Of a DNA stretch of 64,000 nucleotides, positions 1 to 64,000 are shown piece by piece. Origin of the DNA: Rugosibacter sp. GTDB taxonomy: Bacteria > Pseudomonadota > Gammaproteobacteria > Burkholderiales > Rhodocyclaceae. The stretch spans positions 1 through 64,000 of the forward strand of contig JAUSMB010000006.1 in NCBI GenBank assembly GCA_030645365.1, read 5' to 3'. Position numbers and translations under genes: made by a program. The stretch's first letter is position 1. Each line of letters begins with the position of its first letter. The notes below the pieces were generated by a model. The model did not search any database. It saw only the letters and a program-made list of their open reading frames with translations, and was not told the DNA's origin.

Positions 1-89
1 TGATAGCCACGGCTTGCAATTTTTGATTCGCGATCGTACTAAGCTTGATCGCGCCAGCCAGCATTTTCTGAGCCGATTTTTATAACGAG

Positions 90-105
90 TCGCCGTCTCG
101 TGAGC
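90..105 (-). repeat. partial copy of the dispersed AAAAGTCGGCGCT repeat
   Basis: 16-mer TCGCCGTCTCGTGAGC is identical to the reverse complement of 28462-28477; the AGTCGG end is diverged. Confidence 0.5.
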
Positions 106-279
106 CGCTACGGCGAGGAGACATGCCCGCGAAGCGCAATCTGACCGAAAAATGTGACCAAAGGAAATTGTGACAGAAGGAAATGCAAAGCCAAAGCTCA
201 TGCCTGCAAAGCCGAGAGTTTTTTGCTCGACCACCTTGCAGCGCGTTGCTTCATTCGCGCCTACTTTTAGCGTGCTCTT

Positions 280-801
280 TCAGGCTGCTTGAAGGGCGAC
301 AAGTGCCGCTTCGGGGGTGAGTATTTGAAACAGGTTGCGCAGACGATCCCGCCGTGCCAGCACCAGCAGCGCTTTGTCGCTGGTCACCAGCCAATCGGCT
401 GAACCATCCCGTGCTGCTTCGAGAAATTTTTGATCATCAGGATCTTGGCAATGCGGCAAACTCGATGTGCTGGTTACTCTGTTGACTTCAGGCAGCGCTG
501 ACACGCGTGTGACGCACTGGACATAGTGATTGTATGCCGCCTGTTGCGCGGCACACGTCAGGCCAAACTGCGGATAAGCCAGCACTCGCTCGAATTCAGC
601 CAGGCAAGTGTCGCTGCTGATAGCGCACCAGTGCCCGTTTTCAATACAGTCGCGCAGCAGGGCAAAGCGGCTATCGGCAAACACGTACAACGAGACCAAT
701 ACGTTGGTATCCAGCACTACTCGCAACCCCGTGCGAGTAGTGCTGGATATGGGCTGGTTTGCGCATGAGACAGCGGCTTGTCCGGATAAATCAAAAATCA
801 C
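280..801 (-). CDS. PIN-domain protein, putative toxin component of a TA system
   Basis: VVLDTNVLVSLYVFADSRFALL motif plus C-terminal DPDDQKFLEAA...LVTSDKALL typical of PIN nucleases; start uncertain. Confidence 0.8.
   Translation of the reverse strand: MIFDLSGQAAVSCANQPISSTTRTGLRVVLDTNVLVSLYVFADSRFALLRDCIENGHWCAISSDTCLAEFERVLAYPQFGLTCAAQQAAYNHYVQCVTRVSALPEVNRVTSTSSLPHCQDPDDQKFLEAARDGSADWLVTSDKALLVLARRDRLRNLFQILTPEAALVALQAA
708..749. repeat. perfect 18-bp inverted repeat, 6-nt loop
   Basis: TATCCAGCACTACTCGCA-ACCCCG-TGCGAGTAGTGCTGGATA. Confidence 0.95.
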
Positions 802-810
802 GCGAATGGA

Positions 811-2667
811 TTATTCTTTCTTTTGGACGTCGAGACGCAACTTGGCATAAGTGCCGGGCGCATCGTCCAGCACCTTGAGCTTGCCTTTGGCCGGGTCGCG
901 GGCAGGTACGCGTTCACTGTTCAATTGCGTAATCCAGGTTTGCCAGTCGGTCCACCATGAACCTTCATGGTTTTTGGCCATACTTAGCCAATCATCTGCA
1001 TTTTCTGGCAAGGTTTTTTTCTTGCGGCCGCGTTTTTCTCCGGGGTTTTCTTCATGCGTCCAGTAGCCGTACTTTCCGGCACTTGGTGGGTTGACGATGC
1101 CGGCAATATGTCCGGAGCCGCCGAGCACGAAACGTACCGGGCCACTGAATAAGGCTGTGCCCAGGTAGGTGCTTTTCCAGGGCGCGATATGGTCGTCAAT
1201 GGTGGAAATAAAATAACTGGGCGTGGTGACTTTTGCCAGGTCAATTGGCGTATCAAGTAGCGTGATACCCCCTGGTTCCCTGAGCAGGTTTTGCAGATAC
1301 ATGTGGCGTAGATATTCACTATGCATCTTTGCGGGCATGCGCGTGGAATCCGAATTCCAATAGAGAAGATCAAAGGGGAAGGGAGCTTTGCCCATCAGGT
1401 AGTTATTAACGACAAATGACCAGATTAAATCGTTAGAGCGCAGCATGTTAAAAGCGCTGGCCATTTCGCTGCCATCCAGATAGCCGCGCTCTTGCATTTT
1501 TTTCTCCAGCGTGGTGACTTGATTGTCGTCAATGAACACGCCTAGGTCGCCCGGCTGTGAAAAATCCAGCATAGTGACAAAAAAGGTGGCAGAAGCAATG
1601 CGCGGGTCATTTTTGGCGGCCATGTAGGCCATGGTGGAAGCCAGTAGTGTGCCGCCTAGGCAATACCCAATCAAGTTGATTTCTTTTTCGCCTGTTTGTT
1701 TGCATACGGCATCAATCGCAGCGAGCGAGCCTTCGGCAAGGTAATCGGCAAAGCTTTTTTGGGAAAGCCGCTCATCCGGATTGACCCAGGAAATCACAAA
1801 TACCGAATGTCCCTGATCGGTGGCCCATTTAATAAATGAATTGGCAGGGCGCAGATCCAGGATGTAATACTTGTTGATCCAGGGGGGGATGATCAGTAGC
1901 GGACGCTTGAATTGATCGTTGGTTGTTGGCGTGAACTGCAAGAGCTGAATCAGCTCGTTTTGAAAAACGACTTTACCCGGCGTGGCACCGACATTCTTGC
2001 CCAGCGTAAAGGCGTCCGGGTCGGCCATTTTTATGCGCAATTGACCATCACCTGCTTCGAGATCGCGCAGCAGATTGTTAAACCCGTTCAGCAGGTTCTG
2101 GCCATGGGTGTCCATGGTTTCTCGAACAACTGCAGGGTTGGTCATGGCGAAGTTGGAGGGCGAGAGGGCATCAACAAACTGGTGCGTGAAAAAGTTCACC
2201 TTCTGCTGTTCATTGGTATTCATTCCATCAACATCGCTGACCGCATCGTAAATGTGGCGAGCGGTGACCAGATAGCTTTGCTTGATGAAGTCAAATAAAA
2301 AGCTGTCTTCCCACTGGGCATCCTTGAAGCGGTTATCACCTTTTGGCGAAGGCGACAAAGGTGCTGTGTCAGTACCCATAGCGCGCAGCATTGCGTGCTG
2401 CCACAGGGAGAAATAATCCCAAGCCAGCTTCATTTGCGCTTGCGCCAGTTTGTGCGGGTTGGCGAGCACTTTGGAGAACATGTTCGTAAAGGCTTGCAAA
2501 ACACCTAAGTCGTCTGCTGGCGGGATGATGCCTTTTTGTATCTGGCGTTGCATATGCTCTGTAATCAGTTTGGTCGCTCGTAAAGCGACTTCCGCATAGG
2601 TTTTGGCAAGGCTCTGCGAGTCGGGCAGGTTGTTTTGTGGTGCTTGACTGGATTCTTGGTTCGGCAT
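811..2667 (-). CDS. phaC: class I poly(3-hydroxyalkanoate) polymerase
   Basis: 618 aa; lipase-box-like GYCLGG, PPWINKYYILDL, GSGHIAGIVNPP. Confidence 0.95.
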   Translation of the reverse strand: MPNQESSQAPQNNLPDSQSLAKTYAEVALRATKLITEHMQRQIQKGIIPPADDLGVLQAFTNMFSKVLANPHKLAQAQMKLAWDYFSLWQHAMLRAMGTDTAPLSPSPKGDNRFKDAQWEDSFLFDFIKQSYLVTARHIYDAVSDVDGMNTNEQQKVNFFTHQFVDALSPSNFAMTNPAVVRETMDTHGQNLLNGFNNLLRDLEAGDGQLRIKMADPDAFTLGKNVGATPGKVVFQNELIQLLQFTPTTNDQFKRPLLIIPPWINKYYILDLRPANSFIKWATDQGHSVFVISWVNPDERLSQKSFADYLAEGSLAAIDAVCKQTGEKEINLIGYCLGGTLLASTMAYMAAKNDPRIASATFFVTMLDFSQPGDLGVFIDDNQVTTLEKKMQERGYLDGSEMASAFNMLRSNDLIWSFVVNNYLMGKAPFPFDLLYWNSDSTRMPAKMHSEYLRHMYLQNLLREPGGITLLDTPIDLAKVTTPSYFISTIDDHIAPWKSTYLGTALFSGPVRFVLGGSGHIAGIVNPPSAGKYGYWTHEENPGEKRGRKKKTLPENADDWLSMAKNHEGSWWTDWQTWITQLNSERVPARDPAKGKLKVLDDAPGTYAKLRLDVQKKE

Positions 2668-2675
2668 GGTTTCTC

Positions 2676-3689
2676 CTAGCTGATAAAGCGAATGAACTCG
2701 GGGTTTTCCAGACGCTGCATTTTTCCTGCATGCACAAGATAGTTCAAATGAGCGATGGCTTCACCCATGGCAAACATGGTTTGATGCGGGTCGCTGAATT
2801 CGCGATCGAACAGAGCAGGAATTATTTCGGCGGCGTTAAGCGCTTTGCCTTGACAGGTTTTTAGCACAATCTCGCAACGTTCCGCATGATGTGCATGCAG
2901 CTGCGCGACACGGCCGTGCAGTCCGCGAAAAGGTCTGCCATGGGAAGGCAGCACCAGGGTGTCGGGTGGCAACTCAAGAAAGCGATCAATGGAATCAAGA
3001 AACAGCTTCAACGGGTTGCCGTAAGGGTTCGCCGGGTGTACTGAGATGTTGGTTGAAATGCGCGGCAGCAACATGTCGCCAGAAATCAGCACGTGCAGCT
3101 CATCGCAGTACAGGCTCATGTGTTCGGCCGCGTGACCATAGCCCACGATGGTACGCCAGTCATGTGGGCCAATGCGCAGAACATCATCGGGAAACAGTTG
3201 GCGGTAGCTGTTTGGTAACGAAGGCACGCCATTTTTGTATTGATTACCACGTTTCTCGAAAGCTGAGACCAGGGCTTGACTTAATCCATGGCGAATAAAA
3301 AAATTGATCAGATCCGTCGTTGAAAAGGGACTGATGCCAGCGTTAATTAATGTCGCAGTGAGGTAATCTCCCTGCGACATCCAGAGAGGCGCTCCTTTTT
3401 CTTGTTCTAGCCAGCGGGCCATGCCCACATGATCGGGATGTAGATGGGTAACGATGGCGCGGGTAAGTTTACGGTCTGCCAAAATGGTGTTCCACGCTTC
3501 ACGCACCTCAGGCGTCGCAATGCCGGTGTCGATGGTTGCATAGCCTGCTTCTTCAGCGAGCAACCATAAGTTGATATGGTTCAAGGCAAAAGGCAACGGC
3601 ATGCAAATCCATTCAATGCCCGGCATAATTGGCGTCGTGGACCCGGTGGCGGGCGAAGTGTCATGGGAATAAATCAGCGGTGCATTCAT
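2676..3689 (-). CDS. MBL-fold metallo-hydrolase
   Basis: THLHPDHVGMA metal-binding motif, HVLISGDMLLPR. Confidence 0.9.
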   Translation of the reverse strand: MNAPLIYSHDTSPATGSTTPIMPGIEWICMPLPFALNHINLWLLAEEAGYATIDTGIATPEVREAWNTILADRKLTRAIVTHLHPDHVGMARWLEQEKGAPLWMSQGDYLTATLINAGISPFSTTDLINFFIRHGLSQALVSAFEKRGNQYKNGVPSLPNSYRQLFPDDVLRIGPHDWRTIVGYGHAAEHMSLYCDELHVLISGDMLLPRISTNISVHPANPYGNPLKLFLDSIDRFLELPPDTLVLPSHGRPFRGLHGRVAQLHAHHAERCEIVLKTCQGKALNAAEIIPALFDREFSDPHQTMFAMGEAIAHLNYLVHAGKMQRLENPEFIRFIS

Positions 3690-3887
3690 GAAAAATTCTT
3701 TCTTCGGCTTGTTGCCCTGATATAGTGATTAAAATCAAAAAACGTCGATGAGGCTATCGAGTGGCCCTTGTTTTATTGGGAGATAAGCATGTGCGCCATG
3801 TTAGTGGATTTTTATTGCACGAGTTAACAAACGGCCGGGATTGGCAAACAAAGACCAATAAGAAGACAAATACAGGGAACCGCAACA

Positions 3888-5087
3888 ATGATAGGACTGG
3901 ATTTTAATCTCGGTGAAGATATTGACGCACTGCGTGATGCCGTGTGTCAGTTTGCCAAAAAAGAGATTGCGCCACGAGCCGCGCAGATAGATAGAGACAA
4001 TCTTTTCCCTGTGGATGTCTGGCGCAAGCTGGGCAATATGGGTTTGCTGGGTCTCAGCGTGGAAGAGGCTTATGGTGGCACGGCGATGGGATATCTGGCG
4101 CATATCGTGGCGATGGAGGAAATCTCCCGCGCTTCGGCATCGGTCGGGCTATCTTATGGCGCGCACTCGAATCTATGCGTGAATCAGCTGCGGCGTAATG
4201 GCACTGAAGCGCAGAAAAAAACCTTTCTGCCCCGCCTGATTTCTGGCGAACATGTAGGTGCTTTGGCAATGTCGGAGCCGAATGCCGGTTCTGACGTGGT
4301 TTCCATGACCTTGCGGGCAGACAAAAAAGGCGACCGCTATGTGCTCAATGGCTCGAAAATGTGGATCACCAATGGGGGCGACGCCGATGTGCTGATTGTT
4401 TATGCCAAAACAGATCCATCGGCTGGCGCTAAGGGCATGACCGCTTTCATTATCGAAAAAGGCTTTGTCGGATTTAGTGCCGGGCCGCATCTGGATAAGT
4501 TGGGCATGCGTGGTTCAAACACCTTCCCGTTGTTTTTTGACAATTGTGAAGTGCCTGCCGAGAATGTGCTGGGGCAAGTGGGCGAGGGCGTCAAAGTGTT
4601 GATGAGCGGGCTGGATTATGAGCGTGCGGTGCTCTCGGGTGGCCCCCTGGGCATCATGGCGGCATGCATGGATGTGGTGTTGCCTTACCTGCATGAGCGT
4701 AAACAGTTCAACCAGCCCATCGGCGAATTTCAGTTGATGCAGGGCAAGTTGGCTGATATGTACACTACCTGGCAAGCGACGCGCGCGTATGTGTATGCGG
4801 TAGGCCGCATGTGCGACAAAGCCGGCTATCCGGGTCATCCGGCAAGCGGTTCGCCGTCGCAGACAAGGGCGCTGCGCAAGGAGGCCGCTGGAGCCATTTT
4901 GTATGCCGCAGAAAAAGCTACCTGGATGGCCGGTGAAGCAATTCAGACGCTTGGTGGGAATGGCTATATCAACGACTATCCGGCGGGTCGCTTGTGGCGG
5001 GACGCCAAGCTCTATGAAATTGGCGCAGGCACATCGGAAATTCGTCGAGCCCTCATAGGCCGCGAGCTGTTTAATGAAACGCGGTGA
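3888..5087 (+). CDS. ivd: isovaleryl-CoA dehydrogenase
   Basis: acyl-CoA dehydrogenase signatures ([47 protein letters not shown]) and liu gene context. Confidence 0.92.
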
Positions 5088-5096
5088 GCTAAAAAA

Positions 5097-5723
5097 ATGC
5101 TTTTAGGCGCTGATACGGCAAATAAATCCGCCATTGAATTCTGGTTTGATTTTTCATCGCCCTATTCTTATTTGGCGGCAGAAAAAATAGACGCACTGGC
5201 AGCCAGCCATCAGCGCATCGTGCATTGGCATCCGGTTTTGCTTGGCGCAATATTTCAGATAACCAACGCCGTGCCGTTAGTGAACATGCCAATCAAAGGC
5301 GACTATAGCGTGCGCGATTTTGCGCGGTCTGCGCGGTTTTTTGACCTGCCCTTCACCATGCCAGCTAAATTTCCACTGCCCACACAAGTAGCTGCCCGGG
5401 CGTATTACTGGCTGTGCGACCATGATATCGCCATGGCGCACGACTTTGCCCGGGCAATATTTCGTGCGCTGTTTGTGCATGACCGGGATATTTCTGCTTT
5501 GGCGGTGGTGTGTGATGTGGCAGCCTCTCTGGGTCTTGATGCCGATGCTTTGTCGCTTGCCGTGGCACAGCCTGAAGTCAAGGCGCGGCTGAAAAGTGAA
5601 ACCGATGCAGCGATTCTTAAGGGCATGTTTGGGGCGCCTTTTTTCATGGTGAATGATGAGCCATTCTGGGGCGTCGATCGGTTGCCACAACTTGAGAAGT
5701 GGCTTGCCACAGGGGGTTTTTAG
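5097..5723 (+). CDS. 2-hydroxychromene-2-carboxylate isomerase / DsbA-family protein
   Basis: [20 protein letters not shown]-terminal [21 protein letters not shown]. Confidence 0.9.
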
Positions 5724-7354
5724 TGTCTGTTATTCAATCAGCTGTACATACTCGCAGTGATGAATTCAAGGCGAATGTCTCCGCCATGCGCGCTTTGACC
5801 GATGACCTGCACGAAAAGTCGGCGCTGGTGATACGGGGCGGTTCTGAACAAGCCCGCGTCAAACATCTTGCACGTGGCAAGCTCTTGCCGCGAGAGCGTA
5901 TTGACGCACTGCTTGATCCGGGATCAGCGTTTCTTGAATTTTCCACTCTCGCGGCGTATGGCATGTACGGTGAAAATCAAGGGAATGCCAGTTTGAACAA
6001 CGTGCCGTCTGCTGGAGTAATCACCGGTATTGGCCGCGTGCGTGGCGTAGAGTGCATGATCGTGGCGAATGATGCTACCGTCAAAGGCGGAACCTACTAT
6101 CCGCTGACGGTAAAGAAACATTTGCGGGCGCAAGAAATTGCCCAGCAAAATCGGTTGCCCTGTATTTATCTGGTCGATTCAGGCGGTGCTTTTTTGCCTG
6201 CTCAAGATGATGTGTTTCCGGATCGTGATCACTTCGGTCGCATTTTTTTCAATCAGGCCACCATGAGTGCAGCGGGTATTCCACAAATCGCCGTGGTCAT
6301 GGGTTCGTGCACGGCCGGTGGCGCGTATGTGCCGGCGATGAGTGATGAAAGCATCATTGTTAAAAATCAGGGCACGATTTTTCTGGGCGGCCCGCCACTG
6401 GTGAAAGCCGCCACGGGCGAGGTCGTGAGTATTGAGGATTTGGGTGGCGGAGATGTCCATACGCGCGTCTCTGGCGTGTGTGATCATCTGGCAGACAGTG
6501 ATCACCATGCGCTGTCGATTGCGCGCGGAATCGTGGGTAATCTGAATTGGCAAAAACCGGTGACGCTTGATTTGGCAACACCGGAAGAACCACTGTACGA
6601 CCCGGCTGAATTGCTCGGGGTGATTCCGGCGGACACCAAAAAACCATATGACGTACGTGAAGTCATTGCCCGGCTGGTGGATGGCTCACGCTTTGATGAA
6701 TTCAAAGCACGCTATGGCACAACGCTCGTCACGGGCTTTGCCCGCTTGCACGGTTACCCGATTGGCATTGTGGCCAATAACGGCATTTTGTTTTCGGAGT
6801 CGGCGCTGAAGGGTGCGCATTTCATCGAGCTGTGTGCTCAACGGGGTATTCCGATAGTATTTTTGCAGAACATCACCGGATTTATGGTTGGACGAAAATA
6901 TGAAAACGGCGGCATTGCCAAAGATGGCGCAAAATTGGTCATGGCCGTGTCTAATGCGCAGGTGCCAAAATTTACTATGATTATTGGTGGCTCATTTGGC
7001 GCGGGTAATTACGGTATGTGTGGCCGCGCTTTTTCTCCCCGCATGCTGTGGATGTGGCCCAATGCGCGCATTAGCGTGATGGGTGGCGAGCAGGCGGCGT
7101 CCGTCTTGGCGACGATCAAGCGCGATGGGTTCGATGCCGCAGGAAAATCCTGGAGTGTGGCAGAAGAAATGGCTTTCAAAGAGCCGATTCGGGCGCAATA
7201 TGAAGCTCAAGGACATCCGTATTACGCCACTGCGCGCTTGTGGGACGATGGTGTGATTGACCCAACGCAATCCCGGCAGGTTTTGGCGTTGGGTCTGTCT
7301 GCTGCGCTTAACGCGCCAATTCAGCCCACGCAATTTGGTATTTTTCGGATGTAG
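5723..7354 (+). CDS. methylcrotonoyl-CoA carboxylase, carboxyltransferase (beta) subunit
   Basis: carboxyltransferase family; GTG start preceded by AGGGGG chosen over the upstream ATG at 5699. Confidence 0.92.
5814..5836 (+). repeat. dispersed repeat copy inside MCC beta gene
   Basis: AAAAGTCGGCGCTGGTGATACGG; encodes KSALVIR with no apparent indel. Confidence 0.75.
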
Positions 7355-7424
7355 CCTGCGGGTATAAACAGTCAATTAGCAACGAGCCAACCTATGAGTC
7401 TAAAACGACGCGGAATATAAAACG

Positions 7425-8228
7425 ATGCAGCAAATTATTCTGACAGAAATAGATGCTGGTGTTGGCATCATTACGCTGAACTGCCCGGAGCGGCATAACG
7501 CGTTTGACGATGTTTTGATTAGCGGGCTAACGCAGGCCATAGAAATGATGGCGCAGGATGTGGCCGTACGTGTCATCGTGCTGTCTAGCAGCGGGAAAAG
7601 TTTTTGCGCGGGGGCGGATCTGAACTGGATGCGACGTGCGGCCAATTACTCGGATGCGGAAAATTTACGTGATGCCCGCGCACTGGCCGAGATGCTGCGT
7701 TGTTTGGCGCAATGTCCCAAACCGACGATTGCCCGCGTGCAAGGCCCGGCCTATGCGGGTGGTGTAGGGCTGGTAGCGTGTTGCGATATTGTGGTTGCGG
7801 TTTTTGATGCGCAATTTTCTTTGCCGGAGGTGCGCATTGGCATTGTGCCGGCCACTATTAGCCCGTATGTTATTAGCGCGATCGGCGAGCGTCATGCGCG
7901 CCGCTACATGCTCACAGCCGAGCGCTTTTCAGCAGCGGTAGCTTATCGCATGGGTCTGGTGCATGAACTGGTAGCAGATGCGGCTGCATTGGATAGAGCT
8001 GTCGGGGAAATTGTCGAGGATTTGTTGAAGAACGCGCCTGATGCATTGGCTGAATGTAAATCATTGATCGCTGCAGTTGCGGCCAAGCCCATTACGCCAG
8101 ATCTCATTGAAGACACAGCGCAGCGTATCATGCGGCTGCGTGCCAGCGCTGAAGGTCGTGAGGGCATTCAGGCCTTCTTGGAAAAACGCACTCCTGACTG
8201 GGCTGCCATTGGTGCGCCTTACTTATGA
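7425..8228 (+). CDS. enoyl-CoA hydratase/isomerase family (probable methylglutaconyl-CoA hydratase)
   Basis: crotonase fold: SSGKSFCAGADLNWM, VQGPAYAGGVGLVACCDI; liu context. Confidence 0.9.
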   Translation: MQQIILTEIDAGVGIITLNCPERHNAFDDVLISGLTQAIEMMAQDVAVRVIVLSSSGKSFCAGADLNWMRRAANYSDAENLRDARALAEMLRCLAQCPKPTIARVQGPAYAGGVGLVACCDIVVAVFDAQFSLPEVRIGIVPATISPYVISAIGERHARRYMLTAERFSAAVAYRMGLVHELVADAAALDRAVGEIVEDLLKNAPDALAECKSLIAAVAAKPITPDLIEDTAQRIMRLRASAEGREGIQAFLEKRTPDWAAIGAPYL

Positions 8229-8323
8229 GGTTAAAAAGCTGGTTACTTGCACAAAATATCATGACGCTATCGATACAATTGCAATGCGCAACGATACTTC
8301 ATCGAGGACAAAATTGCATTCTG

Positions 8324-9613
8324 ATGATTGATAAAATAAAACACTTGCCGACTTTCTTCTTGTTGCACACATTGATTCTGGTGTCGTTGATTTTCTCTTT
8401 ACCCGTTTTGGCCGCAGCTGAAATGGCAGAGGACACACAAGCTCGGACATTGGCAGAGGAACTGTCATTTCGGGGCTTTGGTACGCTGGGCATTGCCCGA
8501 TCTTCTTCTAATCAGGCGGATTTTGTCAGGGACTTATCTCAACCCAAAGGACTAAGCGACGGAAGCTGGTCGGCACGGATAGATAGTATTCTGGGTGGGC
8601 AAATCAATTGGCAGATGACCAAAGAGCTAGAGCTTGTTGGCCAGGCGGTTAGTCGATTCAGATACAACGAAAGCCGCTCACCCGAAATCATGTGGGCATT
8701 TGCGCGCTGGGATATGACCCCCGATATCGCTGTGCGTGCTGGCCGCATAGGCGCGGATTTCATGATGCTGGCTGATTCTCGACTGGTTGGTTACTCCTAT
8801 CTGACGGCACGCCCGTCCAGTGATTTTTTTGGCCCGTTGTTTTTCCATCATTTTGATGGCGCCGATATGAGTATTAGTAAACCTGTCGGAGAGGGAGTGC
8901 TTCGCGCTAAGGTGTTTATCGGGGCGACACATGAAAAAACTGCCGATATACAAAGCGTCTGGAATACCAGTGGCTCGCAGGTTGGCGGAGTGGTTCTGGA
9001 CTACTGGCAGGGGCCACTGCAGTTGCGGGCGAATGTCGCGCAAATCAAATTTTCGAATGATTTGGATGTGAGTCCTTTGCCTGATTTTCTCAAAGCGGCA
9101 GGCACATTTCTGAATAGGCCCAGCGCTTTTTCTGCGGCGCAATCTTTGGCAACCAAAGATACGACAAGCCGGTTTTATTCGCTGGGCGTGGTCTATGAAG
9201 CCAATGACTTCCAGGCGCAAGCGATGGCAAATTGTATTCGGCATGAGGCTGGCTTGCTGCAAAACTCTTGTGCCGGATATGCTCTCGCTGGGTATCGTCG
9301 TGGAGCAATAACGCCGTATGCAGGTATTTCGGCATGGAAAAGTTCGCGAAGGAACCAAACTGCCGGCTTGCCTAATATCCCTCCCTTTGCAGATTTGAAT
9401 GCTATTTATTCTTCAGTGATGGAGGCAACCCGATCTGATCAGAGAACTTACACTCTGGGAGTGCGTTGGGATGTAAAGCCGAACGTGGCCTTTAAGCTGC
9501 AATGGGATGCCATACGAGGAGACAGCCTGTCAGTATTCCCTGTGCGGGATGAACAACCTGGGTGGAATGGCAGGACTAATGTCATTTCAATCACGTCCGA
9601 TTTCGTGTTCTGA
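8324..9613 (+). CDS. porin-like outer membrane protein, hypothetical
   Basis: signal peptide MIDKIKHLPTFFLLHTLILVSLIFSLPVLAAA, beta-rich body, C-terminal aromatic ITSDFVF; internal ATG at 8324 chosen. Confidence 0.7.
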   Translation: MIDKIKHLPTFFLLHTLILVSLIFSLPVLAAAEMAEDTQARTLAEELSFRGFGTLGIARSSSNQADFVRDLSQPKGLSDGSWSARIDSILGGQINWQMTKELELVGQAVSRFRYNESRSPEIMWAFARWDMTPDIAVRAGRIGADFMMLADSRLVGYSYLTARPSSDFFGPLFFHHFDGADMSISKPVGEGVLRAKVFIGATHEKTADIQSVWNTSGSQVGGVVLDYWQGPLQLRANVAQIKFSNDLDVSPLPDFLKAAGTFLNRPSAFSAAQSLATKDTTSRFYSLGVVYEANDFQAQAMANCIRHEAGLLQNSCAGYALAGYRRGAITPYAGISAWKSSRRNQTAGLPNIPPFADLNAIYSSVMEATRSDQRTYTLGVRWDVKPNVAFKLQWDAIRGDSLSVFPVRDEQPGWNGRTNVISITSDFVF

Positions 9614-9617
9614 TGCC

Positions 9618-10052
9618 ATGAAGCTGAATTTCATCGCTTATTGGTTCATTGTTTTTTTGTCCGTGATAGCACCTTGCCATGCCAGGGCAGATCTTGTCGT
9701 GGTGACTGGTCCAAAAACAGGTGTTCCCACGTTGAGCAAGGAAGAAGTGGTCAATATCTATCTTGGGCGCTATCGTCGATTGTCTAACGGGTTACCAGCA
9801 GAACCCTTGGATATGGGAGAGGCGTCTGAAACCAAAAAAGAGTTTTACTGGAGGCTGGTAGAAAAGACGCCTGCAGAGATCAATGCATACTGGGCGCGGC
9901 TGGTTTTTTCTGGACAGACACGGCCGCCGGCCACTGTAAAATCGAATGATGAAGTCGCTGCACGTCTAATGAGTCGCCCTGGGGTGCTGGCCTATATTGA
10001 ACGAGACAAGCTGGATAAGCGATTCGTTATTCTCTACGAATTTGAGAGATGA
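9618..10052 (+). CDS. periplasmic phosphate-ABC-type substrate-binding-like protein
   Basis: signal peptide then LVVVTGPKTGVPTLSKEEVVNIYLGR, PstS-like short domain. Confidence 0.7.
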   Translation: MKLNFIAYWFIVFLSVIAPCHARADLVVVTGPKTGVPTLSKEEVVNIYLGRYRRLSNGLPAEPLDMGEASETKKEFYWRLVEKTPAEINAYWARLVFSGQTRPPATVKSNDEVAARLMSRPGVLAYIERDKLDKRFVILYEFER

Positions 10053-10069
10053 TTACATTTTGATCCGTT

Positions 10070-12529
10070 GTGCGTGATCCGCGTGATTTCCCAAAAAATA
10101 CCGTGTTAAAGAAAAAGCAAGTATCTCGTTGGTGGCATGGAATCCTTGCGAGGGGCATCGCGGCCTTTCTATTCATGGCGCTCTTGGTGGGTGGTGTTTC
10201 CAGTTATCTTATCAGCCAATCACTACGTGAACGGGAGCAGCGTCAGGCGATTCGTTCGCTGAGCGAAGTGCTGGAGACGGTGCAAAGCACGGCCAGCATC
10301 GCTGCTTTTACCAACGATAATCAGCTTGCTGACGAAGTGATTCAGGGCTTGTTGCGCAACAGCGATATTTTGTCGGTGACAATAATAGCCGGGGATACGG
10401 TTTTGGCAAACGGAATACGATCTTCCGCAACAGTATTCGCCCCGGAACTCATGGACAAACCATTGTCTCAGTCGCTTGCTTCCCCATTCAATAAAAATGA
10501 AACGATTGGCAAGATCATTCTGCAAGCGGATTGGCCGAAGATCGAAGCGCGGGTAAAACAGAGCACCTTGGATACGCTGTATTTGCTCCTGGCAGAAATG
10601 CTTATCGTTGTTCTGTCCGTTGCTGCGGTGATGGTTTTTTTTGTGATACGTCCGATCAAGAAAGTTTCAGACCGGCTGCATCAAATTGAACCTGGTCTGG
10701 GCAGCAGCATTCGTGTGCCTGAGGGGCATGAGAAAACAGAAATCGGTCGGCTGGTCAGCGATATCAATGACCTGACGGGGCGGCAGATGACGTTGCTTGA
10801 AGAGGCACGCGCAATGCAGCAACAACAGCAAGTTGCCCAAAGAAAATATCAAAACTTGTTTGACTGTGCGGCGTCCGGCATTTTCGTGGTGGATAGAGAT
10901 GGCCATCTGGATTCATTCAATCAGGCCTTTGCTACGCTTATATGGCGTTCAAAGCCAGTGAATCAAGAAAACCTGTCTTTGTTTGATGCCGCCTGGAGCA
11001 GGTCAGACCTTATTCGGTCATTGCTGGTTCTCGCCCTAGAGCAGGAGACCATCGGCCGAATTGTGACGGATGATTTTTTATTGCTGGGTCGGCGTGGGGA
11101 AGAGCGCTGGTTAAACATTGCAGTGACAGCGCCAGGTGATGGCACGTTGCAGGGTACGATGACAGATGTGACTGCCCGTAAGCGAGAAGAGATGCATGCA
11201 CGTCAGCTGGCGAGTCTGGATGCGCTTACCGGGTTTGCCAATCGGCAGGGCTTGCTTGAGGCAATTGGCCAGCATCTCGCTCGTGATCATGCGCAGACTT
11301 CATTTGCGTTGTTGATGCTTAATCTGGATGGCTTTAAACAAATCAACGAATCCTTTGGGGTGCCTGCGGGCGACGAAGTGCTGGGTATTGTGGCTGAACG
11401 CATTCGGCAGTTTATCCAGCCGGGTGATATTCCTGCCCGAAGTGGCGGAGATGAGTTTGTTATCTTGTTCGATGGGGCCTCACCTGAAAGCGCGGTTGAT
11501 CAGCGCTTGAACCAGTTTCTCAGCCTGCTACAGCAATCACACGCGATGATGACGCTTGAAGGGACCAGGGTAATTTCATTGCGCGCGAGTGCAGGTGTGG
11601 CTTTTTATCCCCAAGATGGCACGAATGTGCATCAATTGCTGCGGAGTGCTGAGCTGGCGCTGATGAGCGCGCGCACTGCGGGCAGCCATACTTATCATTT
11701 CTTTGAACCTTCGATGCTTGTTGCAGTGGAGCATCGTCGCCGGATCGAAGATGATTTAAAACATGCGATCGGGGAAGGCGAGCTATATCTGGGATTTCAG
11801 CCGATTATCAATTTGGTGACAGGAGAAGTGGTTGGAGCAGAAGCGCTGATGCGCTGGGCACATCCGACGCGGGGCATGGTATCCCCCGATGTGTTTATTC
11901 CTCTGGCAGAAGAGATTGGCGTAATTGGCGAGCTAGGTCTGCTGGTGCTGGAAAATGCTTGCCAGGTGGTTAGCCAATGGCGGTCTGCCGGGCATTCGCT
12001 GTATGTTTCTGTCAATGTTTCTGCTTTGCAGATTCCGAATTTACTGACACCCTCGATTGTTCTCGAAGCATTGAAGCGACATGGATTGCCTAATGATGCA
12101 ATAGTCATTGAAATCACCGAAGGGGTATTGATGGGAAATATTGGCACTGCGCTCGAGTGGATGGCTGAACTCGGCGCGGCAGGGCTGCGTATTTACCTGG
12201 ATGATTTTGGTACCGGTTATTCTTCATTGTCGTATCTCAAGCGATTCCCGCTGCATGCGGTAAAAATTGACAAATCCTTCATTCGCGATTTGGCTGAGGA
12301 CAGTCATGACAAGGCGTTGGTGAATGCGATCATCACAATGGCAACCAGCTTGACGCTGGATGTGATTGCAGAAGGCGTCGAGACTGAAGTGCATTTCAAG
12401 ATGCTGCGCGATATGGGCTGTCATTTTGGCCAAGGTTTTCTCTTTTCGCCCGCCGTCAAGGCAGAGTTGTTTGCCGAGACAGTCGTCGACATTGAACAGA
12501 GGCTGGCGTTGATGAATGCAGGGGGTTGA
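10070..12529 (+). CDS. membrane GGDEF/EAL domain protein with HAMP and PAS
   Basis: N-terminal TM, HAMP, PAS, ARSGGDEFVILF and GAEALMRW motifs; GTG start. Confidence 0.9.
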   Translation: MRDPRDFPKNTVLKKKQVSRWWHGILARGIAAFLFMALLVGGVSSYLISQSLREREQRQAIRSLSEVLETVQSTASIAAFTNDNQLADEVIQGLLRNSDILSVTIIAGDTVLANGIRSSATVFAPELMDKPLSQSLASPFNKNETIGKIILQADWPKIEARVKQSTLDTLYLLLAEMLIVVLSVAAVMVFFVIRPIKKVSDRLHQIEPGLGSSIRVPEGHEKTEIGRLVSDINDLTGRQMTLLEEARAMQQQQQVAQRKYQNLFDCAASGIFVVDRDGHLDSFNQAFATLIWRSKPVNQENLSLFDAAWSRSDLIRSLLVLALEQETIGRIVTDDFLLLGRRGEERWLNIAVTAPGDGTLQGTMTDVTARKREEMHARQLASLDALTGFANRQGLLEAIGQHLARDHAQTSFALLMLNLDGFKQINESFGVPAGDEVLGIVAERIRQFIQPGDIPARSGGDEFVILFDGASPESAVDQRLNQFLSLLQQSHAMMTLEGTRVISLRASAGVAFYPQDGTNVHQLLRSAELALMSARTAGSHTYHFFEPSMLVAVEHRRRIEDDLKHAIGEGELYLGFQPIINLVTGEVVGAEALMRWAHPTRGMVSPDVFIPLAEEIGVIGELGLLVLENACQVVSQWRSAGHSLYVSVNVSALQIPNLLTPSIVLEALKRHGLPNDAIVIEITEGVLMGNIGTALEWMAELGAAGLRIYLDDFGTGYSSLSYLKRFPLHAVKIDKSFIRDLAEDSHDKALVNAIITMATSLTLDVIAEGVETEVHFKMLRDMGCHFGQGFLFSPAVKAELFAETVVDIEQRLALMNAGG

Positions 12530-12533
12530 CCAG

Positions 12534-14594
12534 ATGTTCACGAAGCTTCTTATTGCCAATCGTGGCGAAATTGCATGTCGGATCATCAAAACGGCGCGTC
12601 GTATGGGCATCAAGACGGTTGCTGTGTATTCAACGGTAGATGAGCATGCCCGCCATGTGTGCATGGCAGATGAAGCGCTATGGATAGGCGCGGCCTCGCC
12701 TGCGGAATCGTATTTGGCCATCAATAAAATAATTGATGCAGCTAAAGCAAGTGGCGCGCAAGCCATTCATCCTGGCTATGGCTTTCTTTCTGAAAATGCA
12801 GCATTTGCAGAAGCCTGTGTGCAGCATGGGTTGGTGTTTATCGGTCCATCAGCGGCGGCTATTCGCGCCATGGGTTCCAAGTCAGCGGCTAAACGACTGA
12901 TGGAAAAGGCTGATGTCCCGCTGACGCCGGGATATCACGGGGATGAGCAGGCACCGGATTTTTTGCGCCAGCAAGCAAACAAAATTGGGTATCCGGTGCT
13001 CATAAAAGCGGTGGCAGGCGGTGGCGGCAAAGGTATGCGGGTGGTGACCGCAGAAGCCGGGTTTCTGGATGCATTGGCATCTTGTCAGCGTGAGGCCAGC
13101 GCGAGTTTTGGCGATGCACAGGTGCTACTGGAAAAATACTTGCAACCCGCGCGGCATATTGAAGTACAGATTTTTGGCGATAGTCATGGAAATTATCTGT
13201 ATTTGTACGAGCGGGATTGCTCGGTGCAACGTCGCCACCAGAAGGTATTGGAAGAAGCCCCGGCCCCGGGGCTAACGCCTGAGCGTCGCGCGGCTATGGG
13301 CAAAGCGGCCGTGAACGCTGCACGCGCCGTAGGCTATGTGGGTGCGGGCACGGTGGAATTTATTGTTCCGGGCGCCGCATCCGACGGTGAGTTTTACTTC
13401 ATGGAAATGAATACGCGGCTGCAAGTCGAGCATCCGGTGACGGAAATGATTACCGGGTTGGATCTGGTCGAATGGCAATTAAAAGTCGGCGCTGGTGAGA
13501 CGCTGCCTTTGGCGCAAGAGCAGATCACGCTGCGTGGCCATGCGCTTGAAGCACGCATTTACGCCGAAGATCCGGGAACCGGCTTCCTGCCTTCGACAGG
13601 CCGTGTGATTCACTTTGCTTATCCTGCTGAAACGCCCTTTGTTCGTATGGATGCTGGCGTGGCGGCAGGGGATGAAATCACGCCCCACTATGATCCGATG
13701 ATTGCCAAACTGATTGTCTGGGACGATAGCGATAGTGCGCCGCGAGCGCATGCTTGCGCACGCATGCTGCAAGCCTTGGCCGAAGTTGAAATTGTCGGTG
13801 TGGCTAATAATGTTGATTTTCTTTCCCGCCTCGTCGCTTGTCCGGCTTTTGCTGAGGCCAATCTGGATACCGGGTTGATCGAGCGAGAGCAAGCCTTTCT
13901 GTTTCCAGCGCCCGCTGAGCTACCGCTAGAAGTGTGGTTGAGTGCGGCGTTGGCTGAACTTTTACGCAGCCGGAAAGAAGCTGCAAAGAGTGCCGAAAAA
14001 AGTAAAGACCCCTACTCCCCCTGGCATGCGCAAGCAGGTTGGCGTGTGACGGGACAAGCCCAGCAGGCATTGAATTTGCGTTGTGGGGATGTAGAAAAAA
14101 CCATTGTTGCAACAGCCAGCCGCCGAGGTTTTGTATTCGAAATAGCGGCTCAGCCATTGAGTGGGCAACAATTCGGTGGCCAGCGGATAGAGGCAACTGG
14201 CCAGCTGGATGACACAGGAGTATTGCACGCTGATTTTGGTGGCCGACGGTGCACGGTCACGGTGATTCCCGTGGCTGAAAAGCGCCATGTCTTTATGCAC
14301 GGCACATCGCATGTGATGACTTTGCGTGATCCACTGAGTGACACCGGTCAACAAGCGATAGCAGAAGGTAGCGTGATGTCCCCCATGCCGGGAAAAATAA
14401 TTGCGTTACTCGTTACAGCGGGTGAGAAAGTTGCCAAAGGCACGCCCTTGTTGATTCTCGAAGCGATGAAAATGGAGCATACCGTTACCGCACCCACTGA
14501 CGGTATCGTGCAGGATTTTCACTTTGCGGTGGGTGATCCTGTTGCTGAAGGTGTGGTGTTGATGGCGTTTGAAGAAAATTCTGTTGGTATTTAG
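12534..14594 (+). CDS. methylcrotonoyl-CoA carboxylase, biotin carboxylase (alpha) subunit
   Basis: [17 protein letters not shown], biotin carboxylase core, C-terminal biotinyl motif LEAMKMEH. Confidence 0.93.
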   Translation: MFTKLLIANRGEIACRIIKTARRMGIKTVAVYSTVDEHARHVCMADEALWIGAASPAESYLAINKIIDAAKASGAQAIHPGYGFLSENAAFAEACVQHGLVFIGPSAAAIRAMGSKSAAKRLMEKADVPLTPGYHGDEQAPDFLRQQANKIGYPVLIKAVAGGGGKGMRVVTAEAGFLDALASCQREASASFGDAQVLLEKYLQPARHIEVQIFGDSHGNYLYLYERDCSVQRRHQKVLEEAPAPGLTPERRAAMGKAAVNAARAVGYVGAGTVEFIVPGAASDGEFYFMEMNTRLQVEHPVTEMITGLDLVEWQLKVGAGETLPLAQEQITLRGHALEARIYAEDPGTGFLPSTGRVIHFAYPAETPFVRMDAGVAAGDEITPHYDPMIAKLIVWDDSDSAPRAHACARMLQALAEVEIVGVANNVDFLSRLVACPAFAEANLDTGLIEREQAFLFPAPAELPLEVWLSAALAELLRSRKEAAKSAEKSKDPYSPWHAQAGWRVTGQAQQALNLRCGDVEKTIVATASRRGFVFEIAAQPLSGQQFGGQRIEATGQLDDTGVLHADFGGRRCTVTVIPVAEKRHVFMHGTSHVMTLRDPLSDTGQQAIAEGSVMSPMPGKIIALLVTAGEKVAKGTPLLILEAMKMEHTVTAPTDGIVQDFHFAVGDPVAEGVVLMAFEENSVGI
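13481..13502 (+). repeat. dispersed repeat copy inside MCC alpha gene
   Basis: AAAAGTCGGCGCTGGTGAGACG; encodes KVGAGET. Confidence 0.65.
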
Positions 14595-14616
14595 TGCATT
14601 TGGTGCATTTATTTTG

Positions 14617-14640
14617 TGTCGCTGCGACAAATTATTTTTG
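14617..14640. terminator. possible bidirectional terminator between convergent genes
   Basis: TGTCG-CTG-CGACA hairpin with A/T tracts on both sides. Confidence 0.4.
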
Positions 14641-15873
14641 CCCGTTTTTTGCTGAGCGTGCGTGTTGGTAATATAGGCCGACCATTAAGGCAAGCGCCGC
14701 CATGAACAAGTAGCCAGATGCTGCCAATGCCATCGTTTTTGCGCTATGCCAGACAAAAGGGGCGATGATGGCTGCGGTAAATGCATTCATTCCTACTTGA
14801 TACGCGCTTTGCAGACTTGAGGCCAAACCGCGTCGGGCAGGAATTTTTTCTAATGCAAGGATTTGCAAACTAGGCCAGACCATGGCGATTCCAAATGAAT
14901 ACACCAGGATGGCTAGAATATTCTGCGGCAGCCCAGGTGGGAAGAAAAAACTGATTAACAGATTAATGATGCAGCCTAGGAGCATGACGAGAAAACCCAG
15001 GCGAACGGTCTTGGCAGGAGAGAGTTTTCCGGCAGCACGCGAGCTTGCATAAGAGCCGCTCACCATGCCGATACTGACTGCCATAAAAAGCCATGCAAAA
15101 CTAGAGAAGGTCGTATCGGCGATTGCGTGTAAAAAGTTGGGCGCAGAAAGAACATAAATCATATGTCCATTGATCAGGAGTGCTAAGGCCAGGCATAAAT
15201 AGCTGAACTCAGGCAGGAGTAGCGCATCTTTATAGGCACGCACCAAGGGCTTGAATGCAAAAGGTTGGCGTTTTTCCATGGGCAGGGTTTCTGGAAGAAT
15301 ACGCCAGACCGTAATAAACAAGACAGCACCCAGCGTCGATAAAAACATGAACACCGAACGCCAGCCAAACTGGTTGACCAATGCGCTGCCCAGCATCGGT
15401 GCCAATGCGGGTGCCAGGGAGAAAAACATCGAGATGTGCGCCATCAGTTTTTGGGCTGCGGCGCCTTTGAGTAAATCCATCACGGTGGCTCGGCCGACGG
15501 ACATGCCCGCACCCGCTGCCACGCCTTGTAATACGCGTCCTATGGAAAAAACCAGGATATTGGGTGCGAAAAGGCAGATCAGTGCCGCCAACGTGTATAA
15601 AAACATACCCGCCAGAATGACCCGTTTACGGCCCAACGTATCAGAGATGCTGCCATGCCAAAGCATCATAAAAGCAAATGGGAGCAAGTAAGCAGGAAGC
15701 GTTTGCTGCACTTCAATCGGGCTGGCACCCAGGCTGGTACCGATATCCGGAAATGCTGGTAAATACATGGTGATTGAAAAAGGCCCGATAGCCGTCAGCG
15801 CAGCAATTAATGGTGCAAATCCCCTCGGTGGGCTGGGGGCATGGGTTTGCACGGAGGGGGTGTCTGTCGTCAT
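14632..15873 (-). CDS. Bcr/CflA-family MFS multidrug efflux transporter
   Basis: 12-TM MFS; DTLGRKRVILAGMFLY, RVLQGVAAGAGMSVGRA; start ambiguous (15873 or 15966). Confidence 0.85.
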   Translation of the reverse strand: MTTDTPSVQTHAPSPPRGFAPLIAALTAIGPFSITMYLPAFPDIGTSLGASPIEVQQTLPAYLLPFAFMMLWHGSISDTLGRKRVILAGMFLYTLAALICLFAPNILVFSIGRVLQGVAAGAGMSVGRATVMDLLKGAAAQKLMAHISMFFSLAPALAPMLGSALVNQFGWRSVFMFLSTLGAVLFITVWRILPETLPMEKRQPFAFKPLVRAYKDALLLPEFSYLCLALALLINGHMIYVLSAPNFLHAIADTTFSSFAWLFMAVSIGMVSGSYASSRAAGKLSPAKTVRLGFLVMLLGCIINLLISFFFPPGLPQNILAILVYSFGIAMVWPSLQILALEKIPARRGLASSLQSAYQVGMNAFTAAIIAPFVWHSAKTMALAASGYLFMAALALMVGLYYQHARSAKNGQK

Positions 15874-16015
15874 GGGATGTGGAGGAGCAGGGGGAATTAT
15901 TCTTGCTGAGCAGGGTATTTTCCCATAGATGAAGAGCGCTGCGATCGTTCGAGTAAACTTGATCACCTTGGCGGTTGATTTTTCAGCGCCGTCTGATTAC
16001 CTTGAATGACTATCT

Positions 16016-16927
16016 ATGACACTCCCCAGCAAAGTTCGAATCGTTGAAGTAGGGCCGCGCGATGGTTTGCAAAACGAAAAACCGTTGATTTCAACCGAGA
16101 TCAAGGTTGAGTTGATTCATCGTTTGGCATCAGCCGGCCTGCGCACGGTTGAAGCGACCGCGTTTGTTTCGCCCATATGGGTGCCACAGATGGCAGATGC
16201 GACGGCGGTTTTTTCTGCCATTCAACCTTTGCCGCTGGTGACTTATCCCGTGCTTACGCCTAACAAGAAGGGTTTTGATGCCGCTGTGGCAGCAGGGGCA
16301 AAAGAAGTCAGCGTATTTAGTGCCGCGTCGGAAACTTTTTCGCAGAAAAATACACATTGCTCGATTAGCGAATCCTTAGAGCGCTGTCGTGCGGTGATAG
16401 AGGCTGCGAAAGCGGAACATATCAAAGTGCGTGGTTATGTTTCCTGTGTGTTGGGTTGCCCTTATGAAGGCGAGATTACGCCGCTGGCCGTTGCCGAGGT
16501 GGCGCGTGCATTGTTTGATATGGGGTGTTATGAAGTGAGTTTGGGTGACACCATCGGCACAGGAACGCCAGAAAAAACCAAGGCGATGCTCGAAGCGGTT
16601 GCGCGGTGGGTGCCATTAAAAAAACTGGCAGGCCATTTTCACGACACCTGGGGCATGGCTATTGCCAATGTGTATGCCTCGCTAGAAACGGGCGTGTCGG
16701 TGTTTGATAGCTCGGTTGCAGGCTTGGGTGGCTGCCCCTACGCACCCGGTGCGCTGGGTAATGTAGCCACTGAGGATGTGGTCTGGTTGCTTCAAGGTTG
16801 TGGCATTGAGTGCGGGGTGGATCTTGACGCGCTGGTTGATGTTGCCGCGTGGATTTCTCACGAGTTGGGCCGTGCGCCTGCATCGCGTGTAGCACGTGCG
16901 ATGCTTGCCCGGCGTAGCATGGCCTGA
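16016..16927 (+). CDS. hydroxymethylglutaryl-CoA lyase
   Basis: [33 protein letters not shown]. Confidence 0.95.
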
Positions 16928-16951
16928 AAAGTCGGCGCTGGCATGACGGCG
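16927..16951 (+). repeat. dispersed repeat copy at gene junction
   Basis: AAAAGTCGGCGCTGGCATGACGGCG; contains the ATG of the next gene. Confidence 0.75.
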
Positions 16952-17152
16952 ATTAGCTCACCCTGCATCAATGTGTGTCGTATGCAAGACAATCTGTGTC
17001 TGGGTTGTTATCGAACGCTGGACGAAATTGCGACTTGGAGCCAAATGTCGGACGCTGAAAAGATGCAAATATTGAGCAAGGTTGCGAACCGCTCGGCAAG
17101 CGCGGTTGAAAACAGCGCTGTAGTGCAGGCCGTGCAGAAAAAAACAGGGTAA
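16943..17152 (+). CDS. DUF1289 domain-containing protein
   Basis: SPCINVCRMQDNLCLGCYRTLDEIATW cysteine pattern. Confidence 0.9.
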   Translation: MTAISSPCINVCRMQDNLCLGCYRTLDEIATWSQMSDAEKMQILSKVANRSASAVENSAVVQAVQKKTG

Positions 17153-17203
17153 GCAGCGGGTGGTTGCAGCTATTTTACTGATCAATCCGTTATGCTTTGA
17201 ACT

Positions 17204-18046
17204 ATGAAAGTTGTCCTCATCAGCGGTTTGTCCGGCTCTGGCAAATCCATTGCCCTTAAAGTGATGGAAGATGCGACTTACTATTGCGTCGACAATCTGC
17301 CCGCGCCGCTGCTTTTTGATTTAGTTCAACATCTGCGCATGACGGGTGAAGAGCGGGTTGCTGTCGCTATTGATATGCGTGGTGGCTCATCCATTGCAGC
17401 GATTCCGCTGCAAACCAAGCGCCTTGAAGCGGAAGGCATCGAGTTACAGTTTGTGTTTCTGGATACGCGCACGGATATCCTGATTCAACGGTTTTCTGAA
17501 ACACGTCGTCGGCATCCGCTGGCAGGTAACGATGTCACGCTGGAAGAAGCAATCAAGAATGAACGCGAAGCGCTGACTTTTCTTGCATCCATCGGGCATC
17601 ATATCGACACCAGCCATTTGCGGCCGAATGCCTTGCGTGCCTGTATCAAGGATTTTATTTTGACGGAGACGCAGTATCCGCTGACGTTGTTGTTTGAATC
17701 ATTTGGCTTCAAGCATGGCTTGCCGCTGGATGCGGATCTTGTCTTTGATGTGCGTTGTTTGCCCAACCCACATTACGATCCCGCCTTGCGTCCTCTTACC
17801 GGACGCGATGCGGAGGTAATTGCCTTTCTCTCGGCAGAAGAAGATGTGTGTCGCATGGAAGAAGATATCCGTCGATTTATCACTTCATGGCTGCCAGCCT
17901 ACAAACGTGATAACCGGGTTTACTTGACCGTTGCCATCGGCTGCACGGGCGGACAGCATCGTTCGGTTTATCTGGCGGAAAAACTGGCTAACCATTTTCG
18001 GGGTCAGGCCAATGTGCTGGTACGACATCGTTCGCTGGCAGAATGA
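17204..18046 (+). CDS. rapZ: RNase adapter protein RapZ
   Basis: Walker A GLSGSGKS; GCTGGQHRSVYLAEKL. Confidence 0.97.
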   Translation: MKVVLISGLSGSGKSIALKVMEDATYYCVDNLPAPLLFDLVQHLRMTGEERVAVAIDMRGGSSIAAIPLQTKRLEAEGIELQFVFLDTRTDILIQRFSETRRRHPLAGNDVTLEEAIKNEREALTFLASIGHHIDTSHLRPNALRACIKDFILTETQYPLTLLFESFGFKHGLPLDADLVFDVRCLPNPHYDPALRPLTGRDAEVIAFLSAEEDVCRMEEDIRRFITSWLPAYKRDNRVYLTVAIGCTGGQHRSVYLAEKLANHFRGQANVLVRHRSLAE

Positions 18047-18477
18047 AAGCGGTATTACCTGACGATCTGTGCAAAATTTTCAGCAAGGCAGGCTCTTCAG
18101 GTTCGTGGCACAAATACCTCAAAGTGGGCGATTGGCTGGTCTTGTTGTTAAGTTGTGCGCTGGTTGTTTCGTCCTACACCCTGCTGTGGCGCGGCGGCGT
18201 GGCGGATCGCGCCATTGTTAAGCGCGATGGCCAAACTATCATTGAGATCAGCCTGAATAGTGCGAGAAAAACCCGTGTAGAAGGCCCATTGGGGACTACC
18301 GTGATTGAAGTGCAACCTGGCCGCGCGCGTGTCTTTTCCGACCCCGGCCCGCGCCAATACTGCGTGCAACAAGGCTGGCTGACACGCGCCGGTGCCGTGG
18401 CTATCTGCGCGCCGAATCACATCACGCTGGAATTGAACGGACGCGGTGAGGCAAGCTATGACTCCCTCGGGTATTGA
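18043..18477 (+). CDS. NusG domain II-containing protein
   Basis: IEVQPGRARVFSDPGPRQYCVQQGWLTRAGAVAICAPNHI. Confidence 0.85.
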   Translation: MKAVLPDDLCKIFSKAGSSGSWHKYLKVGDWLVLLLSCALVVSSYTLLWRGGVADRAIVKRDGQTIIEISLNSARKTRVEGPLGTTVIEVQPGRARVFSDPGPRQYCVQQGWLTRAGAVAICAPNHITLELNGRGEASYDSLGY

Positions 18478-18979
18478 ACTGCCGATAACCGAGGATGACC
18501 GCCGTATTGCGCGCTACACCGCAGCGGCGATTGCGCTCACGGTGGCCGAAGCTGCGCTGCCCAGCCCCTTGCCTGGCATCAAACCCGGGCTGGCCAACAT
18601 CATCGTGCTGGTGGTGTTGCTGCGCTATGGTTGGCGCGATGCGGCCTGGGTGAGTTTGTTGCGCGTGGTGGCGGGCAGCTTGGTGATTGGGCAACTTTTT
18701 GCGCCGGGGTTTTTTCTTGCGTTAGCGGGCGCAGTGAGCAGTTTGGCCGCGTTGTTTTTGGCGGTTCAGTTGCCGCGACGCTGGTTTGGTGCGGTGACGA
18801 TCAGCCTGCTTGCCGCCTTTGCGCATATCGGCGGCCAGCTTTTACTGGCGCGGCTATGGCTGGTGCCGCATGACGGTGTGTTTTATCTGGCACCGCTATT
18901 TGCTACAGCGGCCCTGATTTTCGGCACGATTAACGGCTTGATCGCGGCACGCTTGATCAGGCAGGTTGAGACAATCTAA
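18458..18979 (+). CDS. Gx transporter family membrane protein
   Basis: LPGIKPGLANIIVLVVLLRYGWRDA hydrophobic protein paired with the NusG-II protein. Confidence 0.8.
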   Translation: MTPSGIELPITEDDRRIARYTAAAIALTVAEAALPSPLPGIKPGLANIIVLVVLLRYGWRDAAWVSLLRVVAGSLVIGQLFAPGFFLALAGAVSSLAALFLAVQLPRRWFGAVTISLLAAFAHIGGQLLLARLWLVPHDGVFYLAPLFATAALIFGTINGLIAARLIRQVETI

Positions 18980-20060
18980 GTTCTTCGAGAATGCGCCTGA
19001 CGGGCGTTGGCAATGCGGCGGTACCCAGTGCCGTTAAATCGAGCCAAAAGAAACCTGCTTCCATGACAATCGGGCGCAAGCTCACACGGCATAACAGTGG
19101 CGTGATGTGCAGGCGAAAATGGGTGAAGATATGTAGAAAAGTCTTGAACCCATCTTTGGACGACGGTGGGGAGGCCGCTAGCACATGGACACCGAATTTT
19201 TTTTCAACATAGGTCGCCGCATTTTCTTCTGCCGGCAATTCGGGCAGAGAGAGCAGGCCGCCCCAGATGCCTAGCGGCGGTCGGGTTTCCAGTAGCACAC
19301 GATTTTCATGCACGATAACCAGCAGCGTGGCGTGACGTTCGGGAGTGATACGGCGCAATTTCTTTTGCGGTAATTCCGCAGTGCGTCCCGTGGCATGTGC
19401 GATGCAAATGTCTGCTAACGGGCAGGCGATGCATTGTGGCCGACTGCGTGTGCATAGCGTAGCGCCCAAATCCATCTGCGCCTGAATGTAGGTGGCCATG
19501 TTTCTGGATAAATCACGCTGCGGTAATTGCTTCGGTAACCGCTTTGGTAACAAATCCTCGGCGTGTTGCCAGAGCCGACTTTCCAGCGCCGCTGTGCCGG
19601 GGATTCCTGCAATGCCGAATACGCGGCACAGGACGCGTTTGACGTTGCCATCCAGAATCGGCACGCGCGCACCAAAACACACCACCGCGATGGCGTTAGC
19701 GGTGGAACGGCCGATGCCGGGCAACTCGGCAATGATTTCCGGTGCTTCAGGAAACATGCCACCATGCCGCGTGATCACCACTTGCGCCGCCGCGTGCAAG
19801 TTGCGCGCGCGGGCGTAATAGCCCAGCCCGCTCCATAGCGGCATGATGTCTTCAACCGATGCAGTCGCCAGGGATTCAAGCGTGGGGAAGCGGGCGAGAA
19901 AACGCTGATAGTAGGGAATCACCGTGACAACCTGCGTTTGCTGCAACATGATTTCCGCGAGCCAGACGCGGTACGGGTCGCGCGTGTTTTGCCAGGGCAG
20001 ATCATGCCGCCCGTGCTGCGCGTGCCAGTGGATGAGGCGGCTAGAAAAACTTTTGCTCAA
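18957..20060 (-). CDS. mutY: A/G-specific adenine glycosylase
   Basis: LPWQNTRDPYRVWLAEIMLQQTQV; HhH; Fe-S cluster cysteines. Confidence 0.96.
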   Translation of the reverse strand: MSKSFSSRLIHWHAQHGRHDLPWQNTRDPYRVWLAEIMLQQTQVVTVIPYYQRFLARFPTLESLATASVEDIMPLWSGLGYYARARNLHAAAQVVITRHGGMFPEAPEIIAELPGIGRSTANAIAVVCFGARVPILDGNVKRVLCRVFGIAGIPGTAALESRLWQHAEDLLPKRLPKQLPQRDLSRNMATYIQAQMDLGATLCTRSRPQCIACPLADICIAHATGRTAELPQKKLRRITPERHATLLVIVHENRVLLETRPPLGIWGGLLSLPELPAEENAATYVEKKFGVHVLAASPPSSKDGFKTFLHIFTHFRLHITPLLCRVSLRPIVMEAGFFWLDLTALGTAALPTPVRRILEELRLSQPA

Positions 20061-20073
20061 GATTTTGTGCGGG

Positions 20074-21312
20074 TTAATCGCCTTTAACGGGCTTCACCAG
20101 GCTGGCGACAAGTTTTGCCCTGGCGCGAGCCTCATCGGTTGTGTCCGCTGCCGCCACGGCCACGCCCATGCGGCGTTTAACAAAACTCTCTGGCTTGCCA
20201 AATAATCGCAGATCGGATTCTGGCACGCGCAAGGCTTCTGCCACACCGTCAAAGGCAATGCCTTTGGCATCCATGCCACCATAAACCACCGCCGAAGCGC
20301 CCGCACGGCGCAAGCGGGTATCCACCGGCAAGCCAAGAATGGCACGTGCATGCAATTCGAATTCCGACAAACGCTGCGTGGCTAGCGTCACCAGCCCGGT
20401 GTCATGCGGGCGCGGGCTGACTTCGGAAAACCACACGTCATCGCCCTTGATGAACAGCTCGACGCCAAAGAGGCCGCGTCCGCCAAGATTGCCGGTGATC
20501 GCGCGTGCCACATCGCGTGATTTTTTCAGCGCCACAGCCGACATATTCATCGGTTGCCAGGATTCAACATAGTCGCCATTCACTTGCACATGGCCGATAG
20601 GTTCGCAGAAAAAAGTTTCCACTTCACCCGAGGTACCCACGGCACGCACGGTCAATTGGGTGATTTCATAATCAAAATCAATAAAGCCCTCAACAATCAC
20701 CCGCCCTGCACCCACGCGGCCGCCCGCTTGCGCGTAGTCCCACGCCGTGGCGACATCTGCCGCCGACTTGATCAGCGATTGCCCTTTGCCGGATGAGGAC
20801 ATCACCGGCTTGATGATGCAGGGATAGCCAATGCCATCACCAGCAGCACCGTCAATCGCCGCTTGTAATTCAGCCAGCGAATCGGCAAAGCAGTAGGGCG
20901 ATGTCGGCAGGCCGAGTTCTTCCGCTGCCAGCCGACGAATGCCCTCGCGGTTCATGGTTAGCTGGGTTGCGCGTGCGGTAGGAATAATCTCTGGCCCTGT
21001 ACCTGTAAGGCTTGCCTGTTCAATTTCAGCCAATGTCGCTGTGGCGATTGCTTCAATTTCAGGCACCACCAGATGCGGATTTTCTTTTTCGATCACTGCA
21101 CGCAACGCCGCACCATCCGTCATGTTGATCACATGGCTGCGATGCGCCACCTGCATGCCGGGCGCATCGGCATAGCGGTCCACGCCAATGACCTCGCAGC
21201 CCAGGCGCTGCAATGCGATAATGACCTCTTTGCCGAGTTCTCCGCAGCCTAGCAGCATGACGCGTGTGGCGCTAGTGGATAGCGGCGTACCGATGCGAGC
21301 GTTTGTTTTCAT
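20074..21312 (-). CDS. purT: formate-dependent phosphoribosylglycinamide formyltransferase
   Basis: [41 protein letters not shown]. Confidence 0.96.
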
Positions 21313-21377
21313 CACCAATCCTTGTTGTAAAGCAGCTTTAGATTGCCAATTTTAGCTGACCATTGATAGCCAAACTC

Positions 21378-22283
21378 ATGTTTGAATTACCGCCAAACCG
21401 TCTATTCAGCCCCGCTGCGTTTTTACGTAGCGGCTGGCCCGCGCTGCTTGCCACGCTATGCATCTGGACAGGCTTTATTCTGGTGTCGCGAGTTGCGGGC
21501 AAGGGTGTTTTGACCGCGTGGGATGTCACTGCGTTACGTCTTGGCATGGGCGGCTTTATCTCTTTGTTCTTTTTGCCGCGCGTCACGTTGCCGTCGTTAA
21601 AAATCGGGCTGTTGTTAGCCCTGTTTGGCGGCATCGGCTATGCCTGTTTCGTTTATTCCGGTTTTCGTCTTGCCCCGGCAGCGCACGGAGCGGTTCTGGC
21701 ACCAGGTGGGTTGCCCTTTGCCACGGCAATTGTTGCCTGGCTGTGGTTGAAAAAAGTACCCAATCGTGGGCAAATACTGGCATTGCTTGGTGTGTTGGCC
21801 GGCATTATCTTGATCGCTACCGATACATTATCTGCCAGCGGGCAGATCACCGGCTGGCAACTGGTAGGCGATTTGCTGTTTATCTGCGCTGCGTTTTCAT
21901 GGGCTATTTTTACCCTGCTACTACGCCAGAACCCCATGCCGCCATTGACAGCCACGGTTGCCACGGTGTTGTACGGCGCGCTACTGTATTTGCCTGTTTG
22001 GTGGTTTTTTCTACCCAGCACACTATCCCGTGCTGCAAATGCTGAAATCGCGCTGCAGGTTTTGTATCAAGGGGTGCTGGTGGTTTTTGTTGCTTTGCTG
22101 CTTTACGCGCAGGCGGTGCGCCAACTCGGGCCGCAAATTGTGGCGCTAACTTTGGGCATGGTCCCTGTGCTGGCGTCCCTCGCTGCGGTGCCTTTATTGG
22201 GCGAACCCCTCTCTCTGCTCGCACTAGCGGGGCTCGCAGCGGTTACTGTCGCCGCAGTGCTGGGTGTGCGCGCCAGCCGGTAA
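21378..22283 (+). CDS. EamA/DMT-family transporter
   Basis: 10-TM hydrophobic protein with two EamA-like halves; start 21378 or 21363. Confidence 0.85.
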   Translation: MFELPPNRLFSPAAFLRSGWPALLATLCIWTGFILVSRVAGKGVLTAWDVTALRLGMGGFISLFFLPRVTLPSLKIGLLLALFGGIGYACFVYSGFRLAPAAHGAVLAPGGLPFATAIVAWLWLKKVPNRGQILALLGVLAGIILIATDTLSASGQITGWQLVGDLLFICAAFSWAIFTLLLRQNPMPPLTATVATVLYGALLYLPVWWFFLPSTLSRAANAEIALQVLYQGVLVVFVALLLYAQAVRQLGPQIVALTLGMVPVLASLAAVPLLGEPLSLLALAGLAAVTVAAVLGVRASR

Positions 22284-22394
22284 TGCTTTTTGCGTTGTGG
22301 AATAAATATAGAACAGAAGAATCTAAGCTTACTGCCGCCGGTTTTGTAAAATGGTGACCATTGAAGAATCAAAAATGAAAGCAGGGAAGTAAAT

Positions 22395-23171
22395 ATGGCA
22401 TCCGTTGCAACCGAAAAAGTCATCAGCGTCCATCATTGGAATGACACGCTATTTAGCTTCCGCACCACGCGCGATCGTGGCCTGCGCTTCGAAAACGGGC
22501 ATTTCATCATGATCGGCCTGGAAGTGGATGGCCGCCCGTTATTGCGCGCCTACAGCATCGCCAGCCCGAACCATGAGGAATACCTTGAATTTTTCAGCAT
22601 CAAGGTCGCCAGCGGCCCGCTCACGTCGCGCCTGCAAAAAATTGAAGTGGGCACTTCAGTCTTGGTGGGCAGCAAACCCACAGGCACGTTGGTAATTCGT
22701 GATTTGAAGCCCGGAAAAAATCTTTACCTGTTTTCCACCGGCACCGGCCTTGCGCCGTTTTTAAGTATTGTGCAAGACCCAGAAACCTACGCCGCGTTTG
22801 AAAAAGTTGTGCTGATTCACGGCGTGCGCTACACCAGTGAGCTGGCCTACGCCAAACTGTTTACTGAAGATTTGCCGCAACATGAATTCCTCGGTGACAT
22901 GGTGAAGGAGCAATTGATTTACTACCCCACCGTCACCCGTGAGCCCTTCCGCAACCAAGGACGCATTACCACGCTGATCGAATCCGGCAAGCTGTCGAGC
23001 GACATCGGTCTGCCGCCGTTGGATCCAGCCCATGATCGCGTCATGATCTGCGGCAGCCCGCACATGCTGGCCGACTGCTCAACCTTGCTCGACGCACGTG
23101 GTTTTTCGATTTCACCGCACACCGGCGTGGCTGGCGACTACGTCATCGAACGCGCGTTTGTCGAGCGTTAA
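22395..23171 (+). CDS. fpr: ferredoxin--NADP+ reductase
   Basis: RAYSIASPNHEEYLEFFSIKV, LFSTGTGLAPFLSI. Confidence 0.93.
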   Translation: MASVATEKVISVHHWNDTLFSFRTTRDRGLRFENGHFIMIGLEVDGRPLLRAYSIASPNHEEYLEFFSIKVASGPLTSRLQKIEVGTSVLVGSKPTGTLVIRDLKPGKNLYLFSTGTGLAPFLSIVQDPETYAAFEKVVLIHGVRYTSELAYAKLFTEDLPQHEFLGDMVKEQLIYYPTVTREPFRNQGRITTLIESGKLSSDIGLPPLDPAHDRVMICGSPHMLADCSTLLDARGFSISPHTGVAGDYVIERAFVER

Positions 23172-23182
23172 GGTTCGCTGTT

Positions 23183-23569
23183 CTATGACTGCAAGCGGTC
23201 GGCTGCCGTAAAGTATTTGCGGGCGTAGGCCACCAGTTGCCCATCTGTCGGGTGATCAACGGTTTCAACCCCAATGACTTTGCCGCTCATTGGCTGGTCA
23301 TGGTGATGGATATGCTTGACCAAGTTGAGCTTGGCGTTCGCCGGGCCCACGATCAGAATTTCCTTGGCACCCTTTAACGCCTCAACCACCTCGTGATAGA
23401 AGTGTTGGTCTTCTGGTACGCGCCCCACACCAACGACCCCGCGTTTGCTGTGCAAGTGCTGATGGGGCTTGCCGGGACGAACAATGGATGATTCGATGTC
23501 ATCAGGGCTGATGTGCATTACGTGCGCTTCGGCGTGATCAATCCATACAACGGCGTGGTAGTGCGACAT
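23183..23569 (-). CDS. eRF1-domain/translational-machinery-like protein
   Basis: MSHYHAVVWIDHAEAHVMHIS...KEILIVGPANAKLNLVKHIHHHD; ATG at 23569 chosen. Confidence 0.75.
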   Translation of the reverse strand: MSHYHAVVWIDHAEAHVMHISPDDIESSIVRPGKPHQHLHSKRGVVGVGRVPEDQHFYHEVVEALKGAKEILIVGPANAKLNLVKHIHHHDQPMSGKVIGVETVDHPTDGQLVAYARKYFTAADRLQS

Positions 23570-23654
23570 GGTATTCCTTTCGCTAATTATGGGTAGATCC
23601 GTTTTTTGATTGTACGGCTTGCAAGGAAGATAACAGGCGCTTGTTGGCTTTAGC

Positions 23655-23668
23655 TTGATATAAAGCAA
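23655..23668. promoter_or_regulatory. candidate FNR/Anr-type box
   Basis: TTGATATAAAGCAA, 9/10 to TTGAT-N4-ATCAA, about 85 bp upstream of the start at 23569. Confidence 0.4.
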
Positions 23669-23701
23669 ATGCCGTGAATATAGGATTCAAAATAGCGCTT
23701 T

Positions 23702-23746
23702 AAGGGTGGTATTTGCTGCGCGCCGTCTCGTCAGCGCCGACTTTTT
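23702..23746 (-). repeat. dispersed repeat copy, intergenic, extended form
   Basis: AAGGGTGGTATTTGCTGCGCGCCGTCTCGTCAGCGCCGACTTTTT; similarity to 38568-38609 extends beyond the core. Confidence 0.8.
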
Positions 23747-23761
23747 GCGCTGGGCTTGACG

Positions 23762-25102
23762 CTATTGACCTTTCGTCTCCAGTGGTTTTTCATGGCGACG
23801 AATAAACAGGGCGGCTGTCGCGGTGAGTACGCAAACCGCGCCGAAGACCATGAAATAAACATCCAGCCCCAGGGCCATGGCGATCAAGGTGCCAGCCAGC
23901 ACAGGCCCGATGATGGAGCCGAGGCGGCCAATACCGAAGGCCCAGCCCATGCCGGTTGAACGAATCGCCGTGGGATAGATATAGCTCGCCAGGGCATTCA
24001 GGCTGATTTGTCCGCCAATGATAAAAAAGCCGGCAAAAAACGCCATGACTTGCAGCATGGCGAGGGATGCGGAGAGTTTTCCCAGCATCATCATGCTCAG
24101 CGCGCCGAGCAGAAAATAGCCAACGATCACTGGTCGCGATCCCCAGCGACGCATCATCCAGGCAGACGCAAACGGGCTGATGGCTCCGCCAATATTCAGC
24201 AGGATCACGGTGGTCGAGGCTTGCCCCAGGGCATAGCCTGAGCCGACCAGCAAGGTGGGTATCCAGCTGTAGAGAAAATAAGCCACCATCAGATTCAAGA
24301 AGAAGGCTGCCCACAGCAACAGGGTATCTCTGGCATAACCCGGCATAAAGAGCGCCTTGATCGGCGAATGTTGCTGCGCATCTTCAGCAGTATGAATAAA
24401 CACGGCGTTTGGCGGAATGGTTTGGTTGCGGGCGATTTTCCGGGCAATGCGGCGCAGCAGGGCATCATTATCCTTGTTCTGCACGGTCAGAAAGCGCGGT
24501 GATTCAGGCAGCCAGAAAAACAGAACGGGCACTAACAGCAAGGGCATCCAGCCACCCCAGAAAAAGATCGACGGCCAGCCATAGGCCGGGATGATGTGAG
24601 CCGCCAGCAAACCACCGGCAATGGCACCGATCGGCATGCCCAGAAAAATTACCGCCACGGCGATGTTGCGCATCTTGCCGGCGACGTATTCGGTCATCAA
24701 TGCCGTGGCGTTGGGCATGGCGCCGCCCAAGCCAAGGCCGGTCAAAAACCGCAGCAAGATCAGTTCGTGGTAGCTGGTGATGTAGCCGGTTAATACGCTG
24801 AATACGCCGAATATCACTACGCTCACAATAACCGCCTGCCGTCGGCCGTATTTGTCGCCTAGCGGACCCAGTACCAGGGCGCCGATCATCATGCCAATCA
24901 ATCCGGCTGAAAAAACCAGGCCCAACTGGTCTTTGGCGATATTGAATTCGGCGCTCAGGGCCGGGGCGGCATAGGCAATCGCCAGGACATCAAAGCCATC
25001 AAATATGATGACCAGAGCGCATAACAGCATGACCAGTTTTTGAAATCCTCCCAGCGGGTTGGATTCAATGATGTCATTGATGAACAGTTTCGGTTCCTGC
25101 AC
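23762..25102 (-). CDS. MFS transporter, aromatic acid:H+ symporter-like
   Basis: DGFDVLAIAYAAPAL, LGDKYGRRQAVIVSV, FLTGLGLGGAMPNATAL. Confidence 0.88.
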   Translation of the reverse strand: MQEPKLFINDIIESNPLGGFQKLVMLLCALVIIFDGFDVLAIAYAAPALSAEFNIAKDQLGLVFSAGLIGMMIGALVLGPLGDKYGRRQAVIVSVVIFGVFSVLTGYITSYHELILLRFLTGLGLGGAMPNATALMTEYVAGKMRNIAVAVIFLGMPIGAIAGGLLAAHIIPAYGWPSIFFWGGWMPLLLVPVLFFWLPESPRFLTVQNKDNDALLRRIARKIARNQTIPPNAVFIHTAEDAQQHSPIKALFMPGYARDTLLLWAAFFLNLMVAYFLYSWIPTLLVGSGYALGQASTTVILLNIGGAISPFASAWMMRRWGSRPVIVGYFLLGALSMMMLGKLSASLAMLQVMAFFAGFFIIGGQISLNALASYIYPTAIRSTGMGWAFGIGRLGSIIGPVLAGTLIAMALGLDVYFMVFGAVCVLTATAALFIRRHEKPLETKGQ

Positions 25103-25203
25103 GGCCTTCCTCCTGAAATGAAATCCCCGGTATGCCGGGAATGTTTTTTCTTTTATGTAACGTTTTACTGCACTCGCCTCGTGTGGCGGATGACACCAGC
25201 TGC

Positions 25204-25743
25204 TTATTCAAAATAACTACGTGCTTCTTCAAACCGTGCGGCGAACCAGCCGTTGGTCAAGCTGTCGATTCTTACCTTGCCCCGGCTGCTCGGCGCATGG
25301 ATGAAGCGGCCTTCGCCGATGTAGATGCCGACGTGGGAATAGGGTCGGTTCAGCGTATTGAAAAATACCAGATCGCCTGGTTGCATCTGCGCCATGTTCA
25401 CCTTGCGGCCCAGCCGCGCGAGGTTGGCGGCCGAGCCTTGCAGTTTGATGTTGGCCGATTGGTCGAAAACGTAACTCACCATGCCGCTGCAATCCAGCCC
25501 GGCCTCCGGATTTTTGCCGCCAAAACGGTAGCCGGTATTGATCAAGCCGAGTGAAAACAGCACGACTTCGTTGGCTTTTTCGCGCGCGGCACGTGTGTGT
25601 GCCGTATCACCAGCGCCGACTTTTCTTGTCGGCGAGCTGCCGCAAGCGGCAAGCAGCAGAACACAGGGAATTAGCAGGTTGAGCCAGAGTGATCGCATTG
25701 ATGGATATTTGTTCGGGGCGAATTTTTTGCTGGAAGAGTGCAT
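25204..25743 (-). CDS. C40-family NlpC/P60 peptidase, lipoprotein
   Basis: lipobox LLAACGSS; GYRFGGKNPEAGLDCSGMVSYVF; HVGIYIGEGRFIHAPSS. Confidence 0.92.
   Translation of the reverse strand: MHSSSKKFAPNKYPSMRSLWLNLLIPCVLLLAACGSSPTRKVGAGDTAHTRAAREKANEVVLFSLGLINTGYRFGGKNPEAGLDCSGMVSYVFDQSANIKLQGSAANLARLGRKVNMAQMQPGDLVFFNTLNRPYSHVGIYIGEGRFIHAPSSRGKVRIDSLTNGWFAARFEEARSYFE
25601..25624 (-). repeat. dispersed repeat copy in NlpC/P60 linker
   Basis: GCCGTATCACCAGCGCCGACTTTT; encodes KVGAGDTA after the lipobox. Confidence 0.85.
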
Positions 25744-25767
25744 CGTAAAGACTGAATCTGCATTGCG

Positions 25768-26940
25768 TCAACCTGATTCAGGCGTGGTGTAGTGTTTTCC
25801 ATAGCCAGCCATACCAACCAGTAGGCGCACCAGCGCGTAGGCGGCGCTGTTGATTTGCCGCATCAGCCATGAACGATGTTGCGCACCACGGTGAATTTCA
25901 ACAGCATCGCGGCTGATGGCCGAACGCAGATGTGCAGCGAGTTCGAGTGCGAAGGCTTGGTTGCGCGTGATGATGTTTGCTTCACGCGATAGCAGCAAGC
26001 TGAAGGGATCAATGTTCGATGAGCCAACGGTTGCCCATGCTTCATCAATGACGGCAACCTTGGCATGCAAATAGGACGCTTGATATTCAAAAATTTGTAT
26101 GCCAGCGTTAAGCAGGCTGTCGTAAATCGCTTGCATGGCGTGATGCTGCAGCAGATAGTCAGCGCGGCCTTGCAACAGCAGAGTCACTTTGACGCCGCGC
26201 CGGGCGGCTGTTATCAACGCTTCACGAAAGCGCTTGCCGGGTAAAAAGTAGGCATTGGCGAGGATGATTTCCCGCTGCGCGCCGGCCATGGCCTCCAGAT
26301 AGGCATCCTCGATGTCACGTCGGTGACGCAGGTTATCGCGTATCACTAGAGCGGCCTGCATGGTGCCTGCGGGAGGTTGTGGTGGTAGTTGAAAGTCTGG
26401 CGCAGGTGGCCGATACCCCAGATGCGACCAGCGCACGATATGCCATACGTGGCGCATGTCGGCATGTATCGTCGCGACCAGCGGGCCTGCGACACTGACC
26501 GCATAATCAAAACGCGGCGCGGTGATGTCGGTATCGAAATCGCTGATGATGTTAATGCCACCGACGAATGCCAGGCGGCCATCGATGACAGCCAGCTTGC
26601 GATGCAATCGGCGCAAGCGATGCCAGTGCAAGCGGCGCTGTCTAGGCTGGGGACGATAGACCAACAGCTCGACGCCATCGGTGATCAGCGAGACGCCAAG
26701 CCCTGCCGCGAATTCGCGCGCGCCAAAGCCATCGACCAACACACGCACGGCGACACCGCGCTGTGCTGCGCGTGTCAAGGCTGCGGCGACGATGCGGCCG
26801 GTTTCGTCATCGGCGAAGATGTAGGTTTCCAAATGGATTTCGTGCGCCGCGCCATCAATCGCGGCCAGCAGGGCAGGAAAATATTCCGTTCCTGTTGCCA
26901 GGAGTTGCAGTTGGTTGCCCGTTGAAAAGTCGGCGCTCAT
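25768..26940 (-). CDS. clsB: cardiolipin synthase ClsB
   Basis: two PLD motifs (HRKLAVIDGRLAFVGGINI; HAKVAVIDEAWATVGSSNID). Confidence 0.93.
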   Translation of the reverse strand: MSADFSTGNQLQLLATGTEYFPALLAAIDGAAHEIHLETYIFADDETGRIVAAALTRAAQRGVAVRVLVDGFGAREFAAGLGVSLITDGVELLVYRPQPRQRRLHWHRLRRLHRKLAVIDGRLAFVGGINIISDFDTDITAPRFDYAVSVAGPLVATIHADMRHVWHIVRWSHLGYRPPAPDFQLPPQPPAGTMQAALVIRDNLRHRRDIEDAYLEAMAGAQREIILANAYFLPGKRFREALITAARRGVKVTLLLQGRADYLLQHHAMQAIYDSLLNAGIQIFEYQASYLHAKVAVIDEAWATVGSSNIDPFSLLLSREANIITRNQAFALELAAHLRSAISRDAVEIHRGAQHRSWLMRQINSAAYALVRLLVGMAGYGKHYTTPESG

Positions 26941-26947
26941 GGAACGG
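26925..26947 (+). repeat. dispersed repeat copy overlapping the clsB start codon
   Basis: AAAAGTCGGCGCTCATGGAACGG; clsB begins ATGAGCGCCGACTTTTC (MSADF). Confidence 0.75.
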
Positions 26948-26972
26948 TGGCTAAGTGGACACTTGGCGGCGA

Positions 26973-27740
26973 TCAGGCGGCGATGTCCAGCGTGGCCGAC
27001 AGCGCTGCATGGTCTGAAATTTTCGACCAGGGCGGTCCGCTGTGGCGATGTGTGTTGACAACGGCCAGCCCGCGCTGATAAATGCGGTCGAGCCGGAACA
27101 GCGGCAGCGCGGCAGGGTAGCTGCGCGAGGGACGTGCATTGCCGCGCGCGTCTGCATGAATGAATACTTCATGCAGCCCCAGCCGGCGGGCGAGGATTTC
27201 TCCGGCATGGTTACGCCAGTCGTTGAAATCACCGGCGACCAGCAGTGGCGCATCGGGCGGCGTGACTGCCTCGATGTAGTCAGCCAATTCGTCGAGCTGC
27301 CAGCGGCGGGAGCGTGCGAAGAGCGACAAATGCACGCACACGCAATGCAGCGGCTGGGCGAGTTGCGGCAACGAGATCATGCAATGCAGCAGCCCGCGCC
27401 GTTCGAAACGCAGATGTGTGATGTCCTGATTGTGTTCATGCAGGATGGGAAAGCGCGACAGGATCGCATTGCCGTGGTGGCCATGGTCATACACCACGTT
27501 TTGCCCATAGGCGTGGTTGTGCCAGACATCGGCGGCAAGAAATTCGTGTTGTGGTTCTTCTGGCCAATGCGCGTGCCGCGCGGCGTGCTTCAGGTGCAGG
27601 CCCTGGACTTCCTGCAAAAAGACGATGTCGGCATTCAGCGCGCGCAGGCGGTCGCGCAGCTCATGCACCATCATGCTGCGGTTGAACTGGGAAAACCCTT
27701 TATGGATATTCCAGGTGGCGATGGAAAAAGCAGAGGTCAT
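26973..27740 (-). CDS. endonuclease/exonuclease/phosphatase family protein
   Basis: ATWNIHKG, IVFLQEVQG, LLVAGDFNDWRN, SDHAAL. Confidence 0.92.
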   Translation of the reverse strand: MTSAFSIATWNIHKGFSQFNRSMMVHELRDRLRALNADIVFLQEVQGLHLKHAARHAHWPEEPQHEFLAADVWHNHAYGQNVVYDHGHHGNAILSRFPILHEHNQDITHLRFERRGLLHCMISLPQLAQPLHCVCVHLSLFARSRRWQLDELADYIEAVTPPDAPLLVAGDFNDWRNHAGEILARRLGLHEVFIHADARGNARPSRSYPAALPLFRLDRIYQRGLAVVNTHRHSGPPWSKISDHAALSATLDIAA

Positions 27741-28447
27741 GGGCGGAGCCGGAAAGGGTTGAAGTTGGTGTTGCGGTCGTACCAGTCTTCGTTCTCCGCA
27801 CGCTTGAGGAAGGCGACGACGCGATAGGTCACCGGCGTCATGAGGATTTCCCAGCCGGTCTTCAGCACATACTGGGCGAGGACGATTTTGGCGATCTGTG
27901 CATCAGGCCAGATGCCATAGAAGGCGATGACATAGAACAGGCTGGAATCGACCGCTTCGCCAACCAGAGTCGAGCCGATGGTGCGCATCCACAGCCTGCG
28001 GCCGGCGCTCCAGATTTTCATTTTCGCCATCACATAACTGTTGGCGAAGCTGCCGCACCAGAAGGCGATCATCGAGCCGGCCACAATGCGCCAGGTGTTG
28101 CCAAACACGGCTTCAAGATGCGCCTGGTAACTTTGGTTGAAGGCATCCGGCACCGGCGGCAAGGCCAGCACCACGGCGGCCATGAAGCTGGCGAATACCA
28201 GCGCAGCAAAGCCCGCCCAGACCACGCGCCGGTCGCGGCCATAGCCATACACTTCGGTGAGAATGTCACCGAAAATATACGAGATCGGGAAGAACAATAC
28301 GCCGCCGCTGAACGACACCGCGCCAATGAAGGGCAGCGTGATTTGCGCCGCCTTGGCCGCGCCGATCAGGTTGGCGCAGAGCAGCACGCAGACAAACGCC
28401 GCCATCACGAAATCGTAATAGCGGTAGCTGCGTTGCGGCGATGTCAT
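27737..28447 (-). CDS. queuosine precursor transporter (YhhQ family)
   Basis: FPISYIFGDILTEVYGYGRDRRVVW, GEAVDSSLFYVIAF; ATG at 28447 chosen over the long upstream extension. Confidence 0.9.
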   Translation of the reverse strand: MTSPQRSYRYYDFVMAAFVCVLLCANLIGAAKAAQITLPFIGAVSFSGGVLFFPISYIFGDILTEVYGYGRDRRVVWAGFAALVFASFMAAVVLALPPVPDAFNQSYQAHLEAVFGNTWRIVAGSMIAFWCGSFANSYVMAKMKIWSAGRRLWMRTIGSTLVGEAVDSSLFYVIAFYGIWPDAQIAKIVLAQYVLKTGWEILMTPVTYRVVAFLKRAENEDWYDRNTNFNPFRLRP

Positions 28448-28450
28448 CGC

Positions 28451-28477
28451 AAAAAGTCGGCGCTCACGAGACGGCGA
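28451..28477 (+). repeat. dispersed repeat copy spanning the nadA stop codon
   Basis: AAAAAGTCGGCGCTCACGAGACGGCGA; nadA ends GCC GTC TCG TGA within it. Confidence 0.85.
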
Positions 28478-29561
28478 GCATGCGTTCCAGCGCGATCTTG
28501 GCCGGCACGGCCTCGTGTTCAGGCACCTTGATTTGATTGACGACCTTGCCCGCCACCAGATTTTCCAGCGTCCAGGCCAGGTGCTGCGGGTCGATGCGCT
28601 GCATGGTCGAACACATGCAAATCGTGCTGGCCATGAACTGCACAATCTTGCCTTCATGCTTGACTTCACGCGCCAGCCGTTCAACCAGGTTCAACTCGGT
28701 ACCCACCAGCCAGCGGGTATTTGGCGGGCCGGCCTTGACGGTCTTGAGAATATATTCCGTGCTGCCAATATAGTCAGACTGTTTGCACACTTCAAAGCCG
28801 CATTCCGGATGCGAGATGACAATGCCATCAGGATATTGATTGCGAAACTTGATGATGTCGCTCGGCTGAAACATCTGATGCACCGAACAGAAGCCATGCC
28901 AGAGGATGATTTTCGCCTTGCTGATCTGTTCGCGGGTCAGGCCGCCTTGTTCCAGATCGGGATTCCAGATCACCATGGCGTCCAGCGGAATATCCATCGT
29001 GTAGCCGCTCCAGCGGCCGAGATGCTGGTCGGGAAAAAACAGCACTTTTTCGCGCTGGTTAAATGACCATTCAAGAATCTTAGGGGCATTGGACGAGGTG
29101 CACACAATGCCGCCATGCGTGCCGCAAAAAGCCTTGAGATCGGCGGCGGAGTTGATGTAGGTCACCGGCGTGATTTTTTCATCAGGATCCAACAGCGCCG
29201 ACAGCTCGCGCCAGCAGCGTTCGACTTTCGCCAGATTTGCCATGTCAGCCATGGAGCAGCCTGCGGCGAGATCAGGCAGGATCGAAATTTGCTCGGGCCG
29301 CGAGAGAATATCGGCCACTTCGGCCATGAAGTGCACGCCGCAGAAGATGATGTTTTCTGCTTCGGCTTCTCCGGCCAGACGCGAGAGCTTGAGCGAGTCG
29401 CCGGTTAGGTCGGCATGTTCATATACATCGGCGCGCTGATAGTGGTGACACAGCAGCACAGCTTTTTTGCCGAGCGCAGCCTTGGCTGCGCGGATACGTT
29501 CGCCCGCTTCTTTATCGGCCAGCGCGTTGAAATGATCAAATTTTATGGTTGCGGTTTGCAT
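28464..29561 (-). CDS. nadA: quinolinate synthase
   Basis: LLCHHYQRADVYEHADLTGDSLKLSRLA, VTYINSAADLKAFCG, VSHPECGFEV; ATG at 29561. Confidence 0.96.
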   Translation of the reverse strand: MQTATIKFDHFNALADKEAGERIRAAKAALGKKAVLLCHHYQRADVYEHADLTGDSLKLSRLAGEAEAENIIFCGVHFMAEVADILSRPEQISILPDLAAGCSMADMANLAKVERCWRELSALLDPDEKITPVTYINSAADLKAFCGTHGGIVCTSSNAPKILEWSFNQREKVLFFPDQHLGRWSGYTMDIPLDAMVIWNPDLEQGGLTREQISKAKIILWHGFCSVHQMFQPSDIIKFRNQYPDGIVISHPECGFEVCKQSDYIGSTEYILKTVKAGPPNTRWLVGTELNLVERLAREVKHEGKIVQFMASTICMCSTMQRIDPQHLAWTLENLVAGKVVNQIKVPEHEAVPAKIALERMLAVS

Positions 29562-29571
29562 GGCAATGAAC

Positions 29572-30027
29572 TCAGCTCTGGATCCACGGTAGGCCCGCAT
29601 GGCGCCAACCGTTGGTTTGGTTGCGCTGGTTGTTGGCGTCTTTATCGCCTTCAAAGCCTTCGAGAATGTTGTAACAAGAAGGATAGCCTGCGGCAGAAGC
29701 CGCTTTGGCTGCCGCGCTGGAGCGCGCGCCCGAACGGCACAAAAATAACAATAAAGCATCGGTCGTGACGGCGTGTTTGAGCGCTTCCACAAATAATTGC
29801 GGATTGGCTTGCATGTCGGGATAGGTTGCCCATTCGATTTCGATGGCTTTCGGCACACGCCCTACCCAATCCCGCTCGGCACGCGTACGCACATCGACAA
29901 TGGCCGCATTGGGCACAAGCTGGCGAACTTCATTTGCCTCTTGCGGTGTCATGGCGCCAGCGTAAGGAAGTTGCAGCTCGGTGGCACGTGCCTGCGCTAA
30001 AGTGAGAATTTCGTTCAGTCGTCCCAT
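29572..30027 (-). CDS. rhodanese-like domain protein
   Basis: AAIVDVRTRAERDWVGRVP, active-site-like LFLCRSGARS. Confidence 0.92.
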   Translation of the reverse strand: MGRLNEILTLAQARATELQLPYAGAMTPQEANEVRQLVPNAAIVDVRTRAERDWVGRVPKAIEIEWATYPDMQANPQLFVEALKHAVTTDALLLFLCRSGARSSAAAKAASAAGYPSCYNILEGFEGDKDANNQRNQTNGWRHAGLPWIQS

Positions 30028-30115
30028 GATAAGAAGCCCAGTTAGAATAGAGAAAAACAAGCAGGCTTGATAGTATAGCTTTTCCACTTTCCACACTTTT
30101 TACGTACCTTTTACT

Positions 30116-31285
30116 ATGCTCCGCGGAACCCACGATCCTTTGCATCGCCATGCGCCAGACGCCGGTCAGCGCTTTGCTGACGGGCAGCGCATTACGTGGG
30201 TGAGTGTCGGCGTGAATTTAGTGCTGACTGCGGTGCAGATGATTGTCGGGTTTCTCGCTCATTCGCAAAGTTTGATGGCGGATGCGATGCATACATTTGC
30301 CGACATCATTTCAGATGGGTTTGTTTTGTATGCAAATCGCAAAGGCGCTGAGGCTGCCGATGATGCTCACCCGTATGGTCATGGTCGCTATGAAACTGCG
30401 GCCTCATTGGTGCTGGGACTGCTGCTGGTGGGTACCGGTGTAGGTATTTTGATTTCCGCAGGCGGACGCTTGTCTAATTTGAGCAATCTGCCGCCCGTTG
30501 GTGTAGCGGCAATGTGGGCGGCACTTTTTACGCTGGTGGCCAAAGAGGGGCTTTTCCGCTACATGTTGGGCACAGCAGAGCGCTTGCGTTCTCCCATGCT
30601 GGTGGCCAATGCCTGGCATGCTCGCGCTGATGCACTTTCTTCATTAGTTGTGGCTGCGGGCATTGGCGGTGCATTGCTCGGCTTTAATTTTGCGGATGGC
30701 GTAGCAGCGATTGTTGTTGGTGCCATGATTGTGCGCGCCGGGTTTCGTTTTGCATGGGAAGCCTTAAGTGAGCTCATTGATACCGGGCTATCAGCCGAAG
30801 AGGTGGCCGCTATTCGACAGACGGTGGCTTCCACGCCAGGTGTGCTCGGTTTGCATGAGTTGCGCACCCGGCACATGGCGCATCAAGTGCTGGTAGATGC
30901 CCATGTGCAGGTTGATCCACGCATTAGTGTTTCCGAAGGCCACTGGATTGCTGAAACAGCGCGTAACAGCGTGCTTGAAAAGCATGCCGAAGTGCTGGAT
31001 GTATTGGTGCATATAGATGCGGAGAATGACATTTCTGGCAATGCGTCATTGAAAATTCCCGCGCGGCCGATACTGTTGGCGCATCTGCGTGATTTGCTCG
31101 GGTGCGAGCCACCCCACTTCAATCGAACCGTCTTGCATTACCTGGGGAACCGGGCTGAAGCCGAAGTTGTACTCTCAGCCAGTTATTTGAGCGAAGCAGG
31201 CTTAGAGGTGGATGACATAAAACGTCAATTGGCAAAAGCATTACCAGAGGATCCCTGGTTTTCCAAGGTACGTATTAGCCAATAA
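30116..31285 (+). CDS. cation diffusion facilitator family transporter
   Basis: SLMADAMHTFADIISDGFVLYANRKGAEAADDAHPYGHGRYE. Confidence 0.94.
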   Translation: MLRGTHDPLHRHAPDAGQRFADGQRITWVSVGVNLVLTAVQMIVGFLAHSQSLMADAMHTFADIISDGFVLYANRKGAEAADDAHPYGHGRYETAASLVLGLLLVGTGVGILISAGGRLSNLSNLPPVGVAAMWAALFTLVAKEGLFRYMLGTAERLRSPMLVANAWHARADALSSLVVAAGIGGALLGFNFADGVAAIVVGAMIVRAGFRFAWEALSELIDTGLSAEEVAAIRQTVASTPGVLGLHELRTRHMAHQVLVDAHVQVDPRISVSEGHWIAETARNSVLEKHAEVLDVLVHIDAENDISGNASLKIPARPILLAHLRDLLGCEPPHFNRTVLHYLGNRAEAEVVLSASYLSEAGLEVDDIKRQLAKALPEDPWFSKVRISQ

Positions 31286-31287
31286 AC

Positions 31288-31334
31288 GCACTATGGTGGT
31301 GCATTTTGGGCATGTTTCGCACAAATAGTGTGCG
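31288..31334. promoter_or_regulatory. two NtrC-type enhancer sites upstream of glnA
   Basis: GCACTATGGTGGTGC (31288-31302) and CGCACAAATAGTGTGCG (31318-31334). Confidence 0.7.
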
Positions 31335-31407
31335 GCAGCAGGTAGAGACTTCAGCTGGAATCTTTGCATGCACTTGTGGCACAATTCGTTCCGGTATTTT
31401 TTGGGGA

Positions 31408-31423
31408 TGGCATAGTTAGTGCT
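31408..31423 (+). promoter_or_regulatory. sigma54 (-24/-12) promoter of glnA
   Basis: TGGCATAGTTAGTGCT: GG-N10-GC spacing, about 75 bp upstream of the glnA ATG. Confidence 0.7.
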
Positions 31424-31497
31424 CTAGCAGCTACACCCATGATGCATGGTTTTACTTTTTCGCTTTAATTTTTGTGTCATTTTTAGGAGAGCAAGTC

Positions 31498-32907
31498 ATG
31501 AGCCCCAAGGACGTACTTAAGCTGGTCGAAGAAAAAGAAGTCCGTTTCGTTGATTTTCGATTCACCGATACGCGTGGCAAAGAGCAGCATGTTGGCGTAC
31601 CTATTTCAGCTTTTGGCATGGAAAAATTTGAAGATGGCCATGCGTTCGATGGCTCGTCAGTTGCTGGCTGGAAGGGAATCCAGGCTTCTGACATGATCTT
31701 GATGCCAGATTCCGGTTCTGCCTATATCGACCCCTTCATGGATGAAACCACGCTGGTACTGACTTGCGATGTGGTAGAGCCTGCCGATGGCAAAGGTTAC
31801 GATCGCGATCCGCGTTCCATCGCCAAGCGTGGCGAGGCTTATCTGAAATCCTCTGGCATTGGTGATACCGCCTACTTTGGCCCGGAACCTGAATTCTTCA
31901 TTTTCGACTCGGTTGAGTGGAAAGTGGACATGTCTGGCTCCTACTGCAAGATATTTTCCGAAGAAGCTGCCTGGGCTACCGCCGACAAGTTTGAAGGTGG
32001 CAACACCGGCCACCGCCCGGCCGTTAAAGGTGGGTATTTTCCTGTCCCGCCAGTTGATAGCCTGAACGACATTCGCGCGCAAATGTGTATCGCACTGGAG
32101 TCTTGCGGCGTGCCGGTGGAAGTGCATCATCATGAAGTGGCGACTGCGGGCCAGTGCGAAATCGGCACCGTATTCAACACCCTGGTCAAGCGTGCGGATC
32201 AAACGCAGGTACTCAAGTACATTGTGCACAATGTTGCACACAGCTATGGCAAGACGGCAACCTTCATGCCCAAGCCCATCGTGGGCGATAACGGTTCCGG
32301 CATGCACGTGCATCAGTCGATCTGGAAAGATGGCAAAAATCTGTTCGCGGGCAATGGCTACGCAGGGCTGTCTGACTTCGCGCTGTATTACATTGGCGGC
32401 ATTATCAAGCACGCTCGTGCACTGAACGCCATCACCAATCCGCTGACCAACTCCTACAAGCGTTTGGTGCCCGGTTACGAAGCTCCGGTGAAACTGGCCT
32501 ACTCTGCCCGTAACCGCTCTGCCTCGATCCGTATTCCTTACGTGCAGTCGGATAAAGCACGTCGTATCGAAACCCGCTTCCCTGATCCGGGTGCAAACCC
32601 CTACTTGTGCTTTACTGCGCTGATGATGGCCGGCCTGGATGGTGTACAGAACAAGATCCATCCGGGTGACCCTGCCGACAAGAATTTGTATGACTTGCCG
32701 CCAGAAGAAGATGCGAAGATCCCGACCGTTTGCTCGAGTCTTGAGCAGGCATTGGAATACCTGGATAAGGATCGCGAGTTCCTGACCCGTGGTGGCGTAT
32801 TCAGCAATGAGATGATTGATGCTTACATCACCTTGAAGATGGAAGAAGTGCAGCGCTTCCGCATGACGACACATCCGATCGAATACGACATGTACTACTC
32901 GATCTGA
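31498..32907 (+). CDS. glnA: type I glutamine synthetase
   Basis: [47 protein letters not shown] at 31498. Confidence 0.98.
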
Positions 32908-32930
32908 GTTTCACTTAGCGCAATAGCAAA

Positions 32931-32957
32931 AAAGGACGGGCATGCCCGTCCTTTTTT
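32931..32957 (+). terminator. rho-independent terminator of glnA
   Basis: GGACGGGCATGCCCGTCC palindrome followed by T7. Confidence 0.95.
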
Positions 32958-32987
32958 TATCGTCATACATCGCATACACTTAATCCT

Positions 32988-33539
32988 ATGCAAAAAATTT
33001 ATTTATCCCGCACAGTGATTGGCGTAGTTGTCGGCCCCGGTGCTGAAATACATGGTCAAGTTTCCCTGGCTTTCGTATTACGGTGCATGTGCTATTTCTT
33101 TTTTGGGGTAGCTACTTTGGCACCGTTAGCGGCGCATGCCAATACGTTTTATAAGTGCACCGATGGTTCTGGCAAAATTCTTTTTACAAATACCCGGCAG
33201 CAAGGCGGCAAAACATCCTGCACGGTATTGTCTCAACAGCGCGATACACCCGGCGCTACAGCATCACGCGGGCATCGTGACCGTGGCCCGCGAGCTGCCA
33301 CAACCCCTACCCCGGAGGGCTTTCCCCGCATCTCAGGTGATGAGCAGCGCGCACGGGATAGTGATCGGCGCACCATTCTGGAAAAAGAGCTGAGTAGCGA
33401 ATTTGAAAACTTAACTAAAGCGCAGAGGCTTGCTGCTACTGCGGGGTCTTCACTAAATACCCAAGCGTTACGCGGTACAGTGACATTGCATGAGCGCAAT
33501 ATCAAAGCAATACAAAGAGAAATTGCCAATCTGCGTTAG
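32988..33539 (+). CDS. DUF4124 domain-containing protein
   Basis: NTFYKCTDGSGKILFTNTRQ after a hydrophobic N-terminus. Confidence 0.8.
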   Translation: MQKIYLSRTVIGVVVGPGAEIHGQVSLAFVLRCMCYFFFGVATLAPLAAHANTFYKCTDGSGKILFTNTRQQGGKTSCTVLSQQRDTPGATASRGHRDRGPRAATTPTPEGFPRISGDEQRARDSDRRTILEKELSSEFENLTKAQRLAATAGSSLNTQALRGTVTLHERNIKAIQREIANLR

Positions 33540-33648
33540 TTTTTGCCAAGTTTTTCTGGAATAACGGTCTGGTGCGCTTCTTGCTCACTCTTGCTTGAGT
33601 ATTTATTCTGGCAACTAAAAACCGACATGGCTTTCCCCTTTTGAAAAG

Positions 33649-34734
33649 ATGAATTTGCCTTCTTCCCTTGCCTTTGGTGGTCTCGATTTACTGTCATCAG
33701 CCGTCGTGTTAGTTGATGAGAATCAAGTGATTCGCTATGCCAATCCGTCGGCAGAAAATCTGTTCGCTGTGAGCTCGCGATTACTGGTTGGTCAATCCTT
33801 GAAAAAGCTGTTGGGCGAGCCTGAGGGGCTTGTTGCTGCGCTGACAAGTGCTTTGGCTAATCAGTGGAGTTACACCAGCCATAACATTCCAATTACCCTG
33901 TCGTCTCAAACTTTGCATGTGGATTGCACGGTAACGCCCGTCACGCTCGATGGTGCGCAATTGCTGCTTGAGGTGCGGCCGATTGATCAGCAACTGAAAG
34001 CCACGCGCGAAGAGCAACTGGCCCAGCAGCAGCAGGCGAATCGTGAGCTCGTGAGAAATCTGGCGCATGAGATTAAAAACCCCTTGGGCGGCATTCGCGG
34101 TTCAGCGCAATTGCTTGAGCGTGAGTTGGATAATGACCAGCTAAAAGAATATACCCAGGTGATTATCGAAGAAGTGGATCGTCTGCAGGATTTAATGCAG
34201 CGCTTGTTGTCTTCGCACCGTGCGATGCAACCCACGCTGGTGAATGTCCATGAGATTCTCGAGCGCGTGCGGCGGCTGATACATGCTGAATATCCTGATG
34301 TGCATGTCCAGCGCGATTACGATACCTCGTTGCCTGATCTCACCGGAGATCGTGAGCAGTTGATCCAGGCCGTGCTCAACATTGCGCGTAATGCAGCTCA
34401 GGCGATGCATGATAAGGGCGAAATCATTTTTTCTACGCGTGCCGCACGTCAGGTTATTTTGGCAAAAAAGCATTATCAGCTGGCACTGGAGGTACGGGTT
34501 ATTGATAATGGCCCTGGTATTCCTTCCCCATTGCAGGACAGGATTTTTTATCCGCTGGTCTCAGGTCGAGAGAATGGTAGCGGGCTAGGCCTGACAATTG
34601 CTCAAAGCTTTATTCAGCAGCATGGCGGGACGATCGAAGTTGCGTCCCGGCCCGGGTACACCTGCTTTACGCTGATGCTGCCGTTAGCTTTACGGCTTAC
34701 TACACAAGACACTCTCAAGGAAAAAACATCATGA
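33649..34734 (+). CDS. glnL: nitrogen regulation sensor kinase NtrB
   Basis: PAS; NLAHEIKNPLGGIRGSAQLL H-box; GSGLGLTIAQSFIQQHGG. Confidence 0.95.
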   Translation: MNLPSSLAFGGLDLLSSAVVLVDENQVIRYANPSAENLFAVSSRLLVGQSLKKLLGEPEGLVAALTSALANQWSYTSHNIPITLSSQTLHVDCTVTPVTLDGAQLLLEVRPIDQQLKATREEQLAQQQQANRELVRNLAHEIKNPLGGIRGSAQLLERELDNDQLKEYTQVIIEEVDRLQDLMQRLLSSHRAMQPTLVNVHEILERVRRLIHAEYPDVHVQRDYDTSLPDLTGDREQLIQAVLNIARNAAQAMHDKGEIIFSTRAARQVILAKKHYQLALEVRVIDNGPGIPSPLQDRIFYPLVSGRENGSGLGLTIAQSFIQQHGGTIEVASRPGYTCFTLMLPLALRLTTQDTLKEKTS

Positions 34735-36167
34735 CCAACCCTGTCTGGATTATTGATGACGATCGTTCAATTCGCTGGGTATTGGAAAAGGCGCTCGGCC
34801 GAGAAAATATTCCGGTCAAAAGCTTTGCAATGGCAACTGAAGCGTTGCGTGCACTGGCTGACGAGCAACCACCTGCCGCTTTAATTTCTGATATTCGCAT
34901 GCCGGGGACAGATGGACTGGATTTGCTGCGCCAGGTAAAAATTCATTATCCCGAGTTGCCTGTCATCATCATGACAGCCTATTCTGATCTTGATTCTGCT
35001 GTGGCCGCATTCCAGGGTGGCGCTTTTGAGTATTTGCCCAAACCTTTCGATGTCGATCAGGCGGTGGCATTGGTGCGGCGGGCGCTGGCTGAATCAGTGC
35101 AGCATGGTGTAGCGACCGAAGATGTCGGGGTCATGCCCGAAATTCTGGGGCAAGGTGTCGCCATGCAGGAAGTCTTTCGCGCGATTGGCCGGCTTTCGCA
35201 GTCACTGGCCACAGTGCTCATCAATGGCGAGTCAGGCACGGGTAAAGAGCTTGTGGCGCAAGCGCTTCATCGTCATAGTCCGCGAAAAAATGCACCGTTC
35301 ATCGCGATCAATACAGCAGCGATTCCAAAGGATTTGCTGGAATCCGAACTCTTCGGTCATGAAAAAGGCGCTTTCACGGGGGCTACGGCACAGCGTCGTG
35401 GACGTTTTGAGCAAGCCGAGAATGGCACCTTGTTTCTGGATGAAATTGGCGACATGCCAGCCGAATTGCAAACCCGATTGTTGCGTGTTCTCTCGGATGG
35501 TAATTTTTATCGCGTCGGCGGCCATCAGCCCGTGAAGGCGAATGTGCGTGTCATTGCAGCAACGCATCAGGATTTAGAAGCACGCGTGAGGGACGGCTTG
35601 TTTCGCGAAGACCTGTTTCATCGTTTGAATGTGATTCGCTTACGGCTGCCACCTTTGCGTGAGCGTAGTGACGATATTCCGATTCTGGCGCGCCATTTTT
35701 TGCAAAAGAGTGCACAAGAGCTTGGCGGGGAGCCCAAACGGCTTTCAGATGCGGCACAAAAGTATTTGCAAGGGCTTGAATTTCCAGGCAATGTGCGGCA
35801 ACTGGAGAATCTTTGTCATTGGCTGACGGTCATGGCACCCGGGCAAAGTATTGATGTGGCAGATTTACCGGCGGAGTTACGTGACGCAAGACGTGATCCA
35901 GCCAAAGATTCCGCGCGCCGTGTCGCCAGCGCCGACTGGTTGTCTGCCTTGGCGCGTGAAGCCGATCAGCTATTGGCGAGCGCGCCGGGACAAGTAGCAG
36001 AGCAGCTGACGCGTCAATTCGAATCAACGTTGATTCGCCGCGCGCTGGCGGCTACCAGTGGTCGGCGAATCGAAGCTGCTCAGTTGCTCGGCCTTGGCCG
36101 CAACACCATCACGCGCAAGATTCAGGAGTTGGGTCTGGAAGATGCGCCGATCAAGGGAGAGTCGTGA
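34731..36167 (+). CDS. glnG: nitrogen regulation response regulator NtrC
   Basis: receiver domain, GESGTGKE, GAFTGA, C-terminal HTH LLGLGRNTITRKIQEL. Confidence 0.97.
   Translation: MTNPVWIIDDDRSIRWVLEKALGRENIPVKSFAMATEALRALADEQPPAALISDIRMPGTDGLDLLRQVKIHYPELPVIIMTAYSDLDSAVAAFQGGAFEYLPKPFDVDQAVALVRRALAESVQHGVATEDVGVMPEILGQGVAMQEVFRAIGRLSQSLATVLINGESGTGKELVAQALHRHSPRKNAPFIAINTAAIPKDLLESELFGHEKGAFTGATAQRRGRFEQAENGTLFLDEIGDMPAELQTRLLRVLSDGNFYRVGGHQPVKANVRVIAATHQDLEARVRDGLFREDLFHRLNVIRLRLPPLRERSDDIPILARHFLQKSAQELGGEPKRLSDAAQKYLQGLEFPGNVRQLENLCHWLTVMAPGQSIDVADLPAELRDARRDPAKDSARRVASADWLSALAREADQLLASAPGQVAEQLTRQFESTLIRRALAATSGRRIEAAQLLGLGRNTITRKIQELGLEDAPIKGES
35916..35937 (-). repeat. dispersed repeat copy in NtrC linker
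   Basis: CGCCGTGTCGCCAGCGCCGACT; encodes RRVASAD between AAA+ and HTH domains. Confidence 0.65.
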
Positions 36168-36197
36168 TGCATCTGCTTTCTGGCGATTTTTTTTGCA

Positions 36198-37070
36198 ATG
36201 ACGCCAACGCTTGACGCAACGCGTCTGGTCGCTGCACTAGGCCAAGCGTCGCGCCGTTTTGACGTCGATCTGCTGCCGCAATGCGATTCAACCAACTCGA
36301 TGCTGCTGAGCCGCGCCGAGGTAGGCGCCGCCTCGGGCACCGTGTTGGCTGCGACGCTACAAACTGCTGGGCGTGGCCGACGTGGGCGCGAGTGGATTGC
36401 CGCGCCGGGCGACAGCCTCACCTTTTCTCTGCTGTGGAGATTTGCGCCGGGCAGCGTGCCGATTGGCCTTTCACTGGCAGTCGGCGTGGCGGTAGCGCGT
36501 GCCCTGGAAAAAGTTATGCGCAGCAGTATCCAGCCGGACGGCGCTGGTGATACGCCGCAGCGCTTTGAATCCGATCGAAGAGAGTGCGGCGCTGTTTCTG
36601 GAAAGTCCCCTTGGGGTGCGGCGCTCAAGTGGCCTAATGACGTTCTGTATCAGGGCAAAAAACTGGGGGGCATTCTGGTTGAGCTTTTGCCTGGCGCACC
36701 TCATGTGGCGGTTATTGGTATCGGTATCAATCGGCGCCTGCCTGCGGCATTGCCGCATGATGTACGGACGACAGCCGCTGCCTTGGGTGACCATATCGAG
36801 ATCAATGTACTGCTGGCAGCACTGCTGAGCGAGCTCTTGACGGTGCTGGAAAGTTTTGCGATTGCGGGTTTTGCGGCGCTGCGCGCGGACTGGTTGGCGC
36901 GCCATGCATTTCAGGATGCACCGGTCGTGTTGCTGTCCGATTTTTCGCCTCCGAGACATGGCATTTGTCGTGGTGTTGATAAAGATGGTGCGTTGTTGCT
37001 TGAAGTTGATGGCCACATCGAGCGCATTCTCTCTGGTGAAATTTCTTTGCGGGCAGCCACTCCTGTTTAA
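36198..37070 (+). CDS. birA: biotin--[acetyl-CoA-carboxylase] ligase
   Basis: TLQTAGRGRRGREWIAAPGDSL, LKWPNDVLYQGKKLGGILVEL; carries an apparent roughly 30-aa insertion. Confidence 0.94.
   Translation: MTPTLDATRLVAALGQASRRFDVDLLPQCDSTNSMLLSRAEVGAASGTVLAATLQTAGRGRRGREWIAAPGDSLTFSLLWRFAPGSVPIGLSLAVGVAVARALEKVMRSSIQPDGAGDTPQRFESDRRECGAVSGKSPWGAALKWPNDVLYQGKKLGGILVELLPGAPHVAVIGIGINRRLPAALPHDVRTTAAALGDHIEINVLLAALLSELLTVLESFAIAGFAALRADWLARHAFQDAPVVLLSDFSPPRHGICRGVDKDGALLLEVDGHIERILSGEISLRAATPV
36536..36623 (+). repeat. long two-block form of the dispersed repeat, in frame within birA
   Basis: GACGGCGCTGGTGATACGCCGC ... AAGTCCCCTTGGGGTGCGGCG; encodes GAGDTP...SPWGAA. Confidence 0.85.
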
Positions 37071-37127
37071 GATAAGATTTCGTTCTTCTGCGATATCCCG
37101 TCGCTTTATCTCGTCGCTAATTAACTT

Positions 37128-37964
37128 ATGGCAACTTATGCAATCGGCGATGTTCAGGGCTGTTTTGTTCAGCTCAGCCAGCTGATTGATTTACTTGACT
37201 TTGACCCTGCCAGAGACCGTCTCTGGTTTGTTGGCGACCTTGTTAATCGCGGCCCGCAGTCGTTGGAAGTATTGCGCTATGTCAAATCACTGGGCACAGC
37301 TGCAGTGGTGGTGTTAGGCAATCACGATCTGCATTTAGTGATGCAGGCGGAAGGTTTTGGGCGGGCGAATAAAGAAGACACGCTCGCCGCAGTACTCGCC
37401 GCGCCGGATCGTGATGAGTTGTTGGATTGGCTGCGTGCGCAACCACTGATTCATGTGGAGGGCGCTTGGGCAATGGTGCATGCCGGGCTTTTGCCAGAAT
37501 GGACGATAGCGCAGGCAAAAGCATTATCAGATGAAGTTTCTACTGCGCTGACTGCGCCCAACTACCGCGATTTTCTGGCACACCTATGGGGTTCTGAACC
37601 GGCTGCCTGGCGAGATGACCTTACCGGGTGGGACAGGCTGCGCGTGGTAGTGAATGCGATGTCGCGCATGCGCTACGTGACACTTGAAGGGGTGATGGCG
37701 TTGCGTGCGCCCGGTGCGAAATCTTCGCCTGCAGATGGGCCAGCAGGATGTGTGCCGTGGTTCACCATGCCTGGACGGGCGAGCGCTGGCCAGTTTATTG
37801 TTTGCGGGCATTGGTCGACGCTGGGCTACCATGAACAGCCAGACTTGCTGGCGATCGACACGGGTTGCCTGTGGGGTGGTGCCCTGACTGCGGTGCGGCT
37901 GGAAGATCGGCGTGTGTTTTGCCTGCCGTGCCCGCAGCAGGTGAAGCCTTCAGGCCGGGATTGA
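37128..37964 (+). CDS. apaH: symmetrical bis(5'-nucleosyl)-tetraphosphatase
   Basis: YAIGDVQGCF, FVGDLVNRGPQSLEVLRY, VLGNHDLHL. Confidence 0.97.
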   Translation: MATYAIGDVQGCFVQLSQLIDLLDFDPARDRLWFVGDLVNRGPQSLEVLRYVKSLGTAAVVVLGNHDLHLVMQAEGFGRANKEDTLAAVLAAPDRDELLDWLRAQPLIHVEGAWAMVHAGLLPEWTIAQAKALSDEVSTALTAPNYRDFLAHLWGSEPAAWRDDLTGWDRLRVVVNAMSRMRYVTLEGVMALRAPGAKSSPADGPAGCVPWFTMPGRASAGQFIVCGHWSTLGYHEQPDLLAIDTGCLWGGALTAVRLEDRRVFCLPCPQQVKPSGRD

Positions 37965-37969
37965 CCGCT

Positions 37970-38797
37970 TTATTGATTCCGTAGTGATTTCATATGCATC
38001 AGCCGATGCGCGACGGCATGGTGCGCATGCGCTGCGAGGTGTCGCCGATCAAGGCCATCAGGCGTGAGTGCTGGCAAGGGTTCAAGTTGTGCGATCAGTC
38101 CGGCGCTAGCGGCAATCGACCACAGGCAGCTGACCAGGGTCATGTCACCCACATAATCTGCGGCATGGCTGGGCTGGTGGCTGTGTGCATCAAAATAACT
38201 CAGGGCCAGCGGCATCACGGGCGCGGTGGCATCAATTGCGCTTTGGAATAACGCGCTGTGAAACGGCTGCACGGTGTGGCCATCGCTGGTAGTGCCTTCA
38301 GGAAACACGGCGATGAGTTGCCCTGCACGTAATTGGCTGACCAGTTGGTCGCGGGTGGCTTGCGCTGCGCGGCGTGAACCACGCTGCATGAAAATGGTGT
38401 CGGTATGTTGGCTGAGCCAGCCGATTAGCGGCCAGCCACGCACATCATCCTTGGAAACAAATGCCGCTGGCGCCCAGGCGTTGATGACGAAAATGTCGAG
38501 GAAAGAAATATGGTTGGCGACCAGCAGGCCGACTGGATGGGCTGCCATTGCGTTATTCGCCGCACCCCAAGGGTACTTGCTTCGCGGCGTATCACCAGCG
38601 CCGACTTTTAAGCGGATACCCAACACCGTAAGGAGCTGCCGCGACCAGCGCTGTTTGAGAGCCAGGCGGGTGTCTTGTTTGATGAATGGATAAATCAGCG
38701 CGACAGTCAGAATACCGCTTGTCAGATGCAGCGCAGTACGACTTAGGCGGAATATTGCCCGCAGATTTCCAGCAGATTGTGCCTGTGGTGTTGCCAT
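37970..38797 (-). CDS. lysophospholipid acyltransferase family protein
   Basis: VANHISFLDIFVI (NHXXXXD-type), VFPEGTTSDG; carries the repeat-derived KVGAGDTPRSKYPWGAA. Confidence 0.9.
   Translation of the reverse strand: MATPQAQSAGNLRAIFRLSRTALHLTSGILTVALIYPFIKQDTRLALKQRWSRQLLTVLGIRLKVGAGDTPRSKYPWGAANNAMAAHPVGLLVANHISFLDIFVINAWAPAAFVSKDDVRGWPLIGWLSQHTDTIFMQRGSRRAAQATRDQLVSQLRAGQLIAVFPEGTTSDGHTVQPFHSALFQSAIDATAPVMPLALSYFDAHSHQPSHAADYVGDMTLVSCLWSIAASAGLIAQLEPLPALTPDGLDRRHLAAHAHHAVAHRLMHMKSLRNQ
38559..38609 (-). repeat. long two-block form of the dispersed repeat, in frame within the acyltransferase gene
   Basis: GCCGCACCCCAAGGGTACTTGCTTCGCGGCGTATCACCAGCGCCGACTTTT. Confidence 0.9.
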
Positions 38798-38849
38798 CCG
38801 TTAATACTATGGCAACACCATGACCCTGTCGGTTATCTTGAGATTAACT

Positions 38850-39299
38850 TCAGTGTGTGACACGTGTTGCGCCGCCACCTGAGAGTATGCGTACACGCTC
38901 GCCGGGACGAAATTGCTCATCAGCCTCTTGCGTGATGGCGGTCAGCTGCCCATTGTCGAGCTTCACGGTGATTTCAAGGCCGGCCTGTTTTGTTGTACTG
39001 CCTTCTATCGCATTGCCCGCCACGCCACCGACTACGGCACCGAGTACGGCACCGACCGTGGAGCCTTTGCCACCACCGATATTGCTGCCACCCAGGCCGC
39101 CAACTGCCGCACCGGCGACGGCGCCAACCCCTGATTGTGTGCCTTCGATGGTCACGTTGCGTACCGATTCAACCACGCCTAAACGCACGGTTTGTTCGCT
39201 GCGAGTTTGCGTGCGTGAATAAGAAGAACCCGATTGGCTGGCGCAAGCGGCTAGCATCAGAGCGAGAATTGCAGCGACTAACAGGCGATAATTTTTCAT
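38850..39299 (-). CDS. glycine zipper 2TM outer membrane lipoprotein
   Basis: lipobox LMLAACAS; GAVAGAAVGGLGGSNIGGGKGSTVGAVLGAVVGGVAG. Confidence 0.9.
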   Translation of the reverse strand: MKNYRLLVAAILALMLAACASQSGSSYSRTQTRSEQTVRLGVVESVRNVTIEGTQSGVGAVAGAAVGGLGGSNIGGGKGSTVGAVLGAVVGGVAGNAIEGSTTKQAGLEITVKLDNGQLTAITQEADEQFRPGERVRILSGGGATRVTH

Positions 39300-39350
39300 G
39301 GTGTTTTCCTTCAGGTTGGTTGCTTAAATTCAGTCAAGGTGCATATCTAA

Positions 39351-40283
39351 TCAAAGAGATTCGGCAAAGGTTGCCTGGTAACGCGCAGCAATTTCTTCAT
39401 ACGTCGGCTTGTGATTTTGGCCCCCACGGTGGGCAATTTTTATCGCGCCCATCAGGGAGGCCAGTCGCCCGGTTTTTTCCCATGTCCAGCCCTGATTGAT
39501 TCCATGCAACAGGCCGGCACGATAAGCATCGCCGCAGCCGGTCGGGTCGATAACTGCATCGGGTGTGGCAGCAGGAATATCAATGCAACGCCCTTCGGTG
39601 TAAATCTGCGATCCTTGAGCGCCGAGTGTCACGATCAAGGCTTTTACTTCACCAGCCAATTGGTCAAGCGTGCGCCCGGTGCGTTCCGTCAGCAACTTCG
39701 CTTCGTAGTCGTTGACCGTGCAATAGTCGGCAAGTTGCAAAAAGTTCAACAAATCCTCTTTATCAAACATTGGCAGGCCCTGGCCGGGATCGAAAATGAA
39801 CGGGATGTGTGCGGCGTGAAATTCGCGGGCGTGTTGCACCATGCCGTCACGGCCGTCGGGGGCGACAATGCCGAGACGCACGCCTGGCGCATCACTGACT
39901 TTATTCTGGTGCGAATGCGTCATCGCACCGGGATGAAAAGCGGTGATCTGATTGTCATCAAGATCGGTGGTGATGAAAGCCTGAGCAGTAAAGCTGCCAG
40001 CGATCTCACGCACGTGTTGGGTGCTGAGATCGAATTGTTTTAGGCGATGCTGATAAGGTGCGCTGTCTTCGCCCAGCGTAGCCATGATGAGTGGCGTGCC
40101 GCCGAGCAGCTTTAGATTGTAGGCAATGTTGCCGGCGCAGCCGCCAAACTCGCGGCGCATGTCGGGTACGAGAAAAGCGACATTGAGGATATGGATTTGC
40201 TCAGGCAGGATGTGATTTTTGAATCGGTCGCCAAATACCATGATGGTGTCGTAGGCAAGTGATCCGCAGATGAGAGTCGTCAT
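39351..40283 (-). CDS. PfkB-family carbohydrate/adenosine kinase
   Basis: GGCAGNIAYNLKLLGG, DPTGCGDAYRAGLLHG. Confidence 0.93.
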   Translation of the reverse strand: MTTLICGSLAYDTIMVFGDRFKNHILPEQIHILNVAFLVPDMRREFGGCAGNIAYNLKLLGGTPLIMATLGEDSAPYQHRLKQFDLSTQHVREIAGSFTAQAFITTDLDDNQITAFHPGAMTHSHQNKVSDAPGVRLGIVAPDGRDGMVQHAREFHAAHIPFIFDPGQGLPMFDKEDLLNFLQLADYCTVNDYEAKLLTERTGRTLDQLAGEVKALIVTLGAQGSQIYTEGRCIDIPAATPDAVIDPTGCGDAYRAGLLHGINQGWTWEKTGRLASLMGAIKIAHRGGQNHKPTYEEIAARYQATFAESL

Positions 40284-40310
40284 TATTTTCAGTTTTCAGA
40301 AGAGATGAGT

Positions 40311-41330
40311 TTAAGGGTAAAACAAATACAGTCGATAGCCGCTCGCCGTCAGCGGATCAATGTCGATGACAAGGTTTACGGCGACATCTGCATTAGGCAG
40401 CATGCCGTTGGTTGTGACGGTGTTGGCTGGCAGATAGGTGGTGGGAGGCAGTACTTTGCGAAGAATAGCCTTGTCGGCAATGTCAGTTAAAGTCAGCTCA
40501 AGGTGTGGAAATTGCTGACTGAATGCGGCACGATTTTTTAATGTAGCTGATACTACCAGGCGGCCGGGTTTGGTCGGATCGGGATGTAAGTCAGAGCCTT
40601 CAATGCTGAGCAGGTTCGCTTGGGCGGGGAGAGAGGTTGTGCAGGGTGCGATGCGGCACAGTGCGGCGATAGCTGGCTGCGCTGCAGGGAATGATTTTGC
40701 CAGCGGGGTGCGCAAGGCAAGCACAGCTTGCCCACCGAGTGTGACGAGCAAGAGCACGCTGCCTACAATCCAGGGCCATCGGCGAGTTGCGGTCGATTTG
40801 GGCAGGTCGGCAAATGAGCCATCTAGCAGGATGTCTGTTTGCTCTGTTGGATTGTGCGTTAAAGCATCAACTGCCGATTTTTCCACCGATTTTTCTTCTT
40901 CGGTATCTTCCGGCAAGTCGGTCAACGAGCTCGTCAGCGAAGCAACTTCCAGCGGCATTTCTAGCGGGGCAGGGTGATCAGAAAAATTTTCGCGGGGTTC
41001 TTCAGCGTTTGTTTCGAAATCAGGAATATCTTCTGGAAACTCCAGGATTTCACTAGAGGTAATCGTCGGGGTAACCCCGTCGTTATCTTCAGTGTATGAA
41101 TTGGTTGCGTCCGTTGCCGCCTCATCGAGTAAATGCTGCGGTAGCGCAAAATGATCCGGCCTTTTTTCAGTGGCAGGCGCAAGGGTGCTGTCTGGCAATG
41201 CATCGATGAGCGTATCTAGCGCATTAAACGCGTGCTGACATTGGCCGCAACGCACGCGGCCGCCTTTGGCCTTGATTTGTTCAGCGGTGACGCGAAACGT
41301 GGTGTCGCATGCAGGGCACTGCGTCAGCAT
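40311..41330 (-). CDS. zinc-ribbon / DUF3426 domain protein
   Basis: MLTQCPACDTTFRVTAEQIKAKGGRVRCGQC plus single TM. Confidence 0.93.
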   Translation of the reverse strand: MLTQCPACDTTFRVTAEQIKAKGGRVRCGQCQHAFNALDTLIDALPDSTLAPATEKRPDHFALPQHLLDEAATDATNSYTEDNDGVTPTITSSEILEFPEDIPDFETNAEEPRENFSDHPAPLEMPLEVASLTSSLTDLPEDTEEEKSVEKSAVDALTHNPTEQTDILLDGSFADLPKSTATRRWPWIVGSVLLLVTLGGQAVLALRTPLAKSFPAAQPAIAALCRIAPCTTSLPAQANLLSIEGSDLHPDPTKPGRLVVSATLKNRAAFSQQFPHLELTLTDIADKAILRKVLPPTTYLPANTVTTNGMLPNADVAVNLVIDIDPLTASGYRLYLFYP

Positions 41331-42247
41331 GCGCGACCCTCCAGCCGCACCCAGCCTTCATGTGTTGCACCCACATGGAGGTCAATAAAGGGCGCGTAAG
41401 CTGCGATGACTTGTTGCGCCTGCGGCGCCAACACACCGGATAATGCAAGTTTTCCGCCTGATGCGACACAGCCTGCGAGTAGTGGCGCTAAAACACAGAG
41501 TGGGTTAGTGAGAATATTGGCGATCACCAGATCAAAACGCGAATCAAGGTGGCCATCAGCATTTTTCTTAAAGGGTATTCGAGAGTGGCGCAATTCGAGC
41601 GACACGTGGTTCGCTACCGCGTTATCGTGGGCGGCAATCAGGGCGTTGTCATCAATATCGATCCCCAATACCGGCCCTGCGCCGAGTTTTGCGGCGGCGA
41701 TGGCGAGAATACCTGAGCCGCAACCATAGTCGAGAACGGTCTCCTGGCCTTTGACTTGTTCAGTCAGCCATTGCAAGCAAAGAAACGTCGTGGGGTGCGA
41801 ACCGGTGCCAAATGCCAAACCGGGGTCGAGTACGAGATTAATTGCCTCGGCATCGGGAGCGGTATGCCATGAGGGCACGATCCACAAGCGGTCGGTAATG
41901 TGAATGGGCTCGAACTGCGACTGCGTAAGTCGTACCCAGTCTTGTTCTTCCACTTCGGCGATGTCGATGGTCGGCAAGTCTGTGATGCCGATTTCCAGTG
42001 CAGCACGCGTAACGCGTCCGACGAGATCCGTTGCTGGTTCGAACAAGGCGATGACGCGGCTTTCAGTCCACAAAGGTGTGGCAGGGGCGGTAATCAAGCC
42101 ATCAGGTTCGCCAAACTGCGGTGTTTCGAGATCCGTCCCCGCCAGCGCATCTTCTACGCTGACGGAAATTGCGCCCGCACCCATCAATGCATCTGACAGC
42201 GCATCTGCGTGAATTGCATCAGTTTTTACCGAGATGCTGAGCCACAT
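41324..42247 (-). CDS. prmA: ribosomal protein L11 methyltransferase
   Basis: LDPGLAFGTGSHPTTFLCLQWL, VLDYGCGSGILAIAAAKLGA. Confidence 0.97.
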   Translation of the reverse strand: MWLSISVKTDAIHADALSDALMGAGAISVSVEDALAGTDLETPQFGEPDGLITAPATPLWTESRVIALFEPATDLVGRVTRAALEIGITDLPTIDIAEVEEQDWVRLTQSQFEPIHITDRLWIVPSWHTAPDAEAINLVLDPGLAFGTGSHPTTFLCLQWLTEQVKGQETVLDYGCGSGILAIAAAKLGAGPVLGIDIDDNALIAAHDNAVANHVSLELRHSRIPFKKNADGHLDSRFDLVIANILTNPLCVLAPLLAGCVASGGKLALSGVLAPQAQQVIAAYAPFIDLHVGATHEGWVRLEGRAC

Positions 42248-42252
42248 GAAGG

Positions 42253-43617
42253 CTATTGTTCCTTGATGGCGGCGCTTTTTTTGGCGAGTTTTTCTTCAAG
42301 ATAATGGATGCTTGTACCCCCTTGCCGAAAGCGCTCGTCGAGCATGAGTTCTTGATGCAACGGGATATTGGTCTTGATGCCATTCACCATCATTTCAGAG
42401 AGCGCGATACTCATGCGCGCAATGGCTTGTTCACGGGTGTGGCCGGTGCTGATGACTTTGCCAATCATGGAATCGTAGTGAGGCGGTACGATATAGCCTG
42501 AATAGGCATGCGAATCAACGCGAATCCCCGGCCCACCGGGCGGATGCCAAGTGTTGATCATGCCCGGTGAGGGGATGAATTTGAAGGGGTCTTCGGCGTT
42601 AATGCGACACTCAATGGCGTGACCACGAATTTCAACATCGCCTTGTTTAAAGCGCAGCTTTTCGCCTGCTGCAATTTGTAATTGAGCTTGGACAATATCG
42701 ATGCCGGTGACTTGCTCAGTCACCGGATGTTCGACTTGAACGCGTGTATTCATTTCAATGAAAAAGAATTTGCCGTTTTCGTAAAGAAACTCGAAAGTGC
42801 CTGCCCCACGGTAATGAATATGCCGGCATGCTTCGGCGCATCGCTCGCCCAGCGTGGCGATCAGCTTTCGGGTGATGCCTGGCGCTGGCGCTTCTTCGAT
42901 CACTTTCTGGTGTCGACGCTGCATGGAGCAATCACGCTCCCCCAAATAAATTGCGTTGTCATAGGCATCTGCCAATACCTGAATTTCTATGTGGCGCGGA
43001 TTTTCCAGAAACTTTTCCATGTACACTGTGGAATTGTTGAAGGCAGCTCCGGCTTCGCTACGTGTCATCGTGACCGCGTTGAGTAACGCGGCTTCGGTGT
43101 GGACCACGCGCATTCCCCGACCGCCGCCGCCGCCGGCTGCTTTGATAATCACCGGGTAGCCTACGGCACGCGCAATTTTGGTAATCTCTTTCGGGTCATC
43201 AGGCAGTGCGCCGTCAGAACCGGGGACGCAGGGTACGCCGGCCTCTTTCATGGTAACTTTTGCGCTGACCTTGTCGCCCATGAGGCGTATGGTTTCAGGA
43301 CGCGGACCAATGAAGGCGAAGCCGGATTTTTCTACGCGCTCAGCAAAATCAGCGTTTTCTGACAGAAAACCGTAGCCAGGGTGAATCGCCTCGGCATCGG
43401 TGACTTCAGCGGCGGAAATTATCGCAGGCACGTTCAGGTAGCTAAGCGAAGCAGTAGCCGGGCCAATGCAGACGGATTCGTCAGCTAACTTGACGTACTT
43501 TGCCTCGGTGTCGGCTTCGGAATGTACAGCAACGGTACGCACGCCTAGTTCGCGACAGGCACGCAAGATACGTAGGGCAATTTCCCCACGATTGGCGATG
43601 AGAACTTTACCGAACAT
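42253..43617 (-). CDS. accC: acetyl-CoA carboxylase biotin carboxylase subunit
   Basis: [17 protein letters not shown]...[10 protein letters not shown]. Confidence 0.98.
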
Positions 43618-43622
43618 GGCAG

Positions 43623-44111
43623 TCAGCTGATCACGAACAGTGGCTGGCCGTATTCCACAGCCTGACCATTTTCGGCCAGGATAGCGGTGACAGTGCCAGA
43701 GATGTCGGATTCGATTTCATTCATTAATTTCATGGCTTCGATAATGCAGAGTGTTTGTCCGGCTTTAACCGCTTGTCCAACCTCGACAAACGAGGGTGAG
43801 TCCGGACCACTGGCGCGATAAAAAGTGCCTACCATCGGGGCTTTGAGCTTATGACCTGTATCAACTGCTGCTGTTGCGCTGCTTGCGGCAGCAGAAGTCG
43901 GCGCTGGTGACACGGCGGCAGAGGGATTATCACTGAACATTGGATTGCCCTGTCCTGCGGTATTGGCCATGGGCATGCTGACCATCGTGGTTTGCTGTGT
44001 GGGCAAGTGTTTGGCGATGCGAATTTTTTCTTCGCCTTCGCTGATTTCAAGCTCGGAAATGCCGGAGTTCTGTACAAGATCAATCAAGGTCTTGAGTTTT
44101 CTCAGGTCCAT
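43623..44111 (-). CDS. accB: acetyl-CoA carboxylase biotin carboxyl carrier protein
   Basis: [32 protein letters not shown]; biotinyl motif [11 protein letters not shown]. Confidence 0.97.
43893..43917 (+). repeat. dispersed repeat copy in accB linker
   Basis: AGAAGTCGGCGCTGGTGACACGGCG; encodes AVSPAPTS in the Ala/Pro linker. Confidence 0.75.
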
Positions 44112-44191
44112 GGGAGGTTTCCTTTCGGGTTTTATAAATATGGGGTGTGCCACCAGTGCCTGCATCGGTGGTGTAGTTTTGCGGAGGCGTT

Positions 44192-44683
44192 TTAAGCGGT
44201 GATATTTAGCCGCAATAATGCAGCTTCCAGCGCCAAGGTATAGCCTTGGGCGCCAAGGCCAGCAATGACACCTGTTGCAATGTCGGAAAAGTAGGATTGC
44301 TGACGAAACGATTCGCGTGAGTGGATATTCGAGAGATGGACCTCAATAAAAGGGATGGCAACTGTAGTCAAGGCATCCCGTAAGGCAATGCTGGTGTGAG
44401 TGTAGGCTGCGGGATTGATAATGATGTAAACGACGCCTTGCACGCGGGCAGATTGCACCCGGTCGATCAATTCACCTTCGTGGTTGCTTTGAAAACTTTC
44501 TAGACGGACGCCATTCGCGCGTGCCCGGGCTTCCATTGTCGTATGGATGTCAGCGAGTGTCGTGTGCCCGTAGATTTCTGGTTCCCGTGTGCCCAGGAGA
44601 TTCAGATTGGGCCCGTGGAGCACGAGAATTACTGAATTTTGTTTTTCGCTAGTTGCGCTTTTGCTGTGCTTTTGCGTCGTCAT
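44192..44683 (-). CDS. aroQ: type II 3-dehydroquinate dehydratase
   Basis: [37 protein letters not shown]. Confidence 0.97.
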
Positions 44684-44722
44684 GGATGCGAGTTTGCCGC
44701 AAATGACTACCTTTTGTCTAGT

Positions 44723-45280
44723 CTATTGTTTAAGTAGTGTGTGCAGGCGTGCTTCAAGTTCGTCCTCGGTGAGGCGTCCGATTTTGACAGAATCAAGCTG
44801 TCCCTGACGGGTGATGAGGACGGTGAACGGGAGTGCTTGCGAACTATTTCCCAAGGCTTCACTGAGCCCCATAGCATCTGGCGAGCCCAGCAACAAGGGA
44901 TAACTCAGTTTTTCAGTTGACTGATAATCGCGTACTTTATCGATGCTATCAATGCTGATGCCAACAAATTGCAAACCTTTATCCTTATATTTTGTCTGCA
45001 TGCTGGAAAATAACGGCATTTCTTCACGGCAGGGTGGGCACCACGTTGCCCAGAAGTTGACTACCAGCACCTTGCCGCGCCAGGCGTCCAGAGTTTGCCA
45101 TTGACCTTCTGTGGTGGCAAATGGGGTGCGCAATAGCTTGTCGACTGCAGATTGCGGTGTCGCTACAGGTGACAAGGTAATGTTTGGCGGGTGTTGTTTG
45201 CGACTGATCAAATAGCCGGAACCGCCTGCAATGACGGCGATTATCGCGAGTAACAGAAAACGAATCAGTCGACTTTTCAT
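44723..45280 (-). CDS. TlpA-family thiol:disulfide oxidoreductase
   Basis: VVNFWATWCPPCREEMPLF; ATG at 45280. Confidence 0.93.
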   Translation of the reverse strand: MKSRLIRFLLLAIIAVIAGGSGYLISRKQHPPNITLSPVATPQSAVDKLLRTPFATTEGQWQTLDAWRGKVLVVNFWATWCPPCREEMPLFSSMQTKYKDKGLQFVGISIDSIDKVRDYQSTEKLSYPLLLGSPDAMGLSEALGNSSQALPFTVLITRQGQLDSVKIGRLTEDELEARLHTLLKQ

Positions 45281-45287
45281 ATCTAAA

Positions 45288-45923
45288 TTATCTTGTATCC
45301 GTCGGCCCCGTGGGCTGAGATCCAGGCTGCAGCGTAGCGGCTGTCGAATTAGCAAGCAGGGTTTTCACTTCTGACATGGCGGCGCTAGGCGCCCCGCTAT
45401 GTCTTTTTTGAGCAGAGAAAACGTCCACTAGAACGGTTGTGTCGTCCATATCTAAAACAAACCGATCTTCCGGGCTCCTGGAGTTTTGGTGTGGCAAGGA
45501 TGCTGTATCAAAGGCGATTTGATGGGTCAGTAGCCAGATTTCTACATCTTTACTACTGTCGGCGACTAATTGCAGGTGAATGGGCGAATAACGGGCTGCC
45601 GTGCCGTCGAGTACGGCACCCGTCAGGCGGGGTTGAAATTCATTCAGTAACTGCATGGCATTCAGGGCTGTTTGGCGTAGTGCTTGCAAGCGATCATTTT
45701 GCTCACCCTCATGGTAAATCGATTGGTAAAGACGAAGTTCGATTTGCACTTCTTCATTAGTGGGCAGGCCTTCGCCATGTTCTGCACCCAGGCTGCGGGC
45801 GGCTTTGCGTTTCGCGGTAGCGTAATCGGTTAACCCATCCTCGGCCATCAAGCGTGCGGCAGCAATGGCGATAGCGCGACGCAAATGGCGAGAGTCGGCT
45901 GGTGCGGGTTTACGACGCGGCAT
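45288..45923 (-). CDS. conserved hypothetical protein
   Basis: 211-aa ORF between tlpA-like and mpl with basic N-terminus and coherent coding potential; family not identified. Confidence 0.7.
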   Translation of the reverse strand: MPRRKPAPADSRHLRRAIAIAAARLMAEDGLTDYATAKRKAARSLGAEHGEGLPTNEEVQIELRLYQSIYHEGEQNDRLQALRQTALNAMQLLNEFQPRLTGAVLDGTAARYSPIHLQLVADSSKDVEIWLLTHQIAFDTASLPHQNSRSPEDRFVLDMDDTTVLVDVFSAQKRHSGAPSAAMSEVKTLLANSTAATLQPGSQPTGPTDTR

Positions 45924-45973
45924 AAGAAGGCTAACGGTTAGAATCTGCAGATATTATTTCACGGAACAGCTGT

Positions 45974-47332
45974 ATGCATATTCATATTCTTGGTGTTTGT
46001 GGCACTTTTATGGGAGGCGTGGCTTTGTTGGCCAGGGCAGCCGGACATCGGGTGACAGGTTGTGACGCGAATGTTTATCCTCCGATGAGTACACAATTAG
46101 CCAATCAAGGCATCGCGTTGACGGAGGGTTTTGGCGCAGATCAATTAGCGTTAAATCCTGATCTATATGTCATAGGCAATGCAATTTCGCGCGGTAATCC
46201 GCTGCTCGAGGCTGTGCTTGATCGTAATTTGTCGTATGTATCAGGCCCGCAATGGCTGGCAGATAATATTTTGCATGATCGATGGGTGCTGGGTGTTGCC
46301 GGTACGCATGGTAAAACAACGACTACATCCATTCTCACCTGGATCCTGGAAGTAGCCGGACTCAATCCTTCATTTCTGGTGGGGGGGGTGCCGGCTAATT
46401 TTGGTGTGTCTGCACGGCTAACTGATTCCCCATTTTTTGTCATTGAGGCGGATGAATACGATACGGCGTTTTGCGACAAGCGCTCCAAGTTTGTGCACTA
46501 TCGCCCTCGTACAGCGATCTTGAATAACCTGGAATTTGATCACGCAGATATTTTTGCTGATCTTGCTGCAATCGAGACCCAGTTCCATCATCTGGTCCGT
46601 ACGGTGCCGGGGAATGGCTTGATTGTGGCAAATCGAGAAGAATCTTCGTTAGCAAGAGTGCTCTCTCGGGGATGTTGGACGCCCGTGGAGTGGTTTAACG
46701 ATGTAGATGGGGATGGATGGCGTGCGGGGGAAGCTGACGCCGACAGTGGGTTTGATGTATTTTTGACGGAAAAACTGCAAGGTCGGGTTCCGGCCTTCAC
46801 CCTGCCGGGAAAACACAACCGGGCCAATGCACTTGCAGCCCTTGCCGGGGCGCGTCATGCGGGTGTTCCTGTTGATGTGGGTTTGCAGGCCTTGGCAACA
46901 TTTCAGGGAGTCAAGCGCCGGTTAGAGGTTCGTGGGATTGTCCGAGGTGTTACGGTTATCGATGATTTTGCACATCATCCCACGGCAATTCGTCTCACTG
47001 TGGAGGGTTTGCGGCAGCGCGTAGGCTCGGCGCGTATTCTTGCGGTGCTCGAGCCTCGTTCAAATACGATGAAGCTAGGCATAATGTCGGCGCAATTGTC
47101 AGTTAGTCTCGAGGGAGCTGATCAAGTTTTTTGTTATGCCCACAAGCTGGGCTGGGATGCAGCCGCAGCACTAACCCTGCTGGGCAGTAAAGCACAATGC
47201 TTTGACGATATTGAGCAACTGGTTTCGTCCGTTACTGCGAGTGCGCGCGAGGGTGATTATGTTTTAGTGATGAGTAACGGCGGGTTTGCCGGCGCGCATG
47301 AGCGCATTTTGCAGTCGCTCGGTAGTTTCTAA
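45974..47332 (+). CDS. mpl: UDP-N-acetylmuramate:L-alanyl-gamma-D-glutamyl-meso-diaminopimelate ligase
   Basis: MHIHILGVCGTFMGGVALLARAAGH, GVAGTHGKTTTTS. Confidence 0.97.
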   Translation: MHIHILGVCGTFMGGVALLARAAGHRVTGCDANVYPPMSTQLANQGIALTEGFGADQLALNPDLYVIGNAISRGNPLLEAVLDRNLSYVSGPQWLADNILHDRWVLGVAGTHGKTTTTSILTWILEVAGLNPSFLVGGVPANFGVSARLTDSPFFVIEADEYDTAFCDKRSKFVHYRPRTAILNNLEFDHADIFADLAAIETQFHHLVRTVPGNGLIVANREESSLARVLSRGCWTPVEWFNDVDGDGWRAGEADADSGFDVFLTEKLQGRVPAFTLPGKHNRANALAALAGARHAGVPVDVGLQALATFQGVKRRLEVRGIVRGVTVIDDFAHHPTAIRLTVEGLRQRVGSARILAVLEPRSNTMKLGIMSAQLSVSLEGADQVFCYAHKLGWDAAAALTLLGSKAQCFDDIEQLVSSVTASAREGDYVLVMSNGGFAGAHERILQSLGSF

Positions 47333-47554
47333 GCGAGGAAACCATAGCGGGCACATGTAGAAGCGCCACTCCCGTGCCGGGGATATTCTGTGGGGATAAT
47401 TCGTGTGGGGCGCAGGGCAAGGCGAAAAGCCATGATAAACTCCGTGCCAATTTTTTGGAATTGATTGGCGCAGAAAATAAGCACAATTAAAGATTAATTC
47501 GGCTTTTAGCTTAGTGTTTTATAAAGTTTTGTTCTTGATATAAGAGGTTTAGAG

Positions 47555-48697
47555 ATGACCAGAGCAGCGCAAAGAGTGAGTTTGTTACGTCTGGCCGGTG
47601 GGGTAGTTTTAACCATGCTGGCACAAGCTGTAAATGCGGCTTACCAGGTTAATTTTCAGGAGCCTGCAACCAAGATTGCTCAGGCAGTGTATGACCTGCA
47701 CATGATGATGATGTACATCTGTGGAGTCATTTTTGTGGGTGTGTTCGGTGTGATGTTCTACGCCATCGTGAAGCATCGCAAGGCGCCAGGCCGGGTCGCT
47801 GCAACATTTCACGAAAATACAACCGTAGAAATTCTATGGACCGTTATCCCAACGATTATTTTGCTTGTCATGGTGTGGCCTGTTACTAAGACCTTGATTT
47901 CCATGCGTGATGCAACAGGGGCCGATATCACTATCAAGGCAACTGGCTATCAGTGGAAATGGGGTTACGACTACATCAAAGGCGAAGGCGAGGGTATCAA
48001 GTTCAAGAGTACGCTTTCAACGCCTCGTGAGCAAATTGATGGGAAGGCGCCCAAAGGTGAGAATTACTTGCTTGAGGTGGATAACCACGTTGTTGTGCCC
48101 GTTGGGAAAAAGATCCGTATTTTGACGACCGCCGAGGATGTGATTCATGCGTGGTACATGCCTGCGTTTGCGGTAAAGCAGGATGCTGTACCTGGTTTTA
48201 TTCGCGATGCTTCCTTCCGTGCAGACCGTGAAGGTACCTTCCGTGGTCAATGTGCCGAGTTGTGCGGTAAAGACCATGGGTTTATGCCCATCGTAGTGGA
48301 TGTCGTTTCGGCCGAAAAATATAGTGCCTGGGTTGCTGAGCAAAAAACGAAAATGGCTGCAGTGGCTGATGACCCAGCAAAGGTGTGGACTCTGGATGAG
48401 TTGAAAACCCGTGGTGAGTCGGTGTATGCGCAAAACTGTTCTGCTTGCCATCAGCCGACGGGTAAGGGTTTGCCGCCCGCATTCCCGGCGGTGGATGGGT
48501 CGAAAATTGCTACAGGGCCCAAGGGGGATCACTTGAATCTTGTTCTAAATGGCAAGGCTGGTACGGCAATGGCAGCATTCGGCAAGCAGCTTTCAGATGC
48601 TGAGATTGCAGCGGTTGTGACCTATCAGCGAAATGCTTGGAGCAACAAGATGGGTGACATGGTTCAGCCATCCGAAGTCAAGGCTTCGCGTAAGTGA
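47555..48697 (+). CDS. coxB: cytochrome c oxidase subunit II with C-terminal cytochrome c domain
   Basis: CuA motif RGQCAELCGKDHGFMPI; CSACH heme motif. Confidence 0.97.
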   Translation: MTRAAQRVSLLRLAGGVVLTMLAQAVNAAYQVNFQEPATKIAQAVYDLHMMMMYICGVIFVGVFGVMFYAIVKHRKAPGRVAATFHENTTVEILWTVIPTIILLVMVWPVTKTLISMRDATGADITIKATGYQWKWGYDYIKGEGEGIKFKSTLSTPREQIDGKAPKGENYLLEVDNHVVVPVGKKIRILTTAEDVIHAWYMPAFAVKQDAVPGFIRDASFRADREGTFRGQCAELCGKDHGFMPIVVDVVSAEKYSAWVAEQKTKMAAVADDPAKVWTLDELKTRGESVYAQNCSACHQPTGKGLPPAFPAVDGSKIATGPKGDHLNLVLNGKAGTAMAAFGKQLSDAEIAAVVTYQRNAWSNKMGDMVQPSEVKASRK

Positions 48698-48767
48698 TGC
48701 GCCGGGTATCGGTCTTGCTCATTGCCCATGAAAGCCCGTGCTTAGTTAGAAATATCAGGAGAGTTAA

Positions 48768-50363
48768 ATGAATACAGCAACAACAACCGTGAACGGACAT
48801 AGCGCAGGCCACGAGGGCCACGGACACCACCCGGCTGGGCTGATGCGCTGGATAACAACCACTAACCATAAAGATATCGGCTCCATGTATCTGTGGTTTA
48901 GCTTCGCCATGTTTCTGGTGGGTGGCTGTATGGCGCTCACGATCCGTTCTGAACTTTTTCAGCCGGGCCTGCAACTTGTTCGTCCGGAGTTTTTTAACCA
49001 GCTGACAACCTTGCATGGGCTGATCATGGTGTTCGGCGCGATTATGCCGGCATTCGTAGGTTTCGCTAACTGGATGCTACCGTTACAGATCGGCGCATCA
49101 GATATGGCGTTTGGGCGCATGAATAACCTGAGCTTCTGGTTGTTGCCACCAGCGGCCCTGTTGCTGGTTACCTCGATGTTTGTGCCGGGCGGTGCGGCTG
49201 CGGCTGGATGGACTCTTTATCCCCCACTGACCATACAGCAGGGAATGGGGATGGATATGGCGATTTTTGCCCTTCATATCCTTGGATTTTCGTCGATCAT
49301 GGGCTCGATCAACATTATCACCACGATTTTTAATCTGCGAGCCCCTGGCATGACGCTGATGAAAATGCCACTGTTTTGCTGGACGTGGCTGGTGACTGCA
49401 TTTTTGGTTATTGCTGTGATGCCTGTACTTGCTGGCGCAGTCACCATGACGCTGACAGATCGCCATTTTGGAACAAGCTTTTTTAGTGCAGCAGGTGGTG
49501 GTGATCCTGTTTTATTTCAGCACATTTTCTGGTTTTTTGGCCATCCAGAAGTCTACATCGTCATCATTCCAGGTTTTGGTGTTGTTTCACAAGTGATTTC
49601 GACGTTTTCTCGTAAGCCGCTGTTTGGTTACGCGTCGATGGTTTATGCCGTGGCTGCAATTGGGATTCTGTCATTTACCGTATGGGCGCACCATATGTAC
49701 ACCGTAGGTATGCCTGTCACTGCTCAGCTGTACTTCATGTATGCCACGATGTTCATTGCAGTGCCGACAGGCGTGAAAATCTTCAACTGGACTGCCACTA
49801 TGTGGCGTGGTTCGTTGAGTTTTGAGACACCCATGTTGTTCGCCATTGGTTTTATCTTTCTCTTCACTGTTGGCGGCTTTTCGGGACTGGTTCTGGCGAT
49901 GGTGGTGGTTGATGTCCAGATGCAAGATACGTATTACGTTGTGGCGCATTTCCATTACACCATGGTGGCTGGTGCGCTATTCTCTGCTTTTGCCGGCGCC
50001 TATTATTGGCTGCCAAAGTGGACGGGGCATATGTATAACGAAAAATTGGGCCAAGTGCACTTTTGGCTTTCCTTTATTTTCTTTAACATGACCTTTTTCG
50101 TTCAACATTTTCTTGGTATTGCTGGTATGCCGCGCCGCATCCCTGACTATGCACTGCAATTTACTGATTTCAACCAGATTTCAACGATTGGCGCATTCGG
50201 CTTTGGTTTATCGCAATTGCTCTTCTTGTACAACATTATTACCTGTATCAAGGGTGGTCCAAAGGCGCCAGCCAAACCATGGGAAGGTGCAGAGGGGCTG
50301 GAGTGGGATGTGCCATCTCCAGCGCCGTACCACACGTGGGAAGTGCAGCCAGTCGTAAAATAA
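48768..50363 (+). CDS. ctaD: cytochrome c oxidase subunit I
   Basis: WFFGHPEVYIVIIPGFG, HHMYTVG, HFHYTMV. Confidence 0.98.
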   Translation: MNTATTTVNGHSAGHEGHGHHPAGLMRWITTTNHKDIGSMYLWFSFAMFLVGGCMALTIRSELFQPGLQLVRPEFFNQLTTLHGLIMVFGAIMPAFVGFANWMLPLQIGASDMAFGRMNNLSFWLLPPAALLLVTSMFVPGGAAAAGWTLYPPLTIQQGMGMDMAIFALHILGFSSIMGSINIITTIFNLRAPGMTLMKMPLFCWTWLVTAFLVIAVMPVLAGAVTMTLTDRHFGTSFFSAAGGGDPVLFQHIFWFFGHPEVYIVIIPGFGVVSQVISTFSRKPLFGYASMVYAVAAIGILSFTVWAHHMYTVGMPVTAQLYFMYATMFIAVPTGVKIFNWTATMWRGSLSFETPMLFAIGFIFLFTVGGFSGLVLAMVVVDVQMQDTYYVVAHFHYTMVAGALFSAFAGAYYWLPKWTGHMYNEKLGQVHFWLSFIFFNMTFFVQHFLGIAGMPRRIPDYALQFTDFNQISTIGAFGFGLSQLLFLYNIITCIKGGPKAPAKPWEGAEGLEWDVPSPAPYHTWEVQPVVK

Positions 50364-50385
50364 GTGATCGCTAGTTAAAAATACA

Positions 50386-50499
50386 ATGTCTTCACCTCCG
50401 GTAAAAAACAAAAATCTGCGTACAGCATTAGTCTTGGCTTTTCTGGTGGCTACCATGTTCTTTGGATTCATTGCGCAGCGTTGGTATCTAAATACTTGA
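50386..50499 (+). CDS. small single-TM protein, cytochrome oxidase small assembly-type
   Basis: 37-aa ORF MSSPPVKNKNLRTALVLAFLVATMFFGFIAQRWYLNT, absent from the ORF track; lies between ctaD and ctaG. Confidence 0.75.
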   Translation: MSSPPVKNKNLRTALVLAFLVATMFFGFIAQRWYLNT

Positions 50500-51077
50500 A
50501 AAAAAGTCTTTCATCTGCCAAGCGCAACCTGAGAACGTTGCTTAAATTAGCAACATTTTCAGTTGCTATGTTTGGGTTTGGTTATGCTTTGATACCACTC
50601 TATCCAGTCGTTTGTGGTGTGCTGGGTATTAACCAGACTGGTGTGGATGACCGTCCTGTTAATACGCAGGTGGATTCATCAAGACTTGTAACGGTTGAGT
50701 TTGATACCAATGTTCATAACATGGCGTGGACGTTTAAGCCGCTGGCTGGTCATCTTTCTGTTCACCCCGGCGAGCTTGTTCAGGTGATGTTTGAGGTGAC
50801 TAACACTCGCGACGTGCCGGTTACCGGGCAAGCCATCCCAAGCTATGGTCCGCCCCTGGCAGCGGAGCACTTCCGGAAGCTGGAATGCTTTTGCTTTAAC
50901 AAGCAAACACTTGCGCCGGGTGAGCGTAGACAAATGCCGGTTGTTTTTGTTGTTGATTCAGCGTTGCCCAAAGAAATCGCAACTATAACGCTTTCATATA
51001 CGTTCTTTGAGGTTGAAGGCAATCGGCGGGCAGAAAGCAGCTCTGGATCAGCTCATAATGTGAAAGAAGGCGTATGA
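50481..51077 (+). CDS. ctaG: cytochrome c oxidase assembly protein CtaG/Cox11
   Basis: FGYALIPLYPVVCGVLGINQ, KLECFCFNKQTLAPGE; start uncertain. Confidence 0.94.
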   Translation: MVSKYLKKSLSSAKRNLRTLLKLATFSVAMFGFGYALIPLYPVVCGVLGINQTGVDDRPVNTQVDSSRLVTVEFDTNVHNMAWTFKPLAGHLSVHPGELVQVMFEVTNTRDVPVTGQAIPSYGPPLAAEHFRKLECFCFNKQTLAPGERRQMPVVFVVDSALPKEIATITLSYTFFEVEGNRRAESSSGSAHNVKEGV

Positions 51078-51307
51078 GTTTCAGTGTGCAAAATGAAAAA
51101 ACTTCTAAAGCCGGATTTTTTACTGTGGCAGGCGCGGTTTTTTGGTCATTTCTCGGTATCCGCCGCCGCCAAGATTATGAGTCCGATGCTGAAAGTATTT
51201 CATTAAAGCAGGTTGTGATCGCCGGGATCATTGGTGGGCTTATTTTTGTTGTTGGTGTTGTGGTGCTGGTCAACGTAATCGTGGTCAACATTGGAACGGC
51301 TAATTGA
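51074..51307 (+). CDS. DUF2970 domain-containing protein
   Basis: VFWSFLGIRRRQDYESDAESISLKQVVIAGIIGG. Confidence 0.85.
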   Translation: MSFSVQNEKTSKAGFFTVAGAVFWSFLGIRRRQDYESDAESISLKQVVIAGIIGGLIFVVGVVVLVNVIVVNIGTAN

Positions 51308-51331
51308 GAAAATTTTGAAGGGAGATTATTG

Positions 51332-52183
51332 ATGTCGACACATGAAGAGAGTTATTACTATGTTCCGGGGCCGTCAGCGTGGCCTCTGGTTGGATCATTT
51401 GCTTTGTTATTGATGGCTGCAGGTTCTGTCATGCTCATGAATAAAGTAGGGGTGGGCATGCCAACCTTGCTGGCTGGGCTGGCTGTGCTGCTTTATATGA
51501 TGTACGGCTGGTTTAGCAAAGTGATTGCCGAGTCACGTGCAGGAGAATACAACAAGCGTGTTGATGTTTCATTCCGATGGGGAATGGGCTGGTTTATTTT
51601 TTCAGAAGTGATGTTTTTCGCTGCATTTTTTGGCGCGCTTTTTTACATCCGGGTTATTTCGATACCTGATTTATCCAGTATAGATAACGCATTAATTTGG
51701 CCTGACTTCAAAAGTGTCTGGCCATCTGCTGGGCCTGGGTTCAAGGGTGAGTGGGACCCTATGGCACCATGGGGTCTTCCGGCGATCAACACGCTTTTGT
51801 TATTAGCATCAGGCGCGACATTGACGTGGGCTCATTGGGGCCTCATGGCTAATAAAAGGACGCAATTAGCTGTCGGGTTATTTTTGACAGTATTACTTGG
51901 TGCTATTTTTATGGGGCTTCAGGTCTATGAATATTCTCACGCTTACCAGGAGATGAACTTGAAGCTATCTACTGGCGGGTACGGAAGCACATTTTATCTG
52001 TTGACAGGGTTTCACGGATTTCATGTCACGCTTGGTGTCCTTATGCTGATGGTGATTTTGTTTCGTTCCCTAAAGGGCGATTTTACGCCAAAGCATCATT
52101 TTGCTTTTGAGGCAGTTGCTTGGTACTGGCACTTTGTCGATGTGGTTTGGTTGTTTCTTTTTGTTGTTGTGTACTGGCTCTAA
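51332..52183 (+). CDS. coxC: cytochrome c oxidase subunit III
   Basis: WFIFSEVMFFAAFFGALFY, YWHFVDVVWLFLFVVVYWL. Confidence 0.96.
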   Translation: MSTHEESYYYVPGPSAWPLVGSFALLLMAAGSVMLMNKVGVGMPTLLAGLAVLLYMMYGWFSKVIAESRAGEYNKRVDVSFRWGMGWFIFSEVMFFAAFFGALFYIRVISIPDLSSIDNALIWPDFKSVWPSAGPGFKGEWDPMAPWGLPAINTLLLLASGATLTWAHWGLMANKRTQLAVGLFLTVLLGAIFMGLQVYEYSHAYQEMNLKLSTGGYGSTFYLLTGFHGFHVTLGVLMLMVILFRSLKGDFTPKHHFAFEAVAWYWHFVDVVWLFLFVVVYWL

Positions 52184-52211
52184 AAGCAACGACTTCCGGT
52201 ATCAGTAGCTA

Positions 52212-52245
52212 AAAAACTAGCGCTCCTAATGGAGCGCTAGTTTTT
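52212..52245 (+). terminator. bidirectional rho-independent terminator after coxC
   Basis: AAAAACTAGCGCTCC-TAAT-GGAGCGCTAGTTTTT, 15-bp stem. Confidence 0.92.
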
Positions 52246-52280
52246 GGTAGTTCAAGCTAATCTATAAGCTTTTACCAAAA

Positions 52281-52469
52281 TTATTTGCCAAGTATTCCGA
52301 AGTAGTGCGCGATCATCAGTAAGATAAATAGAGCTATGGATAGTGATATGCGCAGTGTTAATGCTTTAACGGTTCTAGTCGAACCGGCTTGATCCTGAAA
52401 TAGAAAAAAGAGCGCTGAAAATAAGCTAGCGACAATAGCGGCTAGCATTAAGATTACGATGATTTTCAT
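52281..52469 (-). CDS. twin transmembrane protein (DUF2909-like)
   Basis: 62 aa, two TM helices, between coxC and SURF1. Confidence 0.75.
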   Translation of the reverse strand: MKIIVILMLAAIVASLFSALFFLFQDQAGSTRTVKALTLRISLSIALFILLMIAHYFGILGK

Positions 52470-52586
52470 TTTCGAACCTCGAAGAATAATTTTATTGAAT
52501 AACTCAGGCTAGTTTAATGGAAGTTATCCAAGAGATTCCCAGATAATTTTTACGTTTGCTATCCACTACTTTGCGCAGTGTTTACA

Positions 52587-53300
52587 ATGTACCATTTGAA
52601 GAAAATTATCCCGACCCTTGCTGCCTTGCTGGTTATCCTTGTCACGTGTCGGTTAGGGTTTTGGCAATTGGACAGGGCGCATCAGCGTGACGCGCTTGAA
52701 GAACGCATGTTTGCGGTCAAAAACGTATCTCCGATAGTGCTTGGTGCTGCATTGATAGATGCCAAACGTTTCGCTGCCTATCCGGCAAAAGTGCAGGGAG
52801 AGTGGATAAAAGAAAAAATGCTATTTCTTGATAACCAGATTTATCAAGGGAAAGTGGGTTTTCAAGTGCTGATGCCATTGCGAATTATGGGCAGTGATTT
52901 ATCCGTCTTGGTGAATCGTGGCTGGACTCATGGCATGAGCGATCGTAGCCAATTGCCGAAAATTATTACCCCAGAGGGCATTCAAACGATTGAAGGAATA
53001 ATTCATGAACGGACACCTCGAGTCGGCTCGGTTGGACAAGATGCTAAAAATGGGGTGATATGGAGCCAAGTAGACCCCAGCGCGTATTCCGCGTGGGCAA
53101 AGCTACACGTTCAACCAGTGGTGTTGTACCAAACCAGCGCGACACAGGATGGTTTGGTGCGTGATTGGCCTCGCCCAGGGAGTGGAGCAGATCGAAATCG
53201 TGGTTATGCGTTGCAGTGGTTCTCTCTTGCAGTAATGACGCTGATTTTCTGGGGCCATTATTTCATTCGTAGAAACCGGCAATCGAAGTCTCACAACTAA
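52587..53300 (+). CDS. SURF1 family protein
   Basis: RLGFWQLDRAHQRDALEE, LVNRGWTHG, WPRPGSGADRNRGYALQWFSLA. Confidence 0.93.
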   Translation: MYHLKKIIPTLAALLVILVTCRLGFWQLDRAHQRDALEERMFAVKNVSPIVLGAALIDAKRFAAYPAKVQGEWIKEKMLFLDNQIYQGKVGFQVLMPLRIMGSDLSVLVNRGWTHGMSDRSQLPKIITPEGIQTIEGIIHERTPRVGSVGQDAKNGVIWSQVDPSAYSAWAKLHVQPVVLYQTSATQDGLVRDWPRPGSGADRNRGYALQWFSLAVMTLIFWGHYFIRRNRQSKSHN

Positions 53301-53303
53301 AAA

Positions 53304-53870
53304 ATGACTAAAGCACAACGAGTAATAGTGTTATTTTTTCTCATCGGCTTATTTCTGGCGATAGGTCCCTATGCGTTTTATGCATGGTGGAAGCCAGCAG
53401 CACCAATAAATAAAGGCGAGTTGCTCGAAACGCGCTCCGCTGGCTTGCAACTATTGGCGCTTGATGGCGTAATCCCCACTAAAATGCTTGCAGAGAGCGT
53501 GAAAAAAAAATGGGTTTTTCTCACGGTGCAAACTGCCAGCTGTGATGCCAGGTGCCAGAAGAAGTTGTATTTAATGCGCCAAATTCGCACCGCGCAAGGT
53601 GAAAATATGGATCGTATTGAGCGGGTGTGGGTGATCCTTGGCGATGGGCAGCCGGCCCTTCAACTGTTAAAACTACACCCCGGTATTCATTTGGCACGGG
53701 TCTCTAATCTCGCCAGTCTTGCGCAGCTGCCGTTAGGCACTGATCCTGGTGCATGCATTTTTGTCATTGATCCGCTGGGTAATCTTGTTATGCGGTACGA
53801 TGATCAGTCTGCGCCGAAAGACATTCTCAAGGATATGCGCCGTTTACTGCGGTTTTCTGGAATAGGCTAA
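53304..53870 (+). CDS. cytochrome oxidase cluster-associated membrane-anchored thioredoxin-like protein
   Basis: single TM; KKWVFLTVQTASCDARCQKKLYLMRQIRTAQG. Confidence 0.8.
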   Translation: MTKAQRVIVLFFLIGLFLAIGPYAFYAWWKPAAPINKGELLETRSAGLQLLALDGVIPTKMLAESVKKKWVFLTVQTASCDARCQKKLYLMRQIRTAQGENMDRIERVWVILGDGQPALQLLKLHPGIHLARVSNLASLAQLPLGTDPGACIFVIDPLGNLVMRYDDQSAPKDILKDMRRLLRFSGIG

Positions 53871-53886
53871 ATTTTAAATACAGATC

Positions 53887-54795
53887 ATGAGCACAGCTAC
53901 CCCACTTCCTCCTGTATCGTCCGACTCCAGTTTTGGATCGCTGGTCAGTGACTATCTGACGCTGACCAAGCCGCGGGTGATCTCGCTCATTGTTTTTTGT
54001 GCGTTGATCGGGATGTTACTTGCACCAAGCGAGAACCTGACTTTTTTGCGAGTCTTTGCGGCGACCATCGGGATCGGTCTTGTTTCTGCTGCTGCTGCCG
54101 CTTTTAATTGTTTAGTCGAGCTAAAAATTGATCAGCGCATGGCGCGTACGCGCAGCCGCCCAACTGCGCGAGGTGCTATCAGTGTCAGTGCGGCGCTTGG
54201 TTGGTCTTCTGTTTTAGGTGCGCTGGGAATGATCATTTTACTGGTATGGGTTAATACGCTAACAGCGATATTGACCCTTGCCACATTTGTTGGCTATGCC
54301 GTTATTTACACCTTATTTTTAAAACCACGGACGCCGCAGAATATTGTGATTGGCGGTTTATCCGGTGCCATGCCGCCGGCTTTAGGCTGGGCGGCAATCA
54401 CTAACTCTGTGCCGGCAGAGGCATGGGTTTTAGTGCTGATTATTTTCCTTTGGACGCCCCCCCATTTTTGGGCTCTAGCGCTTTATCGCACCGAAGAATA
54501 TGCTGCAGCGGGCGTGCCAATGTTGCCGGTGACACATGGCCCTGAGTTCACCCGGCTGCATGTTTTTCTCTACACCATCTTGCTGACGGCGGCGACACTG
54601 ATGCCTTTTATTATTGGCATGAGCGGATTGTTTTACCTGATGAGTGCCCTTCTGCTGGACAGCATATTCCTAGTTTACTCATGGAAAATATGGCGCAGTT
54701 ATAGCGATCTTTTGGCCAAAAAAACATTTCATTTTTCTATTATTTATTTATCGGCACTATTTGCCGTACTCCTTATAGATCATTACATTCCTTGA
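53887..54795 (+). CDS. ctaB: protoheme IX farnesyltransferase (heme O synthase)
   Basis: [50 protein letters not shown]. Confidence 0.97.
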
Positions 54796-55370
54796 TGCGA
54801 TATTTTTTTCTTTTGTTGGCTACTTTTCTCAGCATTGGATGCGGCACCCCCGCCCACTTTAGTGCAACAGATTTGACTGGTAGCTCAATCGGGGTAGATT
54901 TTTCGTTAAAGGATACAACTGGTAAACAACGCCAGCTGTCAGATTTCAAGGGTAAGGTTGCCATCGTTTTTTTTGGGTATACCCAATGCCCTGATGTTTG
55001 TCCGACGACGCTTAGTGCTTTGCAAGAAACCTTGAAGCTCTTGGGAAAGAACGCTGACCGCGTACAAGTGCTTTTTATAACACTTGATCCAGAGCGCGAT
55101 ACAGCAACGCTTTTAGCCCAGTATGTACCTTCTTTTCACCCATCTTTTTTGGGCTTGAGCGGCAGCACTACTGAAACTGAGGCAGTTGCGAAAGCTTTTA
55201 AGGTGTTCTACAAAAAACAGGATGGAACCTTGCCTGGGAGTTACTCTATCGATCATTCGACGGGCAGCTATTTATATGATCCGGCTGGCCGGTTGCGCTT
55301 GTATTTAAAATACGGAGACTCCCCCCAGCGCATTGCCGAAGACATCAACCTGCTTCTCGCGGGAAAATAA
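54795..55370 (+). CDS. SCO1/SenC family copper chaperone
   Basis: VAIVFFGYTQCPDVCPTTL; lipobox LSIGCG. Confidence 0.95.
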   Translation: MRYFFLLLATFLSIGCGTPAHFSATDLTGSSIGVDFSLKDTTGKQRQLSDFKGKVAIVFFGYTQCPDVCPTTLSALQETLKLLGKNADRVQVLFITLDPERDTATLLAQYVPSFHPSFLGLSGSTTETEAVAKAFKVFYKKQDGTLPGSYSIDHSTGSYLYDPAGRLRLYLKYGDSPQRIAEDINLLLAGK

Positions 55371-55395
55371 AAAAGGCAGCGTAGCTGCCTTTTTT
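55369..55395. terminator. bidirectional terminator between SCO1 and rpoH
   Basis: AAAAAAGGCAGC-GTA-GCTGCCTTTTTT. Confidence 0.92.
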
Positions 55396-55423
55396 ATTGA
55401 ATCGCCGGTGATCTTAATCTGCA

Positions 55424-56338
55424 TCAAGCTGCGGCAAGTAATGCACCTTTCATTTTTTGGAGTGCTTTAGCCTCGATCTGGCGGATACGTTCGGCTGAAA
55501 CACCATACTCCGTGGCAAGTTCATGCAACGTTGCAACGGAATCCTCCTCGTGTACCAACCAGCGGCGCTGAATAATTTCACGGCTACGCGCATCAAGGCT
55601 AGCCAAAGCGCCTTGCAACCCTTCCTCTTGCAAGTGATCAAATTCCTTACGCTCAAGCATGGCTATAGGCTCACCACAACTGTCAGCAGTAAGATAGGCA
55701 ATCGGGGCAAAACGATCTTCATCGTCGTCAGAGGTCGGCTCTAGTGATACGTCGGCACCCGTGAAGCGGGTTTCCATCTCGATGACTTCTTCCGGCTTGA
55801 CGCCTAGCCGTTGCGCGATCATGTTTACGCCATCGACATCCAGCGTGCCAAAATTTCGTTGTGAACCGGGTAGTGATTCATCTTGCTGCGCTAATGATGC
55901 CTTGATACTACGCAAGTTGAAAAACAGTTTTCGCTGCGCCTTGGTCGTGGCAATTTTCACAAGCCGCCAGTTTTTGATGATGTACTCATGCATCTCGGCC
56001 TTGATCCAGTGCATAGCAAAAGAAACCAGCCGTACCCCACGGTTTGGATCGAAACGCTTCACTGCTTTCATCAAGCCGATATTGCCTTCCTGAATCAAAT
56101 CAGCGTGAGGCAGGCCATAGCCTAGATAGCCGCGAGCAATCGCAATGACTAACCGCAAATGGGAGGTCACTAAAGCCCGTGCCGCTTCGATATCGCCTTT
56201 TTCGGCCAAGCGACGTGCCAAGGCAAGCTCTTCTGCTTCGCTAAGCATAGGCATACGATTCGCGGCTGAAATATAAGCCTCGATACTTCCGCTACCGGAA
56301 ATGGTTGGAAACTGCTGGTGAGATAACGCGTAAGCCAT
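55424..56338 (-). CDS. rpoH: RNA polymerase sigma factor RpoH (sigma32)
   Basis: region 2 HLRLVIAIARGYLGYGLPHADLIQEGNIGLMKAVKRFDPNRG; QRKLFFNLR RpoH box. Confidence 0.98.
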   Translation of the reverse strand: MAYALSHQQFPTISGSGSIEAYISAANRMPMLSEAEELALARRLAEKGDIEAARALVTSHLRLVIAIARGYLGYGLPHADLIQEGNIGLMKAVKRFDPNRGVRLVSFAMHWIKAEMHEYIIKNWRLVKIATTKAQRKLFFNLRSIKASLAQQDESLPGSQRNFGTLDVDGVNMIAQRLGVKPEEVIEMETRFTGADVSLEPTSDDDEDRFAPIAYLTADSCGEPIAMLERKEFDHLQEEGLQGALASLDARSREIIQRRWLVHEEDSVATLHELATEYGVSAERIRQIEAKALQKMKGALLAAA

Positions 56339-56362
56339 GGCTCTGCCTCCTAGGAAACTATA

Positions 56363-56389
56363 TTAGCACTCTAAGGGTGAGAGTGCCAA
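56363..56389. promoter_or_regulatory. CIRCE operator (HrcA site) upstream of rpoH
   Basis: TTAGCACTC-TAAGGGTGA-GAGTGCCAA; one mismatch to TTAGCACTC-N9-GAGTGCTAA. Confidence 0.88.
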
Positions 56390-56437
56390 TAGCGGTGTAA
56401 GTTCCATCTAGCTGGCCGCTAATGGCTGGAAAGCACG

Positions 56438-57337
56438 TCAGGAATGGCGCAAGTGTTGCCCAAGTGATAACAATGCGCCTAGCCAGCCAAGTCCGGTTGC
56501 TATGCCTAGCAACAGCGCAGCGTCTGCCAAGCTCAAAGACTGTAAGGAATAGGTGAATTCATACAAGTGCAGCAGTTCATCTAGCGGCGTGCGCAGCCAC
56601 CACGCAGCGGCGGCAATCAGCAACCATGCCGTGGCACCACCTGCAAAACCCAATAAGGCACCAAAATACAGGAAAGGTCGGCAAATAAATCCGTTGGTCG
56701 CACCTAGCAATTGTGACACCTCAATTTCAGCGCGATGAGTTAAAACTTGCATGCGAATAATATTGAAGGTGATGGCAGTCAATCCGGTAGCTAATAATCC
56801 GCCTAGCAGAGTGACAACATTTCGTCCCAGGCGAAGCAAGGCTTCCAGTCTTCTAGCCCATGCTGAATCGAGCTGAACATGTGCGACTTTAGGCCATTGA
56901 CGAAATTCTTCGACCAGCAAATCAAGGGTTGCGGGCTGATCGTCAATGGCTGTGACAATAAACGCATCGGGAAATGGGTTGTTTGGCAAGACATCAATGA
57001 CTTCTCGCAAGCCTGCATTGGCTTTCATTCGCTGCAAGGTATCTTCGCGCGGGAGAAAGCGTTGCTGTTTTACGGCCGGATGTTTTTTTAGGCGCGCACC
57101 GAGTTCGGTCGCTGCACCGCGCCCTGCATCTGTTGCCATGAATACGGAAATTTGCGGTGTAGCAGATGTGCTGCCCATAAGCCGTTGAACATTGTTTAGC
57201 AGCATCTGGCCGCCAGCGGGGAGCGCTAGCGCAACGCCGATGGCCAGCAGCGACAATAGTGTGATTAGTGGTGCTGCGATTAGCCGACGTAAGGCTATTC
57301 GCAAGGCACGGCCATGATTAACGAGCCAGATGTTCAT
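56438..57337 (-). CDS. ftsX: cell division protein FtsX
   Basis: permease-like 4-TM, adjacent to ftsE; ATG at 57337. Confidence 0.94.
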   Translation of the reverse strand: MNIWLVNHGRALRIALRRLIAAPLITLLSLLAIGVALALPAGGQMLLNNVQRLMGSTSATPQISVFMATDAGRGAATELGARLKKHPAVKQQRFLPREDTLQRMKANAGLREVIDVLPNNPFPDAFIVTAIDDQPATLDLLVEEFRQWPKVAHVQLDSAWARRLEALLRLGRNVVTLLGGLLATGLTAITFNIIRMQVLTHRAEIEVSQLLGATNGFICRPFLYFGALLGFAGGATAWLLIAAAAWWLRTPLDELLHLYEFTYSLQSLSLADAALLLGIATGLGWLGALLSLGQHLRHS

Positions 57338-57356
57338 TGGAAACTTAAGGCAGCCA

Positions 57357-58004
57357 TCAGGCGACTGAGCATCCGTGATCCAGGCGGAGCGTTCGCGCAT
57401 CAGGAAATAAGTGGCCGTCATAGGTTGCAATCAACACGGTGACGCCGGCGCGGTGAAATTCGTGAAAAATGCGTGCGACATCGGCTGCTGTTTCAGCATC
57501 AAGGTGCGCTGTAGGTTCATCCGCGAGGAGTAGTGCAGGGCGGCTAACGACGGCGCGGGCAATGGCGAGACGTTGTTGTTCACCACCAGACAGTGCAATC
57601 GGTAGCGCTTTTTCGCGCATAGCCAAACCGACTTTATCCAGTGCAGCCCTGACGCGCTGCATGGCTTCTTTGGGAGGAAAGCCAATAATGGACAGTGGGA
57701 GCATGACATTTTCAAAAACCGAACGATCGAAAAGCAGTTTTTGATCTTGCAGCACAAGTCCCAGACGTCGGCGCAAGAAAGGCAGGGCCGAGCGTGAAAG
57801 GGTACCGACATTTTGCCCACCCACCAGCACTGCACCGGACGTTGGTTTCTCGATCGCCGCAACAAGCTTGATCAACGTTGATTTCCCGGCGCCCGAGTGG
57901 CCACTGACAATCAACATGTCGCCCGCTGTCATTTCGAAGCTTAGCGCAGATAAGGCATCAATGCCCGGGGGATAACGTTTGGCGACGCGGTCAAAACGAA
58001 TCAT
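57357..58004 (-). CDS. ftsE: cell division ATP-binding protein FtsE
   Basis: [50 protein letters not shown]. Confidence 0.97.
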
Positions 58005-58110
58005 GAGTCGAAAGGGTTTGTAGGGATGTTACGCAGATGGCCAAGTGTGACGATCAAGTTGAGGACAGAGTTTACCGCAGAGTTTACTGTCTCCTGCGAC
58101 ACCTTACGCG

Positions 58111-58134
58111 CCGTATCACCAAAGCCGACTTTAT
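58111..58134 (-). repeat. dispersed repeat copy, intergenic
   Basis: CGCCGTATCACCAAAGCCGACTTT. Confidence 0.8.
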
Positions 58135-58149
58135 GTATTCGATAATGGG

Positions 58150-59391
58150 TTATTCATTAAAATCATGAATAAACGCTCGCACGCGTGGGTAGATCTGCCT
58201 ATCCCAGCGTTTGCCATTGAATACACCGTAGTGGCCGGCACCAGGTTGAAGGTGATGTTGCTTGCGATAAGGCGCGAGCTTGCTACACAGATCATGCGCC
58301 GACAGCGTCTGACCGATGGAACAAATATCATCCTTTTCGCCTTCTATCGTAAACAACGCGGTACGACGAATTGCCGAAGGATCTACCCGCTTGCCACGGT
58401 ATTCAAAATTTCCCAAGGGCAGTGCATGCTCCTGAAAAACGAGGCGCACGGTTTCAAGATAGAACTCAGCGGGCATATCCATCATCGCCAGATATTCCGA
58501 GTAAAAATCCTTGATGCTTTCGGCCTTGGCATGGTCACCATTCACTCGACTAGCGTACATGTTGCGAAATGAGTCCCGATGGCGTTCAGCGTTCATGCTC
58601 AAAAAAGCGGAGATCTGCAAATAGCCCGGATACACACGGCGCAAAGCACCTTTGTAACGCAAAGGCACCAGGCCAATCAAGTTCTCTTCAAACCACTCAA
58701 TCGGTTTATCTGCTGCCAACTTGTTGACGACGCTGGGGTTGATGCGGCAGTCAATAGGGCCTGCCATTAACGTCATGCTGCGCGGCTGGTTGGGGCTTTG
58801 TTCTGCGGCCATGACAGCAACTGCTGCGAGCGTGCCAACTGTTGGCTGGCAAATAGAAACCAGGTGAGTTTCCGGCCCCAGCCAGTCAATAAATTCGATC
58901 AAATGACCAATGAAGGCATTCATGTCGAAGGTGCCCGCACTCAGAGGGACATCACGGATGTTATGCCAGTCGGTGATGTACACATCGTGATGCTGGAGCA
59001 GTGTGCGTGCGGTACTGGCAAGCAGGGTAGCAAAGTGGCCCGAGATGGGCGCGATTAGCAGCACTTTGGGGCCGGGGTTGGGCGTGTCTTTACGAAAGTG
59101 CAGCAAGGTGGCGAAGGGCGTGACATGCGCTGCATCTTCATGCACAGCGATTTTTTGTCCCTCTATTTCAATCGAGTCAATGCCAAAACTTGGCCGCTCA
59201 TGCGTCAAGCCAGCTAAAGTCATGGCCTCACACAGGGCAGTCAGTTTGCGCACGGTGATGCTATCCGGTAGCCAGGACATGGTTTGGCGTAACCAAGGGG
59301 CGAGCACACGGGCGGTGCTGCGCATGGGATAGCAGGCATCAAAAAGAGCCTGATACATCTGGTAGTGGGGGGCAATTGTAGCAATCAACAT
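58150..59391 (-). CDS. phaZ: intracellular polyhydroxyalkanoate depolymerase
   Basis: YITDWHNIRDVPLSAGTFDMNAFIGHLIEFI, LMAGPIDCRINPSVVN. Confidence 0.95.
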   Translation of the reverse strand: MLIATIAPHYQMYQALFDACYPMRSTARVLAPWLRQTMSWLPDSITVRKLTALCEAMTLAGLTHERPSFGIDSIEIEGQKIAVHEDAAHVTPFATLLHFRKDTPNPGPKVLLIAPISGHFATLLASTARTLLQHHDVYITDWHNIRDVPLSAGTFDMNAFIGHLIEFIDWLGPETHLVSICQPTVGTLAAVAVMAAEQSPNQPRSMTLMAGPIDCRINPSVVNKLAADKPIEWFEENLIGLVPLRYKGALRRVYPGYLQISAFLSMNAERHRDSFRNMYASRVNGDHAKAESIKDFYSEYLAMMDMPAEFYLETVRLVFQEHALPLGNFEYRGKRVDPSAIRRTALFTIEGEKDDICSIGQTLSAHDLCSKLAPYRKQHHLQPGAGHYGVFNGKRWDRQIYPRVRAFIHDFNE

Positions 59392-59597
59392 GAATCCTTT
59401 CCCAATTAGGGTGCTACTAGTACAAGCAAGATACGTGCATGGATTTCATTTTTGGGAAATCAAATGGGAACCAAATTCCATGGTACGCACTTTGCTTTAC
59501 AACATCTTGTAACAATACCACGAATAAGAGATATTATCCCTTTAACAAGCCCTGGCCTGATTGGGGTCTTCATTCTTTGCGGATACTGGAGTTTCCC

Positions 59598-60260
59598 ATG
59601 ACCAAGGCTAAAGCAAGCCTCACTCTGAGCAGCAAAAATTATTCTTCATGGTCTTTGCGCGGCTGGTTGCTGGTGCGCTTTGCAGGATTACCATTCACCG
59701 AGCGGCTGGTTGCTACTGATGATGCGTCGGCCAAGGCTGAGTTGCTGTTGCTTTCGCCATCGGTTCTTGTGCCCCGGCTGGAACACGATGGCATTTCTGT
59801 CTGGGACACTTTGGCTATTGCTGAATATCTTGACGAGATCAAACCGAAAGCTGGCTTGCTACCTGCTGATCAGGCTGCGCGTGCGCACTGCCGTTCTATC
59901 TGCGGCGAAATGCACTCTGGATTTTCTGCCCTGCGCTCGGCACTGCCGATGAACCTCAATACCACAGTAAAGAACTTTGCCATTTGGTCGCGTGCCAAAG
60001 GCGACATCGAGCGTATCACTGACATTTGGCGCGATTGTCTTACCCGCTACGGCGGGCCTTGGCTGTTTGGCAAGCAGCGCGGCATGGCTGACGCCATGTA
60101 TGCGCCGGTAGTCACGCGGTTTCTGACCTACAGCGTTGAGCTCGACCCCGTTTGTGCTGCTTATTGCCAAACAGTGATCGCCATGCCAGAAATGCACGAG
60201 TGGATTGCTGCGGCAAAACTTGAGCCGACTGATATTGAGGAGCTTGAAGTCGAGTTTTGA
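59598..60260 (+). CDS. glutathione S-transferase family protein
   Basis: LTLSSKNYSSWSLRGWLLVRFAGLPF; ATG at 59598. Confidence 0.9.
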   Translation: MTKAKASLTLSSKNYSSWSLRGWLLVRFAGLPFTERLVATDDASAKAELLLLSPSVLVPRLEHDGISVWDTLAIAEYLDEIKPKAGLLPADQAARAHCRSICGEMHSGFSALRSALPMNLNTTVKNFAIWSRAKGDIERITDIWRDCLTRYGGPWLFGKQRGMADAMYAPVVTRFLTYSVELDPVCAAYCQTVIAMPEMHEWIAAAKLEPTDIEELEVEF

Positions 60261-60271
60261 TCGTCTACCGG

Positions 60272-60287
60272 TGCACTATCCTGGTGC
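60272..60287. promoter_or_regulatory. candidate NtrC-type site in noncoding gap
   Basis: TGCACTATCCTGGTGC; closely resembles the glnA upstream site GCACTATGGTGGTGC. Confidence 0.5.
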
Positions 60288-60493
60288 GAAAATTCCGCTT
60301 ATGCGCCAAAGTGGAAGAAGTTAACGCTGGAAGATGACCGTTTTTAATCATCCGGTGACTGATTTGCGCTAGTGCCGTAACGGATGCTTATCAAACAAGC
60401 TGAAGGGACAGCGCCGCGTTTCGTGGAATTTTTTCGGTCTGCCCAATATCCTGCGCAATGTATCGACTGCCGGTTCTTGCTCCTGTTGTCTGC

Positions 60494-61543
60494 TTAAGCG
60501 ACGGTATTTTCTGGTTCTGTCAGGAGCGCCTCGACAAACTCATCGACGCGGAACGGCTGCAAGTCATCAATGCCTTCGCCTACGCCAATGAAACGAACGG
60601 GCTTGGGGCATTGGCGGGCGATGGCGGCCAGCACGCCCCCTTTGGCGGTACCATCCAGTTTGGTCAGTATGAGGCCTGTTACGTGGATGGATTGATCGAA
60701 CGCTTTGACTTGCTGTACGGCGTTCTGGCCAATGTTGGCATCCAGCACCAGCAAGACTTCATGCGGGCCGGTGGCATCGATTTTTTGAATGACGCGGCGC
60801 ACCTTGGCAATTTCTTCCATCAGATGTAATTGGGTGGGCAAGCGGCCTGCGGTATCGGCCAGGACAATATCAATATTGCGCGCGCGCGCGGCGCTGATTG
60901 CGTCAAACACCACGGCGGCAGGATCGCCAGATTCTTGTGCGATGACCGCTATGCCATTGCGTTCGCCCCAGATTTTGAGTTGCTCACGCGCGGCTGCGCG
61001 GAAGGTGTCGCCTGCGGCGAGCAGCACGCTCTTGCCCTGGCTCTGAAAGTATTTCGCCAGCTTGCCGATAGAGGTGGTTTTTCCCGCGCCATTCACACCG
61101 GCAATCATTATGACGAAGGGCTTGTGGGCAGTCACATCCAGTGGTCGTTCCAGCGGCGCGAGCAATGTCGTCAGCCGGTCGGCCAGCACTTGGCGTAGTT
61201 GCGAGGGACTTTCGAGCGCGTTTTTCTTGACGGCTGATTTGAGTTCATCCAGCAACCATTGCGTTGCGTCGATGCCACAATCAGCGGTGAGCAGTGTGGT
61301 CTCAAGATCTTCCAGCAGCGCTTCGTCAATTCGATTGCGGCTGAACAACTCACCCAGCGGCGTGGTGAGCGCTGCGCGCGTACGCGAGAGGCCCGCTTTC
61401 AGCCGGTCGCGCCATGAGGTGGCGACGGGTGTGGCGGCAGGTGTGGCAGCCAACGTTGCGTCGTGATCACTGGTTGCCGTGTCAGCCGCGTCGGGCATGC
61501 TCAACGCGGAGGGCTTGTCCTTTTTTTTGAGGAAACTAAACAT
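60494..61543 (-). CDS. ftsY: signal recognition particle receptor FtsY
   Basis: [42 protein letters not shown]. Confidence 0.97.
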
Positions 61544-61662
61544 AGAGGTGAGATGTCAGAGGCGGAAGCGATAAGATGTCGCGCAGGAATAATTTTAACA
61601 GAGCACCTTCGCTTGCATTGATCTTTCAGCGATTACCTAACAGTTACTTACTGACTTCGACC

Positions 61663-63048
61663 ATGAAATTGCCTATTTGCCTTGCCATGTTGTTATTTGT
61701 CGGCGTATCACCAGCGCCGACTTTTGCTAATCCGGTGCTCAATACATTTGAAACCACTTTATCCAATGGGCTGCGTGTGATCGTCAAAGAAGATCATCGC
61801 GCGCCCACGGTAGTGCACATGGTTTGGTATCGCGCCGGTAGCATGGACGAAAAAGATGGCACATCCGGCGTAGCGCATGTGCTGGAACATTTAATGTTCA
61901 AAGGCACCAAGCGATTGCCCTCAGGCGAATTCAACCAGCGCGTGGCTGCCGCAGGTGGACAGGATAATGCGTTTACTTCCTACGACTACACCGCATATTT
62001 TCAAATTATTCCCAAGGCGGCATTGCCCGAAATGATGCAGCTTGAAGCCGATCGAATGGCGAATCTGGTGTTTACGCCGGCGGAGTTTGCTTCGGAAATC
62101 AAAGTGGTGATGGAAGAGCGTCGTTTGCGCACGGATGATAATCCACAGGCGCAGGTGTTTGAGGCAGCCCGTGGTGCCGCGTTTTTAGCGCACCCTTATC
62201 GTCGCCCGATCATCGGCTGGATGAATGATCTGGAACATCTGACCTGGCAAGATGCACATCATTGGTATACCCAGTGGTACACGCCAAGCAATGCGTATGT
62301 CGTAGTGGTAGGCGATGTCAATCACAAGGAAGTATTCCGGTGGGCGAAAAAGTATTACGGTGTGCATAAAGCCCGCGCGCTGCCTGAACGTAAACCACAG
62401 AATGAGCCGGAACAAAAAGGCTGGCGACGTGTGAGCGTCAAGGCACCGGCCAAGTTACCCTACCTTTCCATGCTTTGGAAAGTGCCGCGTATGAATGATG
62501 TGCATAAAGACCGTGATCCTTATGCGCTAGAAGTTCTCGCCGCGATTCTGGATGGCAATGACACGTCGCGGTTGGCCAAGAATCTGGTGCGGGGTGGGCG
62601 TATTGCGCAATCCGCCGGTGCAGGTTATGACGGCACGGTGCGTGGTGAAGCAACCTTTATGATAGATGGCCAACCGACAGAGGGGCGCAGTGTGGCCGAG
62701 TTAGAGGCGGCCTTGCGCGCAGAAATCACCCGCATCCAAGTGGCTGGAATTACCCCGGAAGAACTATCTCGCGTGAAGATCCAGCTCATTGCCGGACAAA
62801 CCTACAAGCGGGATTCGCTCATGGCGCAGGCAATGGAAATTGGCGGCATGGAGGCTGTTGGCTTGTCGTGGCGCGACGTTGATTCGCTGGTTGATCAACT
62901 CAAAGGCGTTACCGCAGCAGAAGTTCAGGCCGTCGCTCAAAAATATTTCAAGGATGACGCATTGACCATTACCGTACTTGACCCGCAGCCGATGGATGCC
63001 GCTGATCCCAAGCCTTCCGCAAACCCTGCGATTAAGACGCTGCATTAA
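61663..63048 (+). CDS. M16 family zinc metallopeptidase
   Basis: HVLEHLMFKGT (HXXEH); signal peptide; ATG at 61663. Confidence 0.94.
   Translation: MKLPICLAMLLFVGVSPAPTFANPVLNTFETTLSNGLRVIVKEDHRAPTVVHMVWYRAGSMDEKDGTSGVAHVLEHLMFKGTKRLPSGEFNQRVAAAGGQDNAFTSYDYTAYFQIIPKAALPEMMQLEADRMANLVFTPAEFASEIKVVMEERRLRTDDNPQAQVFEAARGAAFLAHPYRRPIIGWMNDLEHLTWQDAHHWYTQWYTPSNAYVVVVGDVNHKEVFRWAKKYYGVHKARALPERKPQNEPEQKGWRRVSVKAPAKLPYLSMLWKVPRMNDVHKDRDPYALEVLAAILDGNDTSRLAKNLVRGGRIAQSAGAGYDGTVRGEATFMIDGQPTEGRSVAELEAALRAEITRIQVAGITPEELSRVKIQLIAGQTYKRDSLMAQAMEIGGMEAVGLSWRDVDSLVDQLKGVTAAEVQAVAQKYFKDDALTITVLDPQPMDAADPKPSANPAIKTLH
61701..61725 (-). repeat. dispersed repeat copy in signal-peptide region of M16 peptidase
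   Basis: CGGCGTATCACCAGCGCCGACTTTT; encodes GVSPAPTF at the c-region/cleavage site. Confidence 0.9.
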
Positions 63049-63107
63049 TGAGTGTGCAAATGACGACCCCGATCCATTTAATAGTAATACTTGGTTGCAG
63101 AAAGCTT

Positions 63108-64000
63108 ATGACAATGAAGAGGCATTTTTTGAAAACCCTTTTTTCTTTTCTTGCGCTTGCGCTTTTTTCCGCAGTCGCTTCTGCGGGCGTAAAAATAGAA
63201 CACTGGACGACTGCTTCCGGCGCACGTGTGTATTTCGTTGAAACCCGTGGTGTGCCGATGCTCGATGTGCAACTCGATTTTGCTGCGGGCAATGTGTATT
63301 CGGTGCCAGACAAAGCCGGGTTACCGAGCCTCACACGCAGCTTGCTGGAATCTGGTGCGGGCGATCTGGACGAAGAAAAGTTAGCCGAACGCTTGACGGA
63401 TACCGGCGCGCAGCTCAGTGGCCGAGTTGATAACGACCGTGCCAGTGTGGCGCTACGCACGTTGTCTGCAAAACCGGAGCGAGATGCCGCGTTAACACTC
63501 ATGCACACCGTATTGTCAGCGCCGACTTTTCCACAAGCCGCGCTGACGCGTGAAAAAGAACGCAGCATCGCCGCCATCCGTGAAGCGGACACGCAGCCGG
63601 ATGCGATCGTCGCCAAGCGATTTGCCGCAGCGATTTATCCTGCGCATCCCTATGGCGTCAGCGCGACAGTCGAGAGTGTGGCTGCCATCACGCGGCAAGA
63701 TCTTATCGATTTTTATCAGCAACACTACGCAGCCAAACACGCGACGATCTCTCTCATTGGCGATATTTCGCGCAGCGAAGCGGAAGCTATCGCTAATCAG
63801 CTATCGCAGGCCCTGCCCGCTGGAGGTGCGTCCGTTACCTTGCCGCCTGTCACGTTGCCAAAAAGTCAGATAATTAAAGTCGCGCATCCTGCTGCGCAAA
63901 GCCACATACAGATCGGGCTACCCGCTGTGCGGCGTGGCGATGCGGATTACTTTGCCCTGCTGGTCGGCAATTACAGTTTGGGCGGTGGTGGATTTGCCTC
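63108..64000 (+). CDS. second M16 family peptidase, truncated by window end
   Basis: MTMKRHFLKTLFSFLALALFSAVASAGVKIEHWTTASGARVYFVETRGVPMLDVQLDFAAG; open to window end, not in the ORF track. Confidence 0.92.
   Translation, partial: MTMKRHFLKTLFSFLALALFSAVASAGVKIEHWTTASGARVYFVETRGVPMLDVQLDFAAGNVYSVPDKAGLPSLTRSLLESGAGDLDEEKLAERLTDTGAQLSGRVDNDRASVALRTLSAKPERDAALTLMHTVLSAPTFPQAALTREKERSIAAIREADTQPDAIVAKRFAAAIYPAHPYGVSATVESVAAITRQDLIDFYQQHYAAKHATISLIGDISRSEAEAIANQLSQALPAGGASVTLPPVTLPKSQIIKVAHPAAQSHIQIGLPAVRRGDADYFALLVGNYSLGGGGFA
63508..63530 (-). repeat. dispersed repeat copy inside second M16 gene
   Basis: CCGTATTGTCAGCGCCGACTTTT; encodes TVLSAPTF. Confidence 0.7.

Follow-up and report, generated by a model that had tools for sequence, protein, structure and literature searches.

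The locus raises a simple question: why should the end of a signal peptide be spelled by a DNA sequence that recurs, with few changes, across a bacterial chromosome? The gene concerned encodes an M16 (insulinase-type) peptidase near the end of the window, by which we mean the whole 64,000-nucleotide stretch of Rugosibacter sp. DNA that was analysed, and the recurrent sequence is a motif of 25 bp. We ask here whether the motif belongs to the protein or to the DNA, where else it is found, and what kind of genomic signal it is likely to be.

The motif copy in the M16 signal peptide

The open reading frame is called from an ATG at 61663, and its codons 14-21 (61702-61725; GGC GTA TCA CCA GCG CCG ACT TTT) read GVSPAPTF, which stops directly ahead of the likely signal-peptidase site, placed on reading the sequence between TFA and NP. 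The first-pass annotation had assigned the repeat at 61701-61725 to the c-region of an M16 signal peptide, and the codon positions together with the Pfam M16 assignment uphold this. It had also described the tandem paralogue that begins at 63108 as having an ordinary signal peptide, which it has (MTMKRHFLKTLFSFLALALFSAVASA); the paralogue's own motif copy, on which the annotation is silent, sits further in, at 63507-63530. The 61701-61725 copy contains a 7-bp perfect inverted repeat (GTCGGCG...CGCCGAC) that arises from its sole deviation from the consensus, a G for C at 61703, and the motif itself is therefore non-palindromic. A hairpin or terminator role was rejected, since the inverted repeat is private to the M16 copy and there are no inverted pairs among the copies.

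Among named orthologues, those nearest to the M16 protein come from Rugosibacter MAGs (87-95% identity). Across the aligned orthologues of motif-bearing relatives, which extend down to ~70% identity and include Rugosibacter, UBA5602, Sulfuritalea and others, the peptide AVSPAPTFANP and close variants of it keep the same register, and the motif-free orthologues of Azonexus and Dechloromonas carry LSTAAFANP-type ends with a length change of at most two codons, so the copy that the annotation had called an insertion was not recently inserted. The annotation would have been refuted by motif-free orthologues sharing the GVSPAPTF residues, and it passed this test, since those of Azonexus and Dechloromonas lack VSPAPTF. 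One more distant motif-free orthologue (L062) reads AAVSPAASANP; part of the peptide can thus exist without the motif, which suggests that the site was already permissive before the motif was there. At the signal peptidase site, Ala at -1 and a small residue at -3 are retained across the clade, and judging by these residues we see no sign of the altered processing that had been proposed.

The codons themselves are more telling. Among 12 M16 genes of the clade, the 4-fold sites inside the motif are identical in most (CCA 11/12, GCG 9/12, CCG 12/12, ACT 11/12; the GTA codon is variable), against a mean 4-fold-site identity of 0.64 outside the motif in the rest of the gene. Conservation therefore acts at the DNA level, and its cause is a genome-wide DNA motif rather than selection on the signal peptide; the M16 site is merely a permissive, tolerated location for one motif copy. 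The copy inside the paralogue shows no gap against any of the listed outgroups, and its codons TCA GCG CCG ACT TTT are retained in many clade members down to ~56% protein identity, which indicates that the motif arose there by substitution and has been maintained at the DNA level. Most other aligned outgroup orthologues are also gapless across the motif copies, so that these too arose by substitution and not by insertion.

Anatomy, abundance and placement of the motif

The consensus was drawn from the copies in 464 kb, made up of the window and 20 stretches of a closed relative (G007), and reads YGCCGTHTCRCCAGCGCCGACTTTT on one strand and AAAAGTCGGCGCTGGYGADACGGCR on the other, with A or G at position 8 in Rugosibacter. 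The motif holds ~30 bits of information, which falls to background directly beyond the 25 bp, where the flanks are random. With 18 of the 24 consensus bases as the minimum match, the 464 kb contain 86 copies and a Markov-shuffled control 0; 16 of the copies lie within the window (Table 1). Searching the window's own genome with an exact 23-mer and at most three mismatches gave 141 matches, and a 17-mer with at most one mismatch gave 287, the reversed control giving 0 in both cases. In G007 the density outside two deserts, described below, averages one copy in every 4.8 kb, equivalent to ~570 copies.

Table 1. M16 genes and motif copies in the window (match: consensus bases matched)
Feature	Position	Strand	Match	Remarks
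M16 (insulinase-type) peptidase with signal peptide	61663..63048	+		461 aa; ORF call, Pfam PF00675 + PF05193
Motif copy in M16 signal peptide	61701..61725	+	23/24	GVSPAPTF
Second M16 peptidase, truncated by window end	63108..64000	+		ORF call, Pfam
Motif copy inside tandem M16 paralogue	63507..63530	+		TVLSAPTF; gapless in outgroups
Intergenic copy, between ftsE-like and PHB depolymerase genes	58110..58133	+	21/24	
Genic copy	55730..55753	-	19/24	gapless against most motif-free orthologues
Genic copy	43893..43916	-	22/24	AVSPAPTS
Genic copy	38586..38609	+	23/24	KVGAGDT frame
Genic copy	36533..36556	-	18/24	
Genic copy	35917..35940	+	20/24	
Gene-edge copy	28452..28475	-	20/24	
Gene-edge copy	26925..26948	-	19/24	
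Genic copy	25601..25624	+	24/24	KVGAGDTA
Intergenic copy	23722..23745	+	21/24	
Genic copy	19560..19583	+	18/24	
Gene-end copy	16927..16950	-	20/24	
Genic copy	13481..13504	-	21/24	KVGAGETL
Genic copy	5814..5837	-	23/24	KSALVIR

By the gene model used for the 464 kb, 59 of the 86 copies are genic and the other 27 intergenic or at the edge of a gene (60 and 26 once corrected, as the model mis-trimmed the M16 start and scored its copy, at 61702, as intergenic). Genic copies occupy all six reading frames with one clear favourite, read as KVGAGDT in 27 of 59 cases (p = 2e-7), and the motif accounts for odd peptides such as GVSPAPTF and KVGAGDTA that recur in unrelated proteins. With only 10.6% of the DNA non-coding, the 27 copies outside or at the edges of genes amount to an enrichment (p = 1e-7). 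An intragenic bias has been described for uptake sequences (PMC2346458) and matches the placement of the motif.

The GC skew of G007 switches sign at about 0 and 1.5 Mb. Exact copies in this genome lie in both orientations and chromosome-wide, and divide 47:31 by replichore strand (p = 0.09), so that any replichore polarity is weak; strict chromosome polarity was rejected on the mixed strands returned by the exact-match search of that genome. We saw no clustering of copies at ter or ori in G007, and no inverted-pair terminators, the one pair within 150 bp being on the same strand.

Distribution among genomes and in acquired DNA

Among 200 genomes of the family, a core 14-mer of the motif is abundant in six genera (g1, g2, g9, g20, g63 and g71), reaching 173-255 copies per genome in g1 (Rugosibacter), and all other family genomes have 0-8 copies each. 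Outside the family, 300 genomes of the order gave scattered matches only (1-3 per genome), and six motif-poor relatives hold 0-2 copies in 60-80 kb each. Distinct variants of the motif go with different genera; one genome (G016) prefers CGCCGTccCGCCAGCaCCGACTTTT and another (G156) prefers tGCCGTCccGCC... / tGCCGTCccGCCAGCGCCGACTTTT. In 60 kb of a further genome (G132; L309-L311), enrichment was also seen for another repeated word, around GAAGAAGCCTGTAG.

The two deserts of G007 differ in content. The larger (942,896-1,066,138; 123 kb; L360-L365, L126) has 0 copies where ~26 are expected and encodes an integrase, ParB, a BREX-type set (PglZ, DUF6079, N6/N4 methylase) and F-type conjugation proteins (TraC, TraK, TraN, TraG, TrbI); it is likely an ICE carrying a phage-defence system. 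The smaller (60,429-140,782; 80 kb; L367-L371) has 0 copies against ~17 expected and encodes a mercuric-reductase-like protein, a lambda-type terminase and portal, and type III restriction, at a GC content of ~0.58-0.66 per 20-kb stretch versus ~0.545 in the sampled stretches; it is a composite island with a prophage. Poisson probabilities for the deserts, in which ~43 copies are expected in total, are 6e-12 (123 kb) and 5e-8 (80 kb), values that are indicative only, as the motifs themselves served to set the boundaries. Similar reasoning has been applied in Neisseriaceae, where ICEs were located by DUS distribution (PMC7371117). Two more 20-kb stretches of G007 are without copies, L123 (580001-600000) and L132 (1885001-1905000), the latter encoding two AcrB-type pumps. 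In the sampled DNA, L130:60-2515 holds 38 repeats of period ~66 bp with a repeat containing GTTCCGGTCAGAGCGCAAATCCCAATCTGCTAAAGT, by appearance a CRISPR array.

The rare copies in motif-poor genomes cluster in loci of mobile or defence type, often in one orientation. These loci (L343-L346 and L350-L354, in G237, G088, G033, G162, G030, G224, G399 and G072) include PriCT-2/DUF3987 primase-helicases, type III restriction and SIR2-like genes, with as many as 5 copies within 11 kb. Most simply read, such elements would once have resided in motif-bearing hosts and then moved. In IMG/VR, 66 stretches carry the motif (L237-L302), six of them with two copies, and these may be phages or prophages of the motif clade carrying its tag. 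USS in phages have been argued to reflect residence in hosts, phages carrying USS according to coevolution time (PMC6776037).

An uptake-sequence reading, its alternatives and known systems

Abundance, sharp limits, occurrence on both strands, frame bias, intergenic enrichment, origin by substitution, the existence of dialects and absence from mobile DNA make up, in combination, the pattern of an uptake sequence, as it is found in Neisseriaceae and Pasteurellaceae (PMC2346458, PMC3630211, PMC6776037, PMC7371117). On this pattern the motif is probably an uptake signal of the DUS/USS kind, the recognition sequence of a Rhodocyclaceae clade; with a little more reserve, we also favour the view that it would be a third, independently evolved system of this sort, belonging to Rhodocyclaceae and having a contiguous 25-bp recognition sequence and several dialects. 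Both the role in DNA uptake and the existence of a receptor are what we infer from the pattern. To our knowledge, uptake tags are known only in two families, those of Neisseria and Haemophilus. In the open literature we found no report that ties uptake sequences to Rhodocyclaceae, Rhodocyclales or Sulfuritalea, or that prints the motif in such a context, and a search there for the motif's sequence words returned plant papers only.

Under the uptake reading, a competence pilus or receptor would prefer motif-carrying DNA, and self-DNA, once imported, would recombine. Alleles chancing to hold a better motif would be imported more often, and point mutation together with biased recombination would let copies build up at any site whose protein or regulatory setting allows one. 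Two properties of the motif count against this reading: it is longer than either the DUS, at 10-13 nt, or the USS core, and it has fewer copies than the ~1,500 reported for Neisseria. So do the two further copy-free stretches of G007 (L123 and L132) and the drawing of the desert boundaries from motif positions. The copies in mobile loci of motif-poor genomes also require the uptake reading to make an extra assumption, namely transfer from motif-bearing hosts.

Competence machinery is present, comprising ComEC, DprA, a ComEA-type HHH protein and some twelve proteins resembling type IV pilins. Since competence genes are equally present in motif-free relatives (ComEC in 13/13 of those tested, and in all six motif-poor relatives tested), they do not discriminate with respect to the motif. 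A comparison of the pilins yielded no clade-specific receptor, and no ComP orthologue was identified; one pilin (G000 C61, L177) was considered as a clade-restricted candidate and rejected on being found in 162/200 family genomes. This large, family-wide pilin-like protein (L177; L181, G007:C1:1190789-1191394) shows just 58% identity between two genomes of Rugosibacter, compared with 87-95% for M16 among Rugosibacter, and would be a hypervariable surface protein.

Several other explanations can be offered for a dispersed DNA motif. The best of them, although we consider it unlikely, is that the motif is bound inside the cell by a chromosome organiser or some other DNA-binding protein (matS-, KOPS- or Noc/SlmA-like, or a global regulator). 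A long, information-rich motif spread across the chromosome would suit such a protein, selection would here too act at the DNA level, and reduced density in acquired DNA could follow. The copies, however, show neither clustering at ter or ori nor strict polarity, and KOPS and matS differ from the motif in just these respects, the motif being neither strictly polar nor confined to the terminus; ~570 mostly genic copies are moreover too many and misplaced for regulators, and the dialects drift.

More doubtful again is a Chi-like recombination hotspot read by RecBCD/AddAB in repair. Chi in E. coli is GCTGGTGG, and Chi sites are 5-8 bp long and biased to one strand of each replichore. The reverse complement of the motif contains GCTGGTGA, one base off the E. 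coli sequence, and the density of about one per 5 kb and the weak excess on one replichore strand (47:31) are similar, but the motif is conserved over 25 bp with sharp edges, far past 5-8 bp, its strand bias is not significant, it is limited to a clade and absent from most of the family, and the G/A freedom at position 8 falls within the Chi-like part.

A miniature mobile repeat of the MITE or REP type, or a mobile-element recombination site, inserted into genes including the M16 signal peptide, seems very improbable. Like such elements the motif is short and dispersed, in motif-poor genomes it forms clusters, often of one orientation, at mobile and defence loci, and it occurs in the 66 IMG/VR stretches; unlike them it is non-palindromic, mostly intragenic and without conserved flanks, neither the ICE-like nor the prophage region of G007 has a copy, and the gapless outgroup alignments, of the M16 paralogue and others, speak for substitution. 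Ordinary protein constraint, in which AVSPAPTF would be favoured as a signal-peptide end and DNA identity would follow from codon usage, can call on residues that suit a c-region and on the motif-free AAVSPAASANP, but is contradicted by the same 25 bp in all six frames and between genes, and by synonymous sites far more conserved inside the motif than in the rest of the M16 gene, so that we give it practically no credence.

If the uptake reading is true, a third case, in environmental bacteria, would provide a test for the origin of uptake specificity (molecular drive versus selection for sex with kin) and would imply an undiscovered long-footprint DNA receptor. The motif would also be a natural watermark for tracing gene flow, showing which mobile and defence loci lived in the clade before moving to relatives.

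Of the two known systems, the DUS of Neisseriaceae (receptor ComP) belong to another family and are GCCGTCTGAA-type sequences of 10-13 nt, unrelated to the 25-bp motif, with which they have only the CTG triplet in common; the motif also lacks inverted-pair terminators and an identified ComP orthologue. They resemble it in their hundreds to thousands of non-palindromic copies on both strands, in and between genes, in having dialects, which for the DUS follow phylogeny (PMC3630211), and in being atypical in ICEs (PMC7371117). The USS of Pasteurellaceae, again of another proteobacterial family, differ in sequence (AAAAGTCGGCGCTGG...) and consist of a core plus an AT-rich tail rather than a contiguous 25 bp. 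Their predicted receptor is ComN/PpdA. The USS core, AAGTGCGGT or ACAAGCGGT, is not matched by the motif, which has AAAAGTCGGCG instead. In three respects the USS are nonetheless alike: they have a longer extended motif, eHin-USS AAAGTGCGGTCAATTTT (PMC12616744), they favour one orientation within reading frames (PMC2346458), and phages carry them in line with coevolution time (PMC6776037).
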